Translations under genes and position numbers: made by a program
Notes under the pieces: generated by a model
Seen by the model: the letters and a program-made list of their open reading frames with translations, nothing else
The model's database searches: none
Told to the model about the DNA's origin: nothing
Source of the DNA: a virus
IMG/VR virus record: IMGVR_UViG_3300025168_000261
Span: 1-36,337 of that record
Length of the DNA: 36,337 nucleotides
Reading direction: 5' to 3' (one strand)
Part shown: in pieces, positions 1 through 36,337 of the stretch
Numbering within the stretch: the stretch's first letter is position 1
Layout: each line of letters begins with the position of its first letter

Positions 1-1
1 C

Positions 2-208
2 CAATATCCAAAACCTGTTCAAATAATAATAGATAAAGAATTGATGAAAGTTCTCCCCCCAATACTAAGTGCGTGGAAAAGAGTGCAAAATCAAGTTAGT
101 ATTCACCATAGGGTGCATTATATCGAACCTTCTGTTTGGAATGATAACGAACTTGCAGATTGGATTATACAAGAAATAGAATTGGGTGAGAAGAATGAGA
201 GCAGATGA
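2..208 (+). CDS. Hypothetical protein, 3' end only (5' truncated by window edge)
   Basis: An open frame runs from the left edge to a TGA at 206-208 and gives 68 residues of the C-terminus of an unrecognised protein. It contains short hydrophobic and charged stretches (for example KVLPPILSAWKR) and ends in a charged tail. I call it a gene because it is open throughout, lies in the same direction as the packed early genes, and its stop overlaps the start of the next gene at 195, the arrangement seen throughout this operon. No motif suggests a function. The N-terminus lies outside the window. Confidence 0.5.
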   Translation, partial: QYPKPVQIIIDKELMKVLPPILSAWKRVQNQVSIHHRVHYIEPSVWNDNELADWIIQEIELGEKNESR

Positions 209-458
209 AGCAAGAAAAGCAGTTGAACAAACAGAACAATACCAAATTGAAGAAAGATTGATTATCGAAGAAGGTGAGCGCAATATAAATCGGGCCATAA
301 AAAGTGGAAGAATGAAGTGTTCTTCGGGTCTTAACTTTAATAATCAACATCATTGGGATTCTATTATGAATTATTGGAAGGGTTTAGGCTACACTATTGT
401 ATGGAATATAGGAGGAGGCTACAATCCTTCTCGATACCCAAGTGGATTAAGTTGGTGA
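195..458 (+). CDS. Small early protein, unknown function (87 aa)
   Basis: An 87-residue protein starting MRADEARK. The ATG at 195 is preceded by GGTGAGAAGA, a good ribosome binding site. An in-frame GTG at 186 lies inside that site, so 195 is the better start. The layout is an N-terminal charged helix rich in Glu and Arg (residues 1-40), a small turn region, and a C-terminal part with GLGYTIVWN. Many small phage proteins have this build: an EAR-type helix, then I-x-x-A-I-x-x-G, then a GY-[TV]-[IV] strand. That likeness is by eye and no function follows from it. It overlaps the truncated gene before it and sits 6 nt before the MazG-like gene. Confidence 0.6.
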   Translation: MRADEARKAVEQTEQYQIEERLIIEEGERNINRAIKSGRMKCSSGLNFNNQHHWDSIMNYWKGLGYTIVWNIGGGYNPSRYPSGLSW

Positions 459-464
459 AGAAGA

Positions 465-704
465 ATGAGTAAATACGAAGAACAAGTAATTAAAAAGATT
501 AGAGAAAGAGCCGAAGTGGGCAAGAACAAATACGGTGTAACAATGGAACGCACTGATTTAGATACTATGGAATGGCTTGTTCACTTACAAGAAGAACTAA
601 TGGATGCGGCTGTATATGTTGAAAGACTAATGAGAGACTTTGAGAGATTTAAGTTAGCCGCTAAATATGGTGAAGAGTTTGCAGACTTGATGGAGGAAGT
701 TTAA
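465..704 (+). CDS. MazG-like / all-alpha NTP pyrophosphohydrolase-like small protein
   Basis: A 79-residue, all-helical protein. The central block reads K-Y-G-V near residue 22, then DTMEWLVHLQEELMDAAVYV at about residues 33-52. The spacing of E-x-x-x-x-x-E-E-x-x-D resembles the metal-binding helix of MazG/dUTPase-like nucleotide pyrophosphohydrolases. Short proteins of the form 'RAEVGKxKYG...DL..EWL..xQEELMDAxxY' are common in phages and are usually annotated as MazG-like. If active it would hydrolyse nucleoside triphosphates during viral DNA synthesis, but it is shorter than a full MazG domain, so activity is uncertain. The start has the upstream site GGTGAAGAAG. The stop overlaps the next start (TAATG at 702-706). 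Confidence 0.65.
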   Translation: MSKYEEQVIKKIRERAEVGKNKYGVTMERTDLDTMEWLVHLQEELMDAAVYVERLMRDFERFKLAAKYGEEFADLMEEV

Positions 705-880
705 TGAAAATTAATATTAACGGACACATTGAAGTCGGTAAGGAATGGGGGGAAGATACTAATTATTTGCGAGAGCATTTAGAGTATTTGTTTATGGAAT
801 ACCTTCAAGGTGAAGGAATAAGTTTTAAGATTAATGAATGGATAGTGATTGATAATGATAATAGACACAATGGGAAGTAA
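704..880 (+). CDS. Small hypothetical protein (58 aa)
   Basis: A 58-residue reading frame starting MKINING and ending at TAA 878-880. It fills the gap between the MazG-like gene and the DNA polymerase. The start is preceded by GGAGGAAGTTTA, one of the strongest ribosome binding sites in the early operon, which is the main reason to call it a gene. The protein is acidic and hydrophilic, with a predicted strand at the N-terminus (MKININGHIEV) followed by a helix around LREHLEYLFMEYLQ. It overlaps the start of polB by 26 nt. No family was recognised. Confidence 0.6.
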   Translation: MKININGHIEVGKEWGEDTNYLREHLEYLFMEYLQGEGISFKINEWIVIDNDNRHNGK

Positions 881-3296
881 GATACATCTAAGATGGAGAG
901 AAGATGGACATAGAAAGGAACAAACAATAGAGGATTACAAGCCATACTTTTTTGTATCAGCCTCATCTAATTGGAATACTAATAGAGTCATTATTCGTAA
1001 ATACAGTAAGAAGTATTCAATACCTATTGAGATTGAATTGGGCAATTGGACAAGTCTTCATGGTAAAAGGTTAAAGAAAGTAATTTATCATAACCCTAAA
1101 GACCGTTGGACTATTATGAGCCAACTTCATAAAGATGGTATCGAAACCTTTCAAGCCGATGTAGATATTAAACGCCTTTATGCTGTTGATTGTATGGCTG
1201 AGATTAAAGAATACGAACACCGTAAGTGGTATTTCGATATTGAATCTCAAGTCGGAGGAATACATGACGGTAAAACAACTGTGCTTAGTATCTATGATTC
1301 ATTTACCAAAAAGAATACGGTGATGACATGGTTTCCTAAAGAGGCCCATGTAGAAACTGAACTCAATTATGTAGAAGTATATGAAAACGAGACTCAAATG
1401 TTCTACGCTTTTATTCGTATGATGCAGGAACAAGACCCTGATATGATTATCGGTTGGTATGTTCTTGGCTACGATATTCCTCAGATTATCAAGCGTATGT
1501 GTAAATTGGGTATTAACCCTAATCTCATGTCACCTTGTAACGAGGTTAAAGATGTTCGTAGAAAGTTTGCTAATGGTGAACCTGTCGGTTGGCAATTAGG
1601 AAAAGGAACTGGTGAAGAAAACTATTTTAATAGCGCACAACCTATTCGAGGTAGATTAACATTCTGCCTAATGGATAGATTTGAACGCCTTTGGACTGAT
1701 TCTCAAAATGGCACACTACCTTCTCTAAAGTTGGATGATTGTGCAAACCTTGTTCTTGGTAAACGAAAGGTTTCAAGTTCAAAGTTTGAGGACTTGGAGT
1801 TCTATGAAAGAGCGTGGTTGGAAGACACACATACTTATCTCAAATATGCTAAAGTAGATGTAGACCTGTGCGTAAATATTGACAATAAATTAAATGTAAG
1901 TGAAAACAGTCTTGCCCTACAACGACTTATTATATGTCCTTTCGAGAATACATACCATAATTCTCAAATGGGTGGAGTATATTTTATGCGTAAATCAAAT
2001 TGGATTCCCCCAACAGGGGTTAAAACTGAGAAGGAAAGATATGATGGTGCTTTCGTTATGAATCCTGATATTGAGGGAACTTATGGCTTACATGAAAATG
2101 TCGCTGTATTCGATTTTAAATCTCTATACCCCTCAATGATGGCCGCTGTAAATATCTCTTGGGAAACTAAGCGTGATGATGGCTACCCTGTATGGATTAA
2201 CACACCTAAACATTTAGGTGATTTTGAAGAAAAGCCAACTTATTACTACGAAAAAGATACACTTGGGCTTTTACCTCAAGCAGTTATTGACATGATGGCT
2301 TTGCGTGATGAATACAAAACTTTGCGTAAAGAGTCTAAAACTGACGAAGAATATATTAAGTGGGACTCAGCACAAATGGCTACGAAGAGGGCGGTAAATG
2401 CTTTCTACGGTATTCTCGCAAAAGAAGGTTTTGGTTGGGCTGATATGGAAATGGTTCAATCAATTACTGCTTCTGCTCGTCATGCTATGCGTGAAACTGC
2501 TTTTAAAGCGCAAGAATTAGGCTATGAAGTTATTTATGGACACACTGATTCTGTTTTTGTGAAGGTTCGTGATGTAGAAGACGCAAAACAACTAAGAGTT
2601 TTGTTAAATGACTATATTTCACGAGAAATCTTTAGAGAACCAGTAGAATTAGAGTTTGAAAAGTTTGCCAGTAAGTTTTTCCTTTCTAAGAAGAAAAATC
2701 GCTACTGTGGTTATCTTTCTTGGAAGGATGGAGAGTATTTAGACGAAGATAAGTTCTTCGTAATGGGTTTTGAAATGAAAAAATCAAATGAAACAAAAGT
2801 TGCTAAGAATTTCCAAGAAAACTTATTAAAAATGGTTGCATCCTTTGAAGATAAAAAAACTATTATTGATTATTGTAATAGTCAGTATGCAAAGGTCATA
2901 AAAGGTGAACCAAACTTGAAAGAAATTAGTAAAAGAAGTAGACTTCGTAGAAATATTGAGGACTACGAAATGATTGCTGGCGGTTCTGCTGGTATTATTT
3001 ACCATAATCAACAAGGATTGGGTAAAATTAAGAAAGGTGATGCGTATTATTACTTCAAGGTAAATAATACAGACTTGGATGAGAAATGTTATATCGTAAA
3101 AGGTGTATCTAAACCATGTGAATATATTTCGTTCTTGAAGTTCAAGGACATAGAAGGTAAGTTCACACCTGATTGGGAGTTCATCGCCAATGGAGAAATA
3201 ATTAAGAAGGCTATGCTTGTATTTGATAGCATGGAGTGGCCTATAAAACTCATTAAGAAAGACATTAACCAAACAACATTAGAGGAATGGTGGTAA
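855..3296 (+). CDS. polB: Family B DNA polymerase
   Basis: The replicative DNA polymerase of the virus, 813 residues from ATG 855; an in-frame TTG at 849 adds two residues. The exonuclease domain has Exo I as Asp128-Ile-Glu130, Exo II as GWYVLGYD (about 200-207) and Exo III as YAKVD (about 331-335). The polymerase domain has motif A DFKSLYPS at about 420-427, motif B K-x-x-x-N-A-F-Y-G at about 511-519, motif C YGHTDS at about 561-566, and a KKKNRY lysine motif near residue 690. The order and length fit protein-independent (RNA/DNA-primed) family B polymerases rather than the shorter protein-primed group, and an AEP primase gene follows. Two departures stand out: His replaces the first Asp of motif C, and Tyr replaces the usual Asn of Exo II. 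The frame is intact, so these look like lineage features and not decay. Confidence 0.95.
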   Translation: MIIDTMGSKIHLRWREDGHRKEQTIEDYKPYFFVSASSNWNTNRVIIRKYSKKYSIPIEIELGNWTSLHGKRLKKVIYHNPKDRWTIMSQLHKDGIETFQADVDIKRLYAVDCMAEIKEYEHRKWYFDIESQVGGIHDGKTTVLSIYDSFTKKNTVMTWFPKEAHVETELNYVEVYENETQMFYAFIRMMQEQDPDMIIGWYVLGYDIPQIIKRMCKLGINPNLMSPCNEVKDVRRKFANGEPVGWQLGKGTGEENYFNSAQPIRGRLTFCLMDRFERLWTDSQNGTLPSLKLDDCANLVLGKRKVSSSKFEDLEFYERAWLEDTHTYLKYAKVDVDLCVNIDNKLNVSENSLALQRLIICPFENTYHNSQMGGVYFMRKSNWIPPTGVKTEKERYDGAFVMNPDIEGTYGLHENVAVFDFKSLYPSMMAAVNISWETKRDDGYPVWINTPKHLGDFEEKPTYYYEKDTLGLLPQAVIDMMALRDEYKTLRKESKTDEEYIKWDSAQMATKRAVNAFYGILAKEGFGWADMEMVQSITASARHAMRETAFKAQELGYEVIYGHTDSVFVKVRDVEDAKQLRVLLNDYISREIFREPVELEFEKFASKFFLSKKKNRYCGYLSWKDGEYLDEDKFFVMGFEMKKSNETKVAKNFQENLLKMVASFEDKKTIIDYCNSQYAKVIKGEPNLKEISKRSRLRRNIEDYEMIAGGSAGIIYHNQQGLGKIKKGDAYYYFKVNNTDLDEKCYIVKGVSKPCEYISFLKFKDIEGKFTPDWEFIANGEIIKKAMLVFDSMEWPIKLIKKDINQTTLEEWW

Positions 3297-3297
3297 C

Positions 3298-3789
3298 ATG
3301 GGAAAAAAAGAAGGAACATATTATAAAACAATGAAAGCGTTACAACAGCGTAAGAAAAAGAAGCAAGAAGAAATAAATGCAATTGAACAGGAGTTCCTAA
3401 AAGTCGTTAAAGACGAAAGGCAGTTCTGGTCTAAAAAGGGGTATTGTAGTATCTGTTTTACAGAAGGTAAGACCGAGTGGCATCACATTATTTCGCAACA
3501 TAGATGTAGAGAAATAGGAAAAGAATATCTAATCCATTCTCGAAGTAATGTAGTTGAGGTGTGTAAAGAATGTCACGATAATACTACAGCAAGTTTGCGT
3601 AGAGCCGCATTTGAAGAAAAGGGAATTAGCACTACAAAAACTGTAAGAAATCCCGATGGCGTTGTTACGGATGCACAGCGTAATTATATTATTAAATTAG
3701 GTGGAGAAGCATCTATTACAGAAGAAATGACAAGAGGTGAAGCATCAGCCCTAATTGATGAACTAAAGGAAGCGGAAAGAAATGGATGA
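3298..3789 (+). CDS. HNH endonuclease with C-terminal small helical domain
   Basis: A 163-residue protein. A basic N-terminal helix (Lys/Gln-rich, residues 1-40) leads to an HNH nuclease core: C-S-I-C near residue 51, the WHHI catalytic block near 64-67, a central SRSNVVEVC, and the closing C-K-E-C-H near 97-101. The two CxxC pairs should bind a structural zinc, and the HH pair is the metal-binding catalytic site of His-Me finger nucleases. A short C-terminal domain (from about residue 120, VVTDAQRNYIIKL ... EASALIDELK) resembles the small 'T-x-x-Q-x-x-x-I-x-x-L' domain often found on phage proteins. Because the gene lies between polymerase and RecB-like nuclease and is not flanked by a split gene, it is more likely a viral processing nuclease than a homing endonuclease. 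It begins 2 nt after the polB stop. Confidence 0.85.
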   Translation: MGKKEGTYYKTMKALQQRKKKKQEEINAIEQEFLKVVKDERQFWSKKGYCSICFTEGKTEWHHIISQHRCREIGKEYLIHSRSNVVEVCKECHDNTTASLRRAAFEEKGISTTKTVRNPDGVVTDAQRNYIIKLGGEASITEEMTRGEASALIDELKEAERNG

Positions 3790-4681
3790 ATATGCAACAG
3801 AATGGACACAAAAAGACTTAGATAACGGATTTACATATCAGTGGAATCCTGATGATATTGATGGCCCTACATTGAAGATTACAAAATCTTCTTTGGGAAC
3901 ATTTAACTTTTGTAATGGGTCATACAAATATAGTTACGACCCATTCGCTCAAGGTAAAAAACAGCAAAAAACTTCGGAGGCCATGTTTAGAGGAACAATT
4001 GTTCACAATGCACAAGAAGAGTTTTGGAAGATGGTGAAACCAGAAAAGGCTATGCCTTTCATTGATGATTCAACTAAACTCGTAAAGCATTTTAGAGAGT
4101 ATTACCCTGAAGGAAAAGATGAAGACACTAATGATTTATACAGGGCTTTATCGGCATGGCAAGCAGAAAGATTTATTGAATGTGTTCACGAGGGAACTGT
4201 AGAAAACTTTATCCCAGTAGGTAATGAAATAATGCTTAATGCTCGTTATAGAATCAATGGCATCAATATTCATTTACAGGGAATTATTGATAGATTATTT
4301 TTTGACGACAATGGGTATATTCCTTTTGAATTAAAGACGGGCTTATGGAAGGATAGTAAGAAAACTAATATGAGAAAAGAAATGGCCTTCTATCAACTAT
4401 TATACGACCATGCGGATGAAGAAGAACTTATCTCATATGGGTTAAATCCACATATAGGTATTACACATTGGGGTTGGATATTCCCTAAGAGTAATTACAT
4501 ATATGTTGAAGAGGTCAAGAAGCGTTCTACTACTTCTGTGATAAACTCTATACAAAAACTGATAGATGCTTACATGAATAAGCAGTTTGATTTTTCTTAC
4601 TTCCATAAGAAGTGTGTTCACTGTGGACACTTTGAACACTGTGAAGCAACAGGCGGGGGAACAAATTATGATTGGTTCTAA
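3782..4681 (+). CDS. PD-(D/E)XK nuclease, RecB/Cas4-like with Fe-S cluster cysteines
   Basis: A 299-residue exonuclease-type protein. The N-terminal TFNFCNGSYKYSY (about residues 38-50) supplies the first cluster cysteine. RGTIVHNAQEEF (near residue 72) is the usual RG-T-x-x-H motif. GIIDRLFFDD followed by IPFELKTG (about 163-184) gives the catalytic D...E-x-K of the PD-(D/E)XK fold. QLLY near 205 fits the Q-x-x-x-Y motif. The C-terminus KKCVHCGHFEHC gives three further cysteines, so the four-Cys iron-sulphur arrangement of Cas4/AddB-type nucleases is complete. It probably degrades or resects DNA ends during viral replication or recombination. There is no Cas1 or repeat array nearby, so CRISPR adaptation is not implied. 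It overlaps its neighbours by 8 nt and 14 nt. Confidence 0.88.
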   Translation: MDEYATEWTQKDLDNGFTYQWNPDDIDGPTLKITKSSLGTFNFCNGSYKYSYDPFAQGKKQQKTSEAMFRGTIVHNAQEEFWKMVKPEKAMPFIDDSTKLVKHFREYYPEGKDEDTNDLYRALSAWQAERFIECVHEGTVENFIPVGNEIMLNARYRINGINIHLQGIIDRLFFDDNGYIPFELKTGLWKDSKKTNMRKEMAFYQLLYDHADEEELISYGLNPHIGITHWGWIFPKSNYIYVEEVKKRSTTSVINSIQKLIDAYMNKQFDFSYFHKKCVHCGHFEHCEATGGGTNYDWF

Positions 4682-5018
4682 AATTCTCAAAGAAATTACA
4701 GAATACAAGTGGACATTCAAGGAGTTAATGAAAATGGATGATGTTATATTTAATATTATAAACAACATGGAAGAACATTCTTGGGAAGAGATGCTTGATT
4801 TCTTAGGTCAAGAACAGAAAGACTTAGTGAAAGGTTGGTGGACTGAAAAGGCTACCTTTTATGCAAAACAGCAGATGCTTGAACTTATTGACGAAGCACC
4901 AGTAATGCTTTCTCAAGTTTCTCAAGTTCCCCCTACAATAGAAGAACAGAAAGATAAGATAACTCTTACGAAGGAACAGTTAAAGAAGCAGATTAAAAAA
5001 GATACAAAGGTGTTGTAA
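4668..5018 (+). CDS. Hypothetical early protein (116 aa)
   Basis: A 116-residue mainly helical protein starting MIGSKILKEITEYK. I take ATG 4668, not the further in-frame start at 4587, because it has the upstream GGGGGA site and because the longer form would be read out of frame through the conserved C-terminal cysteines of the nuclease gene. The body is rich in Glu and Lys with aromatic residues (WTFKELMKMDDV, SWEEMLDFLG, KGWWTEK), and the last 25 residues are a Lys-rich helix. A short Pro/Gln/Val linker (SQVSQVPP) separates the two parts. Function is unknown. Its place between a DNA nuclease and the primase suggests a replication accessory protein, by inference only. Confidence 0.65.
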   Translation: MIGSKILKEITEYKWTFKELMKMDDVIFNIINNMEEHSWEEMLDFLGQEQKDLVKGWWTEKATFYAKQQMLELIDEAPVMLSQVSQVPPTIEEQKDKITLTKEQLKKQIKKDTKVL

Positions 5019-5120
5019 ATGAAAAAGAAATGTAGATACTGTAAGGCAGAACTTACAGACAAAGATAAAGAACTTTGTTCACTATGCGAATCAAAGGACT
5101 TTTTAGATTTAATGGATTAG
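5019..5120 (+). CDS. Zinc-ribbon microprotein (33 aa)
   Basis: A 33-residue reading frame from ATG 5019 to TAG 5118-5120, starting directly after the stop of the gene before it and preceded by AAGGTGTTGTAA. It has two Cys pairs, C-R-Y-C near residue 5 and C-S-L-C near residue 22, spaced as in a minimal zinc ribbon, followed by an acidic helix. It fits exactly between its neighbours, with the primase start 8 nt downstream, so it is likely a real gene. The partner is unknown; a role next to the primase or polymerase is possible but unproven. Confidence 0.6.
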   Translation: MKKKCRYCKAELTDKDKELCSLCESKDFLDLMD

Positions 5121-5128
5121 GTGATGAG

Positions 5129-6172
5129 ATGAATTATCCGAGAGAAATGTGGGCAGGTAGCCCATTGGAAAACGCAATACAACCGAGAAGAGTTGTAGTG
5201 CAAACCAAAGAAAAATACAAACAATTCGTTAAAGCGCATAATGGTCGCATGAATGTTTATACTTCTGTTTATGATTATGAGGAGTTTTCAAAAGACAGAG
5301 GACTTGAACATACTGTAATTATTGATAGACTGTTTTTAGATATTGATGCACATGGAGATGAATCTTTAGAAGAGGCGTGGGGAGACATGAAGATACTACA
5401 TAAATGGCTTACAGAAAACAACTACAAACACAACATGGCTTTTAGTGGTAGAGGTTTCTACATATTCGTTTATGGTAAAAGAACTTTTGATTTGAGAAGA
5501 GTAAAGGCTTTCTTTAACATATGTCACGATGTATGCGGTAAGTCTCCTCGATTAGATAACCGAGTAATAAATACTGCTCGATTGAGAAGAACTCAAAACA
5601 CTTTTCATTTAGGTGCTAAGTTATTTTCTATAAATCTAATTCGTAGTGATTTAAAAAAGCCGTTGTCGTCTATTACCAAATTAGCAAAGAAACCTCGTAG
5701 GCAACATCCTATTTGGTATGGTGAAGGTTTAGTGGAATGGCCTCAAGTTAAGGAAATGGAAGCGGCAGAAATTGAAATTGATTATGTTGAAAGTCCGGGT
5801 GATTTACCTATTCTTCCGTGTCTTAATGCGGCAGTAATGACTCATAACCCATTACATGAATCTCGACATTACTTAGTTCAATGGTATAATGAGTTCTTAT
5901 CTGACTTAGCAGTTGTTGAAAAAGGTTTAGACTGTTCACCGAGAGAAGTAGGTGGAGATGCACTTGTAGATATTATTGGTATTATTTCAGGTGAGATTAA
6001 AAAGATTGCATCCAATGAAGATGTATGGATTGACTATGATGAAAGAAAGACTTTAAGTGGTGTTTCATATGTCGTTAAAAAGCGATATATGGCCCCCTCC
6101 TGTCAAACTTTAATCAGTAAAGGGTATTGCATAGGTAAGTGTTGGAGATACCCACAGGGGGCTTTAGAATGA
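5129..6172 (+). CDS. Archaeo-eukaryotic primase (AEP) small-subunit-like protein
   Basis: A 347-residue DNA primase. The core motifs are present in order: DRLFLDIDA with Asp71 and Asp73 as metal ligands, SGRGFYIFVYG at 106-116 as the nucleotide-binding S-x-R/H-x block, and RLDNRV with Asp143 as the third acidic residue, followed by RLRRTQNTFH in the place of the R-L-x-R-x-P-x-S-x-H block of AEP primases. The C-terminus (about 320-342) carries APSCQTL...GYCIGKC, a Cys cluster like a metal site. The start is ATG 5129, preceded by GGTGATGA; an in-frame ATG at 5084 would overlap the zinc-ribbon gene. It would make primers for the PolB encoded upstream. The stop overlaps the next start (ATGA). Confidence 0.85.
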   Translation: MNYPREMWAGSPLENAIQPRRVVVQTKEKYKQFVKAHNGRMNVYTSVYDYEEFSKDRGLEHTVIIDRLFLDIDAHGDESLEEAWGDMKILHKWLTENNYKHNMAFSGRGFYIFVYGKRTFDLRRVKAFFNICHDVCGKSPRLDNRVINTARLRRTQNTFHLGAKLFSINLIRSDLKKPLSSITKLAKKPRRQHPIWYGEGLVEWPQVKEMEAAEIEIDYVESPGDLPILPCLNAAVMTHNPLHESRHYLVQWYNEFLSDLAVVEKGLDCSPREVGGDALVDIIGIISGEIKKIASNEDVWIDYDERKTLSGVSYVVKKRYMAPSCQTLISKGYCIGKCWRYPQGALE

Positions 6173-6849
6173 TGATAGATAGTAGAGAAGATTCAGTGTT
6201 AAGTGAGTTGGTTATACAATACTCTTTAATATCTAATGTTACAACCGAAAAGGTATTCTTAGAAGTAGGAGATTATATTACAGGAGATGTATGTATTGAG
6301 GCTAAAAGTGTAGAAGACTTTTTACAGTCAGTGCGTAACAAAAGAATGTTTAATCAGATTAGTAACATGGAAGATTCTTATGTGAGAAACTATATAGTTA
6401 TCTATGGTAATTTATCCGATGCAGGTTCTTATCTAAACCATGTCAGGTCTAACTTTAATGATAGGTCATGGAGGCTTAGATTACAGAAAATGTTTATAGG
6501 TGCATTATCCAGCATAGCATTGAATACAAAAACAACTCCGGTTTGGGTTGCAGATGTAGAATCGGCGGCACACTTTATTGTCGCATGTGAGCATCACTGT
6601 GATAAAGAAATAGATTTGCAGAAAATGTTACCAAAGAAAACAAGAACTGATGATGTAAGGTTGGATATACTTTGCACTATACAAGGAGTTACAATAGAAA
6701 AGGCTCGAACTCTTTTAGCGGAGTTTGGGTCATTATTAGAAATCGCTACATGCGAGGTTAAGGAAATTATGAAACTAAAAGGTATTGGTAAAGTGACGGC
6801 CACCAATATATCAAATGCGTTAAACAAAGAAGAAGAGGTGAAATACTAA
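6169..6849 (+). CDS. ERCC4/XPF-family structure-specific nuclease with helix-hairpin-helix domain
   Basis: A 226-residue nuclease. The N-terminus IDSRED (residues 3-8), LEVGDY (about 31-36) and IEAKSVEDF (about 43-51) follow the XPF/Mus81 pattern D-x-R-E ... GDY ... E-R-K-x-x-x-D, but Arg of the ERK triplet is Ala here. KRMFNQ follows, as usual in this family. The last 60 residues contain tandem helix-hairpin-helix motifs (LCTIQGVTIEKARTLL and LKGIGKVTATNI) that bind branched DNA. It is about the size of archaeal and phage stand-alone ERCC4 nucleases and lacks a helicase domain. The likely role is cutting flap or branched replication intermediates. The start is ATG 6169, overlapping the primase stop; the in-frame ATG at 6139 lies inside the primase cysteine cluster and is less likely. 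Confidence 0.88.
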   Translation: MMIDSREDSVLSELVIQYSLISNVTTEKVFLEVGDYITGDVCIEAKSVEDFLQSVRNKRMFNQISNMEDSYVRNYIVIYGNLSDAGSYLNHVRSNFNDRSWRLRLQKMFIGALSSIALNTKTTPVWVADVESAAHFIVACEHHCDKEIDLQKMLPKKTRTDDVRLDILCTIQGVTIEKARTLLAEFGSLLEIATCEVKEIMKLKGIGKVTATNISNALNKEEEVKY

Positions 6850-8351
6850 TGGTAGAAGATTTAGAAGTAGATGAATGGGAATTATATGAAGCATTGGAAA
6901 AGATGCAGAATGTAGATATAGAAATAGAAAGGCGTGGTTCTGTAACTATGCCTGAAGTTGTAGTGAGGTGGACAGAAGTTGTAACGCAGTTTTCATTGTA
7001 TAATGATTACCCCGCACAAATGGCTTTTTTTACAACTCTCGGTCAGGTCTTAAAAGATAAGTTACGAGTTCCTGTAGGTCGTCTTTCTCTTGACCCAAGA
7101 ATACACTTTTGTTGGATTCAAACAGCCCGTAGTGGAAAGACTACAATGTTTGATTTTCTTTCCCCAGTTTGGAAAAGGACATTTGAATTAATTAACGAAC
7201 ACCCAATGACAGGAGAAAATCCGAGAGGGCCACTATCAGGAGTAAATTATTTCAACCTGCAAAACCCCGATGCTTTTACAGACCAAGCATTATTAGGAAC
7301 TAAAAAGTTTGGTGTTAATAATCCTCAATGGGTTAGAGGTGAAGAAAATGAAGATATTAATGGAGACCCAATACCTGAGTTTATTGATTTAGATATTGAA
7401 GGTGCTCTATTTGGTTCTGGTATTATTGCCTTTGATGAGTTTGAACATTCGGGTATCTTTAAAGAAACACAACATAAGCAAGACACTGTAATGATGTTTC
7501 AAAAGTTTATGAATCGTTTAGATTCCGATACACACTTAATCAAAAAGCGTTTGACTGAATGGGGTAAAGATTTGATAGTAGATTGTCAGCGTAGTTTATG
7601 GGCTACAACCTTACCCCCACAGGGTTTAGAAAAGGTTATTCTTACAAAAGGTGTCTTTCAGCGTATGTGGTTATATGTTCGTGAAGTTCCCGAATCATTA
7701 AAAATGCAAATGGAGGAAGAGTATTTGGACATGGTAGGTAATATCATTGAAGATGAAAATGGTTCGGATGCCTTTACTGTGGAGTTTTCAGAAATGCTTT
7801 ATGATATTTATTGTTGGGTTGATATGAGACATAAGAAAGTCGGTGATAAAAGATTGATTACAACCTTTACCCCCGATGCACAAAAAAGGCTCAAGACTGT
7901 TTGGCGTGGTATGCGTAAATACATGGAAGGTTTTCCCGACCATATTTATGCGGCACTAAATACTTTCTTGATGAATACAATTAATAATATGTGTAATGCG
8001 GCGGCTCTTTGTGCTTGTGCAGAAAAAAGTCCAGTAATTACAGCAAAGCATATAGACCAAGCAAGAATATTAACTGATACAAGTTTTGATTCTATTACAA
8101 CTTGGTTTAGTGACAGACTTAAAAAAAGTCCTAAGCGTATGGCAGAAAAAGGTCGTGAACAAATGATTGCTAAGGTTTATTCTTCTTCGGGTAAAAAAGA
8201 TGGATGGGTGTCGAAAACAGAAATGGTTAATAACTACATGAAAATGACTAAGAAAAGTCGGCCAACCTTTTATAGGGAATGGAATAATGTAGAACATTTA
8301 TTCGAGCAGAAGAAGATGAACAGTAGAGTTTATATTAGGAGGAAGGAATAA
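6849..8351 (+). CDS. P-loop ATPase, probable replicative helicase (MCM/DUF3987-like)
   Basis: A 500-residue ATPase. Walker A is TARSGKTT at 92-99 (the first Gly of GxxxxGK[ST] is replaced by Gln91), Walker B is IIAFDEFE at 192-199, and WATTLPPQG (about 250-258) looks like a sensor-1 block. The C-terminal 100 residues (from about 405, ITAKHIDQAR...) form a helical part and then a winged-helix-like end, ending in VYIRRKE. This order (N-terminal region, AAA+ or RecA-type core, wHTH) suits a replicative DNA helicase, and the neighbours (primase, polymerase, nuclease) agree. I cannot tell by eye whether it belongs with MCM-type AAA+ helicases or with the DUF3987-type P-loop proteins. The start has an excellent site, GAGGTGAAATACTA. 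Confidence 0.7.
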   Translation: MVEDLEVDEWELYEALEKMQNVDIEIERRGSVTMPEVVVRWTEVVTQFSLYNDYPAQMAFFTTLGQVLKDKLRVPVGRLSLDPRIHFCWIQTARSGKTTMFDFLSPVWKRTFELINEHPMTGENPRGPLSGVNYFNLQNPDAFTDQALLGTKKFGVNNPQWVRGEENEDINGDPIPEFIDLDIEGALFGSGIIAFDEFEHSGIFKETQHKQDTVMMFQKFMNRLDSDTHLIKKRLTEWGKDLIVDCQRSLWATTLPPQGLEKVILTKGVFQRMWLYVREVPESLKMQMEEEYLDMVGNIIEDENGSDAFTVEFSEMLYDIYCWVDMRHKKVGDKRLITTFTPDAQKRLKTVWRGMRKYMEGFPDHIYAALNTFLMNTINNMCNAAALCACAEKSPVITAKHIDQARILTDTSFDSITTWFSDRLKKSPKRMAEKGREQMIAKVYSSSGKKDGWVSKTEMVNNYMKMTKKSRPTFYREWNNVEHLFEQKKMNSRVYIRRKE

Positions 8352-8539
8352 TGTTTATGAAAAATAAAATACTAAGATTTAGACAAGTCTTAGACGAGGA
8401 GAAAGTTTCAAGGGAAGATATTATTGACATGTTTATAAATTATATAGAAGAAGATATGCTTTTAAAAATAATTGACATGATGAATAGTAATTATCCCGTG
8501 GATGTAATAAAAAATATGGATGTGAAAAATAATGAATAA
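8351..8539 (+). CDS. Small hypothetical protein (62 aa)
   Basis: A 62-residue helical protein between helicase and exonuclease genes. It begins MFMKNKILRFRQ and continues with an acidic, Ile/Met-rich helix (MFINYIEEDMLLKIIDMM). The start overlaps the helicase stop (TAATG), with AGGAGGAAGGA just upstream as ribosome binding site. The stop lies 8 nt inside the next gene. No domain was recognised. Confidence 0.6.
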   Translation: MFMKNKILRFRQVLDEEKVSREDIIDMFINYIEEDMLLKIIDMMNSNYPVDVIKNMDVKNNE

Positions 8540-9125
8540 AATACTATCGTTTGATATAGAAACAGGAAACACAGCCGCTGATATAGGCGGTTGGCAGAAT
8601 ACCCATATGTGGCAGGTAACTTGTGTTACTACTACGGATGGAGAGAATAATACGGTTTATATTGATAAGCCGGTAGAAATAGACGGTGCAGTTGTCAAAG
8701 AATTAAAACAGTTAAAGTTTGATTTAGACGACCACTTTCAAAAGGGTGGTAAATTATTGGGTCATAATATCGTGGCCTTTGATTTACCAGCATTACGAGA
8801 TTCAATGGACATTTATATTGTTCGTAAATATCTCGAAGAAAAAGAAACCCGTTGTATTGATACATCAAGAATGGTGACAAAAGCAGCAGGTAAGCGAGTG
8901 CAGTTAGATAATCTTGCAAAGTGTAATCTTAATTCTCAGAAATCGGGTGATGGTCTTATGGCTGTTCGATGGTGGAGTGAAGGTAGATATGAAGATGTAG
9001 CAGAATATTGCTTAAAGGATTCCCAACTTACATTAGATGTTTGGAAAATGGGAGTAGAAAATGGTAATCTAAGTTTCTTTGATGAAGACTTAGGAGAGTT
9101 AGTGAAGATTGATTTAGAGTGGTAA
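8532..9125 (+). CDS. DEDDy 3'-5' exonuclease (RNase H-like, DnaQ-type)
   Basis: A 197-residue exonuclease. Motif I is SFDIETG (residues 6-12), motif II is LGHNIVAFDLPAL (about 76-88) with the canonical N-x-x-x-F-D, and motif III is EYCLKDSQ (about 158-165), which gives the Y-x-x-x-D of the DEDDy group. Between them KRVQLDNLAKCNL and KSGDG...AVRWW match the usual substrate-binding core of phage stand-alone exonucleases. It lies at the end of the early operon. Because the Exo II site of the viral PolB is altered, this protein could supply proofreading in trans, or it may degrade host or viral DNA ends. Both are inference. Confidence 0.88.
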   Translation: MNKILSFDIETGNTAADIGGWQNTHMWQVTCVTTTDGENNTVYIDKPVEIDGAVVKELKQLKFDLDDHFQKGGKLLGHNIVAFDLPALRDSMDIYIVRKYLEEKETRCIDTSRMVTKAAGKRVQLDNLAKCNLNSQKSGDGLMAVRWWSEGRYEDVAEYCLKDSQLTLDVWKMGVENGNLSFFDEDLGELVKIDLEW

Positions 9126-9274
9126 TTGAGTTTTAAACTAAAAAAATGTTCTGTTATAAACCTATGAAAACACAAACAGTTAGAAAAATACTTTTTTTGG
9201 CCTCGGCCCCGAAGGGGGTCGGGGCTTTTTTTTATTAAAAATTTTCTATCTGATTTTTTACTAAAATTTACTTG
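9126..9274. other. Convergent intergenic junction
   Basis: A 149-nt non-coding stretch between the ends of the plus-strand early operon and the minus-strand late operon. It holds the hairpin terminator at 9200-9233. On the minus strand the late transcript leaves its last gene through poly-T runs (T7 next to the stop and further T5-T6 runs), which would suit archaeal T-tract termination. An 11-bp sequence, ctgttataaac, at 9151-9161 recurs in the only other noticeable late gap at 11328-11338. I see no gene here. Confidence 0.6.
9200..9233 (+). terminator. GC-rich hairpin with T-tract closing the early operon
   Basis: An 11-bp stem (9200-9210 with 9215-9225, two G-T wobbles, tetraloop GAAG) is followed by eight T at 9226-9233, the form of an intrinsic terminator read on the plus strand. 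It lies 75 nt after the exonuclease stop, where early and late operons converge. On the minus strand the hairpin is followed by an A-tract, so it is not a symmetrical terminator. Late transcripts instead meet the T-rich stretch at about 9234-9275 before it. Confidence 0.8.
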
Positions 9275-9826
9275 TTAAAAAAATTTAGATATTAAATCTA
9301 AGGTTTCTTCTGCATATTTCATATTCTTGTTGTGGTTGTTAATTATTCTTCTAAATCTTTTCCAGTCGCCATACGGCCACCCTTCGCTGTCTTCATCTTT
9401 CGCATATTTATATTCACTATAAATTCTTTCCAAATCCCTTTTAAGTCTTCGTTGATATTCGTCTAATTTTGACATCGAGTTTTTATATTTGCGCCTATCT
9501 TCTACTGATGTCTTTTTATTAGGTTTTACAGGTGGAAGTTTCGTCTTTAATTTTTCTATTGAAATTATATATTCTTCAAGTTCTTTTAAATAAGTATATA
9601 AAAAATTTTCATCTTCGACTAATTTCATATCATATTTTTTAGGTCTGTTGGGAAGTCCTTGTAAAGTTCTTCTTATTTGCCTACCCATTTTTCTGTCTTT
9701 AATTTTTGAAGTTTTCACCTTGTCTAATATTTTCTTGTGCGCCTCAATAGTATCAGGGTTATTATGTTTACGACCTGCACGAACATAATGTTCTCGGTTG
9801 TATTTTAGAATGTTCTCCCAACTCAT
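9275..9826 (-). CDS. W-x-x-ILK-tagged basic protein (183 aa), unknown function
   Basis: The last gene of the late operon; 183 residues, strongly Lys/Arg-rich. It begins MSWENILKYN, the shared late-gene N-terminal motif. After a linker there are long helices (about 85-150, DENFLYTYLKELEEYIISIE and KLDEYQRRLKRDLERI), probably a coiled coil, and a C-terminal helix. The high positive charge suggests contact with DNA or an acidic partner. It overlaps the gene before it by 4 nt (ATGA) and has AGGTGAAGACGG as ribosome binding site. No family was recognised beyond the N-terminal motif. Confidence 0.7.
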   Translation of the reverse strand: MSWENILKYNREHYVRAGRKHNNPDTIEAHKKILDKVKTSKIKDRKMGRQIRRTLQGLPNRPKKYDMKLVEDENFLYTYLKELEEYIISIEKLKTKLPPVKPNKKTSVEDRRKYKNSMSKLDEYQRRLKRDLERIYSEYKYAKDEDSEGWPYGDWKRFRRIINNHNKNMKYAEETLDLISKFF

Positions 9827-10152
9827 CCGTCTTCACCTATTTTTTTCCATCCGGTAATTGCAGAATCAATAGAACTCGGTATAGCATAACCTTTTTTATC
9901 GGTTAATAATTCTTTTAATTTTCCATATCCTTCGGGAATATATCTCATCACCATCAGTTCAAATTTACCTTTTAAATTTGTTGAAGGTTTTTGTTCCGTT
10001 ATTTCTATATATTTAGGAAACAGTTCTATAATTTCTTCAAACTCATACACATCTTTTCTACCCGTTTCTTCTAAATGATTACTAATTGCCTGTCTTACAG
10101 CAGAACCTATAATTTTCATTGCTTTTCCTTTTAATATATCTTGCCAACTCAT
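9823..10152 (-). CDS. W-x-x-ILK-tagged protein (109 aa) with domain shared with the 29798-30796 gene
   Basis: A 109-residue protein beginning MSWQDILKGK. Residues 14-50 (KIIGSAVRQAISNHLEETG ... EFEEIIELF) and a later PEGYGKL block match by eye the N-terminal region of the protein encoded at 29798-30796 (KVIGS...HVEKTG...YIIEDVI, then PEGYERV). The two proteins are therefore paralogous over about 90 residues, not merely alike in the first eight. The domain looks helical and winged-helix-sized. The start overlaps the preceding stop (ATGA), with AGGTGAGCAGAA upstream. Function is unknown. Confidence 0.75.
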   Translation of the reverse strand: MSWQDILKGKAMKIIGSAVRQAISNHLEETGRKDVYEFEEIIELFPKYIEITEQKPSTNLKGKFELMVMRYIPEGYGKLKELLTDKKGYAIPSSIDSAITGWKKIGEDG

Positions 10153-10256
10153 TTCTGCTCACCTGTGACAAAATCTTTCTTTGTTTTCTTCTCGACCTCA
10201 TCAACCTTTTTTGATTGGTCGTTAAACCAAGCATCTAAATAATTACAGCGAGTCAC
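10149..10256 (-). CDS. Microprotein (35 aa), GTG start
   Basis: A 35-residue frame from GTG 10256 to TGA 10149-10151, beginning MTRCNYLDAWFNDQ and ending in a Lys/Glu-rich helix. It is supported by an AGGTGA six bases before the GTG, by a GTGA overlap with the preceding stop, and by an ATGA overlap with the next start, so it fills the gap exactly. The N-terminus has an aromatic pattern (L-D-A-W-F) but not the W-x-x-ILK motif. Function is unknown. Confidence 0.5.
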   Translation of the reverse strand: MTRCNYLDAWFNDQSKKVDEVEKKTKKDFVTGEQK

Positions 10257-10402
10257 TTTTCTTCACCTAATTGTTCTTTATAATACTTCAAGGCATCTTT
10301 AGCCTTAGTATCATTGGGGTCTCTTTTAAGTCTACGCTCATACTCAGCAATTTTTTCCTTAAAATAAGTTTCAGCATCCTTTTTCAAAGTATCTCGCCAC
10401 AT
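10253..10402 (-). CDS. W-x-x-(I/T)LK-tagged microprotein (49 aa)
   Basis: A 49-residue frame from ATG 10402 to TGA 10253-10255, with GAGGA upstream. It begins MWRDTLKKDA, a variant of the shared late-gene N-terminal motif with Thr in place of Ile. The rest is a highly charged helix with Ala at regular intervals (YFKEKIAEYERRLKRD, then TKAKDALKYYKEQL), like a single TPR-type hairpin. It starts 2 nt after the stop of the two-TM protein gene and ends inside the GTG of the next microprotein. It is nearly all motif plus one helical hairpin, so it may be a minimal member of the tagged set. Confidence 0.6.
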   Translation of the reverse strand: MWRDTLKKDAETYFKEKIAEYERRLKRDPNDTKAKDALKYYKEQLGEEK

Positions 10403-10404
10403 AT

Positions 10405-10848
10405 TTATTCCTCAGTATCTTCGCCCATCTTATGAATAGGTGTAAGTTTGACAATAGTTTCCTTATGCTTCTCAACGATGTGCTTATGTTCTTGAGCCGC
10501 TGTAAGCATTTCCTGTTCATGCTTTTGTCGAGCCTTTTCTAAATCAATTACATGTTGCTTATTTAGTGCATCTCTTTCTCTTTCGTGTTCCATTTCAACA
10601 CCCATGTTATCAATTTCGATAGTCTGTTCAGACTCCCACATTCGTAAAACTGTTTGTAATGCTGGTGCTGAAACACCACTGATGATTGCGATAAGTGCAA
10701 TAAAGCCGTCAAGGTTTGTTAATACAACATCAGGCTTCCATATACCCATACCTACTACTGCACCTGCGGCAAGAAGCCATAGATAAATTGCTGGCAATAC
10801 TGTTCGTTTAACCATTCGGTCGTTAAATGTATCTTTTGTTTCTTTCAT
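10405..10848 (-). CDS. Two-TM membrane protein with C-terminal coiled coil, candidate holin-like protein
   Basis: A 147-residue protein. Two hydrophobic segments lie at about residues 18-37 (LPAIYLWLLAAGAVVGMGIW) and 48-68 (GFIALIAIISGVSAPALQTV). They are followed by a long charged helix (about 75-130) rich in His, Glu, Lys and Gln, a probable coiled coil facing the cytoplasm. Size, two TM segments and position after the fibre genes and next to another small membrane protein suggest a holin-like role in host exit, but no catalytic lysis gene is present to confirm this. The start has GAGGAGAATAAA upstream. Confidence 0.65.
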   Translation of the reverse strand: MKETKDTFNDRMVKRTVLPAIYLWLLAAGAVVGMGIWKPDVVLTNLDGFIALIAIISGVSAPALQTVLRMWESEQTIEIDNMGVEMEHERERDALNKQHVIDLEKARQKHEQEMLTAAQEHKHIVEKHKETIVKLTPIHKMGEDTEE

Positions 10849-10849
10849 T

Positions 10850-11113
10850 TTATTCTCCTCTTAAATTTTTTTGTAATCTTGCGAGACCTATTTTTAAATC
10901 CCTACCTGTGCTATGTATATTGAATCTACCATCCTTTCTTGCGGCTACGGTAATACTGGAGGTAGCGGGAACATGAGACATATTTCTTTCATTTAAAAAA
11001 GTAATATACTGCTGGGGATATACAGGTGCGTTCCACATAAGAATATATTCTTCTAATAAATCTAAATGCTTAGGTCTGACCTTTACACGCTTTAAAATAG
11101 ATTCCCACATCAT
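10850..11113 (-). CDS. W-x-x-ILK-tagged small protein (87 aa)
   Basis: An 87-residue protein beginning MMWESILKRV, with the shared motif followed by a basic stretch (KVRPKH). The middle (LDLLEEYILMWNAPVYPQQY, about 17-36) and the end (a small strand region, then LKIGLARLQKNL) suggest a compact alpha/beta or winged-helix-like domain. It overlaps the preceding stop (ATGA) and has AGGAGTG upstream. It lies between the two small membrane protein genes. No family was recognised. Confidence 0.65.
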   Translation of the reverse strand: MMWESILKRVKVRPKHLDLLEEYILMWNAPVYPQQYITFLNERNMSHVPATSSITVAARKDGRFNIHSTGRDLKIGLARLQKNLRGE

Positions 11114-11319
11114 AGTATTTGCACTCCTGTTAAATATGTAATGCCGATTGCGGCGAGAAGATAAACTCCTCTTCGTAGCATAACCATGTCTTTTTCCATG
11201 TGAAATAAATGATTTGTCTCAATTGTGTGAACTCGTGTGTCAATGTCGTTCACTTTCGAGACAAGCCAATTTATTTTACCATCCGAATCTCTCTCAAGGA
11301 CTTCATCTAAATCAGACAT
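11110..11319 (-). CDS. Small coiled-coil membrane protein, XhlA/holin-like
   Basis: A 69-residue protein from ATG 11319 (an in-frame GTG at 11328 adds three residues). The first 45 residues form a coiled coil (INWLVSKVNDIDTRVHTIE and on), followed by one hydrophobic segment at the C-terminus (VYLLAAIGITYLTGVQIL). This plan, a soluble heptad region and then a C-terminal TM helix, is that of XhlA-type haemolysin/holin accessory proteins of phages. It may anchor in the host membrane and work with the two-TM protein encoded downstream. The likeness is by architecture only. Confidence 0.6.
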   Translation of the reverse strand: MSDLDEVLERDSDGKINWLVSKVNDIDTRVHTIETNHLFHMEKDMVMLRRGVYLLAAIGITYLTGVQIL

Positions 11320-11326
11320 GCCTACC

Positions 11327-11364
11327 ACTGTTATAAACGAAACAGTAACGACTATTTAATATTT
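11327..11364 (-). promoter_or_regulatory. Possible internal promoter with inverted repeat before the membrane-protein genes
   Basis: The 44-nt gap before the coiled-coil membrane protein gene holds, on the minus strand, an AT-rich stretch AAATATTAAATA (about 11364-11353) that could act as a TATA box. It is placed about 25 nt before the possible GTG/ATG starts at 11328/11319. Between them is a 6-bp inverted repeat, actgtt ... aacagt (11327-11332 and 11341-11346), around an ATAAAC core. Most other late junctions overlap, so a gap here is unusual. A weak assignment. Confidence 0.3.
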
Positions 11365-11372
11365 GTCTATTA

Positions 11373-11843
11373 TCAAGGGACTAGCACAGTAAAGTTCCAA
11401 TTTTTAGTAGTAGTTCCCCCAGCATTTGTTACGGCTAATCGTAATGTATATTGGGCGGCCATCCCTTGAGAAGCACCTGCACCAATTGTAAATATAGGGT
11501 CAAACCCTGCTGATGTTCCACTTGTAGGAGAAACACCGGAAACTAAACCAAGTCCATTATCTACTGTTATTACAGACCATGCAATAGAAGTTTCTGTTCC
11601 AGTCCAATTACCATTTAAACCAACCGTTACTGCTTGACCCGCTGAAACTTCTAATGGGTTTAAAATTACTTGATTATGTGTTGCAGAACCTCCTACGGTT
11701 TTAGTGAACTTACTATTACCATCACCTGTTGCACCTGTTCCATTATCGTCTTTAGAATAAATATCCGATACTGCTGAAACAACAGCACCCAAAGCATATG
11801 AATTGATAATAATAGTTCCCATAGTATCATGTCCTATATCCAT
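11373..11843 (-). CDS. Virion surface protein with Ig-like C-terminal domain
   Basis: A 156-residue, Gly/Thr/Ser-rich protein. The N-terminal 35 residues contain a small hydrophobic strand (MGTIIINSYALGAVVSAV). The rest has the pattern of a single Ig-like or PKD-like beta-sandwich ending in LRLAVTNAGGTTTKNWNFTV. An alternative ATG at 11822 (MGTIIINS) would remove seven residues and almost all the overlap with the fibre gene. It follows the fibre gene directly and is likely another adhesion or fibre-tip component. Confidence 0.6.
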   Translation of the reverse strand: MDIGHDTMGTIIINSYALGAVVSAVSDIYSKDDNGTGATGDGNSKFTKTVGGSATHNQVILNPLEVSAGQAVTVGLNGNWTGTETSIAWSVITVDNGLGLVSGVSPTSGTSAGFDPIFTIGAGASQGMAAQYTLRLAVTNAGGTTTKNWNFTVLVP

Positions 11844-14154
11844 AAAGTGTGACCTTTAAACCTTTACCGGCTGTTGAAGAACCTATTTGGTCTATATTAA
11901 ATTTAATTTCAGCATCATTGGCTAAAGCAGGGCCAGCACCACCAATAACTGCGGCTGTTGCGGCAGTTGAAGAAGTTTTTTCACCTGCATCTATTGTTAA
12001 TAAGGTTGTTAAAATTGTCGAACCCGCTTCTTCTATATCTACTATAATTGTTGAACCTGCTGGTGCAGTATTTACAGTTGCCTTAACTGCTGTTAATGTC
12101 ATAGCAAAGGGCATATTAAAGTAAGCCTTTCCATCTCCAGTTGTTAAATTAGTTGTTTCATCCGATAAAGAAATAATAAATACTTCTTCGTCTAATCGAA
12201 TATCATTACCTGCATCATTGGTAAAGTATAATTGATTTGGTGCTACTTCTTTAACCCATAGTTGTCCATAAGTTGCTAAATCAGCAGTAGCCGCTGGTCT
12301 TTCTTTTATCATCATCGAACCCTCAAGAGATAATTTAGCAGTATGGGCCGCTGTAGGAGTAATACCAATTCCAACTTTATCTTCTCCTGCATCTGCTACA
12401 ATAAGTTCTGGGTCGCTATTACCTTCTACTCTAAAGTCAATATCAACTCCATCTTCATTAATTACAGTTTCTCCTGCTACCATAGATATTCTATTAACAG
12501 TTGAAGCATTTTTAAGTGTTCTAAAATGCAATTTTCCATCTTCGGAACCATTAGTCACTGTTTGTATTTCGGAAAACATATCAGCATAAACAGTTGTATT
12601 ACCCCCACTATCTCTACCTAAAAATTTTACATGCCCTAAATCATCACCATTTGCAGGAGAAGAAGAATCTCTTAATAATCCAAAATCGGGTGCGGCTGAA
12701 GAACCGGCTTCTGTTGATTCAACTAAAAGTTGATAAGTCGAAGAATCTGTTGATTCAATATGTAAAGTCGCTTGAGGTGCTGTTGTTCCAATACCAACCT
12801 TACCACCATTAAATAAAGCGGCATAATTAGTTGAACTTCCAGCACTTGTTTCCACTGTCACATCTAAACCAATGTTTTTTGTTGTTCCTTGTCCGTTGGA
12901 TTGTATCACATCTATATCTAAACCTGTAATATTAACAGTTCCACTTGCATCATTTGTAACAGTATCTTTAACATCTAAATGTATGCCTGTAAGTGTATTA
13001 GTTTTACCACTTGCTGTCGCCCCGTTTTTAATTACATCTACCATCATCCCCTTTATTGTATGAGTTCCAGTTCCTGCTTGAGTAGTTTTTAATGAATGAG
13101 GTATAGAACCGGCAGTATCAGCAGGTGTAGAAGTAGAAACTAAATTTAAAACATTTCCGGTAGTTAAAGTAGATGTTGAAATATCTAAAACATTTGCTGT
13201 TGTAGTTGAAGAGTCAATATCTATTACTTCTTGGTCTGCGTCTAAATGGTCTATATTTATAGAAGGTAAAGCATGGTCGTTTGGCGGAGTAAGCCAAATA
13301 TTACCTACTACACCTAATTGAGAATTAGTGCCAAAGTTTAAGTTTGTTTCACCTCGAATACCATTAGCACCTGTAAAAGTTGCTAATCTGTCATTAGAAC
13401 CATTGGCAACAGAACTAACAGGTAAGCCTGTAATAGTTCCTGCACCATCAACTGAAAAATTTACATCACCATTATCATTCTTAACTTGAAATGCTGTATC
13501 GGAATTATCGCTTCCTAATTGCATAATAATTTGGTCGTTGTTATCTGTATTATCAATAGTAAAATCTCCAATAGAATTAGTTAAAAGTGTGCCACTTGCA
13601 CTACTGACTATCTTTGCTGTTTCCGCATAATAACCTCCAGTTTCATAACCTAATGATAAAGAATTTTTTCGTGTATCAAATGTGTATAATTGAAAATTAT
13701 AATTTGTTTTAGTGTTATCACTTCCCGCCGTTATTTCAATTAATGCAATTGGAATATTACCAGCAGGTATTTCCCCAACTAAAGCATTTGCCCCGACAAG
13801 CGTTCCCTGTGTAATAACAAGACTGGGGTTTGAACCAAGATTAGGAACTAATGAAACTAAATCATAACGAGTATAAGTATCATGTTGAACATCACTTGAA
13901 TACGCTACATTTATACTACTTCCATAAACCGAATATTGATTATTAGAAGTAAAGTGAATAGGCTGTGCTAAATTAAATCGAGTATATGTTCCGGTATGGT
14001 CTATGGTAAATCCAGCATGACCTATACATTTATCCCCTTTATCAAATGCTTCTAATGCTTTAATAAGCCCCGTGTGCATTTTATCTGTTTGGTCTACTAA
14101 GCCAGTATTTACTCCAGCACCATTCATCGTAGTTATCTTTCCTCTGTTTGTCAT
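11827..14154 (-). CDS. Tail fibre protein
   Basis: A 775-residue, beta-rich fibre. The N-terminus (about 1-170) looks like a baseplate-attachment head. The middle is made of low-complexity Thr/Asp/Asn/Ser strands with DVKDTVTND-type repeats. Two copies of the KVGIG-[TI]-T-x-P fibre motif follow, near residues 450 and 590. The C-terminus (about 650-775) is a compact beta domain (for example MTLTAVKATVNTAPAGSTII) typical of marine phage fibres. There is no S74 chaperone-type ending. It should bind the host surface. It overlaps the gene before it by one base and follows the baseplate/fibre adaptor gene. Confidence 0.8.
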   Translation of the reverse strand: MTNRGKITTMNGAGVNTGLVDQTDKMHTGLIKALEAFDKGDKCIGHAGFTIDHTGTYTRFNLAQPIHFTSNNQYSVYGSSINVAYSSDVQHDTYTRYDLVSLVPNLGSNPSLVITQGTLVGANALVGEIPAGNIPIALIEITAGSDNTKTNYNFQLYTFDTRKNSLSLGYETGGYYAETAKIVSSASGTLLTNSIGDFTIDNTDNNDQIIMQLGSDNSDTAFQVKNDNGDVNFSVDGAGTITGLPVSSVANGSNDRLATFTGANGIRGETNLNFGTNSQLGVVGNIWLTPPNDHALPSINIDHLDADQEVIDIDSSTTTANVLDISTSTLTTGNVLNLVSTSTPADTAGSIPHSLKTTQAGTGTHTIKGMMVDVIKNGATASGKTNTLTGIHLDVKDTVTNDASGTVNITGLDIDVIQSNGQGTTKNIGLDVTVETSAGSSTNYAALFNGGKVGIGTTAPQATLHIESTDSSTYQLLVESTEAGSSAAPDFGLLRDSSSPANGDDLGHVKFLGRDSGGNTTVYADMFSEIQTVTNGSEDGKLHFRTLKNASTVNRISMVAGETVINEDGVDIDFRVEGNSDPELIVADAGEDKVGIGITPTAAHTAKLSLEGSMMIKERPAATADLATYGQLWVKEVAPNQLYFTNDAGNDIRLDEEVFIISLSDETTNLTTGDGKAYFNMPFAMTLTAVKATVNTAPAGSTIIVDIEEAGSTILTTLLTIDAGEKTSSTAATAAVIGGAGPALANDAEIKFNIDQIGSSTAGKGLKVTLYGYRT

Positions 14155-14507
14155 TAATCTACCTCCACTGTAATTATAAACTCTATCTCATCTGAACTTG
14201 TAAGTGGGCCTATACCGTCATAATTAACTCTAACTAATAAAGTATTCCCTGAATCGAATATTCCTACTTCTTTAATCGTGTTGCCAACATACGCAGAACC
14301 CAATATGGTAAATGAAAAATCAATTGAAGTTTCTCCACTTGAAAGGGCTTGTCCACTTGCACTTGTGATTGTAGCCTTTGAACCTAAAGGTGAATCTAAA
14401 TCACCAGCATTAGGATTTGTTGAATCTCCACCTGTTCCCACCTGAAAGTGTGTAAAAGTTGAGATAATATAGTCCTTCAAATTTGTTCTTCCTTCTGTTG
14501 TTATCAT
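14154..14507 (-). CDS. Baseplate-to-fibre adaptor, tail-collar-like small protein
   Basis: A 117-residue beta protein. HFQVGTGGDS near residue 20, NTIKEVGIFDSGNTLLVRV (about 75-93) and the strand EIEFIITVEV at the end match a small family of phage tail/fibre N-terminal collar proteins (F-x-V-G-x-G ... I-x-E-x-G-[IL]-[FY] ... L-[LF]-[VA]-R). It probably links the tail hub to the fibre encoded next. It overlaps both neighbours (ATGA on the upstream side). Confidence 0.7.
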   Translation of the reverse strand: MITTEGRTNLKDYIISTFTHFQVGTGGDSTNPNAGDLDSPLGSKATITSASGQALSSGETSIDFSFTILGSAYVGNTIKEVGIFDSGNTLLVRVNYDGIGPLTSSDEIEFIITVEVD

Positions 14508-17500
14508 AGTCCTATCCCCGAATTAAAGCCTAATGTCTTTGTGAATCCTAATCCTGTTGATGTTCCAGCCGCAGTTGATGTGTTGGTTATCGTCGCTTTG
14601 ACAAACTTAACCCGTATTGACTGTATATCAATATTAGGAGAGGTCACGCTCGTATAAACTTTTTGCTTTGCCCTACCCTGTAAATTGCGTGTTTCTGAAA
14701 TTAACATTGTAAATGTATTTGCTAAGTCACGGTTATATTCTCCAAGTAATAACTTGGTCGGCATACCAATATTCTTTTCAATCTCGATAACCATGTAGTC
14801 ACCTCTAAAGATTCCCTCTGAGGGATAATAAACTGATACGATATTTCCCGGTTGTAATAGTGGTATTTTATCACCGACTTGTATTTGAATTGCAGATTGT
14901 AGACTTGTAAATAATTTTAAAAGTTGTTGGGCTTTTTGAGATACTTGTGCATTGGTGACTAATGAAAAGTCATAAACTTCTTTTATTTTTGAACCTCTTT
15001 TTTTAATATCTCGATAGTTTTTAGCACTTCCCTTTACTCCATCACCGAATACTACAACCTCATTAAAGTTATCATATAGCGATTTGTCTTTACTAATACT
15101 CGTAACCTTGTGAATATTATTTTCTTCATTAAATTCAATACTTCTATATTCTTTTTCTTCTTCATTTGAAACTACATTAATATTAGAACCATCCACCTTT
15201 AGTTTTTTATTCTTAAACGAAAGCACATTGTTAATTGCTGAATAAGCATTTTCTCCTGTAAAGTTAGAACCTATGTAATAATTATTCGTACTTGTGTCTT
15301 TTGTATAAGAAATACCTGCGGAAGTTAATATATCGTCAGCAACATCTTCGGAGTCAAGACTAATATTAAATGGTGAACATATAGATAAGGACTTGGGGCT
15401 AAAGGATGGATTTTGATTTACGGTGATAGTAAATATAGAACCAATAGACGGAGAGCCAATCATCTTTTTCATTTGCGAAAATTGTATTTTATCACTACTT
15501 TCGTTAACAAATAATTCAGTATCAAGTTTATTTATACCATCCGTTAGTAGAACTCTATAAATTCCCGTATTAAAACTATTTGTATAAGACATATCAGCAT
15601 CTTCTCTTGGAACTAAATAACTTCCAGCCCCCCCATCAGGTTCAATAAGACAATACATAGAACGAACACCACTACTTTTAACTCCGTCAGTAGAAATATT
15701 ATCACCCATAAAATGTGTTGAAGATGCTACTCTTTCAAGCATTTTGTTAGTGTTGGGTTTTCTTGTGTATATACTGGATAAGGTATTTAGTGCTATTTCT
15801 CTTGGTGAAAAATCATAAGTGCAAATTTGATTTATTTTCAATAAAAGCAATTCATCGGTGTCTCCGGAATTAGTAGTAGCATCACTACTTACAGTAATAC
15901 CACCTGCATTATCAATTTTAAGATAATGAATAAAAGTGCTTGTATCTTTTGATACAGTGTGAGATATAATTTTATGTAGTTTTTCTCCCTTTAGATAATA
16001 GCCTGTTAAATTATTACAATAATGAATCCAGTGATTTTGCGTTTGTGTTACACCTCTTCCTAAATTTGTAGTATTAATTGTAATAGCAAGTATTCTTTCA
16101 GAACTTTTTAAAGAATCATCAAGTGTTGTTCCGTGAACTATAAAGTCAGAAACATCAATGTAGGGTTTGAATAAAACTTCAACGGGGGTAACACCTGCAA
16201 AATCATCTCCAATTGTTTCTTCATTTTTTTCTAAAATACCTAAACCGTTATCATCATCTGCATCACCGTCATTGTAGCCATAGTCTAAAAATTTACCTTT
16301 ACCACCGGAGAATGTATGTGAAATTCCACCTATTCTAACTTTTGGAGTTCCTGTTGCCTCAAATTGTGTTCCAGTAATTTCCACTTCTCTATAAATAACT
16401 CTTTTAGGTTCAAAGTTATATACCGCACCTGAAATATTCGATGTAATACTTGGTGAAACTACTCTTGCATTTCCAGACCAAATACCAGCAATTACTAATT
16501 TAGTGCCTGTATAATTAAACCCATAACCTGTTTCTGTAGTTTCATTATCGAGAGTTTCTTGTAAAATGCGATGAGGAATAATAGTGTCTACGGTTTTTGA
16601 AGATGAGGTAGTTGATTGATAAAGTTGGAATAATACATTTGTTTTATTAGCATTTGTAAAACTTGCCGCAGTTCCAGATTTATCCGTATGTAGGGTCATT
16701 AAGGTATTAGTAATATCTACAATTTTATAATTACCATCATATCCACTACCAGCACCTGAAATTTTTATTACTGTATCTTCAGTAAATACAGCCTTACCCC
16801 AACTAATTGTATCTACTACTTCACTAACCATATTATCATTTACAATCGTAAGGACTGTATCAGTTCTACCTGTCACTAAAAACTCTCCATTATTAGCAGC
16901 ATTAGCAGCACCTTCTATAATCACATATTCATCTACACCTATCCTTGCACTTGTAAAATAGTGTGTTCCGTCTGCCCCGCCTCTTGTAATTGTTTTTGCC
17001 GTAGCATTAAATGATATAGTAGTAACACTCGTACCAGAAGTAAAGCCAACTGTTGAATCAAAAGAATTAGAAATATCTGTAAGATAATTTGCCCCTACAA
17101 TCTGTGAACCTGTGTCTGTAAAGAAATCCAACATAGAACCTCCAGTAATTGTTACTTCTGCGCCATTAAAATTAGCATCTGTTAGCCAAAGAAATCTTTG
17201 ACTTGGGCCTAATGATGTAGTTTTATATGTTTCTTTATCATATGGATTAGGAAGTAGTATTGCGTTTAAATCATGTGTAGCGGTAGCCATATCATTTAAA
17301 GGTTTTTTATTTGCGTCGGAAATTGCACTACCAGTTCCAGCATCATCTTGTGTAGCAGCATCACCATAGTTTGTTATTGCTAAGGCTTTATTATAATTAT
17401 AAGTAATATTATCATCAGTAAGCATGTCTTGATGTTGAATAGAATGGGCCAATTGATTATCATACCCAGCATTAACATAATAAGGGTTATTTAAATTTGA

Positions 17501-20500
17501 AGCCAATGCTATATCTGAAGAACCTACTACAACATATAATTTTTGTCCACTTGGATAACCTATAACATTTTCAGGATAATTAGTAGTTAATGTTACTACT
17601 CCAGTACTGGGATTAACTGAATCAACTTTACCAATAAATTTAGGTATTTGAACCCCACCACTTGTCGTTGTTGCTATCGTGTTGCTACTAAAAGGGTCAG
17701 TGTAAAGATAGAAATTATAACTTGCATTATAAAATCTTACCTCATTAACAGTAATTGTATCACTAAGACTTGGAATATCTGCCGTTAAAGTAATGTGTTT
17801 AGGGCTAAATCCGCTTTCAGGAAATGACTTAACTAAATGTGCTACCTTTGTTCTACTATCGGCATTATGTATTATTTTCGTTTCATCAGTTCCGGAATTA
17901 TTTAATTTATAAGATTCAAAATCAACTTCATTAAATAGATAATCATAAGTAACTTCTGTTAATCTTATTAAGTTTGCTCTTTTTAAATCTCCAGCGGTTG
18001 TCTGTATAGGTTGATAAAAATAGTCATCATCTAATCTACCCCTTACAGTAGTTTTTCCCGACCAATTATCGTGAGTAAAGGATTTTTCAGACCCCCTTTC
18101 ATTTCCTTTAAATACTACCGAGTAATCTTCTAAACTTCTACTGTAAGAACCTTCACTAAATGCAATATTATTTGGATTCTTTTTACTCTCAGGGTAGACA
18201 TCTCCTACTGAAAATATATGTAAAGGGCCAGAATAATTATCATACATTCCAAATACAAGTTCATATGCTAATGATGGCGATGATGATTGATTAGTCGGAA
18301 CCATCATTGTTTTACCGTAATTAAAAGCACTGCCATCAAAAAATGTAGGGTATCTTGTCATTAGGTAAGTCTTAGCACCGACTACGGGGTGTATTCCAGT
18401 TCTTTCATTAGGTAAGTCTCTTCTAAAATAATCTGTATCATCTGCATGAAAATCAGCAACAGGAATAGTATTGTTGGCCTTATACCCTGAAGCATAAAAA
18501 TTAAAATTACTATCTTTTTCATAATGATTATTATTAGTAAAAAGACCGTCTAATGTTCCAAGAGTTCCATCAAGAGTTATATCATGTGTCCTTCTTCTCG
18601 TTAATATGGATTTACTTAAATTAACATATCTCCATATGGGTGTATTAAATCTTGTAGCATATTGTCCCTTTTTAGCAGTTCCACCTGTAAAACCAGAGTC
18701 ATCTTGAAATACATTATTAAATGTCTTAGGCGATTTATCTACATTTAACTCATTATTTAGTAAATGTAAATATCCCCCAAGAGGCATTCCTTGTCCATTT
18801 ATTAGATAAATATTTTGTGTCTTTCTATTTGTATTCAAAAGTGGCGTATCAATAAAATCATCTTGTCTATTATCAATTTCTATTCTACCCAAAACAATAG
18901 GTGAAACATACGCCACTTCATACTGTGTTTTTCCATTCTTTAAATCCTGTTCATTTAAAATTGGAAACTCTACCATTGAAGAAATTGTATGATGGTCGAA
19001 ATCAAATCCTACTGGAGAGTCATAATAAGTAGTAGAGTCATTAACGGTATTCAAAAGATTATCAATATCAATGCCGTTTGTTTCTCCACCACTACCTAAA
19101 GCACTTAATCTTTCTGTATCTGAATAATTAGTTCCATCGTGATTAAAATATTTTCCTCCTGTAAATACCGCCCCTTTATCTGCGGTTCCAATTAATGTTG
19201 TTGCTCTTTCTGTTGTTCTTAAAGATGTGTCTAAAGTTTTTCCAGCAAGTAAAGTTTTATTTGCTTTGTATATAGGTGTAGCCAATGATGTGCCTGTGCC
19301 TGTGTAATCTCCTGAAAACTTTGTAATGTAAGAATCTTTCATAAGAGTAATATTTTGTAGATTAACGGCCTTAACCACTCCTAATAAATAATAATAATTA
19401 GAAGTAGAATCACGAATATATATGACATCTCCGAACTCAAGTAGTGTTCCTGTAATATCAGCATTTACATTTATATGAGAATCTGTTGGTGCAAAGGTAA
19501 GTGTTTGATTACTTCCATTAGAAGAAACTGCGGCAGAAATTTCAAAGGTAGTATCATTTGTTATCGAAACAATTTTACTTCCAGAAGTAATATGTGTTCC
19601 ACTTACACCCATATCAACGGCAAGATTAGCAGTTGAATCTATTGTTATCGTAGTTCCACCATTAGTGTAATCACATGTAGCATCTGTAAAGTCTGCGAGA
19701 TTAATACTATCAATAGTTCTACCGATTGATGTGTAATTGGTATTGTAAGGACTAAAGGTTGAATAGATATATTCTTGAGAATAGGTGTAATTGCGATTAA
19801 CTGGAGTATTTAAAAGTGTCGCAATTTCATCTCTACCACTTATGGATAATTTAAAAGTTCCTGTTGCTTCTACACTTGTTTCTTTCGATTCTACCTTTCC
19901 TTCAAAGACAGGTTTAGATACTAATAAATTACCGCTAAGAGGGCTTGTATAAGTGCTATAATAAGAAGAGGTAGGTTCGGCTACCAATGTAACATAGCCA
20001 TTGTTTTTATCACCCTTAGCGACCTTTAATTGTCTTCCATAATTTGTTCCCTGTATAGAGTATTCTAAATTATAAATATCTGATTCTGTTTCTGTTAAGG
20101 TAATACCATTTCGTGTTATTGTAGTTCCGTCATATTCTGTATCAATTTTATGGGTTGTTAATATAGTTCCAGTAACTCTTGAGTAAAATTTACGGAAAGC
20201 CTTTTTATCTGTAAAGGTATGAACCGATGCTGAACCCGACCAAAAGTTTGAAGTTACTGCTCTTGAATCTGAAATAGTAATAGTTTGCACACCATCAACA
20301 GGTGCTGTAATTCTTGTTGATTGTCCGTTTTGACATTCATAATAATAGTTATCTACAAAGAAAGGTTCCCAAATACCTGAAGAAGAATCGTATAATAATG
20401 TTCTTAAATCTTGTCCTAATAGAAGGCCAGTGACTTCTATTGTAGTGCTACTTTTTCTTGTAAAAATTCCCGGCAATTCACTTTCAGGAATAGTAGAAAC

Positions 20501-21634
20501 ATTTTGAGTATGAATTATTTCTTTGATTCTAATGTCTTCATAATCACGAATCTTATGTTCAAGTATTCTTTCTGTATCGTAATATTTGGCTTCAAACATA
20601 TTACCCCTTGTTGTAACAGTTTTAGATGTATTCAAATGATAGGGAGTTGAAAGTAATTGTGTTCTTTCTGGAGAATCTATAAATTGTAAATAAGTATTGA
20701 ATCCTCCATCGGAATCATAAATATTTAAAGATGATTGAGCGTATGTTGCTTTTGCGAAAGTGTAATTACTACCTACTGCTGTGTAAGAATTAATACCTTT
20801 AGGTTGTGAAACATCGTCATCATTCGACTTGTTCACATCTACAATAGTTGCAGTATGTGTAAAAAATGATTTGTCTAATAATTTATCAGAGGTTATGGGT
20901 GCTGTTTTAAAAACACTAACTTGTGGCCCTGTAGAATTAGTGCTTGTTTTTAATAAAGTAAATTTTGTATTTGGTTCTAAGGCCTCTCCCTCGTAGAAGT
21001 AAAAAGTTGGCCTACTTACATTTACATATTTGTCGTGTCTTTCTTCTGTTGTGGCTACATCATTTAACAGACCATAACCAACCGCTACAACATTATCTGT
21101 GCTTACAGGCCCTTGATATATTGCTACTTTAGTTCCAGCAGAAATGTTTTCTTTTAAACTTGGTGTAAAATCAAACTTGTAAAAGTTTCCTTCATAAAGT
21201 GCCTCTTCTGTAATTTTGGCAACATGATGTTTATAAACATTATCTGCATAGATTACAATAAAATAATCTCTCGTGCAACTACTACTTCCTAATAAATGCG
21301 AACCTTCCTTTAAACCATCAGCAGAACCAGTGTCTATAATAACTCTGTAATTTGTGCTATCAAATTTATTTTCAGCATAACTCTCTATTGTTGTATTAAG
21401 TGGAAAAAGTCTATTAACCTTACTTGAACTTACAGTTCCACTACCCATAGAAGATGCTGAATCCGAATGTATTTCATAACAATGTATGCCTAATGCTGTT
21501 GTATTTGTTCCGTCTTCTGTAACTACATTAGGATTAACAGATGTATTACGATTAAATGTTCCTGCACTCGGAGTAGCAGTAAAATCCGTAGGGATTGCTT
21601 GACCCTCATTAAATACATAAACATCGTCAGCCAT
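14504..21634 (-). CDS. Giant tail hub / tail-associated receptor-binding protein (2376 aa)
   Basis: A 2376-residue protein, the largest in the window. The last 330 residues (about 2045-2376) look like a baseplate hub domain: DSEDVADDILTSAGI, then helical and strand segments, then QVGDKIPLLQPGNIVSVYYP and RGDYMVIEIEKNIGMPTKL, the pattern of phage tail-hub (gp27/gp44-like) proteins. The N-terminal 2000 residues are a chain of beta-modules rich in Thr, Ser, Asn and Tyr, including one at about 648-718 also found in the 35246-35719 protein and two tandem copies at about 1530-1680. Hub proteins of siphoviruses are usually far shorter, so this one carries a large extension, probably exposed for host recognition. 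A GAGGAGG precedes the start. Confidence 0.8.
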   Translation of the reverse strand: MADDVYVFNEGQAIPTDFTATPSAGTFNRNTSVNPNVVTEDGTNTTALGIHCYEIHSDSASSMGSGTVSSSKVNRLFPLNTTIESYAENKFDSTNYRVIIDTGSADGLKEGSHLLGSSSCTRDYFIVIYADNVYKHHVAKITEEALYEGNFYKFDFTPSLKENISAGTKVAIYQGPVSTDNVVAVGYGLLNDVATTEERHDKYVNVSRPTFYFYEGEALEPNTKFTLLKTSTNSTGPQVSVFKTAPITSDKLLDKSFFTHTATIVDVNKSNDDDVSQPKGINSYTAVGSNYTFAKATYAQSSLNIYDSDGGFNTYLQFIDSPERTQLLSTPYHLNTSKTVTTRGNMFEAKYYDTERILEHKIRDYEDIRIKEIIHTQNVSTIPESELPGIFTRKSSTTIEVTGLLLGQDLRTLLYDSSSGIWEPFFVDNYYYECQNGQSTRITAPVDGVQTITISDSRAVTSNFWSGSASVHTFTDKKAFRKFYSRVTGTILTTHKIDTEYDGTTITRNGITLTETESDIYNLEYSIQGTNYGRQLKVAKGDKNNGYVTLVAEPTSSYYSTYTSPLSGNLLVSKPVFEGKVESKETSVEATGTFKLSISGRDEIATLLNTPVNRNYTYSQEYIYSTFSPYNTNYTSIGRTIDSINLADFTDATCDYTNGGTTITIDSTANLAVDMGVSGTHITSGSKIVSITNDTTFEISAAVSSNGSNQTLTFAPTDSHINVNADITGTLLEFGDVIYIRDSTSNYYYLLGVVKAVNLQNITLMKDSYITKFSGDYTGTGTSLATPIYKANKTLLAGKTLDTSLRTTERATTLIGTADKGAVFTGGKYFNHDGTNYSDTERLSALGSGGETNGIDIDNLLNTVNDSTTYYDSPVGFDFDHHTISSMVEFPILNEQDLKNGKTQYEVAYVSPIVLGRIEIDNRQDDFIDTPLLNTNRKTQNIYLINGQGMPLGGYLHLLNNELNVDKSPKTFNNVFQDDSGFTGGTAKKGQYATRFNTPIWRYVNLSKSILTRRRTHDITLDGTLGTLDGLFTNNNHYEKDSNFNFYASGYKANNTIPVADFHADDTDYFRRDLPNERTGIHPVVGAKTYLMTRYPTFFDGSAFNYGKTMMVPTNQSSSPSLAYELVFGMYDNYSGPLHIFSVGDVYPESKKNPNNIAFSEGSYSRSLEDYSVVFKGNERGSEKSFTHDNWSGKTTVRGRLDDDYFYQPIQTTAGDLKRANLIRLTEVTYDYLFNEVDFESYKLNNSGTDETKIIHNADSRTKVAHLVKSFPESGFSPKHITLTADIPSLSDTITVNEVRFYNASYNFYLYTDPFSSNTIATTTSGGVQIPKFIGKVDSVNPSTGVVTLTTNYPENVIGYPSGQKLYVVVGSSDIALASNLNNPYYVNAGYDNQLAHSIQHQDMLTDDNITYNYNKALAITNYGDAATQDDAGTGSAISDANKKPLNDMATATHDLNAILLPNPYDKETYKTTSLGPSQRFLWLTDANFNGAEVTITGGSMLDFFTDTGSQIVGANYLTDISNSFDSTVGFTSGTSVTTISFNATAKTITRGGADGTHYFTSARIGVDEYVIIEGAANAANNGEFLVTGRTDTVLTIVNDNMVSEVVDTISWGKAVFTEDTVIKISGAGSGYDGNYKIVDITNTLMTLHTDKSGTAASFTNANKTNVLFQLYQSTTSSSKTVDTIIPHRILQETLDNETTETGYGFNYTGTKLVIAGIWSGNARVVSPSITSNISGAVYNFEPKRVIYREVEITGTQFEATGTPKVRIGGISHTFSGGKGKFLDYGYNDGDADDDNGLGILEKNEETIGDDFAGVTPVEVLFKPYIDVSDFIVHGTTLDDSLKSSERILAITINTTNLGRGVTQTQNHWIHYCNNLTGYYLKGEKLHKIISHTVSKDTSTFIHYLKIDNAGGITVSSDATTNSGDTDELLLLKINQICTYDFSPREIALNTLSSIYTRKPNTNKMLERVASSTHFMGDNISTDGVKSSGVRSMYCLIEPDGGAGSYLVPREDADMSYTNSFNTGIYRVLLTDGINKLDTELFVNESSDKIQFSQMKKMIGSPSIGSIFTITVNQNPSFSPKSLSICSPFNISLDSEDVADDILTSAGISYTKDTSTNNYYIGSNFTGENAYSAINNVLSFKNKKLKVDGSNINVVSNEEEKEYRSIEFNEENNIHKVTSISKDKSLYDNFNEVVVFGDGVKGSAKNYRDIKKRGSKIKEVYDFSLVTNAQVSQKAQQLLKLFTSLQSAIQIQVGDKIPLLQPGNIVSVYYPSEGIFRGDYMVIEIEKNIGMPTKLLLGEYNRDLANTFTMLISETRNLQGRAKQKVYTSVTSPNIDIQSIRVKFVKATITNTSTAAGTSTGLGFTKTLGFNSGIGL

Positions 21635-22673
21635 CTAAGTTAGCCTCCTCAAAATCAAGATATAAAAGTAAGTCTCTGTAATTTGGCATAAGACTATTGA
21701 TACTTCTAAACGACGATTTGTATTTACTCACCATAGATATTTCATGGTATTCTCCCATAAACTGTGACTTTCTAACTGTTTGAAAAGAACCTGCATCGGG
21801 ATTTTGCCCTAAATAAACATCAGAAGCGTCTAAGGAAAAATTACCAGCCGCACCGTGAACTCCCTCTTTAACCATATTGGAATTATAAAAAATACTTATC
21901 TTTCCAGAACTTCTATATGAAACTGCTATATGATGGGGAACTTCTACATATGCGGAGTCTTTAGGTAACTCGTCATAGATATGTGAATCCACAGCAGGTG
22001 AATTAGCGATATTATCAAGTGTAATATCTTGACCGCTTATTGCAGTAATTGTTCCTATTAATAATCCCTCATTTGTATAAATTACTTGTCCTTCCCCGTT
22101 TTGTGAAGTTCCACTAAGGTTAATAACTTTGGTCGAAGTATTAACTGAATCAACAGTTAAAGCACCTTTATGTGCCACTGGCGTATGTCCATCATAGACA
22201 TAACTCGAAGACTGAGAATTAAAATGGTTATCATCTACTCTCGTAGCACTAATAACTGTATCACTTGTAACTGAAGTGGTAGTGCTTCCAATAGTCATAG
22301 AAACTTTTACAGCATATTCAGCAGGTTGATACCAAGCGTGAGTTGTAGTATTTACTAAAGAAATAGTTAAATTAGTATTATGAAATAAAACCATTTCAAC
22401 ATCATGGCGATTAGCAGTAGGTAAATAAGCCGCCCCCTTTGTATGTCTTGATAAAGATTTAATACTTGCCGTGTATGTTCCTGTTGCAGAATTACCATTA
22501 ACATCATAAGGAGTTACAAGCATTTCAATTGTGAAATCTCCACTATTTCCCCACATACCAACTTCCTGTAAAGGCACATTACCAGCATCATCCTTATGTT
22601 GTAGTTTAACATACCCGTTGCACATTACAGGAAATTGTAATGACTTCTTATCTTTCGAGTATATTGTCTGCAT
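21627..22673 (-). CDS. Tail protein with LamG/concanavalin-like fold
   Basis: A 348-residue protein from ATG 22673; an in-frame TTG at 22682 would overlap the previous gene. The N-terminal half contains GDFTIEMLVTPYD and the C-terminal half HHIAVSYRSSGKISIFYNSN and VYLGQNP, the strand pattern of LamG-type lectin-like domains. An inserted beta-module (about residues 150-225, with ALTVDSVNTSTKVINLSG) interrupts the fold and shares a 15-bp stretch with the hub gene. It may bind glycans on the host surface. It follows the distal tail-like gene and precedes the hub. Confidence 0.65.
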   Translation of the reverse strand: MQTIYSKDKKSLQFPVMCNGYVKLQHKDDAGNVPLQEVGMWGNSGDFTIEMLVTPYDVNGNSATGTYTASIKSLSRHTKGAAYLPTANRHDVEMVLFHNTNLTISLVNTTTHAWYQPAEYAVKVSMTIGSTTTSVTSDTVISATRVDDNHFNSQSSSYVYDGHTPVAHKGALTVDSVNTSTKVINLSGTSQNGEGQVIYTNEGLLIGTITAISGQDITLDNIANSPAVDSHIYDELPKDSAYVEVPHHIAVSYRSSGKISIFYNSNMVKEGVHGAAGNFSLDASDVYLGQNPDAGSFQTVRKSQFMGEYHEISMVSKYKSSFRSINSLMPNYRDLLLYLDFEEANLDG

Positions 22674-22678
22674 AGTAA

Positions 22679-23374
22679 TCAACCAAGAGGAGTAAAGGCT
22701 TGTCTAAAGGAAAAGGTAAAAGTTAGGAAAGGTGAGCCGGGAACAAAATCAGTTTGAAAGTTTTCAATAAACCCTGTAATACCTTCAAATTCAGTAGTAG
22801 AAGGAGAAGGCATAGAACCCCCACCAATAGTATTTGCTCTATCTAATTCTCTTGAATGATATGAAAAAGGTAGTAAGGGTAAGTCTTCTATTTTTGTAGT
22901 TTCAGTCACACCTGTATGATAAGCATAATCATCCCCTACACGGGATGGATAAAGAACTACGAGTTCTGTAAGATTTTGATGTTTCTGTGCAAATGAAGAA
23001 TCTACGGATGCGTGAATTAATTGCGCTACTTCAGGTGCTGTCATAACTACGGACTTTGTAGTAGTCTTATCATACTGCTTTACAATATGTTGCTCGGTAA
23101 TAATTCCCCCAATATTAATTGTTTTATTAGCGATACCTAAGTCTATTGCCATTGTAGTAGATTCACCTGTAATTAAACCCGACAAGGGAATAGGGATAGG
23201 GGCTACACTTCTTGTCGTAGATATTCCCACTGTTTCTGCTTTTAACATAATACGGTTGGTAATCGAACCATCTCCCGAATCTCCACGAGAAGCAAAGTTT
23301 AAGAAAACTGCATGGTCGTAACCATAGCCTGTATTTCCTGCATTTGACATTAATTCCTTTGTACTTACCGGCAT
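22679..23374 (-). CDS. Distal tail-like protein
   Basis: A 231-residue beta protein directly after the tape measure gene and before the hub module, the usual place of the distal tail protein in siphoviruses. Visible features are IPIPLSGLITGESTTMAIDL and NIGGIITE (about 60-95), and a C-terminal strand LTFTFSFRQAF. Many distal tail and related tail-tip proteins have such an 'I-x-x-[PT]-G-x-x-x-x-x-I-D-[LI]-G ... I-x-x-x-G-x-I' block. The assignment rests on position plus this pattern. Confidence 0.6.
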   Translation of the reverse strand: MPVSTKELMSNAGNTGYGYDHAVFLNFASRGDSGDGSITNRIMLKAETVGISTTRSVAPIPIPLSGLITGESTTMAIDLGIANKTINIGGIITEQHIVKQYDKTTTKSVVMTAPEVAQLIHASVDSSFAQKHQNLTELVVLYPSRVGDDYAYHTGVTETTKIEDLPLLPFSYHSRELDRANTIGGGSMPSPSTTEFEGITGFIENFQTDFVPGSPFLTFTFSFRQAFTPLG

Positions 23375-23378
23375 TTTA

Positions 23379-25286
23379 TCATCCTCTCATTCCCGTAGGT
23401 GAAAATCTATTCATACGCATAGAAATCTTTTGTCCTATTTTATCTGCGATTTGGTTTAACTCTTGTTCAGAAGCACCTATTCTTCCATTAACATGAACAT
23501 GTATTGTATTCCCCATAGAACCACGGGTGTTTGTATTGTTTATAACTGAACTTCCACCGGGAAGTAAAACTGTTTCAGGCCCATTTTCTCCTACTAAATA
23601 AGCACCTCCTAATAAATTAGTTCCTCCTGAAGCCATTCCTTTACTCATTCCCGACCAACCTCCAATTGAGCCACCTATTACTGCACCCACTTTTAAACCA
23701 GCAAGAGTTCCACCCGGCCCAGCAAATGAACCAATAGCCGCCCCACCAATTCCACCAATAAGCACACCAGTTGCAACACCTGCACCAGTGCCTTTAATTG
23801 CTGCTTTGGGATTTTCTATTAAATTTTTAAATCCTACAATCATAGTGTCAACTGCACCATATATTAACCCCCATAGAACAGAAACTAAACCCCCCAATAA
23901 TCCAGTAAGAATTATCCCTAAACCTGAAAGAACTGTCTGAGTCACCGACAATAGAAGAGGTAAAAAACTTAGTGCTACTTTCGTTAAACCTTTTAACATT
24001 TTTGACCCATCTCCGGAGAATAAACCGTTGAGTAACATCATCAACCCGCTTAAAACTTTTGGTAAATGTTCCATAATTCCCTCTAATCCACTGGCAAAAT
24101 ATCCCTTCATTGAACCTATTACTTTTCCTACTTCTGATAAAGCCTCTCCAGTTTTTTCAAAGAAACCAATTTTTTGTAACATGTATATAATTACACCAAG
24201 ACCTGTTATGGCAAATAAAGCATACTTAAAAAATGAACCAGCCATCATAAGAGTATTTTTTAACATAACCATATTACCTTTACTAAAAAACATTTTAAAA
24301 CCTGCTTGAAAGGTTTTAAATCCCTCTATAAATTTGCCGAACTTTTCGTCAAGTTTCTTTCTTATTATTTCAGAAGGTGATAAATCTTGAAATGACCTAT
24401 TTCCAGACCCGCCAAATGTTTTAAAACCTGCATTTTTTATCATGCCTTCAACATTATCATTAGAAATGGCAATTTCTTCAGATATTTTATCTATACTATC
24501 AGAAAGACCTGCGCTTCTTGCCTCATACAAATCTATTTCGGCTTTTATTCTTCTTTTTTCACTCTCTTTTAAGTCTTCTTTGTCTAATTCCAGTTTAGCA
24601 AAAACAAGTCTTACATCTGATGCAGTCTTTTCTACTTCAAGTGCTGATTGCCTTTCTTCTAATTGTGATGTAGTTTTATCAGCCATTAAAATACCAGCCT
24701 TACCTAAGAGATTTCCTCCTGTAAGACCTTGACTTCCGTAATTTTGCTTTACGAAATTTTTTCTTGCGACCTTAAATACTTTATCATCAGACTTAATAAT
24801 TTTTTCTTGAACAGTTAAAAATTTTTCTTTTGTAACATTTAAAGCCTTTTGAAAATCCATAGTTCTCATTAGGTGTTTAATTGAAGCATCATTGTAGAAC
24901 CTTTCTTTTTCCATAGCAGACATGTTTCCGTCGCCCATCGCTTGAGATAATTTATACAATCTTCTTTGAACATCTTCTTTTCTTTTTAAACCTTCAATCA
25001 TTTCTTGTTCTTGTTTAAGGTCTTGCTTTTTTGCTATAACTAAATATCTAAAAACAAGCAACATAGAAGAAAGTTGTTGCATTAATTGATAAACGCTCGG
25101 AATACCAGCAGTTGCTCTTGTAATAATACTTCTTACAATACCACCTTTATTAGCAATAGAAGATAAGTCTGAAAGGCGAGTTACCATATTTACAGAAGCC
25201 GCTTCTGTTTCTAAAAGTAATTTATTAACATCTTCCATTCCACCCTTGAGAGCATCCATTTCTCGGCGTAATTTATTCATGTCCAT
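23379..25286 (-). CDS. Tail tape measure protein
   Basis: A 635-residue protein that sets tail length. The first 330 residues are mainly helical and charged (coiled-coil region). There follow hydrophobic helices at about 350-375 and 410-490, a Gly/Ala-rich segment (about 500-560), and a C-terminal part with AYLVGENGPETVLLPGGSSV, which is a hallmark of tape measure C-termini, then NTIHVHVNGRIGASEQEL. With the usual ratio of about 0.15 nm per residue it would give a tail of roughly 95 nm (inference). It begins 4 nt after the stop of the frameshifted chaperone. Confidence 0.9.
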   Translation of the reverse strand: MDMNKLRREMDALKGGMEDVNKLLLETEAASVNMVTRLSDLSSIANKGGIVRSIITRATAGIPSVYQLMQQLSSMLLVFRYLVIAKKQDLKQEQEMIEGLKRKEDVQRRLYKLSQAMGDGNMSAMEKERFYNDASIKHLMRTMDFQKALNVTKEKFLTVQEKIIKSDDKVFKVARKNFVKQNYGSQGLTGGNLLGKAGILMADKTTSQLEERQSALEVEKTASDVRLVFAKLELDKEDLKESEKRRIKAEIDLYEARSAGLSDSIDKISEEIAISNDNVEGMIKNAGFKTFGGSGNRSFQDLSPSEIIRKKLDEKFGKFIEGFKTFQAGFKMFFSKGNMVMLKNTLMMAGSFFKYALFAITGLGVIIYMLQKIGFFEKTGEALSEVGKVIGSMKGYFASGLEGIMEHLPKVLSGLMMLLNGLFSGDGSKMLKGLTKVALSFLPLLLSVTQTVLSGLGIILTGLLGGLVSVLWGLIYGAVDTMIVGFKNLIENPKAAIKGTGAGVATGVLIGGIGGAAIGSFAGPGGTLAGLKVGAVIGGSIGGWSGMSKGMASGGTNLLGGAYLVGENGPETVLLPGGSSVINNTNTRGSMGNTIHVHVNGRIGASEQELNQIADKIGQKISMRMNRFSPTGMRG

Positions 25287-25290
25287 ATAA

Positions 25291-25853
25291 TCACTTCAAT
25301 TTACTTTTTTCTAACTGCCTCGCTTCTTCTTCTTTAGAGATAGCAAACATAACCATAAAATCCCGAACCATAGAAAAAGGCATTTGGTATGCCTCGGCGG
25401 GACTAATACTAAGTTCCTTTGCCAAGATATATAAAGTTATCCGAGAAGCGATAACAGGAGAATCTATTTTTCCCCCAGTTAAGGCTGTTCGGTAGGTTCT
25501 TTTAAATCTTCATCCCCCTCAAGAGCGAAAGGGTCGGGTAAGATTTCTTTAATTTGATTACCAACATAAGGTGTAAGTCTAATAAATTCAATTGGTGAAA
25601 GTTGAGGTTCTGTTTTATCAACGAATGCTTCCCAAAGGTAGCGGAATAGTGTGTCCATTTCAAGAGAAATGTCTTGTGTGCGTGAATTTAAATTAATAAG
25701 TTTAGCCTGTGCTTTCTCCAGTTGTAAGAAGGTAGGTTCTTTAATCCAAACCTTTAGGTATTCATCACTGTCAGGGGCTACTCGAACATAATGCAATACG
25801 CTTTCACTTGTTGTAAATAGGTTACTCTTATTTTTTACTGTCTTTTTATCCAT
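25291..25853 (-). CDS. Tail assembly chaperone, -1 frameshifted long form (gpGT-like)
   Basis: After 118 codons in the first frame (25853-25500) a -1 shift at TTTAAAA leads to 69 further residues in an otherwise unannotated open frame that ends at TGA 25291-25293. The total is 187 residues. The extension contains ALTGGKIDSPVIASR and ILAKELSISPAEAYQMPF, a helical domain typical of the second half of tail assembly chaperones. It has no good start codon of its own, and the stop lies 4 nt before the tape measure ATG. The -1 frame is open across the whole region between the slippery site and the extension. Confidence 0.8.
25479..25853 (-). CDS. Tail assembly chaperone, short form (gpG-like)
   Basis: A 124-residue protein between tail tube and tape measure genes, the invariant place of the tail assembly chaperone. 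It is helical and acidic at the end (FALEGDEDLKEPTEQP). The start has AAGGTGAATACCT upstream. The frame continues in -1 through a slippery site near its end, giving a longer product (see the 25291-25853 entry). By analogy with phage lambda gpG/gpGT, the short form coats the tape measure and the long form recruits tail tube subunits. Confidence 0.85.
   Translation of the reverse strand: MDKKTVKNKSNLFTTSESVLHYVRVAPDSDEYLKVWIKEPTFLQLEKAQAKLINLNSRTQDISLEMDTLFRYLWEAFVDKTEPQLSPIEFIRLTPYVGNQIKEILPDPFALEGDEDLKEPTEQP
25500..25520 (-). promoter_or_regulatory. -1 ribosomal frameshift site (slippery heptamer with upstream SD-like element)
   Basis: On the minus strand TTTAAAA lies at 25506-25500, in phase T-TTA-AAA with the chaperone frame, which is the X-XXY-YYZ arrangement needed for a -1 slip. 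GAGGGGG at 25520-25514 lies 7 nt upstream and could act as an internal Shine-Dalgarno stimulator, as known from dnaX of E. coli. I see no clear strong downstream hairpin. Confidence 0.75.
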
Positions 25854-25898
25854 AGGTATTCACCTTGTTAATAACTACGCAAGGGTTGGTCTTTAAAC

Positions 25899-28160
25899 TT
25901 ATCCTTGAATAATCCAATTTGTTGCATGAGTGCATGTGTGCAACTCAAGAGGTTGAATAGTCCAATTAACTGTAATTGGGCCTTTGTCATTTGTAAGTGG
26001 GAAGTCTGCACTTGTCACCATGTAGTCCTTGAAAACCATTGACAATGTTTCATCATTGGTTGTAGTGTCTTTGGTAAAGGTAAGTTTAATTTGATTGCCG
26101 TCAGTTCCATTGAGAGAGGTAGCGGCATTGTTTCGCAGTTCTTCAAAGAGAAGATTGTCAGTGACTAATCCTGTAAAGGAGAGACTATAAACTCGTTGAC
26201 CTGCTATATGTGTTTGACTGTTCTTATCATAGCGACCAATAAATCTCTTTGGTTGTAGGCTGTTTGAAATATCCAAAGTCATGTTCTCGATGCGAATATA
26301 TTCCTGTCCAAACATTTCAATAGTGCCATCGGAGAAGAAAAAGGGTCGTAATTGTTCTTCGCTAATAGATGATTGCCCCCCTGCTGGAGAACCAAAGTTA
26401 ACCCAATCTTGAAGGTCGGTAGTTTTGTTTGCTGTCACATAATTGTTTGGTGCAGTAAATGTATTCTTTGAGTTAAAATTAACTGTCATTTTCATTTCCT
26501 GTCCGGCATCTGCTGTAAGATTAACACTTTCAACTTGACAACCGGGGTAAATCTTAGAATAAACTGTTTCCGAAATATCTCTTGCTACGCTGTTAACAGT
26601 AGTCGAAGTAATATCAACTTCTTCCGTAGCCATACTTGCTGGCTTTTTAAGTGTGTATTCAAGAGCAAATGAAGGTAGGTCTGCTGTATTATTTTCACTA
26701 AAGGTGTAAGTAATTTTATTTGTTTGAGTAAGATTAACACTTTTAATATTTGTATCATCCATACCCTTTTGTTTATTTAGTGGGGGGCAGACTACATTAC
26801 CAATTGTTCGGTGAAAACCTGCTGTATTTACATTAGAATCATAGATAAAATTATTTCCAGTAAGACTGGTTGAAGTAAAGAAATCATCCGAATCCATTGT
26901 CACCGAACCTTGATTAGATACTGTGGTAATTTCTTTTGAACCTAATGCGTAGTAAAGCCATGAAAAGTTATTTGCAGATAAGGAAAAAGAACCATTGGAG
27001 GTAGTTTCTGCACCTTTAAATTGATAAGCCATATTTCTACTGCCTGAAGAAAGTGCAATTTGTTTCATCTCAACTGCTGTTTGAGGAATTGAAACTGAGT
27101 CGGTAAGTCCAATCCAAGTATCGGAAAGAAGTCGAGGATTAGAACCGTCTTTAGGTGCTGGAACAGGTGCGCCAATATGTTGAATAACACCGTAGTAATT
27201 TGTTGCTGTTGATGCAATTGCTGAATCAATAGTATTTGCTACTGTAATTGTAGTAGCCGTATTTGAAACAATCATGGCCTTGTCAGTAAAAGTGTTGTCA
27301 CTGTTTAAATAAAATTCTAAAATACACCCACGATATAAATTAGGAACAAGAAGAAGTTGCCCTGTAAAAGAGGAGTTAAGAGTAAAAACTGCATTGATAG
27401 CAGGAACTGTGACAAGAGCAATTTCAATAACAGGGTTTGTTCCCGATGAAGTAAATGTCACTTCATCTCCAACAGAACTAATATTATATGAACTACCTCC
27501 GGCTACAACTGTGACGGCTGTAATTGCACCACCAGCAGTATTTGAAGTTACGGTTACACCGCCATTAACATCTTCTGTTGTATTTGCAACATAACCACCT
27601 ACGGTATTTGTAATAGTAAGAACACCTAATGCTCTTGAAACTGAAACATCTTCACCACTTAGGGCTTGAAGAACCATTTCTGCAATTTGACTTCCAGAGG
27701 TTCCCGAAGCAATTGAAGTAGAAACCGTAATATCTCTATCTGCGCCTGTGGCTTTAGGAGATTGGTCTGAATCATTTAAAATAACTGCAACTGTTTCTGT
27801 TCCATCAACACCTGCAATTGAAAGAGTAAAAAATCCATCCTGTCCTCCCGGCCCTACTCCATCTTCGTAATTAGTGGCAGTAGCATCTATAAAAGTTAAA
27901 ACTGTTGTATGTGCTGAAAGGGTTAAAAGTAATTCTCCACCTGTTCCTGTTGCAGGTTGTCCTGCAACAATACCATCACTATCAATTGTTGTTTGACTTG
28001 CTAAAATTTGAGTTCCGGCAGTAGTAGCAGTAGCAGAAGCAATTGCACCAGTAGAACTTGAAGCATTTGCCACACTCGCAAATGTTCCTAAAAATATATC
28101 TTGTTCAGGTATCATAGATACCATCGCCCCGCTGTCCATCCATACTTCGTTACTTACCAT
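25899..28160 (-). CDS. Major tail tube protein with inserted beta-modules
   Basis: A 753-residue protein at the place of the tail tube gene, directly before the chaperone. The C-terminal two thirds read as a tail tube protein: TDSVSIPQTAVEMKQIA, GSFSLSANNFSWLYYALG, YPGCQVESVNLTADAGQEMK, ENMTLDISNSLQPKRFIGRY, RVYSLSFTGLVTDNLLFEEL and a terminal GPITVNWTIQPLEL. Near the N-terminus, a tube-like start (MIPEQDIFLGTFA) is followed by about 260 residues of Thr/Gly/Ala/Val-rich beta-modules, then the tube fold resumes at about residue 300. The modules are probably displayed on the tail surface. The start has AAAGGTGACTAAAA upstream. Confidence 0.8.
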   Translation of the reverse strand: MVSNEVWMDSGAMVSMIPEQDIFLGTFASVANASSSTGAIASATATTAGTQILASQTTIDSDGIVAGQPATGTGGELLLTLSAHTTVLTFIDATATNYEDGVGPGGQDGFFTLSIAGVDGTETVAVILNDSDQSPKATGADRDITVSTSIASGTSGSQIAEMVLQALSGEDVSVSRALGVLTITNTVGGYVANTTEDVNGGVTVTSNTAGGAITAVTVVAGGSSYNISSVGDEVTFTSSGTNPVIEIALVTVPAINAVFTLNSSFTGQLLLVPNLYRGCILEFYLNSDNTFTDKAMIVSNTATTITVANTIDSAIASTATNYYGVIQHIGAPVPAPKDGSNPRLLSDTWIGLTDSVSIPQTAVEMKQIALSSGSRNMAYQFKGAETTSNGSFSLSANNFSWLYYALGSKEITTVSNQGSVTMDSDDFFTSTSLTGNNFIYDSNVNTAGFHRTIGNVVCPPLNKQKGMDDTNIKSVNLTQTNKITYTFSENNTADLPSFALEYTLKKPASMATEEVDITSTTVNSVARDISETVYSKIYPGCQVESVNLTADAGQEMKMTVNFNSKNTFTAPNNYVTANKTTDLQDWVNFGSPAGGQSSISEEQLRPFFFSDGTIEMFGQEYIRIENMTLDISNSLQPKRFIGRYDKNSQTHIAGQRVYSLSFTGLVTDNLLFEELRNNAATSLNGTDGNQIKLTFTKDTTTNDETLSMVFKDYMVTSADFPLTNDKGPITVNWTIQPLELHTCTHATNWIIQG

Positions 28161-28176
28161 TTTTAGTCACCTTTTA

Positions 28177-28770
28177 TTACAAACTGTTGGCGAATCTTTT
28201 CATAGTTACATTTATTCTATATCCAAATATTCTTGATTTTTTGTCATTAGCGTCAGTTCGGCTTCCCAGTATAAGATGTTTAATGTTTTCTTCTAAACTA
28301 CCTGCACTTCGGAACCAGCCCCTCCGGTTTGTTTCAATGATGTATCGCACTATCTTATAAAGGTTTTCTATTCTGTCACGACCAAAAGTAGAACCAGTAG
28401 GTGCAACTCTCGCATTATCATTAGTTCGTCTATCATCTTGTTTTGTCCTAATACTTACAGACATTTCATGTGTCTCATTTCTTACAGACCAATCACGAGT
28501 AGGATATTCAACAGTTTGAGAGTTTTGCATTACTACAATAACATCTAAAGAAGGTGTAACTCCGTCTGCTGTAACTTCTGTAGCGGCACTAATTCTTACT
28601 CTATTACCACCTCTTCCCGGTTTTGCAGTATTACGAGTAGAACTCATATCTCGTATATCCATAATCTGAGGTTTAACTCTATGAATTGCAGGAATAGCAG
28701 AACCTAAAGCAGTAACAGCGGTATTCCAATATTCGTCAAGTAGTGTAACTAAATATGTAACTTCATCCAC
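28177..28770 (-). CDS. Tail terminator / tail completion-like protein
   Basis: A 197-residue protein starting with GTG 28770, preceded by GAGGAGAAATC. The central strands (SLDVIVVMQNSQTVEYPTRD, THEMSVSIRTK) and the following helix (IENLYKIVRYIIETNRRGW), ending in the strand YRINVTMKRFA, give the alpha/beta plan of tail terminator or head-closure proteins, which stop tail growth and join it to the head. Its position directly before the tail tube gene supports this. The acidic tagged gene overlaps it by 8 nt. Confidence 0.65.
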   Translation of the reverse strand: MDEVTYLVTLLDEYWNTAVTALGSAIPAIHRVKPQIMDIRDMSSTRNTAKPGRGGNRVRISAATEVTADGVTPSLDVIVVMQNSQTVEYPTRDWSVRNETHEMSVSIRTKQDDRRTNDNARVAPTGSTFGRDRIENLYKIVRYIIETNRRGWFRSAGSLEENIKHLILGSRTDANDKKSRIFGYRINVTMKRFANSL

Positions 28771-29605
28771 GATTTCTCCTCTCCCTTAATTCTCTTTCTG
28801 TAATCTCTTCCGTATAGTCTTCGGTTGTTCCATATCCACCCATTACCTCATCACCTACACCCATTTCGTAGTCCATACTTTCCGCATACCATTTGTCATA
28901 AATAATTTCTTGAACTAATGATATATCTTCTAATGAATTTTTTGCCTGTAGTTCGGCAGTTCTTTGTAATATAATGTCTTTCAATAATTTAATTTCTTCA
29001 AGACCTGTATCTCTTATATCTATCCCCATTTCATAAGCAATATCAGACCAAGTTAAATTAGCAATTCCCTCCATATCCCTTAATTCAACACTATCCATAT
29101 TATACATTAATTGGTCTAAAGTATCAATAAACTTTTCAGAAATAGACATTCTATTCTGTGTGTTTTCTCTATCCAGTTCTAATTCAAATAAATAACTATT
29201 AATCAACTCAAGCATTTCTTCTAACTGTTCTGATAAAATTTCTATATCAGTAACATTTACTCTTCTTTTTTCCTTTTCAATTTTATGTTGAGTTAATAAA
29301 TTAAGTATTTCATCGGGTTCTAATTTCAAGATTAATGGAGATAATTCAACTAATAAACCATTTGCGCTATCATATGTCAAGTTAATTTCTTCCACATATT
29401 CTAGGGTAACTGTAACATATTTTAAAATTTTAGGATAACCATTAACAATATTATTAATATTATTTGTTACAATATTTTTTAAATATTTTTCAATTTCAAC
29501 TACTTTATATTCAGGTATTTCAGGGGGTATAAAATCATCAGACAATGGATTATTTTCAGGTTCTATGTCCTGTATTTCTATTTTTAAAATTGACTCCCAA
29601 TTCAT
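28763..29605 (-). CDS. W-x-x-ILK-tagged acidic protein (280 aa)
   Basis: A 280-residue, very acidic and Ile/Leu/Asn-rich helical protein beginning MNWESILKIE. After the motif comes a Pro/Asp/Glu linker (residues 10-35), then helices separated by two short strands (KYVTVTLEYVEEINLTYD). The C-terminus is acidic and then Arg-rich (RELRERRNRG). A strong GAGGAGG precedes the start, which overlaps the previous stop by 4 nt. It lies between connector and tail terminator, where head-completion proteins are found. No known family was recognised. Confidence 0.7.
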   Translation of the reverse strand: MNWESILKIEIQDIEPENNPLSDDFIPPEIPEYKVVEIEKYLKNIVTNNINNIVNGYPKILKYVTVTLEYVEEINLTYDSANGLLVELSPLILKLEPDEILNLLTQHKIEKEKRRVNVTDIEILSEQLEEMLELINSYLFELELDRENTQNRMSISEKFIDTLDQLMYNMDSVELRDMEGIANLTWSDIAYEMGIDIRDTGLEEIKLLKDIILQRTAELQAKNSLEDISLVQEIIYDKWYAESMDYEMGVGDEVMGGYGTTEDYTEEITERELRERRNRG

Positions 29606-29808
29606 TCAAAAGCCTCCTCTATTCTTCTTTGAATAACTTGAACAACTTCCTGTTCGATAATCTGTTCCATTATTTCATCGCTCATTTTTTCACCCAAAGT
29701 TCTTTCGGTGTAGTCCTGTATATCCTCATTTTGCTGAACAACAGTTTCTAATATAGTCTCCATATCGAGTTGAACCATTCGCATTTTTTCTAAAATTTTA
29801 CGAAACAT
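29602..29808 (-). CDS. Small helical protein with diverged W-x-x-ILK-like start (68 aa)
   Basis: A 68-residue, almost wholly helical, Glu/Met/Gln-rich protein beginning MFRKILEKM. The start resembles the shared motif with Phe for Trp (F-R-K-I-L-E). The rest (LDMETILETVVQQNEDIQDY and on) looks like a coiled coil. It overlaps the preceding gene by 11 nt and the following by 4 nt. The ribosome binding site is weak, so it may be translated by coupling. Function is unknown. Confidence 0.6.
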   Translation of the reverse strand: MFRKILEKMRMVQLDMETILETVVQQNEDIQDYTERTLGEKMSDEIMEQIIEQEVVQVIQRRIEEAFE

Positions 29809-30796
29809 CTCTACGACCCCGTTTTCCTCTCACTGGTTTTAATTTACCAGACTTATCTTTTAATTTTTTTTGTGTTTCAAGAAGTTTTATTTTCTTTTCT
29901 TCTGCTTCTCTCATTTTAGACCCAAGTTCAGCCGCTTCTCTTAAATTTAAATCTCTGGATTCTTGGTCTTTAATTGGTATTTCTCTTGGAACTAATTTAG
30001 CCTTTTCCCTATCCCATTGAGAGTCGGGATTAGCGGCTTCTAATTGACGAATATTTTCTTCTTCTGTAAGTTCTTCCTCATCCTTCTCTCTTAAATCTCT
30101 GGATTCTTGGTCTTGTTCTACTAATTCAATTATCATATCTGTAATTCTATTTCTTAATTCAGACTCACTATTAAATACTTCATTATCTGATAATTGAATG
30201 TCTCCCTCTACTGTTGTAAAAACATAGTCTCCTTCTTGTTCTTGAAAAAATACATGGACATATTTTCTACTTAAATCCTTTGCTCTAAATGAAACATTTA
30301 ATGTAATTTTACCATCACGGTCTTCACCATCTACAAGTCTAACATTTGTTCTTCTACCATATTTATCTAAAGGAACTTCTGCTCTAAGATTTCTTCGTAG
30401 TCGGGATTTAAAATTTTCCCAATCACGAAGTTTTAAATACTCGCCGGAACTTGTTTTTAACTTTTCAAGGTCTTTTTGCTGGTTTAATTTAACCATTTTG
30501 GCTGGTATCGTGGGCCGTGTCTTCCTAACTTTTTTCGTCACTCGTTCATATCCTTCAGGAAAACTTTTACCAATAAATATATTCATTTTTTCCTTAATTA
30601 TAGCGTAATGAATCATATAGTGTCTTACCTGTTTGTTATGTAGTTTTTTATATTCATCAAATATACTATTTATTACATCTTCAATTATATATTCATTTTG
30701 ATAACCTGTTTTTTCCACATGTTCAAGAAGTAATTTTTTAAAAATACTTCCTATAACTTTCGACTTGTTGGCTATTTTAAGAATATCCGACCACAT
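29798..30796 (-). CDS. W-x-x-ILK-tagged basic protein (332 aa) with internal repeat
   Basis: A 332-residue protein. I take ATG 30796 (MWSDILKIANKS) and not the in-frame TTG at 30805, because all tagged proteins have their Met one or two residues before Trp. Residues 13-90 share a domain with the 9823-10152 protein (KVIGS...HVEKTG ... PEGYERV). The middle (about 120-215) has strands such as KITLNVSFRAKDLSRKYVHV, and the C-terminal third is a charged helix with two copies of DQESRDL. The end is basic (KLKPVRGKRGRRDVS). It follows the zinc-module protein gene by 2 nt. Function is unknown. Confidence 0.7.
   Translation of the reverse strand: MWSDILKIANKSKVIGSIFKKLLLEHVEKTGYQNEYIIEDVINSIFDEYKKLHNKQVRHYMIHYAIIKEKMNIFIGKSFPEGYERVTKKVRKTRPTIPAKMVKLNQQKDLEKLKTSSGEYLKLRDWENFKSRLRRNLRAEVPLDKYGRRTNVRLVDGEDRDGKITLNVSFRAKDLSRKYVHVFFQEQEGDYVFTTVEGDIQLSDNEVFNSESELRNRITDMIIELVEQDQESRDLREKDEEELTEEENIRQLEAANPDSQWDREKAKLVPREIPIKDQESRDLNLREAAELGSKMREAEEKKIKLLETQKKLKDKSGKLKPVRGKRGRRDVS
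29947..30114. repeat. 24-bp direct repeat within one gene (29947-29970 and 30091-30114)
   Basis: Exact 24-base copies 144 bases apart, ttaaatctctgg followed by attcttggtctt, in the same frame. They encode the two DQESRDL blocks of the tagged 332-aa protein. Exact identity at DNA level suggests a recent internal duplication. Confidence 0.85.
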
Positions 30797-30798
30797 AA

Positions 30799-31620
30799 TT
30801 ACCAATCCCTACAAGCCATACAACGGGCTGAATAATCCCCACCTTTACATGTAGAACATTTATGTCTTGCTCTAAAAGATTTTTTACGCTTAGTATTTCC
30901 TCGCTTCCCTGTTACTGAAACACCTCTTTGCCCCCAATGAACACGCTCATATCCACCTTTACCATTAGGAACGCAAGCCATCCATTTTTTACCCTTTCGA
31001 GTAGAACTTGCCTTTTTTGTTCTTTTATTACATTGTGATGAAGCCTTAGAAATATCTTTTCCATCACATCCACAGCCGCAACCTGAATCCATATTTTCAA
31101 TATCAGGTTTAGATTTAGGTGGCTTATCTTTATCTTTGTATGGAATTTGTAATATCTGTTTTATCTTGTCGGAAAGAGTAGGGTTATTTTCATATTCGTT
31201 TTCCCCTGTTACATAATCTATGTCCTTTTCCATTTTCGGACTTATTTTTTTAGGCTTTACTTTACTGTAATCCTTTGCTTTTATAATTTCATATGTGGTT
31301 AATCTGGAATTAGGTCTGCTGGTTATTCTACCAAGATTTTGAAGTTTTCCATCTCTAATTAATTTACCAAATGCAGGTTTAATTTGACCTGTAAATTTAT
31401 GATTAAGAAATTGAGTAAAACCCGCTAATCTTCCGTCTTCGGTTTCCGACCAATTGTTTTTCATGTATTGAAAAATTTCTTTTTTATTTCCTTCAATATC
31501 TTCAATAGTCACGCTTTCCAGTGGACTATTTTCTATATAATTACTAATACCCTCATATACCTTTTGTCTGTATATAGGGTAATTTACTCTACTACTCCCT
31601 TTTAATATTTCTTCCCACAT
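30799..31620 (-). CDS. W-x-x-ILK-tagged protein with Cys-rich C-terminal module (273 aa)
   Basis: A 273-residue protein beginning MWEEILKGSS; ATG 31620 is preferred to an in-frame GTG at 31629, which lies inside the connector gene. Residues 20-80 (KVYEGISNYIENSP ... VTIEDI ... IFQYMK) resemble the domain of the two other tagged proteins (9823-10152 and 29798-30796). A Pro/Lys/Asp linker with the odd run SGCGCGCDG leads to a C-terminal module: KGKKWMACVPNGKGGYERVH, then RKKSFRARHKCSTC and ARCMACRDW. This resembles a conserved 'V-P-x-G-K-G-x-x-x-V-H-[WF]-G ... F-x-x-R-H-x-C' module of marine phage proteins, probably zinc binding. It follows the connector gene directly and overlaps nothing. Confidence 0.7.
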   Translation of the reverse strand: MWEEILKGSSRVNYPIYRQKVYEGISNYIENSPLESVTIEDIEGNKKEIFQYMKNNWSETEDGRLAGFTQFLNHKFTGQIKPAFGKLIRDGKLQNLGRITSRPNSRLTTYEIIKAKDYSKVKPKKISPKMEKDIDYVTGENEYENNPTLSDKIKQILQIPYKDKDKPPKSKPDIENMDSGCGCGCDGKDISKASSQCNKRTKKASSTRKGKKWMACVPNGKGGYERVHWGQRGVSVTGKRGNTKRKKSFRARHKCSTCKGGDYSARCMACRDW

Positions 31621-31621
31621 A

Positions 31622-32710
31622 TCAATCACTATCCAAATAATAAACCACTCGGCGTTTCATGCGTAGAATTTTGTCTACATCTGCTTTATAGGAATCGTAT
31701 TTACTTTTTAAATCTATACCATTAGTAGAATCATTTCCTAATAAGACATAAGAATCATCACTTGCAATAAGTTCACAGGCGGTAAGTTTTGTAGCGGCAT
31801 CTTCAATAACTGCTGGAACACGAATATTTCCACAAGTATATGTAACCTTTACTGAATGTTTATATTGTGAAGGAAATTCACTACGGAAAAAAATATCTCC
31901 CATATCTTTCATATCCCACCATGCGGCATTACGGTCATAGTCTTCTTTATTTGTAAATTGAGTGCGAGAATTAGTTCCCCCGTTAACTGCAAGTGTGCAA
32001 TTAGAACCATCTGAACCGGGGAGTAAAGAAACAATTGTAATTGTTTCATCTTCTTCTAAATTAGCATAAAAGAAGTCGGATATATTATACGCGTTGCCTC
32101 CATCTTGTAAAGCCTTTTTAGCAGTTCCACCTGTAAAGGGGGCAGTAATTGTAGGCACTTGTTCATTAATAAGGTAGCAAATATCCTGTGCAGTAGTTCT
32201 TTGTCCGTAAGCCTTGTTAAACTTATCATTATCAGTGATACCTGAACTGTCAGGTGATAGAGTCCAAGTTAATCCTCCACCTGTAAGGACAATTGATGTA
32301 AGATTAGTATAATCATCTATTGTTAATGTTGCTACTACCGAGGCAATATCTGTATAAACTGAACCATCCCAAATAGCAATTCGCAAAATCTTACGAATAT
32401 TTTCGTGATGTAGTCTTATTTTTCCAATGTAATCTTCATAAAAATATACCTGATTATTACTGCGAGCAAAATCGTGAAATTCATTTTCTATTAAATTGTC
32501 TCTCCAAGAAGAGTTTGTAAATTCATCAATATAATCTTCAGACCTACGCATTAAATCTCCAACTTCTGCTAAAGTGGGAGAAGTAGAAGAAGAAAAATCA
32601 GCAATACCTAATAGTGCGGCCACCTTTACAGCAGTTGTATATGCCCCACCACCTGTTGTATAATTTACAACATTAAGTCCGGAATCAGAAGGAGTCATCA
32701 TCTTAACCAT
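31622..32710 (-). CDS. Head-tail connector (gp6-like adaptor) with a central insertion
   Basis: A 362-residue protein. VAALLGIADFSSSTSPTLAE near the N-terminus with RRSEDYIDEFTNSSW, and IRVPAVIEDAATKLTACELI near residue 320, form the helical frame of the HK97 gp6/SPP1 gp15 connector family, which docks on the portal. Connectors of that family are normally 100-200 residues; here the middle (about 120-270) is a beta-rich insertion (LTIDDYTNLTSIVLTGGGLT and on). The insertion includes FTGGTAKK, encoded by a 25-bp stretch that recurs in the hub gene. The start overlaps the preceding stop by one base (TAATG), with GGTGATTTA upstream. Confidence 0.75.
   Translation of the reverse strand: MVKMMTPSDSGLNVVNYTTGGGAYTTAVKVAALLGIADFSSSTSPTLAEVGDLMRRSEDYIDEFTNSSWRDNLIENEFHDFARSNNQVYFYEDYIGKIRLHHENIRKILRIAIWDGSVYTDIASVVATLTIDDYTNLTSIVLTGGGLTWTLSPDSSGITDNDKFNKAYGQRTTAQDICYLINEQVPTITAPFTGGTAKKALQDGGNAYNISDFFYANLEEDETITIVSLLPGSDGSNCTLAVNGGTNSRTQFTNKEDYDRNAAWWDMKDMGDIFFRSEFPSQYKHSVKVTYTCGNIRVPAVIEDAATKLTACELIASDDSYVLLGNDSTNGIDLKSKYDSYKADVDKILRMKRRVVYYLDSD
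32113..32137. repeat. 25-bp repeat shared with the hub gene (18667-18691)
   Basis: The stretch cctttttagcag followed by ttccacctgtaaa is identical at 32113-32137 and 18667-18691, in the same orientation and frame. It encodes FTGGTAKK on the minus strand in both the connector and the giant hub gene. Confidence 0.8.
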
Positions 32711-35235
32711 TAAATCACCATGTCCAGTAATTGTATTCTTTGTTCTATCTTATCTATAAAACCTTTCCTTACTTTATCTACGGCTTTACCCTTCACGGCA
32801 ATATTTTTTCCTTCCGTAGTTATGTTATAAGTTCTTTTACCAGCCCCTTCCGATTGAGCAAAAGATTTTTGTCTTGATGTAGCAAAATCTACACCCGTTA
32901 AAGAACTTACAATTTTAATATCAAAGTTCTGTTGGTAATTTGAAACTGCTTGGGCTTTAACTCCAGAACTTTTTTCAGTAATAATTATTTCAAAATTAAT
33001 TTTTCCAGCAGAAGTATATTTTGTAGGTTGCCCCCATTGTTTAGGGTTATTACTTTCATTAGTTAATGTGGCATAGAAAATATTTATTAATTTATCAATT
33101 TGATTTTCTCCCTCAAACATATCTAAATAACTAAATACTGATTCTTCAACATCTTCTGCATCTAATTTAAGACTACGGTTAAAAAACTCTGATAAAGACA
33201 AACGAAGATTATCAAAGTTCCCTTCATCTAATTCTCTATTATCTAATATATTTTTATACTGTTCTTCATATTTTTTACCTTGTTCTGTTTCAAATAAAGT
33301 TTCAAAGTTAGATTCTATTTCTTCTATTGTAGCAGGTTCGGTCAAATTTCTTAAACTTCTTATGTCTATGTCCAATAGTTCGTCGTAAGACTCTAATTGT
33401 TTTAATTGGTTTTCTGAATATGTTGGTTCAATAACTATATCTTCTGATTCATTGTTCCTTACTGAATCAGTATATGTGCCAAACACATCTGATATTTCAC
33501 CACAAATATCTTTTAAATTTCTCAAATCTTCTCTCATGTTATCGTCAAGATTTCTTAAATCATCAACTATTTCTTCTCTTTCTTCTCCAACCATGAAGGG
33601 TTCTAAAAAGTTATTTAACCTTTCAATAATATTTTCATCACCCGTAATACCTTCATCTTCTAAATCTTGCTGTTCTTCTTCACCTACAAGAGATTGTTCT
33701 GCTTGGAGAGCCACGCCAGTTATTTGAGTATAATAAGTTTCTATTTCATCTTTTGACATTTCAATTGCTTCTACTTTGTCTAAAAAATCCGTAACTTCTT
33801 TAGGTATTTTATCAGGAGTTAAGTCGCTTAAAAGACCGTCTACTATGTCTTCTACTGTTTCTTCATATTCACCTCCAACTGGAATATCCATTTTAGAAGT
33901 AAAAGAACCTTTTGAAGATATTTTATCGTAAGGTTTTTTACCAGCCTTAACATCTAAAAAATCATCAACTGGAATCCAGTCTTGTTCTCTTGTAGTTAAA
34001 GTATATTTCCTTTGACCTCTACTAACTTTCATATCATAATCAAAACCTTTTGAATTTACCAAATGGTCTCTAATTACATTTTTTAATGAACTCTCGGAAA
34101 CGGTTTCTACTCTTTCAACCATACTTGTATCTCTTGTTCTTGTTCCAACTTCAGGTAAATCAACATCTTCGACTCCTCTACGCTGAACTTCAACAACTTC
34201 GGGTGGATTTAAGTTATCTATATAATCATTAATTTGTGTATAATACTCATCGCTAATATTCATCAATTCACCTAATTCTTCTCCAGTAAAATTAACAGAC
34301 TCCTCACCTTGCCTTAATGCTCGCCTTTCTCCCTTGACTGTTTCGGGAATAGTATAATTTCCTTCTACCCATTTCTTTGTTACCTTTCTTAGGAAAGTTT
34401 TCCACTTAATAGGTGATAAACTACCTAATACATTTAAGAAATCAAAATACTGTTCATCAGTCATTTCTTTTAAAATTAATCTTCTATTATTAGGAAGTCT
34501 TGGTATTTCACCACTTGTATCTAAACCCTTTATACCATTATTGTATGCCCAGTCTGCTAACATATCTCCCCATTGAGACTCTTCAGTTTCTGTTAATTGT
34601 ATATACGGAGGACTACTTCTCTGAAAATCTTCAGGATATTTAGCACCTTCAATACCATCTAAGGCTCTAAATATATCATTTAATATTGCCTCTGCCCAAC
34701 CCTCTCTCGCTATAACTTTTGCATTTGCTTTAACTTGAGAAGTTGTAGTGCCATCCTCTCCTACCTTTTCTGCAAATAATGATTTAATAGAATTAAACAT
34801 ATTGCCTGTTTTGATAAATTGCTTATAACCATGTTTTCCAATTGCTCTTAAAACATTTTCATCATTAATATCTAAGATAGAATAAAAATTTAAAGATTCT
34901 CCTTCAAGAACATCCCTTAAAGTCAAGGGGGTTCTTTCTGAATAACCAAAGTCTTCCAATAAATTCTGTGCTAAAGTATCGTCTTTACCGTAAAAATCTT
35001 CTAAATCCATATTTAGAACATCTTCAAAAGCCGTTTTGTTTATCTTGTCAAACTCTTTATCATTGTAATCAATTAAACCTCTCACATTTTCGTGGTTGGT
35101 TCTTATAAAGGTTGGTAATTTATTCTTGTTAATAGTTTCACTAAGAATATACTCTACCATTATACGCCTTGCTGTATCTATACTATACTTAGTATTATTA
35201 GGTATCGTATCATTATATGTTGGAACATTAGTCAC
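32710..35235 (-). CDS. Large acidic virion-region protein (841 aa), unknown function
   Basis: An 841-residue protein from GTG 35235, preceded by GAGGTG six bases upstream; an in-frame TTG at 35262 would overlap the previous gene. It is Glu/Asp/Asn/Leu-rich and mostly helical, with a charged spacer (about 360-400). A more ordered C-terminal part (about 745-841) ends with EGKNIAVKGKAVDKVRKGF and a helix. No motif of portal, protease or MuF proteins was seen. Its place between small head-region genes and the connector suggests a structural or head-morphogenesis role, possibly an internal or ejected protein. This is inference. Confidence 0.65.
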   Translation of the reverse strand: MTNVPTYNDTIPNNTKYSIDTARRIMVEYILSETINKNKLPTFIRTNHENVRGLIDYNDKEFDKINKTAFEDVLNMDLEDFYGKDDTLAQNLLEDFGYSERTPLTLRDVLEGESLNFYSILDINDENVLRAIGKHGYKQFIKTGNMFNSIKSLFAEKVGEDGTTTSQVKANAKVIAREGWAEAILNDIFRALDGIEGAKYPEDFQRSSPPYIQLTETEESQWGDMLADWAYNNGIKGLDTSGEIPRLPNNRRLILKEMTDEQYFDFLNVLGSLSPIKWKTFLRKVTKKWVEGNYTIPETVKGERRALRQGEESVNFTGEELGELMNISDEYYTQINDYIDNLNPPEVVEVQRRGVEDVDLPEVGTRTRDTSMVERVETVSESSLKNVIRDHLVNSKGFDYDMKVSRGQRKYTLTTREQDWIPVDDFLDVKAGKKPYDKISSKGSFTSKMDIPVGGEYEETVEDIVDGLLSDLTPDKIPKEVTDFLDKVEAIEMSKDEIETYYTQITGVALQAEQSLVGEEEQQDLEDEGITGDENIIERLNNFLEPFMVGEEREEIVDDLRNLDDNMREDLRNLKDICGEISDVFGTYTDSVRNNESEDIVIEPTYSENQLKQLESYDELLDIDIRSLRNLTEPATIEEIESNFETLFETEQGKKYEEQYKNILDNRELDEGNFDNLRLSLSEFFNRSLKLDAEDVEESVFSYLDMFEGENQIDKLINIFYATLTNESNNPKQWGQPTKYTSAGKINFEIIITEKSSGVKAQAVSNYQQNFDIKIVSSLTGVDFATSRQKSFAQSEGAGKRTYNITTEGKNIAVKGKAVDKVRKGFIDKIEQRIQLLDMVI

Positions 35236-35245
35236 GCACTCCACC

Positions 35246-35719
35246 TCAATTGTGTAGTGCAAAGATTTCTAAGTTAGACCAATTAGAAGAAGATATTTTA
35301 ATACCATTTCTACAAACAACACCGAAACCACGATAGAAATATGTAGTATCTGCGGCTATGTGAAACTTACATATTAAATTAACAAGACTATGAAATTGTA
35401 AAGGGCCGTTTGTATTTCCACCTGTGGTAGATGCAGTAAGTTCAACAGTTGTTGAATCAGTAATAGATAAAACCTTTGTATCAACAGGAATGCCTGTTCC
35501 TGTAACTAAATCTCCTACTGCAAATGCCGATGAATCTTCGACTGTTACCGTAGGGTCATTATTATAAGTGCATATTTGAGTAGATGGGTCATTATTATTA
35601 TCGGAAATATAGACAATGGCGGCTGTTGCCCCGTTGAAAACATTTACTCCTTCAAATGTTCCACCTTTAGTAGAAATATTTTGGTTATTGTTTATTACTT
35701 TCGTTGAATTATACGGCAT
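35246..35719 (-). CDS. Small virion protein with beta-module (157 aa)
   Basis: A 157-residue beta protein. The central part (about residues 45-110, with VTVEDSSAFAVGDLVTGTGI and KVLSITDSTTVELTASTT) is a small beta-module that also occurs in the 2376-aa hub. The flanks (N-terminal Asn/Ser-rich; C-terminal FYRGFGVVCRNGIKI) are strand-rich. It is probably a head decoration or capsid surface protein, judged from its place near the expected capsid gene beyond the window. The start has GAGGGAAAGAT upstream. Confidence 0.65.
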   Translation of the reverse strand: MPYNSTKVINNNQNISTKGGTFEGVNVFNGATAAIVYISDNNNDPSTQICTYNNDPTVTVEDSSAFAVGDLVTGTGIPVDTKVLSITDSTTVELTASTTGGNTNGPLQFHSLVNLICKFHIAADTTYFYRGFGVVCRNGIKISSSNWSNLEIFALHN

Positions 35720-35764
35720 ATCTTTCCCTCTTATTTATCGTTAAGAAGCGTTAGGTATTAAACC

Positions 35765-36112
35765 TTACTCTTCTTCTAATACAGTTAGACCAAGTAGTGC
35801 GGCTTTGCTATCAGATAATTTATAAGAAATTCCTTGTTCTTTTAACCAAGCCTGTAAATCACGCTTAGTCATTGAAGAGAAATCAAGGACATCCGCTTCA
35901 CTGACTTCTTCAACAATAGTCTCTTCAACAATGGTTTCTTCAACCAATGTTTCTTCAACCAATGTTTCTGTCTCAGCGGAGTCCAAGATTTCAAATCCAT
36001 TCTTAATAAAAAATTCTAACAAACGCTCATCAACCTCGTAAGTCAATCCACCTAAGTATTGACTACCAAAGATTGTTTTTGTTCCACCTGTAATATTTTT
36101 TACTCTTAACAT
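35765..36112 (-). CDS. Small head-region protein with ETLVE repeats and SAP/HeH-like end (115 aa)
   Basis: A 115-residue acidic protein. The N-terminal part (residues 1-40, YEVDERLLEFFIKNGFEIL) is a small alpha/beta unit. The linker (about 46-70) is made of four 5-residue repeats of the form [VT]-E-E-T-[LI]. The C-terminal part MTKRDLQAWLKEQGISYKLS (about 80-100) is a helix-extension-helix/SAP-like fold, as in some phage head-fibre or DNA-binding proteins. GAGGTGA lies 6 nt before the start. It may anchor on the capsid with the repeat as a spacer. Confidence 0.65.
   Translation of the reverse strand: MLRVKNITGGTKTIFGSQYLGGLTYEVDERLLEFFIKNGFEILDSAETETLVEETLVEETIVEETIVEEVSEADVLDFSSMTKRDLQAWLKEQGISYKLSDSKAALLGLTVLEEE
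35906..35965. repeat. Four tandem 15-bp repeats inside the 115-aa gene
   Basis: Four units of 15 bases (35906-35920, 35921-35935, 35936-35950, 35951-35965); the last two are identical (ttcttcaaccaatgt) and the others differ at a few positions. Being a multiple of three, they code for the ETLVE/ETIVE linker. Confidence 0.85.
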
Positions 36113-36121
36113 TTACTCACC

Positions 36122-36310
36122 TCATAGAAGACCGTATGCTCGGATTCTAAAAGTTCCTAAGTCACCTGTAACAACCGCACCCGTTGAAAGGGTGGATGGT
36201 TCAAGAAGTAAATATTCACCAATAGTTCCTGCAACAGTAGCATTACTTTGTAAAGCACCGGCGGTTGTAAGTTTGGTATTTAGTTTAACCAAATTATTTT
36301 CCTGTGCCAT
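36122..36310 (-). CDS. Small virion-region protein (62 aa), possibly decoration protein
   Basis: A 62-residue, Thr/Leu/Gly-rich beta protein beginning MAQENNLVKLN and ending TFRIRAYGLL. It would be the first gene after the head genes that lie beyond the edge. The frame is open to the window edge, so a longer N-terminus cannot be excluded, but ATG 36310 gives a natural start. The ribosome binding site is weak. It is likely a small capsid-associated protein, by position only. Confidence 0.5.
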   Translation of the reverse strand: MAQENNLVKLNTKLTTAGALQSNATVAGTIGEYLLLEPSTLSTGAVVTGDLGTFRIRAYGLL

Positions 36311-36337
36311 AACTTCAATGTGGCTTAGTCGGGAAAG

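What the first reader, a model, noticed from the sequence alone, without database searches (positions are those of the whole stretch)
28763..31620. Shared N-terminal M-(x)-W-x-x-I-L-K peptide on a block of consecutive late genes
Four consecutive genes between connector and tail terminator start with MWEEILK, MWSDILK, MFRKILEK (variant) and MNWESILK, while the bodies behind the motif differ in length and charge (68 to 332 residues, basic to acidic). The motif sits within one or two residues of the start in each. Together with the second cluster at 9275-11113 there are eight such genes. A shared short N-terminal peptide on otherwise different virion-region proteins suggests a common docking or sorting signal, for example for targeting into the prohead (compare the capsid-targeting sequences of T4 internal proteins), or binding to one common partner such as portal, scaffold or membrane. 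The first is a known concept; its use here is inference.
Basis: partly seen in the sequence, partly recalled or inferred. Interest (0 to 1): 0.88.

Follow-up and report, generated by a model that had tools for sequence, protein, structure and literature searches.

The report
Shared address tag on archaeal-virus proteins
Tailed viruses of marine archaea put the same eight-residue tag (M-S-W-x-x-I-L-K) at the start of 10-20 otherwise unrelated late proteins per genome, most likely as an address label that loads these proteins into the virus head, as phage T4 does on a much smaller scale.

Summary
Seven window genes (not eight) start with M(x)Wxx[IT]LK. The motif never occurs inside a predicted window gene. 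The 68-aa MFRKILEK gene is a look-alike.

In 15 related records, 209 of 896 late-strand genes carry the tag at the N-terminus and 0 of 672 early-strand genes do. The tag is hundreds of times denser at the N-terminus than inside the same late proteins. All multi-tag records belong to one group, the magroviruses (tailed viruses assigned to Poseidoniales archaea). The tag sits on about 300 unrelated protein families and on none of the core head or tail proteins.

Two results point to function. Some bodies are shared with marine bacteriophages, which lack the tag. The DUF5754 body of window gene 30799-31620 also occurs in T4-like head gene clusters. There it sits behind a leader resembling T4's capsid-targeting sequence with a prohead-protease site (68 of 71 loci; no W-tag in any). 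In magroviruses the same body carries the W-tag (21 of 22) and no such site.

Best explanation: a capsid-targeting (cargo-loading) peptide, analogous to T4's but without the T4 cleavage site. Packaging itself is not shown and the docking partner is unknown. I found no description in the papers searched.

The parts
31600..31620 (-). tag MWEEILK on gene 30799-31620 (273 aa; helical domain, disordered linker, C-terminal DUF5754 domain)
   Evidence: PF19058 E=1.3e-6; AF2 model; body found behind T4-type leaders elsewhere
30799..31620 (-). tagged gene, inferred cargo, DUF5754 C-terminus
30776..30796 (-). tag MWSDILK on gene 29798-30796 (332 aa)
   Evidence: tagged orthologs in G046/G047
29798..30796 (-). 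tagged gene, inferred cargo, no family match
29582..29605 (-). tag MNWESILK on gene 28763-29605 (280 aa)
   Evidence: MIWESILK ortholog in G046
28763..29605 (-). tagged gene, inferred cargo; the gene at the same place in G047 (345 aa) is untagged
29602..29808 (-). look-alike MFRKILEK, 68 aa: NOT a tagged gene; conserved neck-region gene by position
11090..11113 (-). tag MMWESILK on gene 10850-11113 (87 aa)
10382..10402 (-). tag MWRDTLK on gene 10253-10402 (49 aa)
10129..10152 (-). tag MSWQDILK on gene 9823-10152 (109 aa)
9803..9826 (-). tag MSWENILK on gene 9275-9826 (183 aa)
31622..32710 (-). untagged conserved head-tail connector gene (context)
   Evidence: homolog of the G001 connector-position gene, which matches HVTV-1 downstream of its MCP
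25899..28160 (-). untagged major-tail-protein-position gene (context)
   Evidence: synteny

Best explanation
The motif is a capsid-targeting (cargo-loading) peptide of magroviruses. It is a short N-terminal helix capped by Ser/Thr/Asn, with Trp, Ile and Leu on one face (i, i+3, i+4), and it docks on one common component of the assembling head: scaffold/protease, major capsid protein or portal. By this it brings a large, fast-changing set of soluble late proteins into the prohead, from where they would enter the next host with the DNA. Shown: an N-terminal modular tag, late genes only, one virus group, hundreds of unrelated bodies, core head and tail proteins untagged, same bodies with and without the tag, and one body clearly (a second in a single pair) carrying this tag here and a T4-type targeting leader in T4-like phages. 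Inferred: helix formation, the docking partner, packaging, and delivery to the host.
For: (1) Late N-termini 209/5376 positions, late interior 16/194,284, early N-termini 0/4032; 310/1202 against 0/48 in a tag-blind sample. (2) 537 distinct tagged ORFs fall into 298 body families, 225 of them singletons; 128 representatives align only at MSWxxILK. (3) In the 14 related records and the window, detected terminase, portal, protease, MCP, tape measure and tail homologs are never tagged. (4) Body swap: DUF5754 in 71 non-magrovirus loci has [LIVM]xE[AGSK] at the leader/body junction in 68 and the W-tag in 0; in 22 magrovirus loci it has the site in 0 and the W-tag in 21. Neighbours in L467 and L469 are T4-type portal, adaptor, protease, scaffold and MCP. 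A second body: MNWFKVVKK-NPCWDGYEQ (L111) and MKLIIENWRKYIAEDE-NPCWDGYEQ (L573). (5) T4 internal proteins start MKTYQEFIAEA / MKTFKEFTSTT. In T4 the first 10 residues suffice and residues 4 and 7 decide targeting (PMC9026906); W3/I6 has the same i, i+3 spacing. (6) Bodies shared with marine podoviruses lack the tag there and sit beside large late genes. (7) No tagged protein has a TM-like stretch. (8) Tagged bodies include PAP2, GNAT, 2H phosphoesterase, metallopeptidase and pentapeptide domains, plausible for delivered effectors.
Against: No virion proteomics exist for these uncultured viruses, so nothing shows that tagged proteins are in the particle. The tag has no T4-type cleavage site (12/209 against 35/622 background), so the mechanism cannot be identical to T4's. 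The tag helix is predicted with low confidence (pLDDT<50). The partner is unknown. Serine-2 is AGT in 93/104 tagged genes (33/78 in untagged late genes), hinting at a further nucleotide-level bias. Tagged small proteins are not more positively charged than untagged late ones.
Confidence: 0.72

Rival explanations
1. The tag docks late proteins to a virion part outside the capsid lumen (neck, tail or baseplate) or to a virus-encoded assembly chaperone, not into the prohead.
For: In the window lineage three tagged genes lie between connector and tail genes; tagging is restricted to the virion-gene strand.
Against: In most records tagged genes cluster around terminase and portal and the tail module is almost tag-free. 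The shared DUF5754 body carries a T4-type prohead leader with a protease site in T4-like phages, which points to the head interior.
Confidence: 0.12
2. The tag is a docking or degradation signal for a cytoplasmic partner during late infection (RNA polymerase, clamp, proteasome, host factor) and has nothing to do with the particle.
For: The partner is not known. Some tagged bodies look like enzymes (PAP2, GNAT, 2H phosphoesterase) that could act in the cytoplasm.
Against: Early-strand genes, which carry replication and take-over functions, never have it (0/672). Body swap with T4-type prohead leaders.
Confidence: 0.1
3. It is a nucleotide-level translation-initiation or regulatory signal of late genes that happens to encode MSWxxILK.
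For: Ser-2 codon is AGT in 93/104 tagged genes against 33/78 in untagged late genes.
Against: All six Leu, three Ile and both Lys codons are used. Conservative amino-acid swaps (I/V, L/I) are tolerated. The start-to-Trp distance varies. Five late proteins carry the motif at their C-terminus, and L459-type proteins carry it internally at the DUF5754 junction. Most late genes lack it.
Confidence: 0.03
4. It is a membrane-binding amphipathic helix for late assembly or lysis at the membrane.
For: W/I/L on one helix face with a lysine resembles membrane-surface helices.
Against: 0/209 tagged proteins have TM-like segments against 85/687 untagged late ones. The helix is only about two turns long. 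Positions next to Trp are mostly acidic or neutral (D/N/E at W+2 in 156/209).
Confidence: 0.03

Closest known systems
T4 capsid-targeting sequence (CTS) of internal proteins IPI, IPII, IPIII (and Alt)
   Same: About ten N-terminal residues shared by sequence-unrelated late cargo; N-cap-type residue, aromatic, two polar, two hydrophobic residues (TYQEFI / SWQDIL); the targeting residues of T4 (4 and 7) have the spacing of W3 and I6; bodies are diverse and fast-changing.
   Different: No (L/I)xE prohead-protease site after the tag; Trp and Lys nearly fixed; 10-20 tagged genes per genome; T4's leader is known to direct packaging, this one is not yet tested; HK97-type head with a different protease family.
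T4-like CTS leaders on DUF5754 and related bodies in environmental T4-like contigs (L466-L469, L496-L574)
   Same: The same cargo body, in a head gene cluster next to portal, protease, scaffold and MCP.
   Different: Leader MNFxxLVEEILxEA with a protease site instead of MSWxxILK.
Encapsulin cargo-loading peptides
   Same: Short terminal peptide that loads diverse cargo into an HK97-fold shell (published concept).
   Different: Usually C-terminal, cellular compartments, one or few cargos; motif differs. Five late proteins here do carry the motif C-terminally.

Membership tests
T4 capsid-targeting sequence | short N-terminal peptide shared by otherwise unrelated late proteins | tested here: met
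   209 tagged genes in 15 records, 298 body families
T4 capsid-targeting sequence | aromatic plus hydrophobic residue three positions later decide targeting (T4 residues 4 and 7) | tested here: inconclusive
   spacing present (W, I at +3); effect on targeting not testable here
T4 capsid-targeting sequence | ends in a prohead-protease site (L/I)xE and is cleaved | tested here: not met
   LxE[AGS] after the tag at background rate, 12/209 against 35/622; no conserved column after K8
T4 capsid-targeting sequence | tagged protein is in the mature head and is ejected | not testable with these tools
   no virion proteomics for uncultured magroviruses
T4 capsid-targeting sequence | T4-type core with gp21/gp22/gp23 | tested here: not met
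   G001 protease and MCP hit other families (phrog_23555, phrog_24667), not phrog_207/phrog_138 as in the T4-like contigs
Encapsulin cargo-loading peptide | C-terminal peptide on cargo | tested here: not met
   N-terminal in 209 cases, C-terminal in 5
Encapsulin cargo-loading peptide | binds inner face of an HK97-fold shell | not testable with these tools
   MCP present and related to Druskaviridae MCP; no complex prediction available
Magroviruses (Magrovirales) | PolB replisome and virion genes on opposite strands, MCP related to Druskaviridae, genome about 90-110 kb | tested here: met
   ICTV profiles PMC12999244 and PMC10768690; no named magrovirus record was held for direct comparison

The most novel reading that the evidence does not exclude
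Archaeal tailed viruses have a general, T4-cleavage-independent cargo-loading code: an eight-residue terminal peptide that packages 10-20 different proteins per virion, drawn from a pool of hundreds of families, some exchanged with bacteriophages, in which moving between virus groups means swapping the group's address tag (MSWxxILK in magroviruses, a T4-type CTS with protease site in T4-like phages).
Probability: 0.6. Interest if true: 0.88.

Novelty: new variant of a known kind. Interest (0 to 1): 0.8.

Why it matters
It would give a sequence-readable list of the proteins a tailed virus carries into its host. Magrovirus late genes are mostly of unknown function, and the tag would pick out hundreds of candidate delivered effectors (host take-over, counter-defence, DNA-binding) from sequence alone. 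It would extend capsid targeting, tested mainly in T4, to archaeal viruses, and would supply a short tag for loading proteins into HK97-type heads. The body swap between T4-type leaders and this tag makes the idea directly testable.

Tried and rejected
MFRKILEK (29808) as a family member: rejected.
T4-type cleavage after the tag: at background rate.
Membrane targeting: no TM-like stretches.
Basic-charge cargo (as in T4 internal proteins): no difference in median net charge from untagged late proteins.
Poseidoniales host genomes could not be reached.
Tag in the related Druskaviridae: none in the late genes read from HVTV-1.
Pfam/PHROG scans of tagged proteins: mostly no match.
AF2 models: window 273-aa protein and a 716-aa tagged protein gave only medium confidence; fold searches had no significant hit.
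Named magrovirus records OR863078, PP497040 and ON649702 were not in the collections.
Literature: no hit for six tag spellings; magrovirus papers found do not mention it. Two key papers (PMC5434244, PMC11706807) were not held, so prior mention there is not excluded.
The KKDACY body is a late module in T4-like phages but not cleanly behind a CTS, so it was not counted as a swap.
Full report
What is there. The window is a 36,337-bp IMG/VR virus record with replication genes on the plus strand (PolB at 855-3296) and virion genes on the minus strand. A six-frame scan finds W..[IVLT][LI]K nine times; seven are at residues 2-3 of minus-strand genes and two are outside predicted genes. Seven genes are therefore tagged: 31620, 30796, 29605, 11113, 10402, 10152 and 9826. 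I reject it.

More than chance. The same pattern with the I and L codons swapped gave 55 stretches in the whole collection, never more than one match each. In 46 records the motif lies on one strand per record, and the backward control is nearly empty. In 15 records read in full, the motif occurs at late-strand N-termini in 209 of 5376 positions, inside late proteins in 16 of 194,284, and at early-strand N-termini in 0 of 4032 (Fisher p about 1e-56 per gene). Because these records were found through the tag, I also took 80 loci by terminase, blind to the tag: 310 of 1202 genes on the terminase strand have the tag in their first 50 residues, 0 of 48 on the other strand do, and 35 of 38 loci of 15 kb or more have at least one.

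Which viruses. Almost every multi-tag record encodes one terminase family (57-100% identity). Two long records without it encode the same PolB family. Single-match records have neither. The MCP is a distant relative of Druskaviridae MCPs. The closest full relative of the window, G046 (90.8 kb, with the same terminase), has 13 tagged genes and G047 has 19.

The tag. Its profile is M-[STN]-W-[KEQF]-[DNE]-[IV]-[LI]-K, with nothing conserved after K. Ser/Thr/Asn/Asp/Gly precede Trp in 81% of cases (40% at residue 2 of untagged late genes). With Asp/Asn/Glu at W+2 this looks like a helix cap, and W, I, L would share a face (inference). AF2 draws residues 2-8 of the 31620 protein as a helix, at low confidence and apart from the body. 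All synonymous codons of I, L and K are used, so the peptide is what is conserved, although Ser-2 prefers AGT. Five late proteins carry the motif at the extreme C-terminus.

The bodies. 537 distinct tagged ORFs form 298 families, 225 of them singletons. 128 representatives align only at MSWxxILK. Most have no known family; the exceptions include PAP2, GNAT, 2H phosphoesterase, metallopeptidase, pentapeptide, DUF5754 and DUF6321. Detected core head and tail homologs are untagged throughout. Homologous genes can be tagged in one virus and untagged in another, for example the g6095 and g2813 families. None of 209 tagged proteins has a TM-like stretch against 85 of 687 untagged late ones.

The body swap. 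Two body families are shared with marine podoviruses at about 45-80% identity; the homologs I read lack the tag. In P12053L the homolog sits beside very large late genes. The DUF5754 body of window gene 30799-31620 is the key case. In magroviruses it follows a W-tag. In T4-like contigs it lies between a head-tail adaptor gene and protease, scaffold and MCP genes (PHROG-confirmed) behind leaders such as MNFQLLVEEILTEA-GKC. Of 71 non-magrovirus loci (48 distinct leaders, many without markers in reach), 68 have [LIVM]xE[AGSK] at the junction and none a W-tag; of 22 magrovirus loci, none has the site and 21 have the W-tag. The one exception is cut off by a contig end. A second body shows the same swap in one pair: MNWFKVVKK-NPCWDGYEQ (L111) and MKLIIENWRKYIAEDE-NPCWDGYEQ (L573).

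Comparison with T4. T4 internal proteins begin MKTYQEFIAEA or MKTFKEFTSTT (read from NC_000866). Published work says ten residues suffice for packaging and that residues 4 and 7 decide targeting, 8 and 10 processing (PMC9026906), and describes T-even internal proteins as highly diverse with only the CTS conserved (PMC3012670). The magrovirus tag has the same order of residue kinds and the same i, i+3 spacing, but no protease site, and its head proteins fall in other families. It works like a CTS; it is not filed as a member of the T4 CTS family.

Verdict. The likeliest mechanism is a cargo-loading peptide for the prohead (0.72). Shown: the tag, its late-gene and group restriction, its modularity and the body swap. 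Inferred: the helix, its docking site, packaging and delivery. The partner and the presence of tagged proteins in virions remain untested.

Noticed in passing
G001 5-679 (L175) and 83832-89600 (L179): Seven tagged genes share a second segment right after the tag (NIQISSQRTSSKDYV), then diverge; similar second segments appear in G002 (SVQSSRAGMAP) and G017/G011 (NVITQSRVKEIED).
   Followed up: no
G029 51753-53015, G002 89966-90589, G017 48848-49351, G011 62559-63062, G007 5018-5518: Five late proteins carry W..[IVL][LIV]K within their last 18 residues (e.g. ...EKSWHLILKRY), against 0 in early proteins: possible C-terminal version of the tag.
   Followed up: partly
L572 4508-5806: One 433-aa viral protein strings together several bodies (including DUF5754, KKDACY and NCGCGxDPCETYG types) that are separate tagged genes in magroviruses, joined by linkers with LxE-like sites: possibly a cargo polyprotein.
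   Followed up: partly
L459, L460, L462, L464 (DUF5754 loci): A magrovirus protein has an N-terminal domain fused in front of DUF5754 with the motif kept internally at the junction (SIQWFALVKAQC).
   Followed up: no
G002, G004, G007, G011, G015, G017, G026, G045 (about 120-aa gene after the post-portal gene); G006 and G029: A conserved gene of about 120 aa starts MTWD[YF]Y...FILKEEKK in eight genomes but with the canonical tag in G006 and G029 (shorter, about 110 aa).
   Followed up: no
all tagged genes of 15 records: Codon 2 is AGT in 93 of 104 tagged genes starting M-S (33 of 78 in untagged late genes): extra nucleotide-level bias at the start, unexplained.
   Followed up: partly
L188 4903-5304 and homolog in OQ999401 (L434 5656-6390): A tagged cysteine-rich family is annotated as high-potential iron-sulfur protein in other phages and in one lies directly upstream of the capsid maturation protease genes.
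   Followed up: partly
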